Under the pieces are notes generated by a model. It was not told the DNA's origin and ran no database searches. It saw only the letters and a program-made list of their open reading frames with translations. The translations under genes and the position numbers were made by a program. A stretch of 64,000 nt of DNA from Deferribacter desulfuricans SSM1 (GTDB lineage Bacteria > Chrysiogenota > Deferribacteres > Deferribacterales > Deferribacteraceae), in the NCBI RefSeq assembly GCF_000010985.1, contig NC_013939.1, positions 1,765,501 to 1,829,500 of the forward strand, given 5' to 3'. This document shows positions 1 to 64,000 of this stretch, piece by piece. Numbering within the stretch: the first letter of the stretch is position 1; each line of letters begins with the position of its first letter.

Positions 1-169
1 TACCTTGGCCAAGACCTGTACCAAAAGCAGCTATACCGATACCTAATCCTGCAGCAAGATAAATTGCCCACTTATAGTTACCACCTGCTGCACCTTCAGA
101 TGCAAATGCACTCATTGCAAAAAGTGCCATCATAACAGCACTATTGAAAAATACCTTCAAAACTTTCAT
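1..169 (-). CDS. atpE: ATP synthase F0 subunit c (partial, N-terminal part)
   Basis: Subunit c forms the rotating membrane ring of F0 that carries ions through the ATP synthase. Only the first 56 codons are in the window; the gene runs off the left edge, so the ion-binding carboxylate helix is not visible. The ATG at 167-169 follows a GGAGG 5 nt upstream. The first ~23 residues look like a cleavable signal peptide (MKVLK, hydrophobic stretch, then AFA-SEG), followed by the glycine-rich first ring helix (AAGLGIGIAAFGTGLGQG). It lies 22 nt downstream of atpB in the same transcript. The identity is clear from the Gly-rich helix and the context. Confidence 0.93.
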   Translation of the reverse strand, partial: MKVLKVFFNSAVMMALFAMSAFASEGAAGGNYKWAIYLAAGLGIGIAAFGTGLGQG

Positions 170-191
170 CAACTTCCTCCTTTTTTATTGT

Positions 192-863
192 TTAGTGTGC
201 TTCTTCAAGAGCACCACTAATATAGATCATTGACAACATCATAAAAACATAAGTTTGTAATGCGCTAGTAAATATACCCATGAAAAACATTGGCAATGGC
301 ACCAAATATGGAACCAACATAAACAAAATTGCAATAACCAAATCTTCACCAAAAATATTACCAAAAAGCCTCATAGACAATGACAATGGTCTCGATAAAT
401 GGCCTATAAGTTCAATAATAAACATAAGTGGCGCAAGAGCAAGCATTGGCCCCATAAAATGCTTGATATAGCCAATACCATGCTTTTTAAATCCAATATA
501 GTTATAAGTCAGAAACACAACAATTGCTGGAGCAGCAGTAGTGTTTAAGTTAGAAGTAGGAGAGATAAAACCTGGTATCAACCCCAAAACATTTGAAAAG
601 AAAACATATAAACCTATTGCAAATATCAGTGGGATATAAGGTTTACCTTCTTCCCCCATGATATCAATTGCCATTTTGTAAATTCCAGATATTAAAAGCT
701 CAAAAAAGTTTTGCCCTTTTCCAGGGATATCTGATCTCATTTTGCTGGCAATTGATCCTAAAACTAAAGTTATTAAAACAACCACAAAAGCCATCAATAC
801 ATGAATATACTTAGCTTGAACTTCATGAGGTAAAAAAGAAAAAATATTAAGTGGATGCTCCAT
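192..863 (-). CDS. atpB: ATP synthase F0 subunit a
   Basis: Subunit a is the stator part of F0 that gives ions access to the c-ring. The 223-residue protein has five to six hydrophobic helices, and the family signature SRPLSLSMRLFGN lies at residues 157-169. Arg165 is the essential arginine that faces the ring carboxylate. The length is normal for short bacterial forms. The start overlaps the end of the upstream atpI-like gene by 17 nt, which suggests translational coupling, and atpE follows directly. The genes for the F1 sector are not seen here, so F0 and F1 may be encoded in separate operons, though the left edge limits this view. Confidence 0.97.
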   Translation of the reverse strand: MEHPLNIFSFLPHEVQAKYIHVLMAFVVVLITLVLGSIASKMRSDIPGKGQNFFELLISGIYKMAIDIMGEEGKPYIPLIFAIGLYVFFSNVLGLIPGFISPTSNLNTTAAPAIVVFLTYNYIGFKKHGIGYIKHFMGPMLALAPLMFIIELIGHLSRPLSLSMRLFGNIFGEDLVIAILFMLVPYLVPLPMFFMGIFTSALQTYVFMMLSMIYISGALEEAH

Positions 864-1206
864 CCGTATTCCTCCTCTGAAAAATAATAACTGTTAAAGG
901 GATTGTTAAAGGTAAAATAGAAATCCCCACTAACAACCCCAACACGTCTATGTCATAATATTTAATCCATAACCCAAAAACCAGCACCAACAAAATCATT
1001 CTAAAGAAATAACCAACACCAGATCCAATACCAAATTCGTTATTAAAAAACTTTTTTATTTTTCTACTCATCATTATAAAGTTCATCATCGTAATAATAT
1101 AACCAAATACTAAGTTTTTAACAAACACTGCATCAGCTACAATTTTGCATACTGTATACAAAATTATAAAAAAAATCAACGAGATTATAATAATTTTATT
1201 CGTCAT
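847..1206 (-). CDS. atpI: ATP synthase subunit I-like membrane protein
   Basis: A 119-residue integral membrane protein with four hydrophobic segments (about residues 4-20, 31-47, 65-82 and 86-110). A short basic loop (SRKIKK) follows the second segment, and a charged tail (QRRNTDGAST) ends the protein. Size, topology and position directly before atpB fit the ATP synthase subunit I family, which helps c-ring assembly and may carry Mg2+. The sequence itself is weakly conserved in this family, so the assignment rests mostly on context. It overlaps both neighbours, atpZ (11 nt) and atpB (17 nt). Confidence 0.75.
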   Translation of the reverse strand: MTNKIIIISLIFFIILYTVCKIVADAVFVKNLVFGYIITMMNFIMMSRKIKKFFNNEFGIGSGVGYFFRMILLVLVFGLWIKYYDIDVLGLLVGISILPLTIPLTVIIFQRRNTDGAST

Positions 1207-1423
1207 CTTCGTTATACAAATCGGTTCTCTTTATAAAATAAAATATATTTTTAAAACCAGCAATAACCCCAAGAACCATAAATAATAAAGTCAAATACGG
1301 TTTAGTGTTAAATATCTTATCTAAATATACCCCCATACCAGTACCAATCATAATTGCAGCTACAACAGAAATACCAATCGAACTAGCATTTAAAAAACTT
1401 CTCATCTTTTTATTCAGCTTCAT
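1196..1423 (-). CDS. atpZ: AtpZ/AtpI-type F0 accessory protein
   Basis: A 75-residue protein with two transmembrane helices (about 15-36 and 43-64). The GTGMGVYLDKIF motif joined to a second helix is typical of the short AtpZ family encoded at the start of F0 operons. Family members are linked to Mg2+/Ca2+ handling and ATP synthase assembly. The C-terminus is acidic (NEDDE). The first base of the gene coincides with the last base of the PII-like gene stop, and its end overlaps atpI by 11 nt. AtpZ and AtpI side by side before atpB is a common bacterial arrangement. Confidence 0.8.
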   Translation of the reverse strand: MKLNKKMRSFLNASSIGISVVAAIMIGTGMGVYLDKIFNTKPYLTLLFMVLGVIAGFKNIFYFIKRTDLYNEDDE

Positions 1424-1755
1424 TATTCTACTTTGCTTAAACCTCTACTTTTATAAATATCAATGGCAAACAATACACCAGATCCAGGCTCATCAAAATG
1501 TAAAATTTTATCAATCCCTTCTATAAAATCATCTAACAAATCATCAGGAACAGTTGTCATAACAGTTTTATTAGAAGCCTTACTCCCTATCATCAACTCC
1601 TTAAAAGCAGCAAAAATAGGGATATCATAAACTAATATTTTACCCATGCCTACAGAATCGAATACAGTCCCTCCTGTTACCCCTACTTCTACCATATACT
1701 CCAACACTTCTTCTAATAATTCAGTTTTATTTATAACAATAAATACAAGTTTCAT
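1423..1755 (-). CDS. PII-like (GlnB-superfamily) protein, ligand unknown
   Basis: A 110-residue protein that opens with a beta-alpha pattern like GlnB (MKLVFIVINKTELLEEVLEYM), then the turn VGVTGGTVFDSVGMGK, which resembles the VGVxGMTVxxVxGxG stretch of PII proteins. A second beta-alpha unit ends in FAIDIYKSRGL. The T-loop region (about 40-60) has no uridylylation Tyr context, so it is not a classical nitrogen regulator. PII-like proteins bind nucleotides or small metabolites and control membrane partners. Its place between hemL and the F0 genes, with the stop touching the atpZ start, hints at a link to energy status, but that is inference. Confidence 0.6.
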   Translation of the reverse strand: MKLVFIVINKTELLEEVLEYMVEVGVTGGTVFDSVGMGKILVYDIPIFAAFKELMIGSKASNKTVMTTVPDDLLDDFIEGIDKILHFDEPGSGVLFAIDIYKSRGLSKVE

Positions 1756-1761
1756 AATATG

Positions 1762-3036
1762 TTAATTTCCAAACATTTCTTTCAAAACTTCATAATGAAT
1801 TTTGATAGTTTTATCTATGTCTTCTTCAGAATGAGATGAAGATACAAACATCGCCTCAAATTGACTAGGAGCAAGATTTATACCTTTTGCAAGCATCTTA
1901 TGAAAAAAAGTAGCATACAATTTTGTGTCTGACTCAACTGCATCAGCAAAAGATTCCACAACCCCTTCTTTAAAAAATAAAGACCCCATTGACTCTATGC
2001 AATTAAATGCAAATTTCAAACCTAACTTATTGCAGTTTTCTCTGAAACCTTCCCACAATTTATTAGATTTTTCTCTAAGTTTATCATAAAACCCTTCTTC
2101 TCCTAGAATTTTTAGAGTTTCAATACCTGCAGCCATTGCTAATGGATTACCACTTAAAGTACCAGCCTGATAAACTGGACCAACTGGAGATATCATCTCC
2201 ATAATCTCTTTTTTACCACCATAAGCTCCAACGGGCAAACCACCACCAATAATTTTACCTAATGTTGTAATATCAGGATCTATACCGAAATACTCTTGAG
2301 CTCCACCTTTTGCAAGCCTAAAACCAGTAATAATTTCATCAAAAATCAACAACGTCCCTTCATTTTTGCATACACTTTCAAGCTCTTTCAAAAAATTACC
2401 TTTTGGTAACACTACACCCATATTCCCAGCTACAGGTTCTATAATTACTGCAGCAATTTCATCTTTATTCTCTTTAAAAAGTTTTTTTACACTTTCTATA
2501 TCATTATAGTCAGCAATCAAAGTTAACTTAGCAAATTCATCAGGAACACCAGGGCTACTTGGTTGATTAAAAGTAAGTGCACCACTACCAGCTTTTACAA
2601 GCAAGCTATCAGAATGCCCATGATAACAACCTTCAAATTTTACAATCTTTTTTCTATCTGTGTATGCCCTTGCAAGCCTAATAGCACTCATTACCGCTTC
2701 CGTCCCTGAATTCACCATACGCACCATTTCAATAGAAGGAACATATTCGACAACTAATTTTGCTAACTCAATTTCTAATTCTGTTGGCGCACCAAAGCTT
2801 GTTCCATTTTCAATAACTTCTTTTAATCTAGAAACGATCCTTTCATTACTATGACCAACAATTAAAGGCCCCCATGAACAAACATAGTCTATGTATTCTT
2901 TTCCCTTTACATCATAGATTTTAGAACCTTTCCCCTTTGAAATAAAAACAGGTTCTCCCCCTACAGAACCAAAAGCTCTAACAGGAGAATTTACTCCTCC
3001 AGGAATATACTTTTTTGCTTCTTCAAAAAGACTCAT
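1762..3036 (-). CDS. hemL: Glutamate-1-semialdehyde 2,1-aminomutase
   Basis: A PLP enzyme that converts glutamate-1-semialdehyde to 5-aminolevulinate, the last step of the C5 route to tetrapyrroles. At 424 residues it has the family's normal length. It has the N-terminal PGGVNSPVR motif, the cofactor-binding FDEIITGFR (232-240) and the Schiff-base lysine K261 in TTLGKIIGGGLPVGAYGG. The start overlaps the TIM-barrel gene by 14 nt. It ends 6 nt before the PII-like gene. hemL in the middle of an F0 operon is unusual in my experience; heme for respiration and ATP synthase would be co-expressed. Confidence 0.97.
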   Translation of the reverse strand: MSLFEEAKKYIPGGVNSPVRAFGSVGGEPVFISKGKGSKIYDVKGKEYIDYVCSWGPLIVGHSNERIVSRLKEVIENGTSFGAPTELEIELAKLVVEYVPSIEMVRMVNSGTEAVMSAIRLARAYTDRKKIVKFEGCYHGHSDSLLVKAGSGALTFNQPSSPGVPDEFAKLTLIADYNDIESVKKLFKENKDEIAAVIIEPVAGNMGVVLPKGNFLKELESVCKNEGTLLIFDEIITGFRLAKGGAQEYFGIDPDITTLGKIIGGGLPVGAYGGKKEIMEMISPVGPVYQAGTLSGNPLAMAAGIETLKILGEEGFYDKLREKSNKLWEGFRENCNKLGLKFAFNCIESMGSLFFKEGVVESFADAVESDTKLYATFFHKMLAKGINLAPSQFEAMFVSSSHSEEDIDKTIKIHYEVLKEMFGN

Positions 3037-3763
3037 CTCTTCCCCCTAAAATTTTTTCTAATATCTTAGCAGAAGTTCTAAAATCATCAATATTATTGTT
3101 CTCAATAACCAAAATTTTAGGCACTATAATATCAAAAGCTTGTAAATAATCAAAAGTACCTTTATCAAGAGGGTTATGTTCATCTCTAATCCCATAGTTA
3201 TTATGGATATGAAATTCTACTATTTCATTTTTTAAGAGTTTCAACCAATAAGATAATTCTACTTTCGAAAACAGATTGAAATGCCCAAAATCAAAACAAA
3301 CTTTGACATTATAATTTTTCATTTTATCTAAAATCTTATGTATCACAAAAGGGGTATCCTCGAAAACATTTTCCAACGATATACAAAAATCTGGTTTTAC
3401 ATCATCCAAAATCTCTTTCAATGCCCCAACAAATCTATCAATAAACTCATCCTCCATAAATGCATAATGATATGGTGAATAGTTGTGATGTAAAACTGCA
3501 TTTTCTAGAGAAAATATTTCAATCATATGGCATGTTTTTATCAATATTTCCTGAGACTTTTCCACAACAAATTTATTCTTGCTACCTAGATTGATATCAA
3601 AAAATGGTAAATGTACTGTTTTAATCCTTTTTTCCAAATCACTAATTTTGTCTTCTATTATTAAATCATCATATTCAAGAGTAAGCTCAACATATAAATC
3701 TTCCTTCAAGATAATATCTTTATATTGTTCAAGTTTTTTATATGGGATTCTTGCTAAAATCAT
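3023..3763 (-). CDS. Xylose-isomerase-like TIM-barrel protein
   Basis: A 246-residue protein with the alternating strand-helix pattern of the AP-endonuclease-2/xylose isomerase superfamily. Candidate metal ligands appear in the right order on barrel strands: HLPFFD, VLHHNYSP, ISLENVFED, VCFDFGHFN, FHIHNNYG and LVIENNN. This family includes sugar-phosphate epimerases/isomerases and endonuclease IV; the substrate cannot be told. It overlaps the aldolase-like gene by 4 nt upstream and hemL by 14 nt downstream. Pairing with a class II aldolase suggests a small sugar or sugar-phosphate step, which is inference. Confidence 0.65.
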   Translation of the reverse strand: MILARIPYKKLEQYKDIILKEDLYVELTLEYDDLIIEDKISDLEKRIKTVHLPFFDINLGSKNKFVVEKSQEILIKTCHMIEIFSLENAVLHHNYSPYHYAFMEDEFIDRFVGALKEILDDVKPDFCISLENVFEDTPFVIHKILDKMKNYNVKVCFDFGHFNLFSKVELSYWLKLLKNEIVEFHIHNNYGIRDEHNPLDKGTFDYLQAFDIIVPKILVIENNNIDDFRTSAKILEKILGGRDESF

Positions 3764-4314
3764 ATTTTTCTACCTTCATAGTTTTTATAAAACATCAGTT
3801 TTGCATAATACTCCAATGCAGAAATTTTAATGTATGCTTCTTTTAAGGAATCTCCCCATCCAAAAACTCCATGATTTTTTACAATAACAATATCATAATT
3901 TTTTACACTGCAACCAACTTTTTCAGCAAGCTCTACACTACCACTTTCACCTTCAACAAATCCAATATTTCCAATTACGCTACTAAACTCATAAATATCA
4001 ATTCCACTGATATTTGCTTCGCTTAAAAATAAAGAATAAAATGAATGCGTATGTAAAACAGCTTTTATCGAACTACTCTTTAAATAAATATTACGATGAA
4101 CAACATATTCACTAGAAGCGCATTCACATTTTTCCAAATCAATATCACAAACTTTTATATCACTATACTCCAATTCATCCAAAATGGTTCCTGTTGCTGT
4201 AATATAAATTTTATTTGAATCTCTTATGGAAATATTACCAAAAAAAGATGTACATAACCCTTCTCTCACAACTCGTTTGCCATATTTAATAATCTCTCTT
4301 TTTAATTCTACCAT
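3760..4314 (-). CDS. Class II aldolase/adducin-family protein
   Basis: A 184-residue zinc-dependent aldolase-fold protein. FFGNISIRD (24-32), SSEYVVH with Glu69 as probable catalytic acid, H88-T-H90 and NHGVFGWG with His148 match the zinc ligands and active site of L-fuculose-1-phosphate aldolase relatives. Members include sugar-phosphate aldolases, 5-methylthioribulose-1-phosphate dehydratase (MtnB) and ribulose-phosphate epimerases; the exact role cannot be read. Its start lies 29 nt inside the upstream ABC gene, and it overlaps the TIM-barrel gene by 4 nt. Confidence 0.75.
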   Translation of the reverse strand: MVELKREIIKYGKRVVREGLCTSFFGNISIRDSNKIYITATGTILDELEYSDIKVCDIDLEKCECASSEYVVHRNIYLKSSSIKAVLHTHSFYSLFLSEANISGIDIYEFSSVIGNIGFVEGESGSVELAEKVGCSVKNYDIVIVKNHGVFGWGDSLKEAYIKISALEYYAKLMFYKNYEGRKI

Positions 4315-4873
4315 TTTCTATCTCCAATATATAATTTGCAATCTTAGTATCATTTAATCTATTTGTTGTATATATAATACATTTACCTTTTTTCTTAAAC
4401 GTTTGAAATAATTCAACAACCAGCTTTTTAGATTTTTTGTCCAAATTAATAAATGGCTCATCAATTAAAATCAAATCATTTACAAGGAAAACTGAATATA
4501 AAAACAATAATCTTTTCTGACCGCTACTTAAAAATAGAGGGTTCATGCTTTTGACATCATTTAACTCAAGATTATCAATAATAACCTCAGCTAAATCATT
4601 ATCCTTTACTATTGATAATACCTCCTCAAAAATTGTCCTTTTACAAATAATATTTTCGATAAACTGAATAACATAACCAATTTTTTTAAAATCAATAATT
4701 AATTCTCCACTAAAATCGAAATCTACCCCACCCAAAATATTTAATAAAGTTGTTTTTCCAGATCCATTTCTTCCATAAATTGAAAAAATATTACCTTTAC
4801 TAAAACTTAATTCTCCAATTTCTAATATTCTTTTATCACCATAACTTTTTACAAGATTTCTAATATAAATCAT
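4286..4873 (-). CDS. ABC transporter ATPase, EcfA-like, short
   Basis: A 195-residue ATP-binding cassette. It has Walker A GRNGSGKTT, a Q-loop (IGYVIQF), signature LSSGQKRLLF and Walker B LILIDEPFINLD. The stretch around the Q-loop (IQFIENIICKRTIFEEV) and the SGQKR signature recall the A-component ATPases of energy-coupling-factor (ECF) vitamin/metal transporters. Those are usually about 270-280 residues, so this copy lacks the C-terminal regulatory part. The H-switch His is not obvious (IIYTTNRLND has Asn). No membrane subunit is adjacent. Read as a likely diverged EcfA; specificity is unknown. Confidence 0.7.
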   Translation of the reverse strand: MIYIRNLVKSYGDKRILEIGELSFSKGNIFSIYGRNGSGKTTLLNILGGVDFDFSGELIIDFKKIGYVIQFIENIICKRTIFEEVLSIVKDNDLAEVIIDNLELNDVKSMNPLFLSSGQKRLLFLYSVFLVNDLILIDEPFINLDKKSKKLVVELFQTFKKKGKCIIYTTNRLNDTKIANYILEIENGRIKKRDY

Positions 4874-4875
4874 GC

Positions 4876-5451
4876 TTATAAATAAATTATTTGGTCAGAA
4901 ATGTCATCAAGAATATCTTCATGGGTAGCAATAATAAAATATTTATTTCTATTTGACATACTACTTATGATAAGTTTTTTTAAATTATTTACTTCATAGT
5001 CATCTAGCATATCAAAAGGCTCATCCATTAATATAATTTTTACATTTAAACTTAGTGAAATCTCAATGATCAATTTTTTAAGTTCACCACCAGACAATTC
5101 ATAAACATACTTTTTCCTTATATCAGGAGAAAAAAGAGAACAATCAATACCTAAAAGCTTCAAATCATCTTCAATTACACCTGTTACAAAGTTAAAAACC
5201 GCATTGGAATGAATAAAGAACTTCTCATCAAAACCGATCTCTTTATCATTCAAAACTAACCTAATATTACCAGATTTTGGTTTTAGATAACCATAAATTA
5301 ATTTAAGTAAAGTAGTTTTACCAGACCCGATATCACCTTTTATCAATAATAAATTGTTAAAACTAATAAATTTAGAAAATTTATCAAAAACTTTTATTTT
5401 ATTATAATGAAATGTAATGGAATCAATAAAAAGAGAAAGAGGGGTAATCAC
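4876..5451 (-). CDS. ABC transporter ATPase, EcfA-like, short
   Basis: A 191-residue ATP-binding cassette that begins with an EcfA-type A-loop region (ITFHYNKIKVF). It has Walker A GDIGSGKTT, signature LSGGELKKL, Walker B IILMDEPFDMLD and H-switch IIATHED. FNFVTGVIEDDLKLLGID resembles the Q-loop-to-TVEEDVAFG stretch of ECF ATPases. The GTG start at 5449-5451 lies in the loop of the rplQ terminator hairpin, with no clear ribosome-binding site. The stop is 2 nt before the next ATPase gene, so the two probably form a heterodimer. The position right after rplQ matches ecfA1-ecfA2 in Firmicutes, but no ecfT follows. Confidence 0.68.
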   Translation of the reverse strand: MITPLSLFIDSITFHYNKIKVFDKFSKFISFNNLLLIKGDIGSGKTTLLKLIYGYLKPKSGNIRLVLNDKEIGFDEKFFIHSNAVFNFVTGVIEDDLKLLGIDCSLFSPDIRKKYVYELSGGELKKLIIEISLSLNVKIILMDEPFDMLDDYEVNNLKKLIISSMSNRNKYFIIATHEDILDDISDQIIYL

Positions 5452-5458
5452 CCTCTTT
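5425..5458 (-). terminator. Intrinsic terminator after rplQ
   Basis: On the minus strand an 8-bp stem AAAGAGGG/CCCTCTTT (5436-5458) closes a 7-nt loop and is followed by a T-rich run (CTCTTTTTATT). It overlaps the rplQ stop codon. It would end the ribosomal transcript, yet the next gene's GTG lies in the loop. Confidence 0.65.
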
Positions 5459-5856
5459 TATCCTTGATTTTCAGCGGTTTCTTGAGATTCCGCTGGTTTA
5501 TCACCCTCAACAAATTCTATTATAGCCATTCTGGCATTATCGCCTCTTCTAAACCCAGTCTTGATAATTCTTGTATAACCACCTGGCCTATTTTTAAATT
5601 TTGGAGCTATCTCCTCAAAAATTTTATGAACTGTTGTCTTATGTGGCAATTTTCTTAAAGCTAATCTCCTTGCTGCTAAATCACCCTTTTTCCCTAAGGT
5701 TATTAATGGTTCAACAAAACCTCTTAAAACCTTTGCCCTTGTCAGGGTAGTTTCAATCCTACCATTGTTAACAAGAGACACAGTCATATTTCTAAGCATT
5801 GCAACTCTATGAGCAGTAGGTCGTCCCAATTTTTTACCAGCTTTTCTATGACGCAT
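5458..5856 (-). CDS. rplQ: 50S ribosomal protein L17
   Basis: L17 sits near the peptide exit tunnel of the 50S subunit. The ATG at 5854-5856 gives the usual N-terminus MRHRKAGKKLGRPTAHR. The open frame extends 12 codons further to a TTG, but that part lies inside rpoA and has no family similarity, so it is left out. GAGGGAG upstream serves as ribosome-binding site. The gene overlaps rpoA by 11 nt, the standard alpha-operon order. The 132-residue product has a short acidic/Gln-rich tail (KPAESQETAENQG) beyond the conserved core. Confidence 0.97.
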   Translation of the reverse strand: MRHRKAGKKLGRPTAHRVAMLRNMTVSLVNNGRIETTLTRAKVLRGFVEPLITLGKKGDLAARRLALRKLPHKTTVHKIFEEIAPKFKNRPGGYTRIIKTGFRRGDNARMAIIEFVEGDKPAESQETAENQG

Positions 5857-6862
5857 CTTCTTCTCCCTCAACTTCTTTTTTAATATACCCAACAGCCTCT
5901 AAATCCATTCCGAGGCTTAAACCTAATTCGGCCAATACCTTTTTAATCTCTTCTAATGACCTTCTACCAAAATTTTTAGTTTTTAAAAGTTCTGCATCTG
6001 TTTTCTCACACAGATCAGCAAGTGTTTTTATATTAGCGTTTTTTAAACAATTATAAGCTCTTACAGACAATTCAAGTTCTTCAATACTTTTATCTAACAA
6101 CTCTAAAATATAGCTGTTATCTTCTTTTTCTTCCTCTTCAACCTCTTCATACACAGGTTCATCAAAATTAATAAAAAATTCCATCTGATCTTTTATAATT
6201 TTAGCTGCAAAAGCTATCGCATCTACGGGTTTAATAGAACCATCTGTTTCAAGCTCAAAAATTAACTTGTCATAATCTGTACTTTGACCAACCCTGGCAT
6301 TTTCAACAACATAATTTACCTTTTTAATAGGAGTATAAATTGCGTCTACAGGGATAACATCAATATCATCAAATTTATCTTTAATCTCTTCTGATGGAAC
6401 GTATCCAATACCACGTTCTACATACAATTCCATATAAACTTCAGTTTCAGGGTTAGTTATAGTTGCTATATGTTGATCAGGGTTTAAAACCACTACACTA
6501 CCATCGCTTTGAATATCATTAGCAGTAATTCTGCCTTCCCCTTTTTTATGAATATAGACACGCTTTAGTGTATGCTCCAATAGATTTAACTCGAGTTGCT
6601 TGATATTTAAAATTATATCAACAACATCTTCCAAAACACCATTTATAGTATCATACTCATGATGGACACCATCTATTTTTACACCTACTACCGCTGTCCC
6701 TTCAATAGTAGAGAGCAAAACACGTCTCAACGAATTACCTATTGTTATACCAAAACCTCTTTCGTATGGTTCTATAACAAATTTAGCATATCTGTCTGTA
6801 GCTTCTCCAATTTGCTCAATCTTCTTTGGCTTCATTACTTTTCTAAAATCCATTAAAACCAT
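5846..6862 (-). CDS. rpoA: RNA polymerase subunit alpha
   Basis: The alpha dimer scaffolds RNA polymerase assembly and its C-terminal domain contacts UP elements and activators. The N-terminal domain (about 1-230) has the GITIGNSLRRVLL motif. An acidic linker (EEVEEEEKEDN) joins it to the helix-hairpin-helix C-terminal domain, with LKTKNFGRRSLEEIKKVL. The length (338) is normal. The ATG is preceded by GGAGG at 7 nt; a second ATG three codons in is less well placed. It overlaps rplQ and follows rpsD by 19 nt. Confidence 0.98.
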   Translation of the reverse strand: MVLMDFRKVMKPKKIEQIGEATDRYAKFVIEPYERGFGITIGNSLRRVLLSTIEGTAVVGVKIDGVHHEYDTINGVLEDVVDIILNIKQLELNLLEHTLKRVYIHKKGEGRITANDIQSDGSVVVLNPDQHIATITNPETEVYMELYVERGIGYVPSEEIKDKFDDIDVIPVDAIYTPIKKVNYVVENARVGQSTDYDKLIFELETDGSIKPVDAIAFAAKIIKDQMEFFINFDEPVYEEVEEEEKEDNSYILELLDKSIEELELSVRAYNCLKNANIKTLADLCEKTDAELLKTKNFGRRSLEEIKKVLAELGLSLGMDLEAVGYIKKEVEGEEDAS

Positions 6863-6881
6863 TAGGTTTCCTCCAGTTATC

Positions 6882-7508
6882 TTACTTAGAGTACAACTCT
6901 ACTATCAAGTGCTCCTGAACATCATAGTTAATATCACTTCTTACAGGTAATCTATTAACTGTAGCCTTAAAATTTGTTTTATCAAGGCTGATCCATTCAG
7001 GTAGCCCTCTACCCTCAGCTGTTTCCACTGACTCTTTAATAGCAGCTATATCTCTGCTTTTTTCTTTAACTTCAACAACATCACCTTCTTTACAAAGGAA
7101 TGAAGGAATATTTACTTTTCTACCATTAACAAGGAAATGATTGTGTCTAATTAATTGTCTCGCCTCTTTTCTACTTCTAGCAAAACCTGATCTATAAACT
7201 ACATTATCAAGCCTTCTTTCAAGTAATTGAAGCAAATTTTCACCTGTAATACCCTGCATACGGGTAGCTCTATCAAAATATCTTCTAAACTGTCTTTCTA
7301 ATACACCATATATTCTTTTAACTTTTTGCTTCTCTCTAAGCTGTAAACCGTAATCGGAAATCTTTTTTCTCATCTGCCCATGTTGACCTGGAGGATAACC
7401 CTTCTTTTCAAATGCACATTTATCTTTAAAACATCTTTCCCCTTTTAAGTATAATTTCATACCTTCACGTCTACACAACTTGCAGACAGGTCCTGTATAT
7501 CTAGCCAA
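6882..7508 (-). CDS. rpsD: 30S ribosomal protein S4 (zinc form)
   Basis: S4 nucleates assembly of the 16S 5' domain and in some bacteria represses its own operon. The N-terminus carries a complete zinc-binding set C9-x2-C12-x13-C26-x4-C31, the ancestral C+ form. The S4 RNA-binding domain ([27 protein letters not shown]) follows at about residues 96-124. The length (208) is standard. It lies between rpsK and rpoA as in most bacteria, with short gaps and no visible internal promoter. Confidence 0.98.
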
Positions 7509-7520
7509 TTTTAACCTCCA

Positions 7521-7901
7521 TTACACTCTTCTTTTCTTTCTTGGACGGCAACCATTATGTGGGATAGGTGTAACATCCCTGATAACTGTTATTTTAATAC
7601 CTGCAGCCTGAATAGCTCTTATAGCACTTTCTCTACCAGCACCTGGCCCTTTAACATTAACTTCAACCTCTCTTACACCATTTTCTACAGCTTTCTTTGC
7701 TGCACTTTCAGCTGCCAATTGAGCAGCATATGGTGTTGATTTCCTAGCATTTTTAAAACCTGCTGTACCACTTGAATCCCAGCAGATTACATTGCCATTA
7801 ACATCAGTAAATGTGATAATTGTATTATTAAAAGTAGATTTAATATGTGCAATCCCTTTTGGAATATTTCTTTTTTCCTTTTTTCTCCTAGGCTTAGCCA
7901 T
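7521..7901 (-). CDS. rpsK: 30S ribosomal protein S11
   Basis: S11 is part of the 30S platform near the mRNA exit and the E site. The 126-residue protein has a basic N-terminus ([10 protein letters not shown]), the conserved core [29 protein letters not shown] and the C-terminal [16 protein letters not shown]. It is encoded between rpsM and rpsD, 12 nt before rpsD, and has a GGAGG ribosome-binding site. Confidence 0.98.
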
Positions 7902-7922
7902 TTTTCCTCCAAATTTCTATGT

Positions 7923-8291
7923 TTATTTTCTCTTAATTCCTCTTTTACCAGCTAATCCACGTCTGGTTCTTGCATTACTTCTAGTTTTTTGCCCACGGCA
8001 AGGCATATTATTTTTATGTCTATAACCTCTATAACAATTTATCTCCATTAATCTTTTGATATTAAGACCTATCTCTTTACGAAGCTCACCTTCAACTTTC
8101 AAATTTGAGTCAATATATTTTCTTATTGAAGATATTTCCTGCTCACTCAACTCACCAATTCTTTTATTAGAGTCTATACCAGTCTCCTCAACTATTTTCT
8201 TAGCTGTGCTTCTGCCAATACCGAAAATATAGGTTAAACCGATTTCAACTTTCTTATTATTAGGAACGTCGACTCCAGCTATTCTTGCCAC
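7923..8291 (-). CDS. rpsM: 30S ribosomal protein S13
   Basis: S13 lies in the head of the 30S subunit, forms bridges to the 50S subunit and contacts P-site tRNA through its basic tail. The 122-residue product starts [21 protein letters not shown] and ends with the arginine-rich tail ([18 protein letters not shown]), both typical. It follows rpmJ by 12 nt and precedes rpsK by 21 nt. Confidence 0.98.
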
Positions 8292-8303
8292 AAACTTCCT
8301 CCT

Positions 8304-8417
8304 TTAACCTTGTCTTTGCTTATGTCTTGGATTTTCACAAATAACTCTTACGATACCTTTTCTTTTAATTACTTTGCACTTATTACAAATAGGTTTTACG
8401 CTTGCTCTAACCTTCAT
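8304..8417 (-). CDS. rpmJ: 50S ribosomal protein L36 (zinc form)
   Basis: A 37-codon gene found by reading the gap between infA and rpsM. The product starts [20 protein letters not shown] and carries the full zinc-ribbon set C11, C14, C27 and H32, the ancestral C+ form of L36. The ATG at 8415-8417 is preceded by GGAGTGAGG. The order infA-rpmJ-rpsM is the usual one. L36 binds 23S rRNA late in assembly. The length matches the family exactly. Confidence 0.97.
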
Positions 8418-8426
8418 ACCTCACTC

Positions 8427-8648
8427 CTACTTATGTCTATAAGTTATTCTTCCTCTCGTTAAATCATATACAGAAATTTCAACAGTAACTTTATCCCCTG
8501 GTAAAATTCTGATATAATTCATTCTCATCTTACCTGACAAATGAGCCAACACTTCATGACCATTTTCCAATTTAATTTTAAACATAGCATTTGGTAATGC
8601 TTCAACAACAGTCCCCATTACTTCGATAACATCCCCTTTTTTGCTCAT
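8427..8648 (-). CDS. infA: Translation initiation factor IF-1
   Basis: IF-1 occupies the A site of the 30S subunit during initiation. The 73-residue product is a single OB-fold, with [31 protein letters not shown] and RGRITYRHK, the normal family sequence and length. It lies between map and rpmJ, 10 nt from each, as in many non-enteric bacteria. Confidence 0.98.
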
Positions 8649-8658
8649 ATCATGCCTT

Positions 8659-9402
8659 TCACAATGTTAAAATTTCTGGCCCGTTATCTGTAAGGGCTAT
8701 AGTATTTTCATAATGTGCTGCTAGACCGCCATCTTTTGTCACAGCTGTCCAGCCATCGTTGAGGGTAACAATTTCATAACTTCCTTCAACAACCATTGGT
8801 TCTATTGCTAACACCATGCCAGCTCTCAATCTTGCGCCGCGATTGGGCTTACCAAAATTAGGTATTGTAGGATCTTCATGAAGGTTTCTTCCAATACCAT
8901 GCCCAAAAAAATCTCTAACTACGTTAAAACCGTTATCTTCAACATATTTTTGAATTTCATGAGAAATATCTTGTAATCTATTACCAACAACCGCTTTCTC
9001 TATGCCTTTAAAAAATGATTCCTTTGTCACTCTCACCAATTTCTCTGCTTTATCAGTTACATTACCAATCATATATGTCCTGGCAGCATCACCATGATAT
9101 CCATCTTTATATGCACCTACATCCACACTTACTATATCACCTTCCTTAAGAACATAATCAGAAGGTATACCGTGTACCACAACTTCATTAACTGACACGC
9201 ATGTGGCTGCAGGATACCCTCTATAATTTTTAAACGAAGGTATCGCAGAGCGTTTATTTATAATATCTTCTGCAAATTTGTCAATATCTTTTGTTGCGAT
9301 ACCAGGTTTAATATATAATTCTAACTTTTCCAACACTTCTTTTACAATCTGACACGCATTTCTTATTTTATCAATCTCCGATTTTGTTTTTAAAATAATC
9401 AT
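8659..9402 (-). CDS. map: Methionine aminopeptidase, type I
   Basis: Removes the initiator methionine from new proteins in the cytoplasm. The 247-residue pita-bread-fold protein has all five metal ligands: D94, D105, H168, E201 and E232, plus the substrate-side H77. The motifs [19 protein letters not shown] and [12 protein letters not shown] are type I. It shares one base with the end of adk (start 9402), so the two are translationally coupled. The secY-adk-map-infA order is typical of the spc operon outside enterics. Confidence 0.98.
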
Positions 9403-10049
9403 TATTGCAATAACTCTTTAATCTTTCTATAAACTTCATCAGGGTTAAGAGTACCATCTATTTCATAAAATTTATTAGTTTTGCTATAATATTCTTTAAG
9501 TTGTTCAGTTTGCTCGTGATATACTTTTAATCTTTTATTTATTGTTTCCTCTTTATCATCATCTCTTTGTATCAAATCTGCTCCACATAAATCACACTTA
9601 TTATCCTCTTTTGGAGGATTGTACTTTATGTGGTATGCTGCACCACACTGAGGACAACTTCTTCTACCTGTAAGTCTTTCTAAAATCAGTTCATCGGGCA
9701 CATTAAGCGAAATTATATGAGTTAATTCTATATTTAAATCATTTTTAAGCATCTCATCCAAAGCTTCTGCTTGAGGAATTGTTCTTGGGAAACCATCCAA
9801 GATAAACCCATTTTTACAATCATCTTGCTGTAGTCTTGCTTTTACTATCCCAATTATTACGTCATCTGGTACTAATTTACCTTCGTCCATATACTTCTTG
9901 GCTAATTTACCAAGTTCGCTACCAGTTTTTACAGCATTTCTCAAAATATCCCCAGTAGATATCTGAACTATGTTAAAGTCCTCTACTAATTTTGCTGATT
10001 GTGTACCTTTACCAGCACCTGGAGGGCCTAAAAAAACTATATTTATCAT
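9402..10049 (-). CDS. adk: Adenylate kinase (zinc LID form)
   Basis: Catalyses ATP + AMP to 2 ADP. The P-loop GPPGAGKGT is at 8-16, the NMP-binding DGFPRT at 85-90, and the LID domain holds four cysteines C132, C135, C152 and C155 that would bind zinc. Zinc-LID adenylate kinases are common in Gram-positive and thermophilic bacteria. The length (215) is normal for the long form. The start overlaps secY by 4 nt and the stop overlaps the map start by one base. Confidence 0.98.
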   Translation of the reverse strand: MINIVFLGPPGAGKGTQSAKLVEDFNIVQISTGDILRNAVKTGSELGKLAKKYMDEGKLVPDDVIIGIVKARLQQDDCKNGFILDGFPRTIPQAEALDEMLKNDLNIELTHIISLNVPDELILERLTGRRSCPQCGAAYHIKYNPPKEDNKCDLCGADLIQRDDDKEETINKRLKVYHEQTEQLKEYYSKTNKFYEIDGTLNPDEVYRKIKELLQ

Positions 10050-11359
10050 ACATATCCTCTCCCTTTGATTTTACCACTTTTTATAAAACCATCGTAATTG
10101 TGAGATATTAAATGTGATTCTATTTTTTGCATAACATCTAAACCAACACCAATTACAATAAGCAAGCTGGTGCCGCCAAAATAAAATGGCATATTAAACT
10201 GCCTAATAATAATTTGAGGTAAAATTGCAACTACTGCTAAATATAGAGCACCAACAAATGTCAATCTAGATAACACATAATCTATAAATTCTGCAGTGGG
10301 TTTGCCAGGCCTTTTCCCTGGGATTACTCCATGACTTTTTTCAATATTGTCTGCTATATCGTCAGGATTAAAAATAATTGATGTATAAAAATATGTGAAG
10401 AACACAATCAAGGCTACATAGATTATATAATAAGTAAATGAACTCGGTGAAAAATAATAACCAATTTTTGCAATAATTGGATTATTTGCAAATGTGGATA
10501 ATGTACTTGGAAAAGCAACAATGGATGCTGCAAAAATTATTGGAATAACACCAGCAGGGTTCAATCTAATCGGTAAATAAGAATTAGCAACGTTACTCTT
10601 CATCCCTGCATATGTACCACGTCTAACATACTGAATAGGTATTCTTCTATATGATATCTCCATAAATATAACAGCAGCAGTAACAACTACTATTATTGCT
10701 AATACTATTATTAATGTGATTAGCTGCAATTCTCCAGTTTGTAGCAATCTAATAGTATTTATCACAGCAGCTGGAAATCTTGCAAGTATTCCCGCAAATA
10801 TAATCAGAGATATTCCATTACCAATCCCTTTTTCAGTAATTTTTTCACCTAACCACATCAAAAATACAGTACCAGTTGTAAGAGTAATCATTGTGGTTAA
10901 TCTAAAGCCCCAGCCAGGGAACAATACAACGCTACTTCCATTTGGAGATGTCATTGCTTCTAAACCAATCGCAATCCCAAGCCCTTGTATAGCACTTATT
11001 AATACAGTTCCATATCTTGTATATTTGGTAATTTTTTCTCTACCCTGTGCTCCCTGTTTTTTTAATTCTGCTAAAACTGGTGACACTACAGTCAACAGCT
11101 CCAATATAATTGCAGCTGAAATATAGGGCATAATACCCAAGCCAAAAACAGTTAACCTTTTTAATGCTCCCCCAGTAAACATATCAAAGAAACCAAGCAA
11201 TGTACCTGATTGTCTTGCAAAAAATTGAGCAAGAGCATCAGCATTTATGCCTGGAGTTGGAATATGTGTACCTATTCTGTAAACTATCAATAAAAAAAGG
11301 GTAAATAATACCCTTTTTCGAAGATCAGGAATAGAAAATATCTCTTCTATCTTTTTCAT
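10046..11359 (-). CDS. secY: Preprotein translocase subunit SecY
   Basis: The channel subunit of the Sec translocon in the inner membrane. The 437-residue protein has the ten-helix pattern of the family. It includes the N-terminal YRIGTHIPTPGI, the plug/helix-2 region GLGIMPYISAAIILELL, and the cytoplasmic loop VRRGTYAGMKSNVANSYLPIRLNPAGVIPIIFA. It lies 4 nt after rplO and overlaps adk by 4 nt, as in standard spc operons. Its partner gene secE is at 35176-35358. Confidence 0.98.
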   Translation of the reverse strand: MKKIEEIFSIPDLRKRVLFTLFLLIVYRIGTHIPTPGINADALAQFFARQSGTLLGFFDMFTGGALKRLTVFGLGIMPYISAAIILELLTVVSPVLAELKKQGAQGREKITKYTRYGTVLISAIQGLGIAIGLEAMTSPNGSSVVLFPGWGFRLTTMITLTTGTVFLMWLGEKITEKGIGNGISLIIFAGILARFPAAVINTIRLLQTGELQLITLIIVLAIIVVVTAAVIFMEISYRRIPIQYVRRGTYAGMKSNVANSYLPIRLNPAGVIPIIFAASIVAFPSTLSTFANNPIIAKIGYYFSPSSFTYYIIYVALIVFFTYFYTSIIFNPDDIADNIEKSHGVIPGKRPGKPTAEFIDYVLSRLTFVGALYLAVVAILPQIIIRQFNMPFYFGGTSLLIVIGVGLDVMQKIESHLISHNYDGFIKSGKIKGRGYV

Positions 11360-11363
11360 TAAA

Positions 11364-11813
11364 TTACTCCGCGCCTTTTATTTCACCACCAACCTTCTTT
11401 ACCTTCTCAGCAGCTGAACCAGATATTTTATCAACATCAATAATTAATTTTTTTGTTAACTCACCATTGCCCAAAACTTTTACACCATCTTTATTACCTT
11501 TAATTAAGCTTTTTTCCTTTAATGTCTCTATATTTACTATTTCTCCATCACTGTATTTCATTTCTAATTGGTTTAAGTTCACAATTTCATAAACTGTTGC
11601 AAATTTTTTATTTGAAAATCCTCTTTTTGGCAATCTTCTATAAAGTGGCATTTGACCACCTTCAAAACCTGGCCTAACACCACCACCAGATCTTGCTTTT
11701 TGACCTTTTGTACCTTTACCTGCGGTAGTACCCAAACCGCTACCTGTACCGCGTCCAACTCTCTTTTTAGCTTTTTTTGAACCCTTTGCTGGTCTCAAAT
11801 CATGTAATTCCAT
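11364..11813 (-). CDS. rplO: 50S ribosomal protein L15
   Basis: L15 is a late-assembling 23S rRNA-binding protein. The 149-residue product has the basic, glycine-rich N-terminal extension ([16 protein letters not shown], then [16 protein letters not shown]) and a globular C-terminal half. It begins only 11 nt after the rpsE stop, so rpmD (L30), which normally lies between rpsE and rplO, is missing here. Confidence 0.98.
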
Positions 11814-11824
11814 TTAAACACCCC

Positions 11825-12310
11825 TTAGCCAATAATTTCTTTAATTGATTTTCCTCTTAATTGAGCAATCTCTTCCAATGTTCTCATCTTCTTAAAACCA
11901 TCCATTACAGCATAAAGCATATTAAGAGGATTCCTACTCCTAATTGACTTAGCCAAGATGTTTTGCACACCAGCTAACTCAAAAAGAGCACGAGTAACAC
12001 CACCAGCAATTATACCGGTACCAGGTGCAGCAGGCTTCATTATAATTTCTGAAGCACCGAATTTACCAATAACCTCATGAGGAATTGTCCCTTTAACAAC
12101 AGGTACTTCTACAATATTCTTTTTCGCTGCTTCTAACGCCTTTCTAATAGCATCAGGTACTTCTCTCGCCTTTGCATGGCCGATACCTACTTTTCCATTA
12201 TAATCACCAACAATCACTGTGGCTGTAAATCTAAAAATCCTACCACCTTTTACAACCTTTGTTACCCTACCTATATGAACAACTTTATCTACTAACTGTT
12301 TTTCACTCAT
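11825..12310 (-). CDS. rpsE: 30S ribosomal protein S5
   Basis: S5 is at the mRNA entry channel and affects decoding accuracy. The 161-residue product contains the N-terminal double-stranded RNA-binding domain ([25 protein letters not shown]) and the C-terminal domain with [21 protein letters not shown]. The ATG follows a GGAGG. It lies 18 nt after rplR and 11 nt before rplO, with no rpmD between. Confidence 0.98.
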
Positions 12311-12328
12311 GGCCAGTATATCCTCCTA

Positions 12329-12694
12329 TTAAAATTCAAGACCTGCTTCTCTAGCTGCATCAGCTAAAGCTTTAACTCTACCATGATAGATATACCCACC
12401 CCTATCAAAAACAACAGATTTAATACCTTTAGCTAATGCTCTTTCAGCAACTAATTTACCAACTTCTTTAGCTGATTCAAGATTTAATCTACCAGAAAAT
12501 TTTGCTTTAAGTTCAGGTTCTAATGAACTTGCAGCAACTAATGTATTTCCATTTGTATCATCAATCACTTGAACATAAATATATCTATTACTTTTGAATA
12601 CACACAATCTTGGTCTTTCAGGTGTACCAAAAACTTTTTTTCTAATTCTTCTATGTCTTTTAATTCTTGCTTCATTCCTACTTAATTTTGCCAC
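12329..12694 (-). CDS. rplR: 50S ribosomal protein L18
   Basis: L18 binds 5S rRNA and links it to the 50S central protuberance. The 121-residue product has the basic N-terminus ([24 protein letters not shown]) and the conserved C-terminal [28 protein letters not shown]. It follows rplF by 11 nt in the usual spc order. Confidence 0.98.
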
Positions 12695-12705
12695 CTTAGC
12701 ACCCC

Positions 12706-13242
12706 TTATTTAGCTGATTTTCCAGCTTTTCTAAGAATATATTCACCCTCGTATCTAATCCCTTTACCTTTATATGGCTCCGGCTTTCTAATTTTTCTTA
12801 TATTTGCAGCAACTTGTCCTACCAATTGCTTATCAATACCTTTAACAACAATCTTCTGAGGGTTTTCAACAACAAATTCAATCCCTTCTGGTGGATCAAT
12901 AACTACAGGGTGTGAAAAGCCCAATGATAAATCTAACGATTTACCCTTTAATGCTGCTCTGTAACCTACACCAACTATTTCGAGTCTTTTTTCAAAACCT
13001 TTAGACACACCCTCTACCATATTATTTATCAAACTTCTATATAGTCCATGAAAAGATCTTGAGGTTTTAGAATCATCATGTCTCTTTACTAAAATTTCAT
13101 TATCTGTAACTTCAACACTTATATTCGGGTGTAACTCGCGCTCTAACTTCCCTTTAGGTCCTTCAACTATTATTTTATTGTTTTCAAGTGTTACTTTTAC
13201 ACCATTAGGTATATTTATCGGTTTCTTACCTATCCTTGACAT
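12706..13242 (-). CDS. rplF: 50S ribosomal protein L6
   Basis: L6 lies near the factor-binding site at the base of the L7/L12 stalk. The 178-residue protein starts [15 protein letters not shown], has two L6 repeats, and ends with the signature [18 protein letters not shown]. Family length is normal. It follows rpsH by 9 nt. Confidence 0.98.
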
Positions 13243-13251
13243 TTCCCTCTC

Positions 13252-13650
13252 CTACCATACTTGGCAAATATATTCGCCGCCAATTTTTTCTTTAATGCAC
13301 TGTTTTACAGTTTTGATACCTTGGGAAGTTGAAACTATACCTGTTCCTAAACCACCTAAAACAGGCTTTAAATTTTTCGATTTAACATATACTCTTCTAC
13401 CTGGAGTACTAACCCTTTTCAATCCTCTTATAACAGACTCACCTGTAGCATCATATTTAAGAAAAATTAAAATATTTTTCTTAGTTCCTTCGTTTAATAC
13501 CCTATAATTCTTAATATACCCTTCTTCTTTAAGAATATTAATGATTGATTCTTTTAGTTTTGAATAAGGGATTGAAACTTCTTCTTTTTTTACCATTGTC
13601 GCATTTCTGATTCTTGTCAACATATCAGAAATAGGATCAGTCATTACCAT
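13252..13650 (-). CDS. rpsH: 30S ribosomal protein S8
   Basis: S8 binds the central domain of 16S rRNA; in E. coli it represses the spc operon. The 132-residue product has the N-terminal MTDPISDMLTRIRNA and the C-terminal signature STSQGIKTVKQCIKEKIGGEYICQVW. Two ATGs lie close together (ATG-GTA-ATG). The first is placed about 6 nt after AGGAG and is preferred, adding Met-Val before the usual start. Confidence 0.97.
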   Translation of the reverse strand: MVMTDPISDMLTRIRNATMVKKEEVSIPYSKLKESIINILKEEGYIKNYRVLNEGTKKNILIFLKYDATGESVIRGLKRVSTPGRRVYVKSKNLKPVLGGLGTGIVSTSQGIKTVKQCIKEKIGGEYICQVW

Positions 13651-13683
13651 AGTTCTCTCCTTTTGTAATCGATATCCTATGTG

Positions 13684-13869
13684 TTACCAACTTGCTTTTT
13701 TTACACCAGGGATTAAACCCTCAGATGCAAGCTTTCTAAAGCAAATTCTACACATATTAAATCTTCTAATAAATGCTCTTGGCCTTCCACAAATAGGACA
13801 TCTGTTATATTCTCTTACTTTAAATTTTTTCTTTTTAAACGCACTGTTATATTTTGCTTTTGTAGCCAC
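13684..13869 (-). CDS. rpsN: 30S ribosomal protein S14, type Z (zinc form)
   Basis: S14 sits in the 30S head and contacts 16S rRNA near the A and P sites. This 61-residue version is the short zinc-binding type, with C24-x2-C27 and C40-x2-C43 ([20 protein letters not shown]). Its position after rplE and before rpsH is standard for type Z S14. Confidence 0.98.
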
Positions 13870-13884
13870 TATCCATCCTCCTGA

Positions 13885-14424
13885 TTATTCTGCAAATGGC
13901 ATACCTAAAGCTCTTAAGAGCTCTCTAGCCTCTTCATCAGTTTTCGCTGTTGTTGTAATAATAACATCAAATCCGCGAATTTTATCTATTTTGTCATAAT
14001 CTATCTCAGGAAAAACAATTTGCTCTTTTATACCCATAGCATAGTTGCCTCTACCATCAAAAGAGTTAGGATTAACCCCTCTAAAGTCTCTCACTCTGGC
14101 AAGAGCAATATTAAATAATCTATAAAGAAACTCATACGCTCTTACACCCCTTAAAGTAACCTTACATCCTATGGGCATCCCTTCTCTTAATTTAAAACCA
14201 GCTATTGACTTCCTTGCTCTTGTAATTACTGGTTTTTGACCAGCTATAAGCATCATATCATTAACAGCATTCTCTAAAATCTTAGGGTTACTAATAGCTT
14301 CACCTACACCCATATTTAATACAACTTTTTCTACCTTAGGAACTTCCATTATATTTTTATATCCAAACTTCTCCATGAGATATGGGACAACTTCTTTTTT
14401 ATACTTTTCTAACAAAACACTCAT
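13885..14424 (-). CDS. rplE: 50S ribosomal protein L5
   Basis: L5 binds 5S rRNA and contacts P-site tRNA and the 30S head. The 179-residue product has [41 protein letters not shown] and the C-terminal [19 protein letters not shown], all typical. It lies between rplX (12 nt) and rpsN (15 nt). Confidence 0.98.
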
Positions 14425-14436
14425 TTCACCACTCCA

Positions 14437-14766
14437 TTAATCTTTATCTACTACTTCGCCACAACTTTTGCAAAATCTTTGTTTTTTCCCATCATCTAGT
14501 ATTTTATAACCTAATCTCACGCCTTTATCACACTTTTTACAGTAAAACATAACATTTGAAATATCTATAGGCATCTCTTTTTCAATTATACCACCATCAG
14601 GGTTTAAAGGGTTTGGTTTCATGTGTCTTTTAACCACATGAACATTTTCAACAATCACTTTCCCTTTTTTTCTATCCACACGAAGTATCTTACCTTTTTT
14701 CCCTTTATCTTTACCTGTTATAACAACAACTTCATCATCTTTTTTCAATTTATACTTAACAGCCAT
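14437..14766 (-). CDS. rplX: 50S ribosomal protein L24 with zinc-ribbon-like tail
   Basis: L24 is an early assembly protein that starts folding of 23S rRNA. The 109-residue product has a KOW domain (KDDEVVVITGKDKGKKGKI, about 9-27). The C-terminal part carries two CxxC pairs, C76/C79 and C99/C102, which form a likely zinc ribbon. Such pairs occur in L24 of many bacteria outside the gamma-proteobacteria. It lies between rplN and rplE. Confidence 0.97.
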   Translation of the reverse strand: MAVKYKLKKDDEVVVITGKDKGKKGKILRVDRKKGKVIVENVHVVKRHMKPNPLNPDGGIIEKEMPIDISNVMFYCKKCDKGVRLGYKILDDGKKQRFCKSCGEVVDKD

Positions 14767-14777
14767 CTAATTTCCTC

Positions 14778-15146
14778 CTAGAGAACTTCAGGTGCCATTG
14801 ATACAATTTTAAGGAAGCCTTTAGCCCTAAGCTCCCTTGCTACAGGTCCAAAAACCCTAGTGCCTATTGGCTCTAAGTTTTTATTTAAAAGAACTGCAGC
14901 ATTTTCATCAAATTTTATATATGTACCATCTGGGCGTCTTCTTTCTTTTGTTGTTCTAACAACGACTGCTTTTACCACAGAACCTTTTTTAATATTACTA
15001 TCAGGTATAGTAGATTTTACACTGGCAACAATAACATCACCAAGTGAAGCATATTTTTTCTTACTACCACCCAAAACTTTTATACACATAATCTCTTTTG
15101 CACCTGAATTATCAGCAACTTTTAATCTTGTCTGCATCTGTATCAT
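14778..15146 (-). CDS. rplN: 50S ribosomal protein L14
   Basis: L14 lies at the subunit interface and forms bridges with 16S rRNA. The 122-residue product starts [19 protein letters not shown] and contains [26 protein letters not shown], with family-typical length. It follows rpsQ by 10 nt and precedes rplX by 11 nt. Confidence 0.98.
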
Positions 15147-15156
15147 ATGCTACTCC

Positions 15157-15426
15157 CTAATCATTTAAACTTGCAGGTCTTTCAATTATCCTACTAACAC
15201 GCCACCTTTTTCTTTTACTAAGTGGCCTAGTTTCGATAATCTCAACAACATCACCAGCTCTACATTCATTATTTTCATCATGAGCCATAAACTTTTTACT
15301 ACGTTTAATAAACTTGTGATATTTGGGGTGCAATTTTAATGTTTCTACCTTTACAACTACAGACTTATCCATTGCATCACTAACAACAACACCCCTTCTT
15401 ACTTTTCTCCTAAGTTTACTTTCCAT
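15157..15426 (-). CDS. rpsQ: 30S ribosomal protein S17
   Basis: S17 is an OB-fold primary 16S-binding protein of the 5' domain. The 89-residue product has [19 protein letters not shown] and the C-terminal [23 protein letters not shown]. Its start lies 11 nt inside the end of rpmC, so coupling of translation is likely. Confidence 0.98.
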
Positions 15427-15622
15427 TTTGCCCCTCTAACTCATATTCTCTTAAAATAGTTTTTATTCTTGCAATATCTTTTCTCGTTTCTCTAATCTGA
15501 GCAGTATTCTCCAAATCACCAGTAGCTAATTTAAATCTCAATCTAAAAAGATTCTCTTTAAGCTCAAGCTCTTTCTTTTTAAGTTCATCTATACTCAATT
15601 TTCTTAATTCAGAAGCCTTCAT
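15416..15622 (-). CDS. rpmC: 50S ribosomal protein L29
   Basis: L29 is a small helical protein beside the exit tunnel, where trigger factor and SRP dock. The 68-residue product has the typical two-helix sequence [20 protein letters not shown] and [29 protein letters not shown]. It shares its first base with the rplP stop and overlaps rpsQ by 11 nt. Confidence 0.97.
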
Positions 15623-16050
15623 TACTCACCCTCCTTCTCAAAGTCAGATTTCTTAACAAACTTACATTTAACAGGTAATTTATGAGAAGCGAGTCTGAAA
15701 GCTTCACGAGCCTGAGCTTCAGTTACACCAGAGATTTCATATAACATTGTCCCTTCTTTAACTGGAGCTACATAATATTCAACAGCACCTTTACCTTTCC
15801 CCATCCTTGTTTCTGCAGGTTTTTTGGTTACAGGTTTATGAGGGAATATCCTGATTATTACCTTCCCTCCTCTTTTTACATACCTGGTGATTGCAATCCT
15901 CGCTGCTTCTATCTGTCTACTAGTAATTTTCCCTTTTGACATGGACTGTAGACCATATTCGCCAAACTCTATCTTATTCCCTTTTGTAGCTTTACCTTTT
16001 ATTCTGCCTTTAAATACTTTTCTATATTTTAATCTTTTAGGCATTAACAT
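15622..16050 (-). CDS. rplP: 50S ribosomal protein L16
   Basis: L16 helps shape the A-site region and the peptidyl transferase centre. The 142-residue product starts [19 protein letters not shown] and contains [19 protein letters not shown], the conserved loop near the A-site tRNA. It overlaps the end of rpsC by 14 nt and touches rpmC. Confidence 0.98.
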
Positions 16051-16711
16051 CGCTATCTACTCCTGCAGCTATTTTATCTTTATTTTCAACAATTTCACCT
16101 TTAAATATCCACACTTTAACACCAATAATACCATAAGTTGTTTGTGCTTCTGCAAACCCATAATCTATATCAGCTCTTAAAGTTTGTAATGGCACTCTAC
16201 CTTTAATATACCATTCAGTTCTTGCCATTTCAGCACCAGCAAGTCTACCTGAACAAGCAATTTTTATACCTTGAGCACCACCTTTAAGAGCTTGAAGAAC
16301 CGCCTTTTTCATAGCTCTTCTAAAAGCTACACGTCTTTCAATCTGCATAGCTACATTCTCTGCAACTAACTGAGCATCTATTTCAGGCTTTTTAACTTCA
16401 CGAATCACAATTATAACATCATTATCGGTTAATTTTCTGAGCTCTTTTTTTAAGTTTTCTATCTCAGCACCCTTTTTACCAATAACAATTCCAGGTCTAC
16501 TGGTATTCAATATAATTCTTACTTTAGAGCCCATTCTTTCTATTTGTATATTGGATAGACCAGCCTGCTTCAAACGCTTTTTAAGAAAATCCCTAATCTT
16601 TAGGTCTTCCATTAACTTTTCACGGTATTCTTTTTTTCCAAAAAACCATACCGATTTCCAATCTTTATTTATCCCCAGTCTAAAACCTATTGGATGAACC
16701 TTCTGACCCAC
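16037..16711 (-). CDS. rpsC: 30S ribosomal protein S3
   Basis: S3 lines the mRNA entry channel and has helicase function with S4 and S5. The 224-residue product starts [18 protein letters not shown], has a type II KH domain with the GKKG loop at 78-81, and a C-terminal domain with the [21 protein letters not shown] stretch. It follows rplV by 13 nt and overlaps rplP. Confidence 0.98.
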
Positions 16712-16724
16712 TATTCACCTCCAC

Positions 16725-17057
16725 CTATTCAGCCAGAACAATTGTAATATGGCTGGTCCTTTTTCTTATTAACGTAGCTCTACCATATGCTCGTGGCATA
16801 TACCTTTTCCATGTTGGACCGCCATCAATCCTGATCTCTTTTATATACAATTTGGATACATCTTTAACACCATGATTCTCTTCAGCATTTGCCATAGCTG
16901 ATTTTAATACTTTTGCAATCATACCTGCTGCTTTTTTATTTGTAAATTTCAAAATAGCCATAGCTTCTTCAACATTTTTCCCCCTTACAAGATCAGCAAC
17001 AGGTCTTGCCTTTCTCGGGGACACTCTAAAATATTTCCCTACTGCTTTAGCAACCAT
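16725..17057 (-). CDS. rplV: 50S ribosomal protein L22
   Basis: L22 reaches into the exit tunnel through a long beta hairpin. The 110-residue product has the N-terminal [21 protein letters not shown] and the hairpin sequence [29 protein letters not shown]. The length is normal, and macrolide-resistance insertions in the hairpin are not seen. It lies between rpsS and rpsC. Confidence 0.98.
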
Positions 17058-17068
17058 AGGAATCCTCT

Positions 17069-17350
17069 CTATCTACCTTTAACTTTTTTATCATCTTTTT
17101 TGTGACCTTTAAATGTTCTAGTAAAGGAAAACTCACCTAATTTATGCCCAACCATGTTTTCAGTCACATACACAGGTACAAACTTCCTTCCATTATGAAC
17201 TGCAAAAGTCAAACCTACCATTTCTGGTATAATTGTGCTTCTTCTCGACCATGTTTTTATTACTTTTTTATCACCAGTTTCTTTAGCTTTTAAAACCTTT
17301 TTTAAAAGGTGTTCATCTACAAATGGTCCTTTTTTTGATGACCTAGGCAC
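17069..17350 (-). CDS. rpsS: 30S ribosomal protein S19
   Basis: S19 is in the 30S head, pairs with S13 and contacts the A-site finger. The 93-residue product starts [19 protein letters not shown] and contains the family signature [30 protein letters not shown]. It follows rplB by 11 nt and precedes rplV by 11 nt. Confidence 0.98.
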
Positions 17351-17361
17351 ACTTTCCTCCT

Positions 17362-18186
17362 TTATTTACGCCTGGATATAATATATTTATCCGAAGGTTT
17401 ATTTTTCTTACGTGTTTTATAACCTTTAGTTGGTTTACCCCAAGGAGTAACTGGATGTCTACCACCTTTAGATCTACCTTCACCACCACCATGTGGATGG
17501 TCAATTGGGTTCATCGCAGTACCTCTTACTGTAGGTCTGATACCGAGCCATCTGCTTCTACCAGCTTTTCCAATCTTAATATTTTCATGATCAGGATTTG
17601 ATACTTGACCAACAGTGGCCTTGCACTCTGCCAAGATTAATCTAATCTCACCAGATGGTAATCTAACGTGGCAGTATTTACCCTCTTTTGAAAGTAACTG
17701 TGCATAAGTTCCTGCTGACCTTGCAAGCTGACCACCTTTTCCAGGTCTCATTTCTATATTATGTATTACAGTACCCACGGGGATATCTTTAAGCTTCAAT
17801 GCATTCCCTGGTTTAATATCAGCTCCCTGACCACTCAGAACACTATCTCCAACTTTCAAACCGATTGGAGCTATAATATACCTTTTTTCTCCATCAGCAT
17901 AAGCTAACAGTGCGATTCTTGCACTTCTGTTTGGGTCATATTCTATAGATTTAACAGTAGCTGGGATACCATCTTTATCCCTTTTAAAATCTATTATTCT
18001 ATAAAGTCTTTTGTGACCACCACCTTTATGTCTTACAGTAATTCTTCCGTAATTATTTCTACCTGATTTTTTCTTTAATGGTACAACCAATGATTTCTCA
18101 GGTTCAGTTTTAGTTATTTCACTAAAATCTGAACCAGTTCTAAACCTCAAACCAGGTGAAGTTGGTTTATATGTCTTAATACCCAT
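17362..18186 (-). CDS. rplB: 50S ribosomal protein L2
   Basis: L2 is needed for subunit joining and supports peptidyl transferase activity. The 274-residue product starts [21 protein letters not shown], has the OB and SH3-like domains, and the conserved [20 protein letters not shown] loop near its end, which includes the functionally important histidine. The length is normal. It lies between rplW and rpsS. Confidence 0.98.
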
Positions 18187-18198
18187 TATCAGCCTCTC

Positions 18199-18480
18199 TT
18201 ACACAAACTCTAATTTTTGATCTTTGTCTAAGACTACAATTGCTTTTTTCCAGTCTTTCCTTTGACCCATAATCAGTCCAAATCTCTTCTTCTTGCCCTT
18301 ATAGTTCATACATCTTACATCTTTAACTTTCACATCAAAGAGTTTCTCAACAGCTTCTTTCACTTGATATTTGTTTGCCCTTTTATCTACAGCAAATACA
18401 ACTTGATTGTAATTTTCTTTTAATGTTATTGCTTTTTCTGTAACCAATGGTTTTTTTATAACATCATAAATACTAAGCAT
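18199..18480 (-). CDS. rplW: 50S ribosomal protein L23
   Basis: L23 sits at the exit tunnel and is the docking site for trigger factor and SRP. The 93-residue product has DVIKKPLVTEKAITL near the start and VEKLFDVKVKDVRCMNYKGKKKRFG, which matches the family. The start overlaps the end of rplD by 8 nt. Confidence 0.97.
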   Translation of the reverse strand: MLSIYDVIKKPLVTEKAITLKENYNQVVFAVDKRANKYQVKEAVEKLFDVKVKDVRCMNYKGKKKRFGLIMGQRKDWKKAIVVLDKDQKLEFV

Positions 18481-19102
18481 TTGCTAATACCTCCGTAATC
18501 CTTGGAAGGCAATCTTCTAACATCAATATTGTCCTTGCGTTGATTAAATCATAAACATTAAGCCCTTTAACATTTAATAACTTTACATATGGAATATTTC
18601 TAAATGCCCTGATAACCTTTTCATCCAATTCATTGTAAACAACCAATACTTTTCTGTTTGCACCAAAATTTTTTAATATAGCTACGGCCTCCTTTGTCTT
18701 GCCGTTTTCTACATTTAAGCTTTCGATAATCTTTAATGCATTATCTTCTAATTTAGCCCTTAAAGCTGATTTAAGAGCATTTTTTACTTTCTTTTTAGGC
18801 ATCTTATATGAATAATCTCTAGGTTTTGGCCCAAAAATTGTTCCACCACCAACCCACAATGGTGATCTAATTGAACCAGCCCTTGCTCTACCAGTACCCT
18901 TTTGTCTCCATGGTTTTCTACCACCACCTCTAACTTCGCCTCTTGTTTTAGTAGAATGAGTACCAGCTCTTCTACATGCTAACTGCATAACAACTACTTC
19001 ATGCATTAGCCAAGGCTTTACAGGATAGCTAATTATAGAATCATCTAAGTTTACTTCTTTAACTTTTTTATTTTCTTGATTTAATACCTCTATCACAGCC
19101 AT
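18473..19102 (-). CDS. rplD: 50S ribosomal protein L4
   Basis: L4 extends a long loop into the exit tunnel and, in E. coli, represses the S10 operon. The 209-residue product contains that loop: RAGTHSTKTRGEVRGGGRKP, WRQKGTGRARAGSIRSP, LWVGGGTIFGPKPRDYSYKM. It lies 9 nt after rplC and overlaps rplW. Confidence 0.98.
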   Translation of the reverse strand: MAVIEVLNQENKKVKEVNLDDSIISYPVKPWLMHEVVVMQLACRRAGTHSTKTRGEVRGGGRKPWRQKGTGRARAGSIRSPLWVGGGTIFGPKPRDYSYKMPKKKVKNALKSALRAKLEDNALKIIESLNVENGKTKEAVAILKNFGANRKVLVVYNELDEKVIRAFRNIPYVKLLNVKGLNVYDLINARTILMLEDCLPRITEVLANA

Positions 19103-19111
19103 AGCAACCTC

Positions 19112-19756
19112 TTACGCTCTCTTCCTAACTTTTACAGCTTTTCTAACATATACCAGGCTATTATTATGACCTGGTACAGCACCTTTAACTAAAACCAAAT
19201 TCTTATCAGGGATAACTTTCACTACTTCCAATCCCATCACGGTAACCTTTTCGCCACCCATTCTACCAGGCATCTTTCTCCCTTTTGGAGTTTCACCTGG
19301 GAATTCACACATCCCTACAGAACCTGGTGCTCTGTGAAAATTAGAACCGTGTGATGCTGGACCTCCAGCAAAACCATGTCTCTTCATAACCCCTTGGAAC
19401 CCCTTACCTTTAGAGATTCCCTGCACATCAACGAAATCACCTTCATTAAATATTTCTACAGTGATCTCTTGACCTTCATTAAATTCATCGGGGTTATCAA
19501 CTTTAACTTCTTTTAAATATTTTAATGGCTCAACATTATGCTTTTTGAAATGACCAAGCATTGGTTTGTTTACTTTTTTTAATTTTGTAACTTTTTCAAA
19601 ACCTATTTGCAGGGCATTGTAACCATCTTTCTCTTTAACTTTCTTTTGTACTACAACGCAAGGACCTACTTGTAAAACAGTAACTGGAATAACTAATCCC
19701 TCAGATGTAAAAACCTGAGTCATCCCAATTTTTTTACCTAACAATCCGCTCAACAT
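19112..19756 (-). CDS. rplC: 50S ribosomal protein L3
   Basis: L3 initiates 50S assembly and reaches the peptidyl transferase centre. The 214-residue product starts MLSGLLGKKIGMTQVFTSEG and contains the tip sequence RHGFAGGPASHGSNFHRAPG plus PGRMGGEKVTVMGLEVV, including the glutamine-methylation loop region. It follows rpsJ by 18 nt. Confidence 0.98.
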   Translation of the reverse strand: MLSGLLGKKIGMTQVFTSEGLVIPVTVLQVGPCVVVQKKVKEKDGYNALQIGFEKVTKLKKVNKPMLGHFKKHNVEPLKYLKEVKVDNPDEFNEGQEITVEIFNEGDFVDVQGISKGKGFQGVMKRHGFAGGPASHGSNFHRAPGSVGMCEFPGETPKGRKMPGRMGGEKVTVMGLEVVKVIPDKNLVLVKGAVPGHNNSLVYVRKAVKVRKRA

Positions 19757-19774
19757 AACCTGCCCTACCTTTTA

Positions 19775-20083
19775 TTATAATTTTATTTCTACATCCACAC
19801 CTGCAGATAACTCTAACTTCATCAATGCATCTATAGTTTGTGGATTGTATTCGTAAATATCAATAAGCCTCTTATGAGTTCTTAACTCAAACTGCTCTCT
19901 TGATTTTTTATTAACATGAGGAGATCTGATTACTGTAAAAATCTCCTTCCTTGTTGGCAAAGGAACAGGACCGACAACCCTAGCGCCGGTCCTTTTTGCT
20001 GTATTCACTATATCTTTAACTGCCTTATCAATGATCCTGCTATCAAAGGATTTTAATTTTATACGGATCTTTTGATTTTCCAT
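19775..20083 (-). CDS. rpsJ: 30S ribosomal protein S10
   Basis: S10 is in the 30S head and is also NusE, a partner of NusB/NusG in antitermination. The 102-residue product has [20 protein letters not shown] and [30 protein letters not shown]. It starts 11 nt after tuf1. Its ribosome-binding site (GAGGT) falls in the short stretch that is identical downstream of both tuf genes. Confidence 0.98.
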
Positions 20084-20094
20084 TCCATTAACCT

Positions 20095-21285
20095 CTATTC
20101 AATAATTTCCGTTACAACACCAGCACCTACTGTCCTACCACCTTCTCTAATCGCAAATCTCAACCCTTGCTCCATCGCTATCGGCTGGATCAATTCCACT
20201 TCACAGCTGATGTTGTCACCTGGCATTACCATCTCTACTCCCTCTGGTAATGTAATCACTCCGGTAACGTCTGTTGTCCTAAAGTAAAACTGTGGCCTAT
20301 ATCCACTGAAAAATGGAGTATGTCTTCCACCTTCTTCCTTAGTCAATATATATGCCTCACACTTAAACTTCCTGTGTGGTGTTATACTACCTGGCTCTGC
20401 CAATACCTGTCCACGCTCAACTTCGTCCTTCTTAATACCTCTCAATAATACCCCTATATTATCTCCTGCTACACCCTCATCCAATATCTTACGGAACATC
20501 TCTACACCAGTAACTACTGTCTTTTGAGTCTCTCTCAAACCAACTATCTCTACTTCATCACCTACTTTTACCTTCCCTCTCTCAACTCTACCTGTTACTA
20601 CTGTTCCTCTACCTGATATACTAAATACGTCCTCTATTGGCATTAAGAATGGCTTATCTATATCTCTCTCTGGCAATGGTATATATTCATCCATTGCTGC
20701 TATTAAATCCCATATCGGCTTTGTCCATTTCTCATCCTCTGGATTCTCCAATGCCTTCAATGCACTACCCTTAATTACTGGTACTTCATCTCCTGGAAAT
20801 TCATATGTACTAAGAAGATCTCTTACCTCAAGCTCTACCAACTCAAGTAATTCTTCATCATCTACCATATCTACTTTGTTCATAAATACTACAATATATG
20901 GTACACCTACCTGTCTTGCCAAAAGTATATGCTCTCTTGTCTGTGGCATTGGACCATCTGCTGCACTAACCACCAAGATAGCTCCATCCATCTGTGCAGC
21001 ACCTGTAATCATGTTCTTTACATAGTCTGCGTGACCTGGACAGTCTACGTGTGCATAATGTCTTGTCTCACTCTCATACTCTACGTGAGCTGTTGCTATA
21101 GTAATTCCTCTCTCCCTCTCTTCAGGAGCCTTGTCGATATTATCGTAATCTGTAAACTCTGCAAATCCTTTTGTTGCCAACACCCTTGTTATTGCTGCTG
21201 TCAAGGTTGTCTTACCATGGTCTACGTGACCTATTGTACCTACGTTTACGTGAGGTTTCTTCCTCTCGAACTTCGCCTTTGCCAT
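20095..21285 (-). CDS. tuf: Elongation factor Tu, copy 1
   Basis: EF-Tu carries aminoacyl-tRNA to the ribosome as a GTP complex. The 396-residue protein has G1 GHVDHGKT, G3 DCPGH, G4 NKVD and the domain II/III sequence typical of the family. The protein is identical to that of the second copy at 35619-36809. By eye I found only three base differences between the two genes, all silent, so gene conversion is likely. It lies in the str operon after fusA, as does tufA in E. coli. Confidence 0.99.
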
Positions 21286-21302
21286 ATTTTCCTCCTATTT
21301 TT

Positions 21303-23378
21303 CTATGTCCTAGACTTAATTATTTCTTCCGCAATATTATTTGGAACTTCTTCATAATGATCAAATATCATTGTATAAGTACCTCTTCCTTGAGTAAGAG
21401 ATCTTAAAACAGTAGCATACCCAAACATCTCTTTAAGAGGCACAAAACATCTAATAACTTGAGCATTACCTCTCATTTCCATACCTTCTACACGACCCCT
21501 TCTTGAATTAAGGTCACCCATAACATCACCTGTATATTCATCAGGAACCACAACTTCCACTTTCATAATTGGCTCAAGAATAACTGGATCAGCCTTTTTT
21601 GCACCATCTTTAAATGCCATAGACGCGGCTATTTTAAAAGCCATTTCTGATGAATCTACTTCGTGATAAGAACCATCAAATAAAGTAACCCTAACATCAA
21701 CAACTGGATATCCTGCAACTACCCCAGTTTCCATAGCTTCAATTACACCTTTTTCTACAGCTGGGATATACTCTTTTGGAATCGCACCACCAACTATTTT
21801 ATTTACAAACTCAAAACCACTACCTGGTTCCATTGGCTCAATTTCAAGCCATACATGACCATATTGACCACGACCGCCAGTCTGTTTGATATATTTACCT
21901 TCAATTTTAACAGGCTTTCTAATAGTTTCTCTAAAAGCAACCTGTGGTTTACCAATATTAGCATCAACTTTAAACTCTCTCTTTAACCTATCAACAATAA
22001 TCTCAAGATGTAATTCACCCATACCAGCAATAATTGTTTGACCAGTTTCTTCATCTACTGTCACTTTGAAAGATGGGTCTTCCATCGCAAGTTTATTTAA
22101 AGCATTTGATAGCTTATCCTGATCTGCTTTTGTTTTTGGCTCAATAGCCAAAGAAATAACCGGATCAGGGAACTCTATTGACTCTAACACAACAGGGTTA
22201 TTTTCATCACATAAAGTATCACCTGTTGTTGTATATTTAAGACCTACTGTTGCACAAATATCACCAGCATAAATCTCTTTAATCTCTTCACGTTTGTTAG
22301 CGTGCATTTTCAATAATCTACCCACGCGCTCTTTCTTATCTTTAGTTGCATTCAACACATAACTTCCAGACTCAAGATGCCCAGAATAAACCCTAAAATA
22401 GGTAAGTTGCCCCATATATGGGTCAGTCAAAATTTTAAATGCTAATGCAGCAAAAGGTTCATCATCAGATGTATGACGAACAACCTCTTCACCTGTTTTT
22501 GGATTTACACCCTTAATTGGTGGTATATCCAATGGTGAAGGTAAATATGCCACCACTGCATCCAGTAAAGGTTGAACTCCTTTGTTTTTAAAAGCAGAAC
22601 CACATAACACAGGAGTAAAATCGATATTTATAGTACCTTTTCTGATAGCATTTACTAACTCTTGCTCTGTAATTTCTTCCCCTTCAAAATACTTCTCCAT
22701 CAACTCTTCATCTACTTCACAAACTGTTTCTACTAACTTTTCTCTATATTCGTTTGCCTGATCAACATACTCTTCAGGTATATCAACAATATCATATTTC
22801 GCACCAAGCTCATCACCAGTCCAAACAATAGCTTTCATTTTCACAAGATCAATAACTCCAACAAAAGAATCCTCTGCACCAATAGGCAACTGAAGTGCAA
22901 CAGGTCTTGCACCTAACCTATCAACCATCATTTGCATAACATTAAAGAAATCAGCGCCAACTCTATCCATTTTATTAACGAAAGCTATCCTTGGCACTCT
23001 ATATTTGTCAGCCTGTCTCCAAACAGTTTCGGATTGAGGCTCAACACCACCAACAGCACAAAATACTGCAACTGCTCCATCCAAAACTTTCAAGGATCTT
23101 TCAACCTCTATAGTAAAGTCCACGTGCCCTGGAGTATCAATTATATTAATTCTGTAACCATTCCAAAAACATTGTGTAGTAGCTGAAGTAATAGTTATAC
23201 CTCTTTCCTTCTCCTGCTCCATCCAGTCCATTGTAGCAGTACCTTCATGGACTTCACCAATCTTGTAATTTACACCTGTATAGTAAAGTATTCTTTCCGT
23301 AGTAGTAGTTTTACCCGCATCAATGTGGGCCATAATTCCTATATTTCTCTGTTTCTCTAAAGGATATTTCCTTGCCAC
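21303..23378 (-). CDS. fusA: Elongation factor G
   Basis: EF-G drives translocation and, with RRF, ribosome recycling. The 691-residue GTPase has G1 [20 protein letters not shown]3 [10 protein letters not shown]4 NKMDR and domains II-V ending in [15 protein letters not shown]. The length is normal for the standard fusA form. It lies between rpsG and tuf1, the canonical str order. Confidence 0.99.
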
Positions 23379-23393
23379 CTTATTTCCTCCTAA

Positions 23394-23882
<489 letters not shown>

Positions 23883-23887
23883 TTATT

Positions 23888-24259
23888 TTACTTAGGTCTT
23901 TTTGCGCCATATTTAGATCTACTTTGCTTTCTGTCAGCAACACCAGAAGCATCCAACGCGCCTCTAATAATCTTATACCTAATACCAGGAAGGTCTTTTA
24001 CCCTTCCACCTCTAATTAAGACAACAGAGTGTTCCTGAAGATTGTGACCGATACCTGGTATATATGCAGTCACTTCCACTCCGTTAGTCAACCTTACCCT
24101 TGCAACCTTTCTCAAAGCTGAGTTTGGTTTCTTAGGTGTTGTTGTATAAACCCTTACACACACACCTCTTTTCTGTGGATTACCTTGTAATGCCGGAGAT
24201 TTTGTTTTCTTTACAACCTTCTTTCTCCCTTTCCTAACTAACTGATTTAGAGTTGGCAC
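23888..24259 (-). CDS. rpsL: 30S ribosomal protein S12
   Basis: S12 is at the decoding centre. The 123-residue product has [20 protein letters not shown], with both lysines of the PKKP loop (residues 43-44) intact, the wild-type streptomycin-sensitive pattern. It is the first gene of the str operon. A strong promoter lies 61-90 nt upstream and a GGAGG ribosome-binding site precedes the ATG. Confidence 0.98.
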
Positions 24260-24320
24260 TTAACACCTCCAATTTATCTTAAACATAAATATATTCCTAA
24301 CCCCATAAAATGAGCGTTAG

Positions 24321-24349
24321 ATATTAACAACCCTTTTTTTTGTTGTCAA
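24321..24349 (-). promoter_or_regulatory. Sigma-70-type promoter of the str/S10/spc run
   Basis: Minus strand: -35 TTGACA (24344-24349), a 17-nt spacer and -10 TAATAT (24321-24326), a near-consensus match. It lies between rpoC and rpsL, with a leader of about 55 nt to rpsL. Confidence 0.8.
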
Positions 24350-24359
24350 GAATTTTATT

Positions 24360-27300
24360 TTACATTGCTTTTTTAAATTTATATTTCTTACCACGTAAAT
24401 GTTTCACCCCTGTACCAGCAGGTATTAGCTTACCCATTATTACGTTTTCTTTTAGGCCTCTTAAGTAATCTATTTTTCCATTTGAAGCAGCGTCAGTTAA
24501 CACTTTAGTAGTTTCCTGGAAACTAGCTGCTGAGATAAAGCTTTCTGTATTTAGCGCTGCCTTAGTTATACCTTGCAAAATAGGTCTACCTTGTGGTGGT
24601 CTCAAACCTTGAGCAAGCAACTCTTCTTGAACCTTTTTGAACTCGTGTTTGTAAACCTCTTCATTTGGCATATAATCTGAATCACCTGGATCTTCGATAA
24701 TAACCTTTCTCATCATCTGTCTAACAATGATTTCTATATGTTTATCATTAATATTAACACCCTGCTTTTTATAAACCTCTTGAATTTCATTTACCAAATA
24801 TTTCTGTAAAGCCTCTTCACCTAAAACTGCAAGAATGTCATGTGGATTTATCAATCCATCGACTAAAGCTTCTCCCGCTTTAACTCTATCACCATCTCTA
24901 ACATTTATATAACGCTGAATAGAAACATTATAGACTTTCTTATCTCCTGTTTCTTCGTTCTCAATGATAATCTTTCTTGTTCCCCTTACACCACTTTCTA
25001 TTTTTACCACACCATCTATTTCTGCAATAACTGCTGGATCTTTTGGTTTTCTAGCTTCAAAAAGTTCAGCAACACGAGGCAAACCTACAGTAATATCTTT
25101 TGTCTTCTGTGTTTCCTTTGGTATTTTGGCAATGATATCACCAGGGAATACTTCTTCACCCTCTTCAACCATAATCATAGCACCAACTGGCAGTATATAT
25201 CTTTGAATAGTTTTATTCTCACTGTTTTTGATAGAAATCCTTGGCTGCCTTTTCTCTTTTGTATTTGCAATAACAACCTTTTGAGATAAACCTGTAATAG
25301 GGTCAATATCCTCTTTTAAAGTCTCACCTTCAATAATATCTCCAAAAGCAACCCTACCTTGATATTCTGTCATAATGACTGCAGCAAAAGGATCCCATTC
25401 TGCTAAAAGTGTTCCCTGCTTTACCTCATCACCTTCGTTTACCAACAATCTTGTACCATAAGCGATATTGTATTTCTCAATTGATCTGCCATCTTTGTCA
25501 ATTATATGAAGTATACCATTTCTATTTAATACTACATTAAAACCGTTTCTATCTTTTACATATCGCATATTTTCAAACTTAATCTTACCACCAAATTTAG
25601 CATTTAAAGTAGACTGCTCTGCAGATGTAGATGCAGCACCACCAATGTGGAATGTTCTCATTGTAAGCTGTGTTCCTGGCTCACCAATCGATTGAGCAGC
25701 AATAATACCCACAGCTTCCCCTATTTCTACTTCTCTTCTAGTTGCTAAATCTAAACCATAACACTTTTTACATACCCCAAATTCCATTTCACAAGTTAAA
25801 ACAGAGCGAACTTTTACTCTATCTATACCTGCTTTTTCAATCTTCTCTACCACTTCTTCAGTAATCAGTTGATTTGCTTCAACTAAAAGCTCATCAGTAA
25901 CAGGATCATAGATATCTTCTAATGTATATCTACCATAAATCCTTTCACCTAATGATTCAACAACTTCAGATCCATCCATAAGTGCTGTGATTTCAATACC
26001 TCTAATTGTTCCACAATCTTCATCAGTAATAATAACATCCTGAGAAACATCTACTAATCTTCTTGTCAAATAACCGGCATTAGCAGTTTTCAAAGCTGTG
26101 TCGGCAAGACCTTTCCTTGCACCGTGAGTAGAAATAAAGTACTGTAAAACAGTCAAACCATCTCTAAAACTTGCAGTAATTGGAGTCTCAATAATTTCAC
26201 CTGATGGTTTAGCCATCAAACCTCTCATCCCAGCAAGCTGGCTAATCTGTGATTTAGAACCTCTTGCTCCAGAATGTGCCATCACATAGACAGGATTATA
26301 AAATTTATCCCTTTTATTTTTAGCTGATTTATCACCACCTTGATTTGCAAGAGTTTTCATCAAATATTCTGTTACCTTATCGTTGGTATTAGACCAAACG
26401 TCAATAATCTGGTTATATCTTTCTCCAGCTGTTAAAGCACCTTCCCTATAATGCTCCTCAATCTCTTTAACCTTTTCCATCGCTTCTTTGATTAAAGTTT
26501 CCCTTTCTGGAGGGATTATGAGGTCATCTATACAAATAGAAAATCCTGCTTTTGTAGCAAATTTAAAACCTAGATCTTTAAGAGTATCTAAAAATCTAAC
26601 TGTATCGTAGTTGCCAAGTTTCTTATAGCAGTAATCAACCAATTTAGTTAGCTCTTTTTTATCAAGCACTTTATTTACTACATCAAACTCTAAACCTTTT
26701 GGTAACTCATTATAAAACAAAACTCTACCTGTTGTTGTTTCATAAAGCTTTCCATCAATCCTCACTTTTATTTCAGCATGGATATCTAAATATCCATTAT
26801 CATAAGCTCTAACCACTTCATCTATTGAAGAAAATGTTTTCCCTTCTCCCCTTGCATTTTTCATACCACGAGTAATATAGTAACAACCAAGAACCATATC
26901 CTGTGTAGGAACTGCCAAAGGCTTACCATGAGCAGGAGATAAAATATTATATGATGATAACATCAATGTTCTTGCTTCAGTTTGAGCCTCAATAGATAGA
27001 GGAACGTGAACAGCCATCTGGTCACCATCAAAGTCTGCATTAAATGCAGGACACACAAGCGGATGCAATTGAATAGCTTTACCTTCAACAAGCACTGGCT
27101 CAAAAGCCTGAATACCAAGCCTATGAAGAGTAGGAGCACGGTTTAAAAGAACTGGATGCTCTCTAATTACCTCTTCTAAAATGTCCCATACTTCCTGCCT
27201 TTGTTCTTCAACCATCTTTTTCGCTTGTTTAATTGTAGCAGCATAGCCTTTCTCTTTTTCTAGTTTGTAATAGAGAAATGGTTTAAATAGCTCCAATGCC

Positions 27301-28433
27301 ATAATCTTGGGTAAACCACATTGATGCATTTTTAAATGTGGTCCAGCAACAATAACAGATCTACCTGAATAATCTACACGTTTACCCAGCAGATTTTGCC
27401 TAAATCTTCCCTGTTTCCCTTTTATCACTTCACTTAATGATTTTAATGGTCTCTTATTAGACCCTCTAATTACTCTCCCTCTTCTGCCATTATCAAAAAG
27501 AGCATCAACTGCTTCTTGCAACATCCTTTTTTCATTTCTAACAATAATCTCAGGAGCATTTAACTCTAACAACTTTTTCAATCTGTTATTTCTATTTATA
27601 ACTCTTCTATAAAGGTCATTTAAATCACTTGTGGCAAATCTTCCACCATCAAGAGGAACAAGTGGCCTAAGTTCAGGTGGAATAACAGGTATAACATCCA
27701 ATATCATCCACTCTGGTCTATTCCCACTTTTTCTAAATCCTTCAATAACTCTTAATCTCTTTGCTATCTTTAATTTTTTCTGTTGGCTTCCTGTTTCCTG
27801 TAGTTCTTTCTTCAACTCCATTATCAGTAAATCAAGGTCAACCTTTTTAAGCAATTCTTTAATCGCTTCAGCACCCATCTTTGCAACAAAAGAATTAGGT
27901 CCATATTCATCCACAAGCTTTCTATACCTTTCCTCTGAAAGCAATTCTTTCTCTTTCAATGGAGTATTTTTTGGGTCAATTACAATATATGATTCAAAAT
28001 ACAATACCCTTTCCAAGTCTTTTATATTCAAGTCTAAAATAGAACCTATTCTACTTGGGGTCCCTTTGAAAAACCATATATGAGCAACAGGTGTAGCAAG
28101 CTCAATATGACCCATTCTTTCTCTTCTGACCTTAGACTGAATAACTTCAACACCACATTTTTCACAAACAATCCCTCTATGCTTCATCCTTTTGTATTTA
28201 CCACATAAACATTCCCAGTCTTTAACAGGTCCAAAAATCTTAGCACAGAAAAGCCCGTCTCTTTCAGGCTTAAAAGTTCTATAATTTATTGTTTCAGGTT
28301 TTGTTACCTCACCATTAGACCAACTTCTAATTTTTTCTGGTGATGCTATCCTAACTCTGATAGCATCAAAATCTATTGGGCCTTTCTCCATCTCATATGG
28401 GTTTACTCTTTTAACAGCCACATAGCCCTCCAA
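24360..28433 (-). CDS. rpoC: RNA polymerase subunit beta'
   Basis: The largest RNA polymerase subunit, holding the catalytic magnesium. The 1357-residue protein has the N-terminal zinc-binding set ([20 protein letters not shown]), the absolutely conserved NADFDGDQM Mg2+ site and a second four-cysteine site (DCGTIRG, then [15 protein letters not shown]). The bridge/trigger-loop region is also present ([18 protein letters not shown]). The length is close to the E. coli protein. It lies 5 nt after rpoB. No hairpin terminator is visible after it; the str promoter begins within 40 nt. Confidence 0.99.
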
Positions 28434-28438
28434 ATATA

Positions 28439-31400
28439 TTAATTATCTTCCTCTTTAAGGTCTTCCTTTTTGATTAGCTCTACATCAAGAGCAAGACCTT
28501 GTAACTCTTTTATTAAAACATTAAATGACTCAGGCAATCCAGTTTTAAAGGAATAATTTCCATTTACTATAGCTTCATATACCTTTGTCCTACCTTCAAC
28601 ATCATCAGATTTCACAGTAAGCATCTCTTGCAACAGATATGCAGCACCGTAACCTTCTAATGCCCAAACTTCCATTTCACCCAATCTCTGACCACCAAAC
28701 TGAGCTTTACCACCCAATGGTTGCTGAGTTACTAATGAGTATGGACCAGTAGACCTTGCATGTATCTTTGTTTCCACAAGGTGATGTAGTTTGAGCATAT
28801 ACATAACACCAACAGTTACTTCCTGATCAAATGGCTCACCAGTCCTACCATCATAAAGTACAGTTTGTCCATCTTCCTGTAAGCCAGCCTTTTTAAGCAT
28901 CTCTTTAATATCAGACTCTTTAGCACCATCAAAAACAGGTGTAGCCACATAAAGTCCCAAAGCTTTAGCTGCTATACCAAGATGTGTTTCTAAAATCTGT
29001 CCAACGTTCATACGGGATGGAACACCAAGTGGGTTTAATACAATATCTACAGGTGTACCATCAGGTAGATATGGCATATCCTCTTCAGGAAGTATTCTTG
29101 AAATTACACCTTTATTTCCATGTCTACCAGCCATTTTATCACCGACCATCAATTTCCTTTTGATTGCAACATATACTCTAACCTGCTTTAAAACCCCAGC
29201 TGGTAGCTCATCCCCTTTCTCTATTTTCTTCTTCCTATCTTTAAATTTTTCTTCTGCTCTTTTAACTCTATCAAAATAGATAAGGTTGATTTGAGACAAC
29301 TTCTCATCAAATTCAGCTTTATTTTCTATTGGTAATGTACTTAAAGTTGCATAATCTAGATCATTCAATAATTCTTCTGTTAGCACAGTCCCTTCTTTAA
29401 TGGTAATGTTATCATCTATAAAATCTTCGATTAACTTTCTACCAGTCAACAATTTGATGATTTTCTTTTTTCTTCCTTGCTCAATTATTGCAACTTCATT
29501 CTCATAGTCTTTTTTAATCTGTTCATACTCAGCTGCTTCAATATGCTCTGTTCTTTCATCCTTTTCAACACCACGTCTTGTAAGAACCTGAACATCTATT
29601 ACTGTGCCCCTTATCCCCGGAGGTACCCTCAAAGAAGCGTCTTTAACATCACCCGCTTTTTCTCCAAAAATTGCTCTTAACAGTTTTTCTTCAGGAGTAG
29701 CCTGTGATTCACCTTTAGGAGTTACTTTACCTACTAAAATATCTCCCTCTTTTACATATGCGCCAATTCTAATAATACCACTATCATCAAGATCTTTTAA
29801 AGCCTCATCACTTACATTTGGTATATCTCTTGTAATCTCTTCAGGCCCTAATTTTGTATCTCTAGCTTCAACTTCAAAGATCTCAACATGTATAGATGTA
29901 AAGGCATCTTCCTTCACAAGTTTTTCATTAATCAAAATAGAGTCCTCGTAGTTGTAACCCATCCAAGGCATAAAAGCGACAACTACATTTCTACCTAAGG
30001 CTAAGTCACCTCTATCAGTAGCAGGACCATCAGCAATAACTTGCCCTTTCTCTACTTTTTGCCCTTTTTGTACAATTGGTTTATAATTTATACATGTATC
30101 TTGATTAGATCTTCTATACTTAATTAAATCATATGTATCTATTCCAAATTCATGACCGCTCTTTTCGTATCTTATAACTATCTTTCTAGCATCCACATAT
30201 TCCACTACGCCACCATTTTTAGCTACTATCACTGCACCAGAATCAACAGCAACCTTTCTCTCCAAACCGGTACCAACAATAGGTGCATCAGTCCTAACCA
30301 AAGGTACAGCTTGACGCTGCATGTTAGAACCCATCAATGCCCTGTTAGCATCGTCATGCTCTAAAAATGGGATTAGAGCACTTGACACAGAAACAATCTG
30401 CATTGGGTCCACATCCATAAACTGTATATAACTTGGAGGAACTGTTACAGATTCCCCTTTATAACGTGCAGCTACATAATCTCTTACAAATGTACCATCT
30501 TCATTTAAAGGCGCATTTGCCTGAGCAATATAATACTCTTCTTCCTCTATAGCAGAAAGATATACAACTTCATCTGTAACTTTTCCATCAACCACTTTCC
30601 TGTATGGTGTCTCAATAAAACCAAATTCATTTACCCTTGCATAAGTGGTAAGTGAAGTAATCAAACCGATATTTGGACCTTCAGGTGTTTCAATAGGACA
30701 TATCCTACCATAATGAGAAGTGTGTACGTCCCTAACCTCAAAACCAGCCCTTTCTCTATTTAAACCTCCAGGACCAAGCGCTGACAATCTTCTTTTATGA
30801 GTTACTTCACTTAATGGATTAGTCTGATCCATAAACTGTGAAAGCTGATAACTACCAAAAAACTCCTTAATTGTGGCAGAAAGAGGCTTTGCATTTAATA
30901 AATCTTGAGGAGTCATATCCTCTACATCGCTAATACTCATCCTCTCACGAACAGTTTTCTCCATTCTAGTTAAACCAATTCTAATAAAGTTTTCTAACTG
31001 TTCGCCAACAGCTCTAACACGCCTATGACCTAAATGGTCAATGTCATCTACAGTATCAAGCCCTCTTCTAATTTTATCTAAAGTTTTGACACTTTCTAAG
31101 ATATCTTCTTTCGTTAAAATAGTATGCTCTAAAGGAACATTTAGCCCTAATCTTTTATTTATTTTTAATCTTCCAACTTTCGATAAATCATATCTCTTAG
31201 GATTAAAAAATAAGTTTTCAAAAAAAGCTTCAGCTGTCTCTAAAGAAGCAGGCTCCCCTGGTCTCATCTTTTTATATATTTCGATTAAAGCCTCTTCTCT
31301 GTTAGAAGTTTTATCAATTTCCAAAATATCTCTAATAACAGAATCGTAGTTATTTTTGTCTATAAAGAGGATTTTAATCTCTTTAATCCCTTCAGATAAA

Positions 31401-32386
31401 ATCCTATCTATAACTTCTTGATCTATTTTCTGGTTAACTTCGGCAATAACTTCACCATCTTCTGTCACCACATCTTCAGCAAAAAAAGTTTCAGCAATGT
31501 CATCTATAGTCACAGGGATATATTTAACACCTGCATTAACTAACCTTCTTCTAGCAGCTTTAGTAATCTTGTGATTTGCTTTAACGATTGTTTCACCATA
31601 CTCATCTTTTATGTCCAGAGAAAACCTTCTCCCCAAAATTTTATCAGGGTCAAAATCTATAAACATCCCATCATCAGCAAAATGTACAGTTTCCACTTCA
31701 TAAAATTCAGATAAAATATCTTTTTCAGTATATCCTAGAGCTTTGAGAAGTGTAGTAACTAATATTTTCCTCTTTTTATCAATTCTAACATGCATCACAT
31801 CTTTATTATCAAATTCAAAATCTATCCATGAACCTCTATAAGGAATTATTCTCGCACTATATAAGTGTTTTTCAACAACACTTTTATCTGCAGTCGCATC
31901 TTCGAAAAAGATACCTGGAGATCTATGTAATTGATTTACAATAACCCTTTCAACACCATTTATTACAAATGTCGCCCTCTCAGTCATTAAAGGGATATCG
32001 CATAAATAAACATCAGATTCTTTAGCAGAAACAACTATCTTTTCTCCTGTTGACTCATCAGTATCATAATTAACAAGTCTTACTCTTACTTTCAAAGGAG
32101 CAGCATAAGTCGTATTTCTGTCTAAAGCCTCTCTTGGTGTATATTTAGGTTTTTCTAATGTATAACTAACATATTCAAGAACTGAAGATTCATTAAAATC
32201 AGTAATTGGAAATATTTCTCTAAATACAGCTTCTAAACCTTTTACTTCTCGTTTGTCCGGATCAACATTCATTTGTAAAAATTCTTTATATGAATTTTTC
32301 TGAACTTCTAATAAATCAGGAATATCTAAGACTTTCCTAATCTTAGAAAAATTAAACCTCTCAATAGGTTTAATGATATTTTCCAT
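28439..32386 (-). CDS. rpoB: RNA polymerase subunit beta
   Basis: The 1315-residue beta subunit forms one pincer of RNA polymerase with rpoC. The rifampicin pocket reads [19 protein letters not shown], then RLSALGPGG, which keeps the usual Asp, His and Ser residues, so a rifampicin-sensitive type is expected. [13 protein letters not shown] and the C-terminal [20 protein letters not shown] are conserved. It starts 74 nt after rplL, downstream of an attenuator-like hairpin. Confidence 0.99.
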
Positions 32387-32417
32387 ATTTTTCCCCTATC
32401 GGATAGTTTATTTATGA

Positions 32418-32441
32418 CAAAAAAAGGGGCATTACGCCCCT
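32418..32441 (-). terminator. Attenuator-like hairpin between rplL and rpoB
   Basis: Minus strand: AGGGGC-GTAAT-GCCCCT, a 6-bp GC-rich stem with a 5-nt loop, followed by a run of seven T. It has full intrinsic-terminator form and lies 20 nt after the rplL stop. As in E. coli, where a partial terminator lies between rplL and rpoB, it would lower polymerase gene expression relative to the stalk proteins. Confidence 0.8.
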
Positions 32442-32460
32442 GTTAATTTTATGAAAATTA

Positions 32461-32847
32461 CTATTTGATTTCAACAGTAGCGCCAGCTTCCTCAAGTTTT
32501 GCCTTGATTTGCTCAGCTTCTTCTTTAGCAACCCCTTCTTTAACAGGTGATGGTGCACCATCAACAAGAGCTTTTGCTTCTTTAAGTCCAAGACCAGTGA
32601 TCTCTCTAACAACCTTGATAACTTGTACTTTTTTGTCACCAGCACTTTGTAAAATTACATCAAATTCAGTTTTTTCTTCTGCGCCACCTTCACCAGCGCC
32701 AGCAGCACCAGGAGCACCTGCAACCATAGCTACAGGAGCAGCAGCAGAAACGCCAAATTTTTCTTCAAGTTCTTTTACAAACTCTGCTAGTTCTAAAACA
32801 CTCATATTTTCGATAAATTCAATTACTTGTTCTTTTGTTATAGACAT
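32461..32847 (-). CDS. rplL: 50S ribosomal protein L7/L12
   Basis: L7/L12 forms the flexible stalk that recruits translation GTPases. The 128-residue product has an N-terminal dimer domain ([20 protein letters not shown]), an Ala/Gly-rich hinge ([20 protein letters not shown]) and the C-terminal domain with [20 protein letters not shown]. It lies 15 nt after rplJ. The hairpin that follows would make it more abundant than rpoB. Confidence 0.98.
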
Positions 32848-32862
32848 ATTATTGCCTCCATA

Positions 32863-33384
32863 TTAGTTATTTTCTTTTTTCTCTTTAATTGCATTAAGCA
32901 CATTCAGCAGGCTTCTTGGTATGTTTGCAAGAAGCGATACAAAATTCCTTGCTGGAGCAGACATACTGCCAAGCATTCTGGCAAGAAGCTCTTCTCTGCT
33001 TGGAATATCTGCGAGAGCAATTACATCCTCTTTTGATAAAGCTTGCCCATCTAAATAGCCACCCTTAATTTCAAAGTTTTTATACTCTTTATTAAATTTT
33101 TTAAACTCTTTTGCTGCTGTGGTAGGTTCATCAAAAACAATTGCTATTGCTGTTTGATCAACTAAAATTTCATCAAGATTTTCTATATTATTGTTTTTTA
33201 AAGCAATTTTTAAAAGTCTATTTTTAACGACTCTAAAGTCGTTTCCCATTTCTTTAAGAGCTTGCCTTATATTATTAAGTTCATGATAGGTCAAGCCCTT
33301 GTAATTTGCTAAATAAAGCGCATTAGCTTTTGAAATCTTCTCAGTTAAATCTCCTACAAGAGCTATTTTATCTTGTTTTTTCAA
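32863..33384 (-). CDS. rplJ: 50S ribosomal protein L10
   Basis: L10 anchors L7/L12 dimers to 23S rRNA. The 173-residue product has LYLANYKGLTYHELNNIRQ and VVKNRLLKIAL in the rRNA-binding part, and a C-terminal helix (NFVSLLANIPRSLLNVLNAI) for L7/L12 docking. An AGGAGG site precedes the ATG, and a structured leader in the 97-nt gap after rplA probably binds L10 itself. Confidence 0.98.
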   Translation of the reverse strand: MKKQDKIALVGDLTEKISKANALYLANYKGLTYHELNNIRQALKEMGNDFRVVKNRLLKIALKNNNIENLDEILVDQTAIAIVFDEPTTAAKEFKKFNKEYKNFEIKGGYLDGQALSKEDVIALADIPSREELLARMLGSMSAPARNFVSLLANIPRSLLNVLNAIKEKKENN

Positions 33385-33385
33385 T

Positions 33386-33481
33386 TTTGCCTCCTATCAC
33401 TCCGGCTGAATCTATCCAAACCGGTTTCCGCAGGATTTACAGCTTACGCTACCTGCTTCTTCAACCAGAGTTTTTTCAAAT
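33386..33481 (-). promoter_or_regulatory. L10 leader (autoregulatory 5' UTR of rplJ)
   Basis: The 97-nt gap between rplA and rplJ holds a clear RNA structure on the minus strand. A GCAGG/CCTGC stem (33430-33456) encloses TAGC-GTAA-GCTG, capped by a GNRA-type tetraloop. An ACCGG/CCGG pairing lies further downstream, before the AGGAGG. The sequence AAGAAGCAGGTAGCGTAAGC resembles the known L10 leader family, which mimics the L10 site on 23S rRNA for feedback repression. The kink-turn itself was not modelled. Confidence 0.7.
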
Positions 33482-34183
33482 CTAAAGCTCGTTTAACAAC
33501 TTTTGATAATCTACCTTAATACCAGGCCCCATAGTTGTAGAAACGTACATCCCTCTCACATACTGGCCTTTCGCACTTGCTGGTTTCGCTTTTACCAACG
33601 AATCCATTAAAGTTTTTACGTTTTCAACCAATTTTTCAGTTTCAAAACTCTTCTTACCAACTGGTGCATGAACAATACCTGCCTTATCAACACGGTATTC
33701 AATCATACCAGCTTTTAACTGCTTAACTACATCTTTAATATTATTTGTTACTGTGCCAACCTTTGGGTTTGGCATAAGCCCTCTTGGGCCAAGAATTCTA
33801 CCTAATTTACCTACCACAGGCATCATATCTGGGGTGGCTACCGCCTTATCAAAATCGAGCCAACCTTCTTGAATCTTTTTTGCCAAATCTTCGTCACCTA
33901 CGTAATCTGCTCCAGCCTCTTCCGCTTCTTTCGCTTTTTCACCTTTTGCAAATACCAAGACCTTAACCTGCCTTCCGGTTCCGTGTGGCAAACTAACGGA
34001 TCCTCTAACCATTTGATCAGCATGACGAGGATCAACACCTAATTTTACAGCCACATCAACAGTCTCATCAAAATTTGCATATGCAATTTTTTTAGCGAGG
34101 TCTAACGCCTCTTGCAGATCGTAAGCTTTCTCCTTATCGATCTGCTTAACAGCTTCTAAATATTTTTTACCTCTTCTTGGCAT
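33482..34183 (-). CDS. rplA: 50S ribosomal protein L1
   Basis: L1 forms the mobile stalk that handles E-site tRNA and in E. coli represses the rplKA mRNA. The 233-residue product has the signature [19 protein letters not shown] and [20 protein letters not shown]. The length is normal. It lies 22 nt after rplK. Confidence 0.98.
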
Positions 34184-34205
34184 ATCTATTCACTCCTTCA
34201 ATTCT

Positions 34206-34631
34206 TTATAATTCTGTCTCAACACCCATACTTCTTGCAGAACCTGCAACAATCTTCATAGCTTTTTCAATATCTTTTGTATTTAAATCAGGAAGTTTAA
34301 TCACAGCAATTTTTCTTAACTGTTCTTTAGTCAACTTTCCAATCTTCTCTTTGCCTGGGTTACTTGCACCTTTTTCAACCTTAAGCTCTTTTCTTATTAG
34401 CTCTGAAACTGGAGGAGTCTTAGTAATAAAAGTAAAACTCCTATCTTCATATACTGTAATAATAACAGGTACTGTCACATCACCTAAATTTTGTGTAGCT
34501 GCATTAAAAGCTTTACAAAATTCCATTATATTAACACCACGCTGACCTAATGCAGGACCAACTGGTGGTGATGGATTAGCTTTACCAGCAGGAATCTGCA
34601 ATTTAATTTGACCTAACACTTTTTTTGCCAT
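34206..34631 (-). CDS. rplK: 50S ribosomal protein L11
   Basis: L11 is at the base of the stalk and is needed for stringent-response sensing by RelA. The 141-residue product has [20 protein letters not shown] and [15 protein letters not shown] in the N-terminal domain and the rRNA-binding C-terminal domain ([15 protein letters not shown]). The length is standard. It lies 16 nt after nusG. Confidence 0.98.
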
Positions 34632-34647
34632 TTATTCCTCCAAAAAT

Positions 34648-35172
34648 TTAACCGATTCTTTTAACTTGTAAAAAGTCTAACTCAATTGGGGTCTGTCTTC
34701 CAAAAATACTAACAATAACTTTAACTTTCTCTTTATCTGGATTTACCTCTTCTATTTCACCAGTAAATCCTTGGAATGGACCATCTATAACTTCTACCTT
34801 ATCCCCTTTTATGAATTTTGATGCTAACCTTGGTGCTTGTTCTTTAACAAGCTCTAACATAGCCTTAACATCCTGCTCTGGTATTGGCACCGGATTTATA
34901 CCACCAACAAAGCCTGTGACTTTTGGTATACTTTTGACAATATGCCAATTTTTAGTATTCATTTCCATATGAACTAATATATAGCCAGGGAATGTACGCT
35001 TTTTACTTATCTTCTTTTTCCCTTTCTTCAACTCAACAACATCTTCAGTAGGGATCAAAACTTCATCAATCTCATCTTCAATACCAAGATTTTTCACCTT
35101 CTCTTCTAATAACTGTTTTACTCTTTTTTCAAAACCAGAATAGGTGTGAACTACATACCATTGTTTAGCCAT
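34648..35172 (-). CDS. nusG: Transcription antitermination/elongation factor NusG
   Basis: NusG binds RNA polymerase and links it to Rho or ribosomes (via S10). The 174-residue product has the NGN domain (WYVVHTYSGFEKRVKQLLEE, FPGYILVHMEM) and a C-terminal KOW domain (KGDKVEVIDGPFQGFTGEIEEV). No insertion domain is present. It lies 3 nt after secE, as usual. Confidence 0.98.
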   Translation of the reverse strand: MAKQWYVVHTYSGFEKRVKQLLEEKVKNLGIEDEIDEVLIPTEDVVELKKGKKKISKKRTFPGYILVHMEMNTKNWHIVKSIPKVTGFVGGINPVPIPEQDVKAMLELVKEQAPRLASKFIKGDKVEVIDGPFQGFTGEIEEVNPDKEKVKVIVSIFGRQTPIELDFLQVKRIG

Positions 35173-35175
35173 TTT

Positions 35176-35358
35176 TTACCCTACTATCAACTTTATAACT
35201 TTGGATAAAGCCACATCTACTACACCAAGAAATGCAGATACTATCAACGTCATAACAATAACAACAATCGTAGTCTGAATAGTTTCTTGTTTAGTAGGCC
35301 ATACTACTTTTTTTAGCTCTTCCTTAACTTCTTGAATAAACTTCTTAAATTTTTCCAC
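35176..35358 (-). CDS. secE: Preprotein translocase subunit SecE
   Basis: SecE clamps SecY in the inner membrane. This is the short, single-helix form (60 residues): an amphipathic stretch FKKFIQEVKEELKKVVWPTK, then one transmembrane helix (about 29-55). The WPT motif is diagnostic. The gene lies between tRNA-Trp and nusG. Confidence 0.96.
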   Translation of the reverse strand: MEKFKKFIQEVKEELKKVVWPTKQETIQTTIVVIVMTLIVSAFLGVVDVALSKVIKLIVG

Positions 35359-35376
35359 AATTAACCTCTCAGGAAA

Positions 35377-35452
35377 TGGCAGGCCAGGAGGGACTCGAAC
35401 CCCCAGCCCCCGGTTTTGGAGACCGGTGCTCTGCCAATTGAGCTACTGGCCT
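35377..35452 (-). tRNA. tRNA-Trp (CCA anticodon)
   Basis: Reads as a full cloverleaf on the minus strand: acceptor AGGCCAG/CTGGCCT, D-arm TAGCTCAATTGGCAGAGC, anticodon stem CCGGT/ACCGG with loop CTCCAAA (anticodon CCA), T-arm GGTTCGAGTCC, discriminator G. The 3' CCA is encoded, unlike in the other four tRNAs of the window. It lies between rpmG and secE. Confidence 0.97.
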
Positions 35453-35455
35453 GCG

Positions 35456-35605
35456 TTATTTACTTTCTCTATGAAGAGTATGCTTATTGCAGTGTTTACA
35501 ATATTTCTTAAGCTCTAGCTTCCCTTGCATAGTTTTTTTATTTTTAGTTGTGGTATAATTTCTATTCTTACACTCAGTGCAAGCTAATCTGATAATTTCT
35601 CTCAT
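35456..35605 (-). CDS. rpmG: 50S ribosomal protein L33 (zinc form)
   Basis: A 49-codon gene found by reading the gap between tuf2 and tRNA-Trp. The product starts [20 protein letters not shown] and has two CxxC pairs (CTEC near residue 9, CKHC near 36), the zinc-binding C+ form of L33. ATG at 35603-35605; GAGGT lies upstream in the 9 bp shared with the tuf1 downstream flank. The tuf-rpmG-tRNA-Trp-secE-nusG order is widespread in bacteria. Confidence 0.96.
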
Positions 35606-35618
35606 AGTTCATTAACCT

Positions 35619-36809
35619 CTATTCAATAATTTCCGTTACAACACCAGCACCTACTGTCCTACCACCTTCTCTAATCGCAAATCTCAACCCTTGCTCCATC
35701 GCTATCGGCTGGATCAATTCCACTTCACAGCTGATGTTGTCACCTGGCATTACCATCTCTACTCCCTCTGGTAATGTAATCACTCCGGTAACGTCTGTTG
35801 TCCTAAAGTAAAACTGTGGCCTATATCCACTGAAAAATGGAGTATGTCTTCCACCTTCTTCCTTAGTCAATATATATGCCTCACACTTAAACTTCCTGTG
35901 TGGTGTTATACTACCTGGCTCTGCCAATACCTGTCCACGCTCAACTTCGTCCTTCTTAATACCTCTCAATAATACCCCTATATTATCTCCTGCTACACCC
36001 TCATCCAATATCTTACGGAACATCTCTACACCAGTAACTACTGTCTTTTGAGTCTCTCTCAAACCAACTATCTCTACTTCATCACCTACTTTTACCTTCC
36101 CTCTCTCAACTCTACCTGTTACTACTGTTCCTCTACCTGATATACTAAATACGTCCTCTATTGGCATTAAGAATGGCTTATCTATATCTCTCTCTGGCAA
36201 TGGTATATATTCATCCATTGCTGCTATTAAATCCCATATCGGCTTTGTCCATTTCTCATCCTCTGGATTCTCCAATGCCTTCAATGCACTACCCTTAATT
36301 ACTGGTACTTCATCTCCTGGAAATTCATATGTACTAAGAAGATCTCTTACCTCAAGCTCTACCAACTCAAGTAATTCTTCATCATCTACCATATCTACTT
36401 TGTTCATAAATACTACAATATATGGTACACCTACCTGTCTTGCCAAAAGTATGTGCTCTCTTGTCTGTGGCATTGGACCATCTGCTGCACTAACCACCAA
36501 GATAGCTCCATCCATCTGTGCAGCACCTGTAATCATGTTCTTTACATAGTCTGCGTGACCTGGACAGTCTACGTGTGCATAGTGCCTTGTCTCACTCTCA
36601 TACTCTACGTGAGCTGTTGCTATAGTAATTCCTCTCTCCCTCTCTTCAGGAGCCTTGTCGATATTATCGTAATCTGTAAACTCTGCAAATCCTTTTGTTG
36701 CCAACACCCTTGTTATTGCTGCTGTCAAGGTTGTCTTACCATGGTCTACGTGACCTATTGTACCTACGTTTACGTGAGGTTTCTTCCTCTCGAACTTCGC
36801 CTTTGCCAT
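35619..36809 (-). CDS. tuf: Elongation factor Tu, copy 2
   Basis: Second EF-Tu gene, with a 396-residue product identical to copy 1. The open frame continues 22 codons upstream, but that extension runs through tRNA-Thr(GGT) and is not coding; the ATG at 36807-36809 follows GGAGGGAG. Identity with copy 1 covers the whole coding region plus 9 bp after the stop and ends abruptly at the start codon. The tRNA genes upstream match the E. coli tufB locus. Confidence 0.99.
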
Positions 36810-36833
36810 CGTTCTCCCTCCAACGTGTTTAAA

Positions 36834-36907
<74 letters not shown>

Positions 36908-36924
36908 ATCTATATACAAAAAAA

Positions 36925-36960
36925 TCAGGCGAAGACACTACGCACTTCGCCCTCTTTTTT
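36925..36960 (-). terminator. Hairpin terminator inside the tRNA cluster
   Basis: A 7-bp stem GGCGAAG/CTTCGCC with a 10-nt loop lies between tRNA-Gly and tRNA-Thr(GGT). On the minus strand it is followed by TGATTTTTTT; on the plus strand by CTCTTTTTTT, so it could act in both directions. It may separate the first three tRNAs from tRNA-Thr-tuf2, or act as an attenuator. Confidence 0.7.
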
Positions 36961-36972
36961 TCATATTCATAA

Positions 36973-37046
36973 AGCGGGCGACGGGATTTGAACCCGCGAC
37001 CCTCAGCTTGGAAGGCTGATGCTCTAGCCAGCTGAGCTACACCCGC
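36973..37046 (-). tRNA. tRNA-Gly (TCC anticodon)
   Basis: Minus-strand cloverleaf: acceptor GCGGGTG/CGCCCGC (one G-T pair), D-arm TAGCTCAGCTGGCTAGAGCA, anticodon stem TCAGC/GCTGA with loop CTTCCAA (anticodon TCC), T-arm CGGGTTTGAATCCCG. CCA is not encoded. Confidence 0.96.
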
Positions 37047-37052
37047 CTAATA

Positions 37053-37135
37053 TGGGGAGAGGAGGATTCGAACCTCCGAAGGCAAACGCCAGCAGATTTA
37101 CAGTCTGCCCCCTTTGGCCGCTTGGGTATCTCCCC
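37053..37135 (-). tRNA. tRNA-Tyr (GTA anticodon)
   Basis: Minus-strand class II tRNA with a long variable arm: acceptor GGGGAGA/TCTCCCC, anticodon stem GCAGA/TCTGC with loop CTGTAAA (anticodon GTA), T-arm GGAGGTTCGAATCCTCC. CCA is not encoded. It lies 6 nt upstream of tRNA-Gly. Confidence 0.97.
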
Positions 37136-37148
37136 TCACAAAAAAGAA

Positions 37149-37220
37149 GCTGGCGAAGGGACTTGAACCCCCAACCTGCTGATTACAAGTCAGCTGCTCT
37201 ACCGATTGAGCTACGCCAGC
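37149..37220 (-). tRNA. tRNA-Thr (TGT anticodon)
   Basis: Minus-strand cloverleaf: acceptor GCTGGCG/CGCCAGC, D-arm TAGCTCAATCGGTAGAGC, anticodon stem GCTGA/TCAGC with loop CTTGTAA (anticodon TGT), T-arm GGGGTTCAAGTCCC. CCA is not encoded. First gene of the tRNA-tuf2 unit, about 15 nt after the predicted transcription start. Confidence 0.97.
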
Positions 37221-37241
37221 TTTTCTATTTAGCGGATGTGG

Positions 37242-37270
37242 ATACTATAAAAAATTAATCAAATTGTCAA
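37242..37270 (-). promoter_or_regulatory. Sigma-70-type promoter of the tRNA-tuf2-rpo run
   Basis: Minus strand: -35 TTGACA (37265-37270), a 17-nt spacer and -10 TAGTAT (37242-37247). It lies 22 nt upstream of tRNA-Thr(TGT). A full -35 and ideal spacing suit a stable-RNA promoter. Confidence 0.82.
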
Positions 37271-37297
37271 GTTTTTTTATCAACTACTTTAACTTTT

Positions 37298-37765
37298 TTA
37301 TGGCATTTTAAATTTATGCCCTTTTAACCTCACCGTAAACACTGGACATGGAGCTTTCCTAACCACTTTTTCTGCTGTAGATCCAAACAGAGCATGTTCC
37401 AAACCAGTCCTGCCATGAGTCCCTATAACTATCATGTCAAAGCTATTTTCTTTTGCCTCATTAATAATTTCTAAAAACGGAGTCCCCTTAGCAAACTTCA
37501 CACTATAATTTACATTCTTCAGCTCTTCAAAATCCTCTACCAATTTATCCATTTCCTTTTTGGCTGCTTCTTCAAGCTCTTTATCAAAATTTTGAAAAGT
37601 CACTTGGGGGAGATAAAATGCAACAATTTGCGATTCATCAAAAATTACATGGAATAGCTCAAGCTCAGCATTAAAAACTTTTGCAAAGTCAATAGCATAG
37701 GTTAGTGCATAATTAGATGTTTCACTAAAATCAACTGGGCATAATATTTTTTTAATTTCTATCAT
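37298..37765 (-). CDS. Universal stress protein, UspA family
   Basis: A 155-residue cytoplasmic alpha/beta protein of the Usp family. It starts with the nucleotide-binding strand KKILCPVDFSETSNYAL and has the ATP-binding motif G115-x2-G118-x9-G128-S (GTHGRTGLEHALFGS), so it belongs to the ATP-binding Usp group. The final strand is APCPVFTVRL. Usp proteins help cells survive starvation or stress; the exact role is not predictable. GGAGGTG precedes the ATG, and a TATAAT lies about 23 nt upstream. It is a single-gene unit. Confidence 0.92.
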   Translation of the reverse strand: MIEIKKILCPVDFSETSNYALTYAIDFAKVFNAELELFHVIFDESQIVAFYLPQVTFQNFDKELEEAAKKEMDKLVEDFEELKNVNYSVKFAKGTPFLEIINEAKENSFDMIVIGTHGRTGLEHALFGSTAEKVVRKAPCPVFTVRLKGHKFKMP

Positions 37766-37870
37766 AAGGCACCTCCACTTATAATAATTATACCATATTT
37801 TTTATTATAAAAAACCCATTTTAATACTTTATAAAATAAGATATATGTTTATAATATACCATAAAAAAAT

Positions 37871-38027
37871 GAGGCTGTTGCACAGTAATAACTGTTTAAT
37901 TTATAAGATTGCTTCGCTATCGCTCGCAATGACGGCATTTTGGTTCATTGCGAGGCGACAAAAGTTGACGAAGCAATCTCATAATTATGATAATTATTAA
38001 TATGTTAGATTATTGTGCAACATCCTC
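37871..38027. repeat. Dispersed palindromic repeat, copy 1 (full-length, with terminal inverted repeats)
   Basis: The 157-bp element has outer inverted ends: GAGGCTGTTGCACA at the left and the matching TGTGCAACATCCTC at the right (13/14). The core palindrome (37906-37979) has AGATTGCTTCG...CTCGCAATGAC...TCATTGCGAG...CGAAGCAATCT. It lies between divergent uspA and mazG. The size and ends look like a miniature inverted-repeat element, but no target duplication was seen. Confidence 0.8.
37965..37994 (+). promoter_or_regulatory. Possible mazG promoter inside repeat copy 1
   Basis: -35 TTGACG (37965-37970), 18-nt spacer, -10 GATAAT (37989-37994). The -35 is part of the repeat's right arm. Spacing is one longer than ideal, so this is tentative. 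Confidence 0.4.
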
Positions 38028-38048
38028 CAAATTCTTTAGGAGCAACTA

Positions 38049-38825
38049 ATGGAAAAGAATTTTAGAAATTTAGTAAATATTGTTAAAAAATTGAGGGCAC
38101 CAGATGGATGCCCTTGGGATAGAGAGCAAAACTTATACTCTTTAAAAGATTATGTTATTGAAGAAACCTTTGAATTGATAGATGCATTAGACAGGCAAGA
38201 CATAGAAAATATTAAAGAAGAACTTGGAGACTTATTATTACATGTGTTATTTCATTCCTTAATAGCTGAAGAAGAAAATCTTTTCACACTCAATGATGTT
38301 ATAAAAACCATTTCTGACAAACTTATAAGAAGGCATCCACACGTATTTGGAGATATCAAAGTTAACAGCTCAGAAGAGGTAATGATTAATTGGGAAAAAA
38401 TAAAAAAAGAAGAAAAAAATACAAAATTAAAATCAATATTAGATGATATCCCTTCAAAACTCCCTTCTATTTTAAGAAGTTATAAATTGCAAGAAAGAGC
38501 AAAGAAGGTTGGATTTGATTGGCAGAATTCAGATGAATGTATGCAAAAAGTTGACGAAGAATATAATGAGTTAAAAGAAGCAATTAAAACTGGGGATTTA
38601 AAAGAGATAGAGCATGAACTAGGAGACTTAATCTTTGCTTTGATAAATTTATCAAGATTTTTAAATATAAATGCCGATGAAGCACTTAGAAAAGCTAATA
38701 ACAGATTTATAGAACGGTTTAAGTTTATAGAAAAAAAACTTGCCGAAAGAGGCTTAAAACCTGAGGATGTTTCTTTAAAAGAGTTAGATGAACTCTGGGA
38801 TATAGCCAAAGATAATAATTTATAA
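38049..38825 (+). CDS. mazG: Nucleoside triphosphate pyrophosphohydrolase MazG
   Basis: MazG hydrolyses NTPs and dNTPs to monophosphates and pyrophosphate, which cleans damaged nucleotides and can lower (p)ppGpp effects. The 258-residue product has two MazG domains. The first carries the metal-binding set E38-E39-x2-E42 and E58-x2-D61 (EETFELIDAL, EELGDLLLHV). The second has EEYNELKEAIKTGDLKEIEHE with LGDLIFALINLSRFL. RAPDGCPWDREQ near the N-terminus is typical of the long form. AGGAG lies 6 nt before the ATG. Confidence 0.96.
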   Translation: MEKNFRNLVNIVKKLRAPDGCPWDREQNLYSLKDYVIEETFELIDALDRQDIENIKEELGDLLLHVLFHSLIAEEENLFTLNDVIKTISDKLIRRHPHVFGDIKVNSSEEVMINWEKIKKEEKNTKLKSILDDIPSKLPSILRSYKLQERAKKVGFDWQNSDECMQKVDEEYNELKEAIKTGDLKEIEHELGDLIFALINLSRFLNINADEALRKANNRFIERFKFIEKKLAERGLKPEDVSLKELDELWDIAKDNNL

Positions 38826-38842
38826 CAAAAGAAGAAAACAAC

Positions 38843-38870
38843 TTGATATTTGTTTAATTCAGACTATATT
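38843..38870 (+). promoter_or_regulatory. Candidate promoter of the Cys-rich small protein
   Basis: -35 TTGATA (38843-38848), 16-nt spacer, -10 TATATT (38865-38870), 29 nt upstream of the ATG at 38900. Good match in a 74-nt intergenic gap. Confidence 0.55.
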
Positions 38871-38899
38871 AGTCCCAATTAATAATATAGGAGTTAATT

Positions 38900-39160
38900 A
38901 TGAACAGAGAAGAACTTTTAGAATTAAGGAAAGAGATAACAATTATAGAAGATTTTCAAGAAGAACTTGGATCAGATGAAAAGAAAGCTTTAAGTGAGAT
39001 GAAATTAAAATTTGATAAAAATTTTGAATTACTCAGTGACGATGACAAAAAGTGGCTTAATACTGAATATTTCAGATGGATTGAGTTATATTTAAACGAA
39101 CTTTCATGTAAAGCACATGGTTGCTCTGGCTGCTCTGGTGGCTGTGATATCGAGTTCTAA
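38900..39160 (+). CDS. Small Cys-rich C-terminal protein, unknown function
   Basis: An 86-residue protein that I do not recognise. The first ~65 residues are charged and probably helical (EELLELRKEITIIEDFQEE and DDDKKWLNTEYFRWIELYL). The last 17 residues hold a cluster CKAHGCSGCSGGCDIEF with four cysteines and one histidine, a plausible metal-binding tail. A good ribosome-binding site (AGGAG, 6 nt) and its own promoter-like sequence support a real gene. No transmembrane segment or signal peptide. It lies between mazG and a repeat copy. Confidence 0.7.
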   Translation: MNREELLELRKEITIIEDFQEELGSDEKKALSEMKLKFDKNFELLSDDDKKWLNTEYFRWIELYLNELSCKAHGCSGCSGGCDIEF

Positions 39161-39187
39161 TCCTTTTGGATTAAAATAAAATAATAG

Positions 39188-39262
39188 AGATTGTTTCGCT
39201 GCCGCTCGCAAAGACATCATTTTAGGATCATTGCGTGGCAATGTAAGTTGTCGAAGCAATCT
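39188..39262. repeat. Dispersed palindromic repeat, copy 2 (diverged)
   Basis: Core palindrome AGATTGTTTCG...CTCGCAAAGAC...TCATTGCGTGG...CGAAGCAATCT, with several changes from the other copies. Lies between the convergent Cys-rich gene and the cyclotransferase gene. No clear outer inverted ends. Confidence 0.75.
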
Positions 39263-39320
39263 TAAGCTTACAATAATTTCAAAAATTTTTACTTTTTTAT
39301 TGTACAAAATTTATGTTCAT

Positions 39321-39824
39321 TTAGTGTTTATTGATTATAAATTCTAAAATCATAAAAAGGTTTATCAGCAACAAAACCGTAAAAATAATCTTTCTTTTAT
39401 ATTTGATAAAAAATGGTCTTGATTTATTATATTCCTCCCAACCCACACTGCTAATATTTTTACACATAAGCTTTATTATTGGAATAAAAAATTTATGTGC
39501 TACAAAAGCATGTGCATATAAATACCCATTTTCAGTTTTAACTTTTATTATTTTTTCAGTAAAATATGTTAAAGCTGTCTCTGTCCCTTCATATCTCCTG
39601 ATTTCATTTAATGTTTTTTCACTAATTTTATATATTTCACCACTAATTTTATTCTCACTATTATCTAAAATAGCTACAGGGTAACCAGAATTAGATAAAT
39701 ATAAACTACCCTGTATATCCCCATTTGCAACAAATTCTGCATTACTCATAAACTTATTAAACCCATCATACCCCTTCATCAACGTACCATAAACAAAAAC
39801 TTTGTGATAATTTTCTTTACCCAT
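39321..39824 (-). CDS. Gamma-glutamylcyclotransferase-like protein with C-terminal membrane anchor
   Basis: A 167-residue protein of the GGCT/AIG2-like fold, whose members cleave gamma-glutamyl bonds with release of 5-oxoproline. VFVYGTLMKGYDG near the start is the substrate-loop signature, and GEIYKISEKTLNEIRRYEG holds the probable catalytic Glu. The C-terminal ~22 residues (KIIFTVLLLINLFMILEFII) form a membrane helix, unusual for this family. The ATG at 39822-39824 overlaps the stop of the upstream amidoligase-like gene by 8 nt; a TTG nine codons further up is less likely. The two are translationally coupled. Confidence 0.72.
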   Translation of the reverse strand: MGKENYHKVFVYGTLMKGYDGFNKFMSNAEFVANGDIQGSLYLSNSGYPVAILDNSENKISGEIYKISEKTLNEIRRYEGTETALTYFTEKIIKVKTENGYLYAHAFVAHKFFIPIIKLMCKNISSVGWEEYNKSRPFFIKYKRKIIFTVLLLINLFMILEFIINKH

Positions 39825-41121
39825 TTTTAATAAACTCGCTATTTTTCTCAAACATCTCTTTTATTTTCAAAATAATACCCTCTTTATAATGAGTTGGTAG
39901 AGATACCTCTAAATCTAAGCCTTTTTTTACCTTTTCCAAGTACAAATTTAAATTTATATCTGCTATATCTGGATTTTCACCCCATTTTATTATTTCATTA
40001 TTAAAAGGCAGTATTTCATCAAATCTATACATATTTTTATACGCAATCATAAGATTTATTGCCATTTCATATAAGTTCTTTTTAGCAAATTCTCTTGACA
40101 GTCGCATATGCGTAAATTCAACTGTGTTAACATATTTTGAATTGTTTTTCCTCTTTCTCAATGCAACAATATCTTTCATATTTTTTTCAAGCATTCTTGT
40201 TTCGACAATTTTATCATCTATCTTTTTAAAGTCACCTGTACAAATCAGAAGAAACTTAATCCCATTTTTATCTATAAAAGGCAATTTTTTAAAATCATTG
40301 TTTGATTCCAATGAAACATGCAAGCTGTGAGGTCTAACTGGTGTAAACTTTACAGATTCATTGATAAGCCAAGATGCAAGTTGAGGTGAGTTAGTAAGAG
40401 GGTTAGAACCTTGTAATACTGAATCATGTTTAGTAAAAGTATATTCTAAAAATCCACCTTTTCTAACAAATTGTTTAAGTGGCATTTCTGCATCGATATA
40501 AGCTCCAAATCTCCACATATATTTCATAAGATGATAATAGTGATATTTTGAAAAATTTAATAAAACATCTTCATTGTGATCAACAAAAAGTTTTCCAGCT
40601 TTATGGCCTATATTTGAAAACTCTAACTCAATGCCTAAAGGGGTATTGCTTTGATAAAAGTTAACAGTTAAATCTTCAAAATTATATTTTTTAAAAAAAT
40701 TATTTACTTTTTCATAAGCAATACTAATTAATTCTTTAAGAAAAATATCTCTTTGCAAATTTATCTTAAAAAATGATCGATGATTGTTGTATACTTTTAA
40801 GGCTAAAAATGTGGCAACTGAGAATTTTGAATACTTATCATCATATATACACATCTTTCTATATAAAATTCTTTCAAATCTTCTTGCTAACAGATTGATT
40901 ACAAAGATATTATACAAGATTCTTATATACCTTAAAGACCAGTATTCTCTCCTAATATATCTATGATTAAAAAAAAACTCTATTTCTTTATCGCAGATTC
41001 TTTTAATTTTTTTCAGACCAATTTTATTTTTAATATAGATGTAATAATTATGGCCACATAAGAGATAATAGAATATTGTTTTATTTTCCATCACAATAAT
41101 ATAATCTTTAAATTTAATCAT
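39817..41121 (-). CDS. Putative amidoligase (glutamine-synthetase/GCS-like fold)
   Basis: A 434-residue protein. The C-terminal two thirds shows the motif order of the amidoligase_2 group: G163-IELEF with E165/E167, GGFLEYTF with E226, a strand with two histidines (HSLHVSLE, H265/H268) and VEFTHMRL with E335 and R340. Such residues hold Mg-ATP and a carboxylate substrate in the glutamine synthetase/glutamate-cysteine ligase fold. The first ~150 residues are basic and helical and match nothing I know. It is coupled to a cyclotransferase, a partnership reported for this ligase class. Substrate unknown; the assignment is by motif, not search. Confidence 0.6.
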   Translation of the reverse strand: MIKFKDYIIVMENKTIFYYLLCGHNYYIYIKNKIGLKKIKRICDKEIEFFFNHRYIRREYWSLRYIRILYNIFVINLLARRFERILYRKMCIYDDKYSKFSVATFLALKVYNNHRSFFKINLQRDIFLKELISIAYEKVNNFFKKYNFEDLTVNFYQSNTPLGIELEFSNIGHKAGKLFVDHNEDVLLNFSKYHYYHLMKYMWRFGAYIDAEMPLKQFVRKGGFLEYTFTKHDSVLQGSNPLTNSPQLASWLINESVKFTPVRPHSLHVSLESNNDFKKLPFIDKNGIKFLLICTGDFKKIDDKIVETRMLEKNMKDIVALRKRKNNSKYVNTVEFTHMRLSREFAKKNLYEMAINLMIAYKNMYRFDEILPFNNEIIKWGENPDIADINLNLYLEKVKKGLDLEVSLPTHYKEGIILKIKEMFEKNSEFIKNG

Positions 41122-41181
41122 TTCAACTGTTATTTTTTGTATTCTAATATGTTAAGGACATCTCAAATCAGTGTAATTTAC

Positions 41182-41193
41182 TGATAATTATCA
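41182..41193. promoter_or_regulatory. 12-bp perfect palindrome upstream of the amidoligase gene
   Basis: TGATAATTATCA, directly beside an ATCAGT/ACTGAT inverted repeat (41167-41185), 61 nt before the amidoligase start. It could be an operator (the GATAAT core recalls Fur-type sites) or part of the nearby repeat element's flank. Confidence 0.3.
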
Positions 41194-41201
41194 TCAACAT
41201 G

Positions 41202-41273
41202 AGATTGCTTCGTCGCTTTTGCTCCTCGCAATGACCAAAAATTGCTGTCATTGCGAACGAAGTGAAGCAATCT
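41202..41273. repeat. Dispersed palindromic repeat, copy 3
   Basis: Core AGATTGCTTCGTCGC...CCTCGCAATGAC...GTCATTGCGAAC...GAAGCAATCT. The right outer end CACTGTGCAACACC (41292-41305) is present; the left outer end is not recognisable. Lies between the divergent amidoligase gene and murI. Confidence 0.78.
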
Positions 41274-41318
41274 AGATTTTTGAGCAAAAATCACTGTGCA
41301 ACACCATTATAATTTTTA

Positions 41319-41347
41319 TTGAAATTCTCATATCTTTTTTATATAGT
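41319..41347 (+). promoter_or_regulatory. Sigma-70-type promoter of murI
   Basis: -35 TTGAAA (41319-41324), 17-nt spacer, -10 TATAGT (41342-41347), 24 nt before the GTG start codon at 41372. Confidence 0.65.
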
Positions 41348-41371
41348 TCAAATTTCATACTGGAGGGATAG

Positions 41372-42133
41372 GTGGCTATAGGTGTTTTTGATTCAGGTAT
41401 TGGTGGACTAACAGTTTTTAGGACAATTGCAAAAGAATTCCCAAAACTTGATATATATTATTTTGGTGATACGGCAAGAGTTCCCTATGGGATAAGGTCA
41501 AAGGACACAATTATTAAATACACAACTGAATGTATTGATTATTTAGTAAAACATTATAACCTTGAAGCAATTGTAATAGCTTGCAACAGTGCATCAAGCT
41601 ATGCTATTGATTCACTAAAAATTAAATTTAATTTACCTGTATTAGGTGTTATTGACCCAGGTGTTAGAGCAGCTTTAACTACAACTAAGACAAACAATAT
41701 CCTTGTTATTGGTACAAAAGCAACTGTAAATAGCAATGCGTATCCAAATAAAATCAACCAGATTTCACCATTAACAAAAATCTATCAGCAGGCATGCCCA
41801 CTTTTTGTCCCAATTGTGGAAGAAGGGTTGTTTAATCACAAGGTAGCAGAAACAATGGTCAAAGAATATCTATCACCTTATATAGATAAAATTGACACAG
41901 TTATATTAGGCTGTACTCACTACCCACTTTTAAAAGAAACAATATCAAAGCTTTATCCTGATTTAAACTTAGTTGATTCATCCATTGCCATTTTAGACGA
42001 CTTAAGAAATTTACAAATAACATTCAATGAATCTGGAAAAAGATTAATTCACATCACCGACAAAACCCAATCCTTTGAAACCTTAAAGAATATACTTGCA
42101 GGGAATACCCCATTTAAAATCGTTTCTATGTAA
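41372..42133 (+). CDS. murI: Glutamate racemase
   Basis: Makes D-glutamate for peptidoglycan. The 253-residue product has the N-terminal GVFDSGIGGLTVFR and both catalytic cysteines: C71 in ACNSAS and C181 in LGCTHYPLL. The start codon is GTG, 4 nt after GGAGGGATAG, and begins MAIGVFDSG; no earlier start fits. It stands alone on the plus strand and converges with the secreted-protein pair. Confidence 0.97.
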   Translation: MAIGVFDSGIGGLTVFRTIAKEFPKLDIYYFGDTARVPYGIRSKDTIIKYTTECIDYLVKHYNLEAIVIACNSASSYAIDSLKIKFNLPVLGVIDPGVRAALTTTKTNNILVIGTKATVNSNAYPNKINQISPLTKIYQQACPLFVPIVEEGLFNHKVAETMVKEYLSPYIDKIDTVILGCTHYPLLKETISKLYPDLNLVDSSIAILDDLRNLQITFNESGKRLIHITDKTQSFETLKNILAGNTPFKIVSM

Positions 42134-42150
42134 ATCCTTTATAATTTATA

Positions 42151-43749
42151 TTAATCTAAATTAAGTTTATATATATATAATTTAGAATCAGCTTTACTCA
42201 AAAAAGTTGCTGGCTCATGATACTCTAATATATAAAGATAATAAAACCCATCTTTTCTCATAATGTAATAATCTGAGATGTTACTACCAAGATTATTTGT
42301 AGTCCATAATTCCGTAAGTAAATCACCATTTAATTTATTGACAGTAATAGCCTTATCTATTGATTCATTAAAAAACTGGATTGCACCTAATCCGCTAAGA
42401 ACTTTACCAACCCAAATTCTACCTTTTCTATCAACAAATATTCTATCATTTAAATATATTCTACTTTTCAGTTCTGCTATTCTTTCATCATCTTCTTTTG
42501 GATTTTTCACTTCCTCTTTCACATGTCTTTTCATCTGAAAATAAAATCCTGACCTGCCATAATTATCACTACTTTTAAATATTCTATTTCCATTAATATC
42601 ATATATTTCTAACTCAGACTTTTTATTTATTCTAATAATTTCTTCAAGTTTATCATTATTAACATCACCATAACCAAAACCATAAATTGAATAACCATCC
42701 GTTTCATCAAGACTTTTATCAATGATATAATCACCTCTATAATTAAGCTTCCTGATTTTGCCTATAAATTCACCTGTTCTTGTCAATCTCTGTACAAATA
42801 TATATTTTCTTCCATTTACTAACACCATTCTCGTTATATAAGGAAAATTACTTTTAACTAATTCAAGTTTATTATCTCTATATTCATAAATAAATGTTTT
42901 TATACCATTACCGCTGTCATTTGTCGTAATAAATAATTCATCTAACCCATTCCCATTTACATCTGCACAATCCAAATTGATTATATTATTAAACTTTTCA
43001 CCCAAAGAAACTTTTTTGTTAAAATCTTCATTATTAAACTCAAAAAAATCCACATATTTATTACTAGCTAAAATATAATAACTTTTATCTTTTGTAATTT
43101 TACAATATGTAATGAATTTATAACCTTTATCACCCAATTCGATTTTAGTGATCTTATTCTTTTCTTTTTTAGCTAATTTTACATTTGTGACATATCGTTG
43201 CCAGACTATTTCATCATTGTTATAAACAGTTATTAATTTGCCATATTTATTGTCTTTTTTTACTTCTATTTTAAAGGTTGAATTGTTATCTATTAAGATA
43301 CGATTATCTTTCAACATGTTGATAATCTTTCTATTATCTTTTAAATCACTTTCAAAATTAATATTAACTTTATCAGGTAAAACAACCTTGCATATATCAC
43401 CAGATTTCAACTTTGATGATAATTTATTTATTTCAGCAACACTATAGTTATCATTAACAAAACCGATCGTAGCTTCACCTATCTTCTTCTTTGTTTCACC
43501 TAAAACCTCTCCCGTAATTGGATTTATTATTTTTTCACCAATGTGGTATATAATGCATTTTTGACCAGGCAAAATTTCTGATTTGCTGCCTTTATCTAAA
43601 ATAATTTTGTTATCATAACTATATATGATTTCAGCATTTTTACTTTTGATTAAATCATCCAAATAATCATTTATTTCAAGTGCCATACATTCAACAGATA
43701 ACAAAGAAAAAATAAAAATTGATAAAAGTAAAAATAGAATTTTCTTCAT
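42151..43749 (-). CDS. Secreted FG-GAP/VCBS-repeat protein
   Basis: A 532-residue exported protein. Residues 1-23 form a signal peptide (MKKILFLLLSIFIFSLL, cleavage near CMA-LE). The N-terminal domain (about 36-125) has DNKIILDKGSKSEILPGQK, a small beta-domain also seen in FlgT-like envelope proteins. The rest has calcium-loop-like FG-GAP motifs: DVNGNGLDEL (263-272) and DVNNDKLEEI (362-371), the mark of a beta-propeller. The upstream gene encodes a protein of the same layout, 11 nt away. Function unknown; a periplasmic or surface scaffold is plausible. Confidence 0.7.
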   Translation of the reverse strand: MKKILFLLLSIFIFSLLSVECMALEINDYLDDLIKSKNAEIIYSYDNKIILDKGSKSEILPGQKCIIYHIGEKIINPITGEVLGETKKKIGEATIGFVNDNYSVAEINKLSSKLKSGDICKVVLPDKVNINFESDLKDNRKIINMLKDNRILIDNNSTFKIEVKKDNKYGKLITVYNNDEIVWQRYVTNVKLAKKEKNKITKIELGDKGYKFITYCKITKDKSYYILASNKYVDFFEFNNEDFNKKVSLGEKFNNIINLDCADVNGNGLDELFITTNDSGNGIKTFIYEYRDNKLELVKSNFPYITRMVLVNGRKYIFVQRLTRTGEFIGKIRKLNYRGDYIIDKSLDETDGYSIYGFGYGDVNNDKLEEIIRINKKSELEIYDINGNRIFKSSDNYGRSGFYFQMKRHVKEEVKNPKEDDERIAELKSRIYLNDRIFVDRKGRIWVGKVLSGLGAIQFFNESIDKAITVNKLNGDLLTELWTTNNLGSNISDYYIMRKDGFYYLYILEYHEPATFLSKADSKLYIYKLNLD

Positions 43750-43760
43750 TGGAACCTCAT

Positions 43761-45371
43761 TTATTCTAACTCCATTATGATCAAATGGCTTGATTCTTTT
43801 TTAAATATTCCACTTACACTCTTCTTTAAAATCACTAATTTATTTATATTGCCATCTATATAGTCAACATCCACAATCTGTGGATCAACTCGTCCGGAAC
43901 TCCATTTTTTGACAACATGACTACCATCAAATCTATATAAAATAACTTCAGAATTTTTATAAACATCAAGTCTTGGAATATTTGGAAATTTTTTATAATT
44001 TTTAATGGCAACAAAATTGCCATTATCGTAGTTTAACCTTGGGTATACATAGTATCTAAATTTTAAATATTTAAAAAAATCATCGTTATCTTTATATCCA
44101 AAATCGTCTTTTTCTTTAGCATTTTTATTCAACATTATGTATTGCAATCCACTATTATAAGAAATGGAGCTTTGATATACTGTATTGTTATCAATTAATA
44201 TATTAACTTTACCATTTTTATCAAAATATAAAATATCGATAATATTGTTATTATTTATATAACCAAAAGATGTGTTCATTATATTGATATCACTTTTTAT
44301 AGGTGTAACATATTCATCACCACCTAAATTACTAAGAGATACAAATTTATAGATTTTATTGTCAAATTTTTCACTTACAACCTTCTGATACAACAATATT
44401 TTTTCATTGTTGTGATATGTTGTTCTAAAAAGATAAGGAATATTATTTTTTTCTAAAACTAATTTATCTTTTTTAAATTTGTATATCTTAGTGCTTACTT
44501 TTAGCTTATTATTTAAACAATTTATTATTAAATTATCAATATTATCGTTATTTATATCAAACGATTCGACTGAAACTATATCACCATCAATTTTAACTTC
44601 ATCTATTTTTGTAAATTTTTTATTATTTTCTAATTCATACAAATCAACAAAATGCTTAGTTGCTAATGCATAATAATACTTATCTTTGTATTTTAAGACA
44701 GAAACGGAATAAAACCCTTCTTTAAAATCCAAATTGAGATTTACATAAGCTTTCTTAATAGGTATATCGAATAAGTAATCATTTAAATCAACATTTAATA
44801 TTCCTATTTTATCACCATTTTTATCTCTTATCTTAATGTTTGCTATATTGTTATTTCTGCTTCCTTCAATAATTAAATTAGGGTTTTTATCATCAATCAC
44901 AAAATTAAAATCATTGACCAGTTTATTTTTATAGTATGCAAAAAGTTTATTTAACTCCTTATCATAACTCAAAAAAGATAACTTTACTTTGACATAAGGT
45001 TTTACTAAATCACCATTTTCAATATTCTTATATTTTTTTTCAATTAAAATTATTGCAGAATTACTATTAGATTCAATAACCTTGCCAATACCAACTCGAA
45101 TAATTAAATCTCCGATTTTACCAAGAGAATCGCCTTTTTTGTATATTAAAACCTTTCGCCCAATAAAATATCCGTTTTTAAACCCTTTATTTATTTTAAC
45201 TTTATCATTTTGTATTAAATCAATTTTTGCTTCAGTTGTTATTGAATAAGATAAAATTTGTTTAATAAATCCATCGTTATTAAAGTTATTGGGTTCTATA
45301 TTTGCGAATGAAAAAGCGTAACAACTAAACAAATAAAATAAACTTAGAAAAACTAAGAGTTTTTTTTTCAC
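43761..45371 (-). CDS. Secreted FG-GAP/VCBS-repeat protein, paralogue-like
   Basis: A 536-residue exported protein of the same architecture as its downstream neighbour: signal peptide (KKKLLVFLSLFYLFSCYAFS, cleavage near SFA-NI), N-terminal beta-domain (NDKVKINKGFKNGYFIGRKV), then propeller-like repeats (DINNDNIDNLI, YINNNNIIDILYF, DYIDGNINKLVIL). The GTG at 45369-45371, 4 nt after GGAGG, is the start; the open frame runs 12 codons further into a terminator stem and is not coding there. It is very Asn/Lys-rich. Similarity of the two proteins is judged from layout only. Confidence 0.7.
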   Translation of the reverse strand: MKKKLLVFLSLFYLFSCYAFSFANIEPNNFNNDGFIKQILSYSITTEAKIDLIQNDKVKINKGFKNGYFIGRKVLIYKKGDSLGKIGDLIIRVGIGKVIESNSNSAIILIEKKYKNIENGDLVKPYVKVKLSFLSYDKELNKLFAYYKNKLVNDFNFVIDDKNPNLIIEGSRNNNIANIKIRDKNGDKIGILNVDLNDYLFDIPIKKAYVNLNLDFKEGFYSVSVLKYKDKYYYALATKHFVDLYELENNKKFTKIDEVKIDGDIVSVESFDINNDNIDNLIINCLNNKLKVSTKIYKFKKDKLVLEKNNIPYLFRTTYHNNEKILLYQKVVSEKFDNKIYKFVSLSNLGGDEYVTPIKSDINIMNTSFGYINNNNIIDILYFDKNGKVNILIDNNTVYQSSISYNSGLQYIMLNKNAKEKDDFGYKDNDDFFKYLKFRYYVYPRLNYDNGNFVAIKNYKKFPNIPRLDVYKNSEVILYRFDGSHVVKKWSSGRVDPQIVDVDYIDGNINKLVILKKSVSGIFKKESSHLIIMELE

Positions 45372-45392
45372 ATAACCTCCGTAATTATACAT

Positions 45393-45422
45393 AAAAAAGG
45401 GGGACAAACGCCCCCCTTTTTT
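45393..45422 (-). terminator. Intrinsic terminator after the porin gene
   Basis: A GGGGG/CCCCC stem with a 7-nt loop, flanked by A6 and T6 tracts that extend the pairing. It lies 27 nt downstream of the porin stop, so the abundant porin message would end here and the secreted pair would be weakly read-through or separately started. Confidence 0.85.
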
Positions 45423-45449
45423 CAGCTAAAACTATATTACTATGATAGA

Positions 45450-46496
45450 TTAGAAATTAACCTGCCATTTAGCACCAAAGTATACCATTTTACCTTCATC
45501 TACATCATTATTATCTTTCATATAGTCATATACACCAACTTCAGGTTGGATAAAGAAATTTTTATTAATAGCATACTTAAGGTTTGCAAAGTAAGCTTGC
45601 TGTTCATCATTTTCAGCCCATGCATCATTATCCATTTTTGTATAACCATATCCAACTGTAGCTTTTATATTATCAGCAACTTTAAATGTCAAACCAACTA
45701 TTGCACCCCATGTTGTAGTATCATCATCACTAGCTACAAGATAAGTTGAGTTAGCAAGATTTGAGAAACCATAATCAGCAAGGTTTGTTCCATAAAATCC
45801 TGACAAATATACATCTACAACATTTACGTTAAAATCAGCTTCAGCAGCTAATACATATGCTGTGAATGTTTCATCAGATGCTCCAAAATCGTCGTCATAC
45901 TTGTAAGTAGTATAACCAGCTTCTAACCCTAAGCTTACAGGATCAACTTTGAATTTATAAGCTGCTTCAATCTTTGGTAAGACACTATCAAACTGTGTAC
46001 CATTACCTGTTTTTTTAGGAGAAATTAATGCTAACTGGAAACCACCAGCCATTAATTTAATTTGAGGAATTCTTCCCTCATACAATGCACCAAAGCCAGC
46101 CATATCATTATCACTATCAAACACTTGGTCAACACCTGTACCAACTGGTGTATAATCTTGACCAAGTCTCAAAGTTAATGCACCCATATTATAATCTACA
46201 TAGTACAATCTAGTATAAACAGTGTTACCTTTATTACTACCTTTCAAACCCATTTCTATTCTTGCTTTTAACCCATTACCAATATCAGCTTTAACACCTA
46301 ACCTTGAAATAGCGGTATTACCCCAATTATAGATATCAAGATCGCTTTCATCAACACCATAATTATAATCATTATAATCACTATTCGTGGAAGTATAAAA
46401 TGTACTAAATCTTAAACTTCCATAAAAACTAAAATCTGTTGCAAAAGCAGTTACTGCAAAAACTAAAAATAATGCTGTTACTAACAACTTCTTCAT
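45450..46496 (-). CDS. Outer-membrane porin
   Basis: A 348-residue beta-barrel protein. Signal peptide MKKLLVTALFLVFAVTAFA, then alternating strands rich in aromatic and Gly/Asp residues (FYGSLRFSTFYTS, GNGLKARIEMGLKG). It ends with the outer-membrane signal strand YFGAKWQVNF (terminal Phe). ADIGNGLKARIEMGLKGSN and LRLGQDYTPVGTGVDQVF resemble general trimeric porins. GGAGGAAGT precedes the ATG. The strong terminator and long leader suggest high expression. Substrate specificity cannot be read. Confidence 0.88.
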   Translation of the reverse strand: MKKLLVTALFLVFAVTAFATDFSFYGSLRFSTFYTSTNSDYNDYNYGVDESDLDIYNWGNTAISRLGVKADIGNGLKARIEMGLKGSNKGNTVYTRLYYVDYNMGALTLRLGQDYTPVGTGVDQVFDSDNDMAGFGALYEGRIPQIKLMAGGFQLALISPKKTGNGTQFDSVLPKIEAAYKFKVDPVSLGLEAGYTTYKYDDDFGASDETFTAYVLAAEADFNVNVVDVYLSGFYGTNLADYGFSNLANSTYLVASDDDTTTWGAIVGLTFKVADNIKATVGYGYTKMDNDAWAENDEQQAYFANLKYAINKNFFIQPEVGVYDYMKDNNDVDEGKMVYFGAKWQVNF

Positions 46497-46627
46497 ACTT
46501 CTTCCTCCTGTAGGTTTTTATTTTTACTTACTATAATTGCCTTTACAAAACATATGTTCTAAAAATTTAACCTAACTTACTTTCTCTTCATCCCCCCTTT
46601 CATTATTTATTAATCTAACATAATTAA

Positions 46628-46656
46628 CTATTATCATAATGTTTTAATTCTGTCAA
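46628..46656 (-). promoter_or_regulatory. Candidate porin promoter
   Basis: Minus strand: -35 TTGACA (46651-46656), 17-nt spacer, -10 TAATAG (46628-46633). It would give a leader of about 125 nt before the porin ATG. The -10 is a weak match. Confidence 0.5.
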
Positions 46657-46781
46657 CATAAACAGTATTTTTTCATAAACTTTTATTTTAAACAAACAAT
46701 ATTAATAATCATTAGTCCAAATTTAACAATATAAAGTTATGTAATTTTTTCAATAGAAATGTTGCTTTTTAAATTTTTAAC

Positions 46782-46808
46782 TAAAGTTTTATTATCTGCT
46801 GTCGATAA
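46782..46808 (+). promoter_or_regulatory. Sigma-28 (FliA)-type flagellar promoter
   Basis: TAAAGTTT (46782-46789), 11-nt spacer, GTCGATAA (46801-46808): one mismatch from the classic TAAAGTTT-N11-GCCGATAA. The predicted start near 46816 leaves a leader of about 48 nt to the flagellin ATG at 46864. Confidence 0.88.
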
Positions 46809-46863
46809 TATAAATGCAGGGATGCGAAAAATTTTACATGGATGTGACCATGAGGTTGTGTCC

Positions 46864-48249
46864 ATGAAAATAAATTTTGTCCCTGCAGGGAATATCTTAA
46901 ATAGTATCAATCAATCAACAAATTCAATAAACAGTTCGATAGAAAGATTATCCACAGGGAAAAGATTAAACAGTGCCAAAGATTCACCAGCAGAAATAGG
47001 TATTGCTGCAAAGCTAAAATCAGCTATTGATTCTCATAAAAGACTAATGCAAAATTTACAGGATGCCATCTCCCTTTTTCAAACAGCTGATTATTCAATT
47101 AGCGGCTCATCTGGATTACTTGATATTTTAAACTCTATAAGGGAAAAAATTATAGCAGCTGGGAATGGAACACTTACAAGCTCTGATATTAATCTTATCC
47201 AAAATGAAGTAAACGACTTAGTTGATGAAATAGATAATAGCACAACATCCATTGAATTTAATACAAAAAAATTATTAAACGGCGATTATCTTGCCACAAT
47301 TACCACAAGCTCAGCAGATGTAAATGCTTACGCACTCGACAGATTAAATACAACAACCTTGGAACTTACAAACATAACTGGAGCCACTTATAATACCTAC
47401 CAAATAGGGCCATACGATTCTTCAACATTAACTTCTGAAGGGACTTTTGTTATTCAAGGAAATGATAATGCTATTTCAATTAACTGGAGTGCTTCTGACA
47501 CTTTAGAAGATATTGCAAACAGGATTAACAGCTATAATGATGTGGCAAAAGCAGAAGTTGTCACATCAGGTGCAAATACTTATTTACAAATAACATCATT
47601 GGAAAAAGGGGTTGCTGGAAGAATAAGCCTAAGTGATTTGTCAGGAAATTTTATATCGTCTCAAGGAGCAACAGAAACAGATGCAGGTAACGATGCCTCA
47701 TTAACTTATAATGGGACAACATACACATCTCAAACAGGTGAATTTACAGATGTCTATAATAATTTGGTGATAAAAGTAGCCGACAATGCAAATGTACCAA
47801 ATGCAACCATATCAATTAATGATAAAACTGTCAGTATCCCTCTAGATATAGAAGGTGGAACACAATTAAATGTTTATATCAAAGATTTAACTCCTGAATC
47901 ACTTGGATTAAAAGATGTAAATGGTGATTATGCCATAGATTTATCAACTTCAAGTGGAAGGACTAAGGCTCTGTCACTGATTGATAATATTATTTCACGA
48001 GTGACCAGTGAAGCATCAAGAATAGGTAGTATGGAAAATACACTGAATTACCAGATTGACCAGATAACAAGCTACAATTTAAATCTATCAAGCTCCTACT
48101 CAAATATTATGGATACTGATATAGCTGAAGAAATGGCAAAACTAACCACCCAACAGCTTCAACTGCAAACATCTACTTTAATGCTTACCAAAAGAAATGA
48201 ACTGATATCATCTGTGATAAACCTGCTAGGGATAAATACTAATAAATAG
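46864..48249 (+). CDS. Flagellin
   Basis: Filament subunit, 461 residues. The N-terminal D0/D1 part is SINQSTNSINSSIERLSTGK, followed by RLNSAKDSPAEIGIAAKL. The C-terminal part is DTDIAEEMAKLTTQQLQLQT, then STLMLTKRNELISSVINLLG. The middle contains a flagellin hook-IN-like stretch (ISINWSASDTLEDIANRIN). The ATG at 46864 follows GAGG by 8 nt and starts MKINFVPAGN; the 35-codon upstream extension is excluded because it holds the sigma-28 promoter. No other flagellar genes lie nearby, so this is an orphan copy. Confidence 0.9.
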   Translation: MKINFVPAGNILNSINQSTNSINSSIERLSTGKRLNSAKDSPAEIGIAAKLKSAIDSHKRLMQNLQDAISLFQTADYSISGSSGLLDILNSIREKIIAAGNGTLTSSDINLIQNEVNDLVDEIDNSTTSIEFNTKKLLNGDYLATITTSSADVNAYALDRLNTTTLELTNITGATYNTYQIGPYDSSTLTSEGTFVIQGNDNAISINWSASDTLEDIANRINSYNDVAKAEVVTSGANTYLQITSLEKGVAGRISLSDLSGNFISSQGATETDAGNDASLTYNGTTYTSQTGEFTDVYNNLVIKVADNANVPNATISINDKTVSIPLDIEGGTQLNVYIKDLTPESLGLKDVNGDYAIDLSTSSGRTKALSLIDNIISRVTSEASRIGSMENTLNYQIDQITSYNLNLSSSYSNIMDTDIAEEMAKLTTQQLQLQTSTLMLTKRNELISSVINLLGINTNK

Positions 48250-48270
48250 AGAATGTCGCACAAAATTTTG

Positions 48271-48341
48271 AGATTGCTTCGGAGCCAAAGCTCCTCGCAA
48301 TGACCAAAAATCTGTCATTGCGAGCGTTGGCGAAGCAATCT
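48271..48341. repeat. Dispersed palindromic repeat, copy 4
   Basis: Core AGATTGCTTCGGAGC...CTCGCAATGAC...GTCATTGCGAGC...CGAAGCAATCT, with partial outer arms (GTCGCACAAAATTT at the left, AAATTGAGCAAC at the right). Lies between convergent flagellin and helicase genes, where it could also serve as a bidirectional terminator. Confidence 0.8.
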
Positions 48342-48386
48342 TGGAAATTGAGCAACTATTTTTTTGAAACAGCTTCAATTATTATA

Positions 48387-49964
48387 CTATTTTGCTTTGG
48401 CCATCTCAACAAGTGGTTTTCTACCTCTTTTATTTTTCTTAAACACCGACAATATATACTCTGCTTCTTCAAAAGGTACAGTAATAAAAGAGAATTTTTC
48501 AAACACTCTAACATCTTTAATCTTTTTAGGATCAACCTTGCACTTATCAGCGATAAACTTTTTGATATCTGTTTCGTTCATACCATCCATTCTACCTTTT
48601 GCAACAAACAATCTCGATTTCCCTTTTCTATTAACTGTAACTTCTTCAATATCGCTATATGATTCACTGCTTAAATCATCGGCAAATCGATATCTAAGCA
48701 TCGCAGCTACAATATCTTCAGGGTTACCAACAGATAACAACTCTTTTGCAAAATCTAAATAATCTTTATGTTCTTTATTCTCAACAACTGCTTTCAAATC
48801 ATCAATGATATGCTTCTTTTTATTCTCTATAATCTCTTCAACATCTGGCAGCTTCTCTTTTTTTATCTCAGTATTGGAAATTCTCATAATATACAAAAGA
48901 TTTCTATATTCTGAAGGGGTTACAAAGGTAATTGCTATCCCTTTTTTACCCGCTCTACCAGTCCTACCAATCCTGTGAACATAGCTTTCTGGATTTTGTG
49001 GCAATGAGTAGTTAATCACATGTGTTAGATTGTCAATATCTATACCTCTCGCAGCGACATCTGTAGCAACAAGCATATTAATCCGCTTTGTTTTAAACTT
49101 GTGTAAAATTCTTTCTCTCTGATACTGAGATAAATCACCATGTAAACCTTCTGCGTTGTATCCTCTATCAATCAACTTATTTGCAACCGTATCCACATCC
49201 ACCTTCGTCCTGCAAAAAATAAGTCCGTAAAATTCTGGATACATATCTCTGATTCTACAAAGTGCCTCAAATTTATCCTCTTCTCTTACTTCAAAATATA
49301 TCTGCTCAGTCAATGAAGTGGTAAGCTGTTTTGCATCAACTTTTATCAACTCGTAATCTTTCATAAAGGTTTTAGCAAGATTTAAAATCTCTCTTGGCAT
49401 GGTTGCAGAAAAAAGTAAAACCCTTCTATTTTCTGGTGTATATCTAAAGATTGTTTTTATATCATCAATAAACCCCATATTAAGCATCTCATCTGCTTCA
49501 TCAAGGATGAAAAAATCTATCTTTGAAATATCAAGACTCTTCCTTTTTAGATGGTCTAATATCCTGCCAGGCGTCCCTACAACAATATCTGCACCCTCTT
49601 TAAGCCTTTTTAACTGCAACTCCATGGATTGACCACCATAAACCGGAACTATCTTAAGCTTCCTTCTACCCTTTAAAGAGTTAATCTCTTCTGCCACCTG
49701 ATTAGCAAGCTCTCTTGTAGGTGTTAAAATAAGGCATTTTACACCACTCTTTTTCCTATCAATCATCTCAATCAATGGGATACCAAATGCAGCTGTTTTA
49801 CCTGTACCCGTTTGTGCCTGAGCAACAATATCTTTGTCACTATTTAATATTTTTGGGATAACCAACTTCTGGATATCCGTTGGTTCTTCAAACCCCTTTT
49901 TTTTTAAAGCTTCCAAAATACTTTTTGAAACTCCAAGTTTTTCAAATTCTTTCATACTTTGCAT
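48387..49964 (-). CDS. DEAD-box RNA helicase with DbpA-type RNA-binding domain
   Basis: ATP-dependent RNA helicase of the CsdA/DeaD group, 525 residues. It has the two RecA domains with Walker A AQTGTGKT (about 50-57), PTRELA, TPGR, DEAD (155-158), SATMP and HRIGRTGRAG. The C-terminal ~75 residues (VTVNRKGKSRLFVAKGRMDG) form a DbpA-like RNA-binding domain. Likely roles are ribosome assembly and cold adaptation. The ATG at 49962-49964, 8 nt after GGAAGG, is used; 33 upstream in-frame codons run into repeat copy 5 and are not coding. Confidence 0.93.
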   Translation of the reverse strand: MQSMKEFEKLGVSKSILEALKKKGFEEPTDIQKLVIPKILNSDKDIVAQAQTGTGKTAAFGIPLIEMIDRKKSGVKCLILTPTRELANQVAEEINSLKGRRKLKIVPVYGGQSMELQLKRLKEGADIVVGTPGRILDHLKRKSLDISKIDFFILDEADEMLNMGFIDDIKTIFRYTPENRRVLLFSATMPREILNLAKTFMKDYELIKVDAKQLTTSLTEQIYFEVREEDKFEALCRIRDMYPEFYGLIFCRTKVDVDTVANKLIDRGYNAEGLHGDLSQYQRERILHKFKTKRINMLVATDVAARGIDIDNLTHVINYSLPQNPESYVHRIGRTGRAGKKGIAITFVTPSEYRNLLYIMRISNTEIKKEKLPDVEEIIENKKKHIIDDLKAVVENKEHKDYLDFAKELLSVGNPEDIVAAMLRYRFADDLSSESYSDIEEVTVNRKGKSRLFVAKGRMDGMNETDIKKFIADKCKVDPKKIKDVRVFEKFSFITVPFEEAEYILSVFKKNKRGRKPLVEMAKAK

Positions 49965-50010
49965 AAATTTAACCTTCCTTCTTTTATATTGTTGGCAACA
50001 GAATGCGATG

Positions 50011-50130
50011 TAAGGCCATTGCACATCCCTAGATTGCTTCACTGAAGCTTGCAATGACGGCAAATTATGTCATTGAGAGGAGCTTTTGCTCCGAAGCAAT
50101 CTTTAAATTAGACTATGCACAATAGCCTCA
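50011..50130. repeat. Dispersed palindromic repeat, copy 5 (with outer inverted ends)
   Basis: Core 50031-50102: AGATTGCTTCA...TTGCAATGACG...GTCATTGAGAGG...CGAAGCAATCT. Outer ends TAAGGCCATTGCACAT (left) and TATGCACAATAGCCTCA (right) pair imperfectly. The element is flanked by an 8-bp inverted pair AACAGAAT/ATTCTGTT. It lies between the ABC-F and helicase genes. Confidence 0.8.
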
Positions 50131-50175
50131 ATATTCTGTTTGCTTTTTTAAGAAGAAAATGAAAATCGATTATTT

Positions 50176-52014
50176 TTAGATAAGCTGCTCTAATCTTTTT
50201 TGAAAGTAGTTTTCTTTCTCTTCAAGCTCGCTTAGTTTGATTTCATAACGACTGTAAAGCTCATCAATATTTTTCTCAATATTTTTCAACTCTTTACTCA
50301 AAGAAGCAACTTCTTCAAAATTGCCTTCCATTGAATACTTTAAAATCAAACTATTTACTTCAGTTTTTCGACTTTCACTCTCTTCTATCGCTCTTTCTAA
50401 CTCCTCTACCTCTTTTATAAGAGGGTTCAAAACTTTAGATTTTTCAGCAATAACTTCTGCCTTTAATCTTCTAATATCCTTTTTGGATAATTTCTCTTTT
50501 TCTTTTTCATTTTTTCTGGTGAAATCCTCTTCATCCCAGCCAACTTTTTCTAAAAACTCATCATAGGTGCCTTCAAAAAGCATAACTTCATCTTTTTTAA
50601 ACACTATTAGCCTGTTTGCTATTTCACGCAAAAAGGTTTCATTGTGGGTAACCATCAAAATAGCACCTTCAAACTGTTTTAGTGCCTCAAGCAAAGCATC
50701 GGTGGAATAAATATCCAAATGGTTTGTGGGCTCATCTAACATAACCAAATTTACAGGTTTTGCAATAACTTTTCCAAGTAATACCCTACTTTTTTCTCCA
50801 CCAGATAAAACTCCAATCTTTTTTAATGCCTCATCACCTGAAAACATCATTATCCCAGCAATATCTCTTGCCCTTTGTCTATCCACACTTGCATCAGAAT
50901 ACATTATCTCTTCTTCTATCGTTCTATCATCAACCAAATCAGCTATATTTGTTTGCTCATAAACCCCTATTTCCACATTGTTATTGATAATTATTTCACC
51001 TGAAATGGGTTTTAGTTTACCTGAAAGAACCTTTATAAGTGTGGTTTTCCCTTTTCCGTTTGGTCCAATAATACAGATTTTATCATTTGAACCAATACTA
51101 AAAGATAAATTTGTAAATAGTGGCTTATCTTTATGATACCCAAAAGTAATATCTTTTACATGTATCAAATTTTTCCCTTCATAAGGTTTATAGCTAAATC
51201 TAAAATTTAAATTTTTTATGGGCTCTAAATCAACCTCATCCTCTTTTAATTTCTCCAATGTCTTAATCCTTGACTGGACAAGATTTGCCTGTCTTGCCTT
51301 AGCTCTAAATTTATTGATAAACTGCTCCATCTCTTTTTTACGCTTATCAATATTCTCTTTTGTTTTTTCTAAGTGCTCCTCTTCTAATCTTATCTGCTCA
51401 TAAAATTTGGATGTATCGCCCTTTATTTTCCTAACCTTTTTACGATAAATCCCTAAAATATGTGTGCAAACACTATCCATAAACCCTCTATCATGGGTTA
51501 TCAAAATAAATTCTTTTTTCCATTCTCTCAAAAAGTTTGCAAGCCATCTGATTGATAAAATATCCAGATAGTTTGTTGGCTCATCAAGTAGTAAAAGGTC
51601 ACAGTCAGAAACTAAAACCTTTGCAAGATTTATTCTAACCTGATACCCCCCAGAAAACTCATAAGGGTTTTTATCTAAATCCTCTTTTGTAAAACCAAGC
51701 CCAAAGAGAACCTTCTCTGCTTTCCATCTATTATCTTCTAAATCACTTTTTACAATGGAATAAACTTCATCAATCAGCCTATTATGAGAAAACTCAAGAT
51801 GTTGTTTTAGATACCCTATTTTATAATCTTTTGGAATGTTCACCTTGCCGCTATCTGGCTCCTCTTCACCCACTATCATCTTAAAAAGAGTTGTTTTCCC
51901 TTCACCATTTCGGCCTATTAAGCCGACCTTTTCACCGCTACCGATAGTAAAATTTATTTTATCAAATACTAACCTCGTTCCAAAAGACTTTGTTAAATTT
52001 TCAACACTAATCAT
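50176..52014 (-). CDS. ABC-F family ATPase
   Basis: A soluble ATPase of the ABC-F class, which acts at the ribosomal E site in translation rescue, quality control or drug resistance. The 612-residue product has two cassettes: GRNGEGKTT (34-42) with LLLDEPTNYLD, and GPNGKGKTT with VMLDEPTNHLD, joined by the charged P-site interaction linker. The C-terminal ~100 residues are a charged coiled coil (ERAIEESESRKTEVN, KELKNIEKNIDELYSRYE), as in Uup. No transmembrane segments. The Uup/YfmR subgroup is most likely. Confidence 0.9.
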   Translation of the reverse strand: MISVENLTKSFGTRLVFDKINFTIGSGEKVGLIGRNGEGKTTLFKMIVGEEEPDSGKVNIPKDYKIGYLKQHLEFSHNRLIDEVYSIVKSDLEDNRWKAEKVLFGLGFTKEDLDKNPYEFSGGYQVRINLAKVLVSDCDLLLLDEPTNYLDILSIRWLANFLREWKKEFILITHDRGFMDSVCTHILGIYRKKVRKIKGDTSKFYEQIRLEEEHLEKTKENIDKRKKEMEQFINKFRAKARQANLVQSRIKTLEKLKEDEVDLEPIKNLNFRFSYKPYEGKNLIHVKDITFGYHKDKPLFTNLSFSIGSNDKICIIGPNGKGKTTLIKVLSGKLKPISGEIIINNNVEIGVYEQTNIADLVDDRTIEEEIMYSDASVDRQRARDIAGIMMFSGDEALKKIGVLSGGEKSRVLLGKVIAKPVNLVMLDEPTNHLDIYSTDALLEALKQFEGAILMVTHNETFLREIANRLIVFKKDEVMLFEGTYDEFLEKVGWDEEDFTRKNEKEKEKLSKKDIRRLKAEVIAEKSKVLNPLIKEVEELERAIEESESRKTEVNSLILKYSMEGNFEEVASLSKELKNIEKNIDELYSRYEIKLSELEEKENYFQKRLEQLI

Positions 52015-52029
52015 TACCTATCCTCAATA

Positions 52030-53082
52030 TTACTTAGCTAAATCTTCGTTTAAAATTTTTAAAAACTCATCCAGTAAGTCTTCTTCTTCAACCTTTTTTA
52101 CTACTTTACCCTTTTTAAATATTATACCAACCCCTCTACCACCAGCTATACCATAATCAGCCTCTCTTGCCTCACCAGGTCCATTAACAGGGCACCCCAT
52201 CACAGCAACAGAGATCTTTTTATCAAAAACCACAAGAGCCTTTTCAACCTTCTCTGCAAGCTCTACCAAATTTATCTCACACCTACCACAGGTTGGGCAA
52301 GAAACTATATCTACCCCTCTTTCTCTTAAACCAAGAGCTTTTAAAATCTCAAAGCCAACTCTTACCTCTTCTACAGGGTCCGCTGTCAAAGAAACTCTCA
52401 AAGTATCACCTATCCCCTCTGCTAAAAGTGTACCAATGCCAACTGCTGATTTAATTGTACCTGAAAAAAATGTACCAGCTTCAGTAACACCAAGATGAAG
52501 AGGGTAATCAGACCTTTTAGAAAATTCTCTATATGCTTCGATAGTCATCATCACATTGCTGGCTTTAAGAGAAAATTTCATATCTTCAAATCCGTTGTCT
52601 TCAAAAAACTGCTGGTACTTCAACGCTGATTCCACCATTGCCTTTGCAGAAACACCATATTTTGATTTTAGCTCTTTTTCAAGCGAACCTGAGTTTACAC
52701 CAATCCTGATTGCCACATTATGCATCTTTGCAGCATCTATAATTTTTTTTACATATTCAGCTTTTCCTATGTTTCCAGGATTAATCCTAATCCCATCCGC
52801 GCCATTTTCCATTGAAAGTATTGCCAGCCTATAATCAAAATGAATATCAGCAATAAGTGGGATATTAATCTTATCTTTTATAAATCTAATAGATTTGGCT
52901 GCCTCCTCATCTACAACAGCTACCCTAACAATCTCACAGCCAGCATTTTCTAAAGATTTTATCTGATTAATTGTAGCCTCAATATCTCTTGTATCAGTAT
53001 TGGTCATAGATTGGACAGTTATAGGGTTATCCCCACCAATTTTTAAATTGCCAAGCTCTATAATCTTTGTTTTCTTTCTCAT
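52030..53082 (-). CDS. ispG: 4-hydroxy-3-methylbut-2-enyl diphosphate synthase
   Basis: IspG (GcpE) reduces MEcPP to HMBPP in the MEP isoprenoid pathway. The 350-residue product has a TIM barrel followed by the [4Fe-4S] domain with C262-x2-C265 and C297, plus the fourth ligand Glu304 in CPVNGPGE. TRDIEATINQIKSLENAGCE near the start is typical. This is the short bacterial form without a middle insertion. It overlaps xerC by 4 nt. Confidence 0.97.
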   Translation of the reverse strand: MRKKTKIIELGNLKIGGDNPITVQSMTNTDTRDIEATINQIKSLENAGCEIVRVAVVDEEAAKSIRFIKDKINIPLIADIHFDYRLAILSMENGADGIRINPGNIGKAEYVKKIIDAAKMHNVAIRIGVNSGSLEKELKSKYGVSAKAMVESALKYQQFFEDNGFEDMKFSLKASNVMMTIEAYREFSKRSDYPLHLGVTEAGTFFSGTIKSAVGIGTLLAEGIGDTLRVSLTADPVEEVRVGFEILKALGLRERGVDIVSCPTCGRCEINLVELAEKVEKALVVFDKKISVAVMGCPVNGPGEAREADYGIAGGRGVGIIFKKGKVVKKVEEEDLLDEFLKILNEDLAK

Positions 53083-53987
53083 TTAAGCTCACCTTTGCCA
53101 TAAGGGTGTGTTTTATCATATACTTTGAGTATCTCAGATAAGTTTAGATGAGTATATTTTTGTGTTGTAGCAAGGCTTGAATGTCCAAGCAATTTTTGAA
53201 TAGTCCTCAAATCAGCTCCATTTTCAAGAAGGTGTGTTGCAAAAGTATGTCTAAATGAATGAGGGCTATAATTTAACGGAAGGCCAGCTTTTTTAAGGTA
53301 TTTATCAACTATTCTTCTTACTGATCTATCGGTAAGTGCTGTCCCAAATTTATTTATAAAAAGATGGTCAGTATTTACTATCCCCTTTTGAACAATATTT
53401 TCTCTCACAGATAAGTATTTTTTTATCAAATCCATAATATAGTCAGAAAGAGGGATAACCCTCATCTTTTTCCCTTTACCAAAAATTCTAACCCTCATTC
53501 CACCAAAATCGATATCATCAAGTTTTATATTAACAAGCTCTGAAACCCTAACTCCAGTCCCATACAAAAACTCCAAAATCAGTGCATCACGAATACCCGA
53601 AGGGGTTTCTTTATCCGGCAGTTCAAGTAAAGAAAAAATTGTATCTATATCGAATACGGTAAAAAGTTTTTTATCTTTTTTTGGAAATTTTATCATCCTT
53701 GCTGGATTATCTTCAATTAAGCCTCTTTTTATTAAAAACTTGAAGAATGAACGTAAAGTGGCAATCTTTCGCTCTATACTACTCTTTGAAAAACCTTTAT
53801 CATACAAATAAGCAACAAACATTCTCAAGGCAAAATAATCTATCTCTTTTAGACTCTTATCCTCATCTTTTATAAAAGAAACGAGGTCATTTAAATCATT
53901 TAAATAAGATTTTACTGTATTACTACTAACCTGTCTTTCACTAATTAAATAATTTTCAAAATAGTCTATAGCTTCTTTAAGCTTCAC
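53079..53987 (-). CDS. xerC: Tyrosine recombinase XerC-like
   Basis: Resolves chromosome dimers at dif. The 302-residue product has an N-terminal SAM-like DNA-binding domain ([20 protein letters not shown]) and the catalytic set R147, K171, H243, R246, H269 and Y278 ([35 protein letters not shown]). Xer size and the trmFO-xerC neighbourhood argue for a housekeeping enzyme rather than a phage integrase. It overlaps trmFO by 11 nt and ispG by 4 nt. XerC versus XerD cannot be settled here. Confidence 0.92.
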
Positions 53988-55278
53988 TCTGCAGATACTC
54001 TTTTAGTGCATTCAACGCTCTATTGCTGAGCTCCAACTTTTTTCTCTTCTTATCCCTGATCTTTTTATCAAGAGGTGGAAGCATACCAAAGTGAAAGTTG
54101 CTAGGTGTATAATCTTTTTTATGAGTTGAAACATATCTTGATAATGCACCAAGCGCTGTAGTTTCTGGAAAAGGTTTTATCTTTTTGCCATTAAAATAGT
54201 TTACTAAAAATTTTGCTATAATAAGTGATGTGGCTGCTGATTCGATATACCCTTCTACGCCTGTAATTTGCCCAGCAAAGAAAAGTAAGTCATCTTTATA
54301 TCTAAAAAATGAGTCCAAATAATCGCAGGCTCTCACATAGGTATTTCTATGAATTGAGCCATATCTCAAAAATTCTGCATTCTCAAGCCCAGGTATTAGT
54401 CTAAAAACTTCTTTTTGAGCTCCAATTTTCATTTTAGTTTGAAAACCAACAATGTTGTAGGCTCTACCCTCTACATCCTCTTTTCTAAGCTGAACAACGG
54501 CATAGTATTTTTTACCAGTTTTTGGATGCTCAAGCCCTACAGGTCTCATTGGTCCAAATAGTAAAGTTTGCTTACCACGAGCTGCAAGCTCCTCTATTGG
54601 CATACACCCTTCAAAAACTGCACCTTTTTCAAAATCTCTAAACTCCACCTTTTCAGCTTTCATCAGTGCATCATAAAAACGATCGAACTCCTCCTCTGTC
54701 AAGGGGCAGTTGAGATAATCACTTTCCCCTTTGTTGTATCTACTTTTGAAAAAACATTTTGAATAATCTATAGATTCTGCATCAACAATTGGTGAGATGG
54801 CATCATAAAAATAGAGCTCTCCACCAAAAAGATTTTTCAGCTCTTTTGATAAATTGTGTGATGTGAGAGGCCCAGAAGCAACAACAAGTGGTCTATCTTT
54901 TGGTATCGATTTTACCTCTTCTCTGATAACTTTTATATTTTCATGATTTTCTAAAATCTCTGTAATCTCCTTTGCAAACTTTTCTCTATCTACAGCAAGG
55001 GCGTTTCCTGCTGGTACTCTATTTTTCTTTGCAACTTTAATAATCAAACTATTAAGCATTTCCATTTCAGCTTTTAATAAACCTGATGCAGTATCCAGCG
55101 ACTCAGCCTTTAGAGAATTTGAGCAAAGTAGTTCACCCAGAAAACCTGTTTCATGAGCCTCTGTCATCTTTTTAGGCCTCATCTCGTATAAAACTACTTT
55201 TATACCACTTTCAGCAAGTTGAAATGCAAGCTCGCTCCCTGCAAGTCCACCACCAATTATCGTTACAATTTTATCCAT
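53977..55278 (-). CDS. trmFO: Methylenetetrahydrofolate-tRNA-(uracil-5-)-methyltransferase TrmFO
   Basis: Folate/FAD-dependent enzyme that makes ribothymidine at position 54 of tRNA. The 433-residue product has the FAD-binding [17 protein letters not shown] and the diagnostic [20 protein letters not shown], which includes the active-site region cysteine. [10 protein letters not shown] and [17 protein letters not shown] are also conserved. TrmFO replaces the SAM-dependent TrmA in most Gram-positives and several deep-branching phyla. It overlaps xerC and lies 7 nt after topA. Confidence 0.97.
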
Positions 55279-55285
55279 AATTACC

Positions 55286-57622
55286 CTATTTTTTTACTGT
55301 GATTGTGCCATCCTCTAAGGTGATAGCACTTTTTGTATTTTTGCATTCTGGATAGTTTTCGCAAGCAAAAAAACTACCTCTTCTACTTCTTTTTAAAACC
55401 ATTTTACCGCCACATTTTTCGCAAGTGATGTCATCTATTTTTTTTATAACAGGGATAATTTTGTCATCCTCAACTCTGAAATTTGCAGTAAATTTACAGT
55501 CTGGATAATTTTCACAACCCAAGAATAAACCGTTTTTCCCTTTTTTTATAAACAGGTTGCCGCCACATTCTGGACATTTCTCATCAATCTTTTCATTTTT
55601 TTCAATCACTTTTATTCCATCTTTAAGCCTAATAAAATTTTTTATATTTTTACATTCTGGATATCCACTGCATGCAAGAATCTCTCCAAACCTGCTTTTC
55701 TTAATTACCATTTCACTGCCACATTTTTCACATTTTAGACCGGTTGATTCGCCATTTTTTCTTTCCACAAGTTCTATTAAACCGTTTTCACCCCTTTTAA
55801 AATCTGAACTGTATTTACAGTCTGGATAATTTTCACAGGCTACAAAAGGTCCATTTTTACCATATTTTATAATCAAATCGCTTCCACATTCTGGGCATTT
55901 TTTGTCAATACGCAAATCCATCACAAGTTTATTTTCAGCCTTTTTTAACTCCTGCTCAAAACTACTGTAAAAATCTGACAACACCTTTTTCCAATCAATC
56001 TCACCCTTTTCCACCTGATCTAAATCTTTCTCCATTTCGGCTGTAAATTTAACATCAAAAATTTTTGGAAAATTTGTTGTTAAAAGTTTATTTACTATCC
56101 TACCAAGCTCCGTTGGATAAAAACGGCGTTCTTTCACCTCTACATAGCCTCTATCCACAATTGTAGAAATAATCGTTGCATAGGTAGAAGGCCTACCAAT
56201 CCCTTTTTGCTCTAAGGCTTTGACAAGAGTAGCTTCGGTGTATCTTGGCGGAGGTGAAGTAAACATTTGCTTTGAAACTATTTCTTTTAATATTGCTAAA
56301 TCAGATTCTTTAACATCAGGGATAATCCCTTCTTCATCATTTTCTGATTCGTTGTCTTTCCCCTCTACATAAAGTTTCATAAAACCATCAAATTTTAAAA
56401 TCTTACCCCTTGCAACAAAAGTGTAAACACCGTCGCTTATCTCTATTGTGCTTTTATCAAAAATCGCTGGTGCCATCTGGCTGGCCACAAATCTTTCCCA
56501 AATTAATTTATAAAGTTTATATTGGTCTTGGGTTAGATAATTTTTCACCGATTCCGGTTCTCTTAAAACAGAGGTTGGCCTGATAGCTTCGTGTGCATCC
56601 TGAACGTTTTGCTTTTTCTTTGATACCCTTTTTTCATTACTGCAATACTTTTCTCCAAATCTTTTTAATATATAATTTTGAGCTTCACTTTTAGCATCAT
56701 CAGAAACTCTTGTAGAATCGGTACGCATATAAGTAATCAAACCCGTAGGCCCCTCAGCTCCAAGCTCAACCCCTTCATAAAGTTGTTGGGCAATCATCAT
56801 TGTCTTTTTTGCAGAAAAGCTTAGCTTCCTGGCAGCTTCCTGCTGCAATGTGGATGTAATAAAAGGTAGAGGAGCAAACTGTTTGACCTCTTTCTTTTCA
56901 ACCTTTGAGACATAAAACTCGTGATCTTTAATCTCTTTTTTAAAATTATCAACCTGCTCCTGAGTATTTAATTCAAACTTTTTACCGTTCTTTTTCTCTA
57001 ATCTAGCTTTAATTTCATGATTATTGCACAGGAAAATACCATCGACTAAATGATATTCTTTAGGGACAAACTTTTCTATTTCCTCTTCGCGCTCACATAT
57101 CAGACGAAGAGCCACACTCTGCACTCTTCCTGCTGATAAACCGTACTTTAAAGGTTTCCATAAAAGAGGGCTTACAAGATAACCAACAAGTCTATCAAGA
57201 ATCCTTCTTGATTGCTGAGCATTAACCCTTTGAATATTTATATCTTTTGGGTTTGAAATCCCTTCTGCGACCCCTTTTTTCGTAATTTCATGAAATTCTA
57301 CTCGCTTAATATTTGGGTTTTTCTTTTTAACCTCTTCAGCAATATGCCAAGCTATTGCCTCCCCTTCTCTATCTGGGTCAGGGGCAAGGTAAATCGTATC
57401 ACTTTTTTCTGCCTCTTTTTTAAGAGCATCTATTATCTTTTTCTTCCCTTTGATAACTCGATATTTTGGTTTAAACCCATTTTCTATATCAACACCAAGT
57501 TCATTTTCGGGCAAATCTTTTACATGGCCAACACTTGCCATTACTTTGAAATCTTTTCCTAAATATTTTTCTATTGTTCTTGCTTTTGCTGGAGACTCAA
57601 CAATCACTAAATTTTTAGACAT
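55286..57622 (-). CDS. topA: DNA topoisomerase I with four zinc ribbons
   Basis: Type IA topoisomerase that relaxes negative supercoils. The 778-residue product has the Toprim domain ([25 protein letters not shown]) and the active-site tyrosine Y298 with R300 in [12 protein letters not shown]. The C-terminal ~210 residues hold four zinc ribbons with the repeated pattern CxxCG...CxxYPxC. The number of ribbons varies between species. It lies 47 nt after smg and 7 nt before trmFO. Confidence 0.98.
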
Positions 57623-57669
57623 TTTTCACCCTTTTGATTAATAAATAGTTTTGAGATACTAAAAAATAA

Positions 57670-58086
57670 TCAATTAACAAACTCATCCATACTGCCATTA
57701 TCAAAATCAATAAGTTTCCTACGCTCAATTAATATATATAATAGTGTTTGTTTAATATTTTCTACATCTACTTTCCCATCTACATCCATACACCTATCAA
57801 TCAACTCTTCAATCACAAGCAGGTCAACTGCACCTGAAAGTTGTAACTTCTGAATATATTGCATACCAGCTTCAGTAAACTTATCTTTTTCAGACTTTGA
57901 AAAATACCTAACACCGTTTGTGGGAGTAAAATTTCCAAAATCGAGATAGCTAAGGACTTGTCTTATTTCATATTTTTCAAAACCTGATTTATAAAGCATT
58001 GTAGCGATGTCAATTTCATCAATTAGCTCATAAGATTCCACAAAATCAACAATCATATTTAAAGCAATTAAGATTTTCTCCATCAA
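57670..58086 (-). CDS. smg: Smg family protein (DUF494)
   Basis: A 138-residue, mostly helical acidic protein. The length, the central GVRYFSKSEKDKFTEAG with a following hydrophobic segment, and position directly after dprA fit the Smg/DUF494 family, whose gene is often next to dprA and topA. The biochemical role is not established. It overlaps dprA by 4 nt (ATGA). Confidence 0.8.
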   Translation of the reverse strand: MMEKILIALNMIVDFVESYELIDEIDIATMLYKSGFEKYEIRQVLSYLDFGNFTPTNGVRYFSKSEKDKFTEAGMQYIQKLQLSGAVDLLVIEELIDRCMDVDGKVDVENIKQTLLYILIERRKLIDFDNGSMDEFVN

Positions 58087-59192
58087 TTGCTCCTTATATA
58101 ATATTTTCCATCTATTTCTATATAAATTAAACCTTTTAATTCCATCATGGATAGCTTATTCATAATGCTTACATAATCCAAATTAATAGATAAACAAAGC
58201 TCATCAATATTTTTGGGAAATAACGCCAAAGCGTTGTAAATCTTTTCTTCCAGAGCATCTTCAAAGTTTATATTAGTTTTATTATCTTTTTTGTCAATTA
58301 TTTTAATATTATCCACATATTTGACAATATCTTCTAAAATATCGTAGTAGTTTTCTAATAGTTTCGCACCTTCTCGTATCAGTTTATTTGTCCCTCTGTT
58401 TTTCTCTTCTGGCCATATTGGAACTGCATAAACATCTCTATTTTCTTCCATTGCAAGTCTTGCTGTTATTAGAGAACCACTTTTTTCAGCAGCTTCCACA
58501 ACCACCACACCATAAGACAAACCTGCAATTATTCTGTTTCTTTTTGGAAAATTATATGGATCAGGCTTTGTATTTATAGAAAATTCTGTCAAAGCACACC
58601 CTTTCTCTACCAGCTCTTTAAAATATCTTCTATTACTATCAGGATAAACATATTTTAGTCCACAACCCATAATTGCAGTAGTACTACCCTTTTTCATAGC
58701 ACCTATATGTGCAGCAATATCAATCCCAGCTGCAAATCCACTCACTACATTTATTCCAACTTCAGCAAGCTCCATACCTAATTCTTCTGCAAATTTTAAA
58801 CCCCTTCTACTTGCTCGTCTAGAACCAACAATTGCTATCATCGGTTTTTCTAAAACCGATAAATCTCCATAACCATACAAATAGGCTGGGGGGCTTGAAA
58901 TCTGTTTTAAAAGCTCTGGATAATCCTTGTCCTCATAAAGGATCATTGAGATATTATATTTTTTGATTAACTCAAGCTCTTCTTTTACAAAATTATGGTC
59001 AACTTTTTGCAAATCGATTAAGCTTGCAATCTTCTCTCCAAAATCAGAAATTAATTCATCAATCCCTTTTTCAAATATGCTTTGTAAAGTATTATATTTT
59101 TTTACCAGGTTGACAATTATATTGTCCGAAACACCTTTTATCGATTTCAAAGATAAATAATTTTTTATTAATATTTCTCTATCAAAATCCAT
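58083..59192 (-). CDS. dprA: DNA processing protein DprA
   Basis: DprA loads RecA on incoming single-stranded DNA during transformation. The 369-residue product has an N-terminal helical region (about 1-70), the Rossmann-like domain with GSRRASRRGLKFAEELG, SGFAAGIDIAAH and FPKRNRIIAGLS, and a C-terminal winged-helix-like part (FPKNIDELCLSINLDY). The ATG at 59190-59192 shares one base with the upstream stop; a TTG nine codons upstream also keeps the frame but overlaps the neighbour. smg and topA follow. Confidence 0.95.
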   Translation of the reverse strand: MDFDREILIKNYLSLKSIKGVSDNIIVNLVKKYNTLQSIFEKGIDELISDFGEKIASLIDLQKVDHNFVKEELELIKKYNISMILYEDKDYPELLKQISSPPAYLYGYGDLSVLEKPMIAIVGSRRASRRGLKFAEELGMELAEVGINVVSGFAAGIDIAAHIGAMKKGSTTAIMGCGLKYVYPDSNRRYFKELVEKGCALTEFSINTKPDPYNFPKRNRIIAGLSYGVVVVEAAEKSGSLITARLAMEENRDVYAVPIWPEEKNRGTNKLIREGAKLLENYYDILEDIVKYVDNIKIIDKKDNKTNINFEDALEEKIYNALALFPKNIDELCLSINLDYVSIMNKLSMMELKGLIYIEIDGKYYIRSN

Positions 59193-60277
59193 TAAATATT
59201 TTTTAACAAAATCTCCCAAAATTTAACGGCACAATCAAGTGCCTTATCAGGAACCTTAAAATTTATATTATGTAAAGGAACCACTTCTTCACCTTCTTTT
59301 ATCCCAACCCTAACAAAAACCCCAGGGACAATCTTTTGATATAATGCAAAATCCTCTCCACCCATAGATTTTGGGATATTTTTAACAACTTTTTCACCAT
59401 TATTTTCAAATAGATCTATAATTTTTAATGATAAACCTTCATCATTAATCACTGGTGGTGTCCCATCCTCAATAACCAAGTCTATTTTTATGTTGTAAAA
59501 CTCCTCAATAGATTTACAACAATTTTCTAACTCAGATTTTAGAAATTCTAATAACTCATCTTTAAAGTACCTAAAAGTACCATCAATTCTTAACTCTGAT
59601 GGCAGAATGTTTCCTGCAGTACCACCTTCAATTTTACCAAAAGTTATCAATGATTCGTAAAGTGGATTGATTTTCCTTGAAACAATCTTTTGTGCCATAT
59701 TAATAAGATCTGCCGCTGCAACAATTAAGTCATTGCCCAGATGTGGATAAGCCCCATGGGTACCTTTTCCTGTTAGAGTAATATGAAAATGATTTGAGCC
59801 TGCCATCAATTCACCAGGTTTAATCCCATAAGTACCAAGCTCTATTTCAGGGTCAACATGGATACCATATATTTCATCCACTCCATCAAGTCCGCCATTA
59901 TCTATAATGATTCTTGCACCAGAGACTATCTCCTCAGCTGGCTGAAAAATACACCTAATATTCACATCAGGGGTAATTTCCCTTTTTACAATTTTCTGCA
60001 AAATTAACAACAATGCTGATGTGTGTAAATGATGACCACACAAATGTTTAGCTTCAGTCTTGTCAGCATTAATAGGCAAAGCATCTATATCAGCTCTGAT
60101 TGCAACTGTTTTAGATTTACCAAAATCAATTGTCCCAAAACAACCTGTATCCAAAACTTTGTCTATTTTAATGCCATTACTTTTTAAAAAATTTACAATA
60201 TATTCCGTTGTTTTGAACTCTTTAAACGAGATTTCTGCTATCTGCTCTAAGTCGTGTAGAATTTTATATTCTATCAT
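59192..60277 (-). CDS. M20-family amidohydrolase
   Basis: A 361-residue zinc peptidase/deacylase of the M20D group (hippurate hydrolase, IAA-amino-acid hydrolase, N-acetyl-diaminopimelate deacetylase). Seen: IRADIDALPIN, metal-site CGHHLH (80-85), catalytic QPAEE (112-116) and GIHVDP (139-143). The usual CGHDxH reads CGHHLH here, so the acidic residue after the first His is replaced. The dimerisation-domain stretch SNHFHITLTGKGTHGAYPHLG is normal. It lies 1 nt after fabI and 1 nt overlaps dprA. Substrate unknown. Confidence 0.82.
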   Translation of the reverse strand: MIEYKILHDLEQIAEISFKEFKTTEYIVNFLKSNGIKIDKVLDTGCFGTIDFGKSKTVAIRADIDALPINADKTEAKHLCGHHLHTSALLLILQKIVKREITPDVNIRCIFQPAEEIVSGARIIIDNGGLDGVDEIYGIHVDPEIELGTYGIKPGELMAGSNHFHITLTGKGTHGAYPHLGNDLIVAAADLINMAQKIVSRKINPLYESLITFGKIEGGTAGNILPSELRIDGTFRYFKDELLEFLKSELENCCKSIEEFYNIKIDLVIEDGTPPVINDEGLSLKIIDLFENNGEKVVKNIPKSMGGEDFALYQKIVPGVFVRVGIKEGEEVVPLHNINFKVPDKALDCAVKFWEILLKNI

Positions 60278-60278
60278 A

Positions 60279-61046
60279 TTAAAGCCCTAATATATTGTAT
60301 CCACTATCCACATACAATATATCACCAGTAACACCACTAGCCAAATCACTGCAAAGGAAAAGTGCCGCTTTTGCAACATCATCCTGAGTGACATTTCTTT
60401 TAAGTGGTGCTCTCTCCTCAATTAATGACAAAATTGTCCTAAAACCAGAGACACCGCTTGCCGCCAAAGTTTTTATTGGGCCTGCAGATATAGCATTTAC
60501 TCTGATTTTTTTCTCACCTAGCTCATTTGCCAAATATCTCATTGAAGCCTCTAATGCAGCTTTTGCAACACCCATAACGTTGTAATTTTTAACTACTTTT
60601 ACAGAGCCATAATAGGTCATAGTAATAATAGAACCACCTTCATTCATCAGAGGTTCTGATAATTGGGCAAGCTTTACAAGAGAATAAGCACTTACTTCCA
60701 TCGCAGTTAAAAACCCTTCTCTACTTGTATCGATAAACCTACCCTTCAAATCCTCTGCAGGAGCATAAGCAATAGAGTGAACAAGTATATCAAATTTCCC
60801 AAACTCTTGCTCAACTAACTTAAAAGTTTCTTCTAACTCTAACTCATTGGTAACATCACATTTTACACAAAATTTTCCATTTAGCTCTTCAGAAATAGGC
60901 TTAACCCTTTTTGCCAAAGGTTCCGATGCATAAGTAAAGCCTAACTCTGCCCCTTCCTCTTTGAATCTCTTTGCAATTGCATAAGCAATAGATTTATTAT
61001 TTGCTACACCAAATATTAAAGCTTTTTTGCCATCTAATAATCCCAT
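60279..61046 (-). CDS. fabI: Enoyl-[acyl-carrier-protein] reductase (NADH)
   Basis: Last step of each fatty-acid elongation cycle, target of triclosan. The 255-residue SDR protein has the FabI-type start [21 protein letters not shown] and catalytic Y145, Y155 and K162 (the Y-x6-K pattern in YNVMGVAK). [22 protein letters not shown] is also conserved. The length is typical. It lies 11 nt after radA. A single short-chain FabI is expected to be triclosan-sensitive. Confidence 0.97.
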
Positions 61047-61057
61047 GATTTATCCTC

Positions 61058-62386
61058 CTAAATATAGTTTGTTATCTCATTTATATGTTTTATAGCAAAC
61101 AGTTCAACCGATTTGTCTGAAACATTATTCATATTCCCAATTATCTTCTTGATATTAAACCGTTTTGCTTCATTTATTCTCATATCCAAAAAAACAGGTG
61201 TCCTAACTTCGCCGGTCAACCCTACCTCACCTAAAAATACCGCATTTTTCTCAATTGCAATATCTCTGAAAGAAGAAATTATCGCAGCACAAACTGCCAA
61301 ATCAACAGAAGGCTCAGTTATTTTCAAACCTCCAACTATATTCAAATAAACATCACAGGTAGACAAATTAAATCCACATTTTTTCTCCAAGATAGCCAAC
61401 AACATATTTAATCTATTCAAATCAAATCCTGTTACATTCCTCTTTGGATAATTAAAATATGTTTGCGAAACAAGTGCTTGTATTTCCACCAAAAAAGCTC
61501 TTGTCCCTTCCATTACAACTGTAAGAGCCCTACCTGGTGCATCACTGTTATTATCAATAAAACTACTTGATCTGTATTCAATGAGCCCTTTACCTGACAT
61601 TTCAAAAAGCCCCACCTCATTGGTGGAACCAAATCTGTTTTTTACTGCTCTTAAAATTCTCAAGCCTCTTTCATAATCCCCTTCAAAATAAAGCACCGTA
61701 TCAACTAAATGCTCTAAAACTTTGGGCCCAGCAATAACACCATCTTTTGTTACCTGCCCTACGATAAATACTGAAACACCCTTGCTTTTTGCAAATTCCA
61801 CCAACTTATGGGTTACATATTTTACCTGACTAACTGTACCTGCAGCTGATGAGATTTCCGAAGAATAAATCGTTTGTATCGAGTCAATTATAATCACATC
61901 AGCTCTTTTATCACTCAATGAATCCAAGACATCTTCTATATTGTTTGTCGCAGAAAAAAATAGCTCATCTCCATTGATATTCAGTCTGTCACATCTAAGT
62001 TTTAACTGTGTTAAAGATTCCTCACCACTGAAATAAATAACTCTTTTTCCATGTTTGGATAATTTATCAGAGATTTGCAGCATAATTGTTGATTTACCTA
62101 TACCAGGTTCTCCACCTATTAAAACTACGCCACCTTTTACAACCCCTCCACCTAAAACCTGATCAAACTCATTAATTCCGGTACTAAATCTTTCGGTTTC
62201 AACACCTTCTATATCAGATATTCTCTTAATTTCTAATCCATTTCTTTTCTTTCTAATTTCACTTTTCGACTCTTCAATTTCTTCCACAAAGCTATTCCAG
62301 CTACCACACTCACTGCACTTTCCAACCCATTTTGGTGTTTTATATCCGCAGACCTGACAGACAAAGGAAGTTTTACTCTTCTTCAT
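61058..62386 (-). CDS. radA: DNA repair protein RadA (Sms)
   Basis: RadA drives branch migration during recombination and transformation. The 442-residue product has a zinc finger (C10-x2-C13, C24-x2-C27), a RecA-like core with Walker [11 protein letters not shown], the family motif KNRFGS, and a Lon-protease-like C-terminal domain. The ATG at 62384-62386 gives [14 protein letters not shown]; a TTG five codons upstream is less likely. It overlaps ruvB by 14 nt. Confidence 0.97.
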
Positions 62387-63404
62387 CCAAAAACTCTTCA
62401 ATTGTCATCTGATACCCTTTAAAAGGGATATTCAAATGTTCATATGCAAGCGGTGTAACTACCCTACCTCTTGGAGTCTTTTTAATAAAACCTTTATAAA
62501 TCAGATAAGGTTCTATCACATCCTCCAAAGTATCCTTCTCCTCAGAAAGGGTAGCTGACAAAGTTTCAATACCCACAGGCCCCCCGTTATACTTTTCAAT
62601 AATTGCTAACAAAAAGTTTCTATCATTTATATCAAGTCCAGCACTATCTATTTCAAGACGATTTAGCCCAAAATCTGCAATCTCTTTAGTAACTACACCA
62701 TCATTCATAACTTCTGCAAAGTCTCTAACTCTTCGCAATATTCTATGGGCTATCCTTGGTGTCCCACGACATCTTGAGGCAATAACCATCGCGGCACTAT
62801 CATCAATTTCCACACCTAATACCTTCGCCCCTCTTAAAACTATCTGTTTAAGCTCATCAACATCATAAAAATCCAATCTAAATATCATTCCAAATCTATC
62901 TCTAAGAGGTGAAGTTAGTAAACCTGCTCTTGTAGTCGCACCGATTAAAGTAAATTTTGGTAAATCGATTTTTATAGTCCTTGCAGCTGGCCCCTGACCT
63001 ATAATTATATCAAGTTTAAAATCCTCCATAGCAGGATACAGTATTTCCTCAACAGATGTATGTAATCTATGAATTTCATCAATAAACAAAACATCGCCTT
63101 CTGAAAGATTTGTCAGTATCGCAGCTAAATCACCTGGTTTTTCTATAGTAGGTCCACTAGTAGATTTTATGCTTACACCAAGCTCGTTTGCTATAATATT
63201 TGCTAAAGTAGTTTTCCCAAGCCCTGGAGGCCCATAAATAAGACAGTGATCTAACGGCTCTCCTCTCTTTTTAGCTGCTTCAACAAATATTTTCAGATTT
63301 TCTACAATCTTTTTCTGACCAACATACTCATCAAAACTATTTGGTCTAATATGGATTCCCTGAATATCCTCTTCTCTTCTTTCTGGATCAAACATTTCTC
63401 TCAT
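62373..63404 (-). CDS. ruvB: Holliday junction helicase subunit RuvB
   Basis: Motor of Holliday-junction branch migration with RuvA. The 343-residue AAA+ protein has Walker [13 protein letters not shown], Walker [11 protein letters not shown], sensor [18 protein letters not shown] and the winged-helix C-terminal part ([20 protein letters not shown]). It overlaps radA by 14 nt and shares one base with the HD-domain gene stop. ruvA and ruvC are not in the window. Confidence 0.98.
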
Positions 63405-63961
63405 TAAACACCCAAGATATCAGCATTTTTGGACAAAGCTTCTATTAAAAAAGCGATATGCTCATCCAGATCCACACCTAACTCTTCTACCCCTTTATAG
63501 ATGTCCTCTCGATTTACACCCCTTGCAAACGATTTATCTTTTAATTTTTTCTTCACACTTTTAACTTTCACATTTGCTATTTTTTTATCTGGTCTTACAT
63601 AAGCACAGGCAAGTAAGAAACCTGAAAGCTCATCTACAGCAAAAAGTGTCTTAGCCATCAAAGTCTTTCTCTCAACACCAGTATAATCTGCATGACCTAA
63701 AATAGCCTCTATTATATCTTCTGGATACCCTCTTTCTTTTAGAATCTCTGCACCTTTATAGGGATGCTCCTCTTCAGAAGGGTATTTTTCATAGTCAAAA
63801 TCGTGAAGCAAACCCACAACTCCCCACTTTTCCACATCTTCACCAAATTTTTCTGCATAAGCTCTCATTGCAGTTTCTACAGCCAAAGCATGCTTTATAA
63901 GACTATCACTTTTAGTGTATTCTGTAAGCAGTTGATAAGCTTCCTCCCTACTCACATTCAT
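63404..63961 (-). CDS. HD-domain phosphohydrolase-like protein
   Basis: A 185-residue protein of the HD superfamily. Metal ligands appear as H24 (IKHALAVE), H53-D54 ([10 protein letters not shown]), H66 and H90 (ILGHADYTG). This type, with a central HDxDYEKYP motif, is widespread and has no proven substrate. A GGGGG ribosome-binding site lies before the ATG. The stop shares a base with the ruvB start, so the gene begins this visible run of recombination and housekeeping genes. Confidence 0.8.
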
Positions 63962-64000
63962 AAAATACCCCCTTTGTTTTTACCTTTATAAACCAAAACT

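Follow-up and report, generated by a model that had tools for sequence, protein, structure and literature searches.

The minus-strand gene pair at 39.3-41.1 kb of the window, which is the whole 64,000-nucleotide stretch of Deferribacter desulfuricans SSM1 DNA analyzed here, probably encodes the coupled maker and breaker of a γ-glutamyl (or closely similar) amide. The putative maker is a ligase-like protein and the putative breaker is a cyclotransferase of the γ-glutamylamine cyclotransferase (GGACT) family. The two genes are paired, their homologs are fused into a single chain elsewhere, and both the GGACT catalytic residues and the ligase motifs are conserved. That both enzymes act on one and the same bond is our conjecture, and what the amine might be is likewise conjectural.

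Coordinates and conservation of the gene pair

Two open reading frames, 39321-39851 and 39817-41121, lie on the minus strand as originally predicted. The predicted 8-nt overlap of the ligase stop with the GGACT start also holds when the ATG at 39824 is used, which gives a GGACT of 167 residues. The alternative start, a TTG at 39851, finds no support among the relatives. The ligase had been assigned 434 residues and is corrected to 424, because the family alignment puts its start at M11 (41091), the start in all 10 relatives. The two proteins are as follows.

39817..41091, minus strand: ligase-like protein, 424 residues, with a helical N-terminal domain and a predicted GS/GCS-type amidoligase core (frame open to 41121; based on family start M11, orthologs in the class and a model with pTM 0.90; no Pfam family)
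39321..39824, minus strand: GGACT-family γ-glutamyl(amine) cyclotransferase, 167 residues (PF06094 match, as in 11 of 11 partners)

The ligase is present in 11 of the 48 genomes of the class, and the ten relatives share 37-53% identity with the window protein. GGACT is the next gene downstream on the same strand in all 11 ligase genomes, with gaps of -8, 0, 0, 9, 9, -8, 25, 10, -8, and -11 nt in the ten measurable cases. The eleventh ligase (genome G020) has a C-terminus frameshifted with respect to the family (L021:7000-7260), which is either real or a sequencing error. Across the 11 genomes, the pair retains a mean identity of about 50% / 40%, so its existence is not due to chance. The gene contexts around it number about eight, as judged by eye and, for the window, by HMM scan. 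For example, the pair is flanked by MazG- and racemase-family genes in the window, by a ddl/fts-like cluster in a congener, and, in another genus, by genes resembling transporter and groESL genes. Hence, the two genes were kept together while their surroundings changed. The divergence of the ligase correlates with that of GGACT (Spearman 0.73, with 2 of 2000 permutations as high), a correlation to which shared vertical descent contributes.

GGACT orthologs lacking a ligase partner were found in three genomes of a sister genus. In the two genomes read, the ligase-less GGACT stands beside bioB- and phoH-like genes by eye (L091:4412-4795 and L092:4770-5225). In G020, a relative of this genus, the pair lies close to these bioB/phoH genes as well, and the arrangement suggests loss or gain of the ligase at a fixed bioB/phoH locus.

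The assembly searched comprises 2,542,933 bases in two contigs. A promoter scan was near chance level. Scanning the genome contigs with a single-sequence ligase pattern returned nothing, and scanning with the ligase alignment returned close relatives only. The glutamate racemase-family neighbor was considered as a partner and rejected, since no such gene was recognized by eye near the other pairs. Repeat copies on both sides had been listed as a feature of the pair. They belong to a palindromic dispersed repeat of the GATTGCTTCG...CTCGCAATGAC type, located in the window at 41203-41273, 39190-39262 (by eye), and 48272-48304. The genome contains 32 matches to one half-site and none to the reversed control pattern. 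The repeat is thus a genome-wide dispersed element unrelated to the pair, and its dispersal also led us to reject it as a mobile-element signature. Elsewhere in the window, 38900-39160 encodes an 86-residue protein with a Cys/Gly-rich C-terminus (CKAHGCSGCSGGCDIEF) and no Pfam match. The region 42151-45407 encodes two adjacent look-alike predicted secreted proteins of 532 and 548 residues, which adjoin an outer-membrane barrel-like gene; one of them has a weak, sub-threshold match to the FG-GAP repeat.

The ligase-like protein and its relation to Amidoligase_2

The ligase has no match in Pfam, NCBIfam, PADLOC, PHROGs, or PDB sequences, hits with E of 0.05 or above being noise. PDB sequence profile searches with the ligase gave nothing, and a defense-system reading of the pair finds no PADLOC match. 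The conserved residues are nevertheless arranged as GxExE, W...D, E, H, and E...R, which is the order of Amidoligase_2 (PF12224) at approximately the same spacing. The domain and motifs are listed below.

40657..41091, minus strand: N-terminal all-helical domain, about 145 residues, basic (helices at residues 3-135 in the model)
40621..40635, minus strand: G-x-E-x-E (GIELE), predicted to bind metal (G153, E155, and E157 invariant in 27 members)
40492..40515, minus strand: W-R-x-G-x-x-x-D (W193, G196, and D200 invariant)
40444..40458, minus strand: GGFLE (G213, F214, and E216 invariant; E216 aligned with PF12224 E143)
40318..40332, minus strand: P-H-S-L-H (S256 invariant, P254 and H258 in at least 90% of 27 members; H258 motif aligned with G-x-H-V of PF12224)
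40102..40125, minus strand: TVEF-x3-R (E325 and R330 both invariant; E325 aligned with PF12224 E264)

Aside from these residues, P231, G286, E297, and R299 are invariant in the 27 ligases, and T233 is nearly invariant, as are P254 and H258. Of the motif set originally proposed, the family retains G-x-E-x-E and, in PHSLH, the second His. It does not retain the first His of H-x2-H (PFSLH in the sister class) or the His of E-x2-H-x-R (EFSNMR); the latter motif is conserved as E-x4-R. The N-terminal region, with a pI of 9.7 measured on the 434-residue frame, had been regarded as a new basic extension of about 150 residues. It is not peculiar to the window protein. All 27 family members can be aligned across residues 3-135, which are helical and include the invariant Y55, and therefore the "extension" is a constant domain.

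The ligase model built from 27 diverse sequences has a mean pLDDT of 86.9 and a pTM of 0.90. In Foldseek searches, the top match of the first ligase model in BFVD is the Amidoligase_2 protein of Arthrobacter phage Salgado (E 4.2e-3, prob 0.95), and the top match of both ligase models in PDB is a glutamine synthetase (5dm3; E 0.10 and 0.037). All structural matches are weak, with E above 0.001 and TM-scores of around 0.2, and such low scores make them a pointer and no proof. We then compared ligase profiles by hhalign, using 17 genuine Amidoligase_2 proteins as the reference because an earlier five-sequence set was too thin. The score is 24.1, compared with a mean of 13.4 (sd 2.1, max 19.3) for 99 column shuffles and 14.8 for the reversed profile. 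The probability assigned by hhalign itself is low (1.7-4%), and the ExE block, in which GIELE is aligned with GVEVE of Amidoligase_2, is alone in aligning confidently. On the low-threshold path, for which no motifs were imposed, GxExE falls on its counterpart, as do W, D, E, H, and the last E; the W and D of the ligase align there with W125/D130 of the Salgado amidoligase. Counted from the second Glu of ExE, the spacing to W, D, E, H, and E is 36, 7, 16, 42, and 67 in the ligase and 35, 5, 13, 36, and 85 in the Salgado protein.

It had been proposed to check the ligase against PF12224. None of the 11 orthologs passes the threshold or gives a match with E up to 10; accordingly, membership in PF12224 was rejected, and the ligase is a divergent cousin of Amidoligase_2 instead of a member. 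No PF12224 protein was found in the window genome, a weak negative as the controls gave no signal. The PF12224 search of 241 genomes found such proteins in six genomes, and in G049 and G050 they lie at loci other than those of the ligase family.

The predicted GS/GCS fold survives the refutation proposed for it, in that the structure model and the profile comparison both point to GS/GCS-type amidoligases, and we consider this assignment likely. Could the protein instead lie outside this fold, resembling amidoligases by chance? The lack of a significant sequence match to known families and the weak structure scores would fit such a reading. Against it stand five acidic/Trp/His/Arg motifs that hardly vary, if at all, and follow the order and approximate spacing of Amidoligase_2, two structure libraries that independently put a GS/GCS-type enzyme first, and a ligase profile score above all 99 shuffles, which together make a chance likeness highly improbable. 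By inference, the ligase would perform ATP-dependent ligation. It represents an amidoligase family undescribed in the databases searched; the 2009 comparative-genomics survey of amidoligases may mention it.

The cyclotransferase partner and single-chain fusions

The identity of the partner as a GGCT/AIG2-like cyclotransferase is confirmed. The window protein matches PF06094 with E 2.3e-16 and 60.9 bits, compared with a gathering cutoff of 22.8, and 11 of 11 partners match at E <= 0.001. Its features are given below.

39780..39791, minus strand: YGTL substrate-site motif (Y, G, and L invariant and T in at least 90% among the 11 pairs)
39588..39590, minus strand: predicted catalytic Glu (YEG), invariant in the 11 pairs and in the same column in the fusions
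39333..39389, minus strand: predicted C-terminal membrane helix (hydropathy 2.78 over 19 residues)

The catalytic site of mammalian GGACT includes Tyr7-Gly8-Thr9-Leu10, Glu82, and Tyr88, among others (PMC2954230; for Glu82 also PMC7022552). The fusion profile aligns the Glu of YEG with Glu82 of human GGACT (3jub). Both the pairs and the fusions described below conserve YGTL, this Glu, and the Tyr after it in their GGACT, so the partner is likely an active cyclotransferase. The C-terminal membrane helix, which had been noted as new, is indeed predicted in the window protein. It is a lineage trait: eight of the 11 Deferribacterales partners have it clearly (hydropathy of 1.6 or more over 19 residues), one is a borderline case, and two lack it.

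A search with a profile of the 11 ligases added three genomes from a different class of the same phylum, each with one homolog (E 4e-35 to 6e-26). In all three of these sister-class genomes, the sole GGACT domain found is a C-terminal fusion on a methyltransferase-like domain, and in one of the three the fused gene lies tail-to-tail with the ligase gene.

L062:5957-7186, L089:4601-5770, and L090:4343-5545: methyltransferase-like-GGACT proteins of the three sister-class genomes

A wider search of 385 genomes gave three more ligase homologs (E 3e-51 to 1e-41). These are single proteins of 608-635 residues, with GGACT at the N-terminus and the ligase at the C-terminus; PF06094 is matched with E 1e-20 and 2e-16 in two of them. 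In the phyla carrying the fusion, two phyla other than that of Deferribacter, ligase homologs are present in 14 of 82 and 8 of 44 genomes searched (22 in total). All 19 homologs with a readable N-terminus are GGACT-ligase fusions, the remaining three comprising one cut by a contig end and two not retrieved. PF06094 is matched by all 18 fusion N-termini scanned (E <= 0.001). The operon has the ligase first and GGACT second, and the fusion has GGACT first and the ligase second. Simple read-through of the operon therefore does not account for the fusion. Upstream of the fusion, two genomes that belong to one phylum have what looks by eye like a gene for the same adenine phosphoribosyltransferase-type protein (L088:7798-8313 and L109:477-992).

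The co-occurrence of the two homologs, put forward in the original prediction, is thus without exception where it can be checked, up to fusion in other phyla. Functional coupling of the ligase and GGACT is strongly supported by this co-occurrence together with the single-chain fusions in two other phyla. No ligase relatives were detected in viral contigs or, by tblastn, in phage records, and no fusion relatives were found in plasmids; a phage or plasmid origin of the family is therefore without support.

The coupling is asymmetric, as the ligase was never found without GGACT and GGACT does occur without the ligase. Such asymmetry is expected of a repair partner. The ligase might make some other amide, and GGACT would then clear an erroneous γ-glutamyl by-product without reversing the main product. 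The data fit damage control of this kind about as well as they fit making and breaking of one amide. The 1:1 stoichiometry imposed by fusion, however, exceeds the normal need for repair, and we regard this explanation as unlikely.

Comparison with known systems and the proposed reaction

Amidoligase plus GGCT is an established phage combination. It occurs in the RIO-1/phiEco32-type cassette, which is hypothesized to modify peptidoglycan (PMC5498523), in prophages (PMC11318856), and in Arthrobacter cluster AL phages (PMC5513430). We confirmed the adjacent Salgado genes 97 and 98 as PF06094 and PF12224, respectively, and found a GGACT gene beside Amidoligase_2 in Geobacillus phage GR1. In the bacterial genome G230, two canonical Amidoligase_2 genes adjoin a YGTL-bearing frame, identified by motif match only. 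The phage pairs (Salgado 97/98 and GR1) share with the Deferribacter pair the motif order and the layout of GGACT beside the ligase. Different from the phage Amidoligase_2 proteins, the ligase described here has no PF12224 match at any threshold applied, one His in place of HxH, and E-x4-R in place of E-x-R; it has its own helical N-terminal domain, resides in bacterial genomes, and is found in fusions with an N-terminal GGACT. The peptidoglycan modification cassette (RIO-1, phiEco32, and CW02; PMC5498523) likewise has an amidoligase and a GGCT in common with the pair, but it adds an ATP-grasp protein, a glutamine amidotransferase, and a second ligase, whereas the Deferribacter pair consists of two genes only. 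Neither an ATP-grasp nor a glutamine amidotransferase gene was recognized near the pair by eye in the 11 genomes, with an HMM scan in the window only.

By analogy with this cassette, the pair may edit the cell envelope, acting on a peptidoglycan stem peptide or on an aminolipid or glycan of the inner membrane. This would be a substrate-level version of the make-and-break reading and is compatible with it. The membrane helix on GGACT in most Deferribacterales is consistent with such a site of action, as are the glutamate racemase-family gene adjoining the pair in the window and the ddl/fts-like cluster in the congener (by eye). Yet no counterpart of the cassette's ATP-grasp or amidotransferase was recognized beside the pairs, neighbors are not conserved, and the racemase and ddl/fts contexts are each found in a single genome. 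An envelope substrate is thus, in our estimate, rather unlikely.

The glutamine synthetase family, represented by 5dm3, provides the top though weak PDB match of the ligase, and ATP-dependent amide synthesis is presumably shared. The ligase differs from this family in having no PF00120 match and a TM-score of only about 0.2. The likeness nonetheless allows another substrate-level version of make-and-break, in which the ligase, in a PuuA-like manner, would reversibly γ-glutamylate a soluble amine such as a polyamine and GGACT would return the amine. That the best PDB neighbor is a GS-family protein agrees with this small-amine metabolism, as does a polyamine-type ABC transporter operon adjoining the pair in one genus (by eye), and characterized GGACT acts on γ-glutamylamines (PMC7022552). 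The transporter neighbor is, however, limited to that genus, and the membrane anchor on most partners would be unexpected. PxpA (PF03746), a subunit of the prokaryotic 5-oxoprolinase, is absent in the window genome and in 10 of the 11 pair-carrying genomes, which makes large-scale recycling of 5-oxoproline via PxpA unlikely and speaks against small-amine metabolism as well. A soluble amine thus appears somewhat doubtful as the substrate. A metabolic route through PxpA was considered on its own and is unsupported for the same reason, the check having covered PxpA among the 5-oxoprolinases.

Regarding the partner, the Deferribacter protein keeps the equivalents of YGTL, Glu82, and Tyr88 of the GGACT/AIG2-like family (PF06094; human 3jub/3juc). 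Compared with human GGACT, a C-terminal membrane helix is added in most Deferribacterales, and fusion to a ligase or methyltransferase-like domain occurs elsewhere. In butirosin biosynthesis, BtrJ puts a γ-glutamyl group on an amine and BtrG, a GGACT-family enzyme, later removes it; BtrJ is an ATP-grasp ligase. The pair shares this theme of adding and removing a γ-glutamyl group, but no antibiotic gene cluster was seen beside it. New with respect to the sources searched are the ligase family, which has no database model; the helical domain at its N-terminus; its three architectures; and its distribution, which is bacterial and apparently non-phage.

In the make-and-break reading that we favor, the ligase would use ATP to activate a γ-carboxylate, belonging to glutamate or to a glutamyl-like group, by converting it into an acyl phosphate and would join it to an amine. 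GGACT would remove the glutamyl group through intramolecular attack by the glutamyl α-amine, releasing the free amine and 5-oxoproline. The amine would thereby carry a reversible mask or tag, located near the membrane in most Deferribacterales. Tentatively, we propose that an undescribed amidoligase family may form one functional unit or chain with its own undoing enzyme, that is, a self-resetting γ-glutamyl mask, which would be tethered to the membrane in most Deferribacterales and would take the form of one bifunctional enzyme in two other phyla.

A ligase family that no searched library annotates thereby gains a predicted reaction and a predicted active site, and the phage theme of amidoligase with GGCT is extended to a bacterial, apparently non-phage setting. 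The ligase and its expected reversing enzyme are kept together in several phyla, from operon to fusion, which argues that making and breaking are coupled in one place. This opens the biochemical question of whether the same bond is written and erased by one polypeptide, and on which amine.
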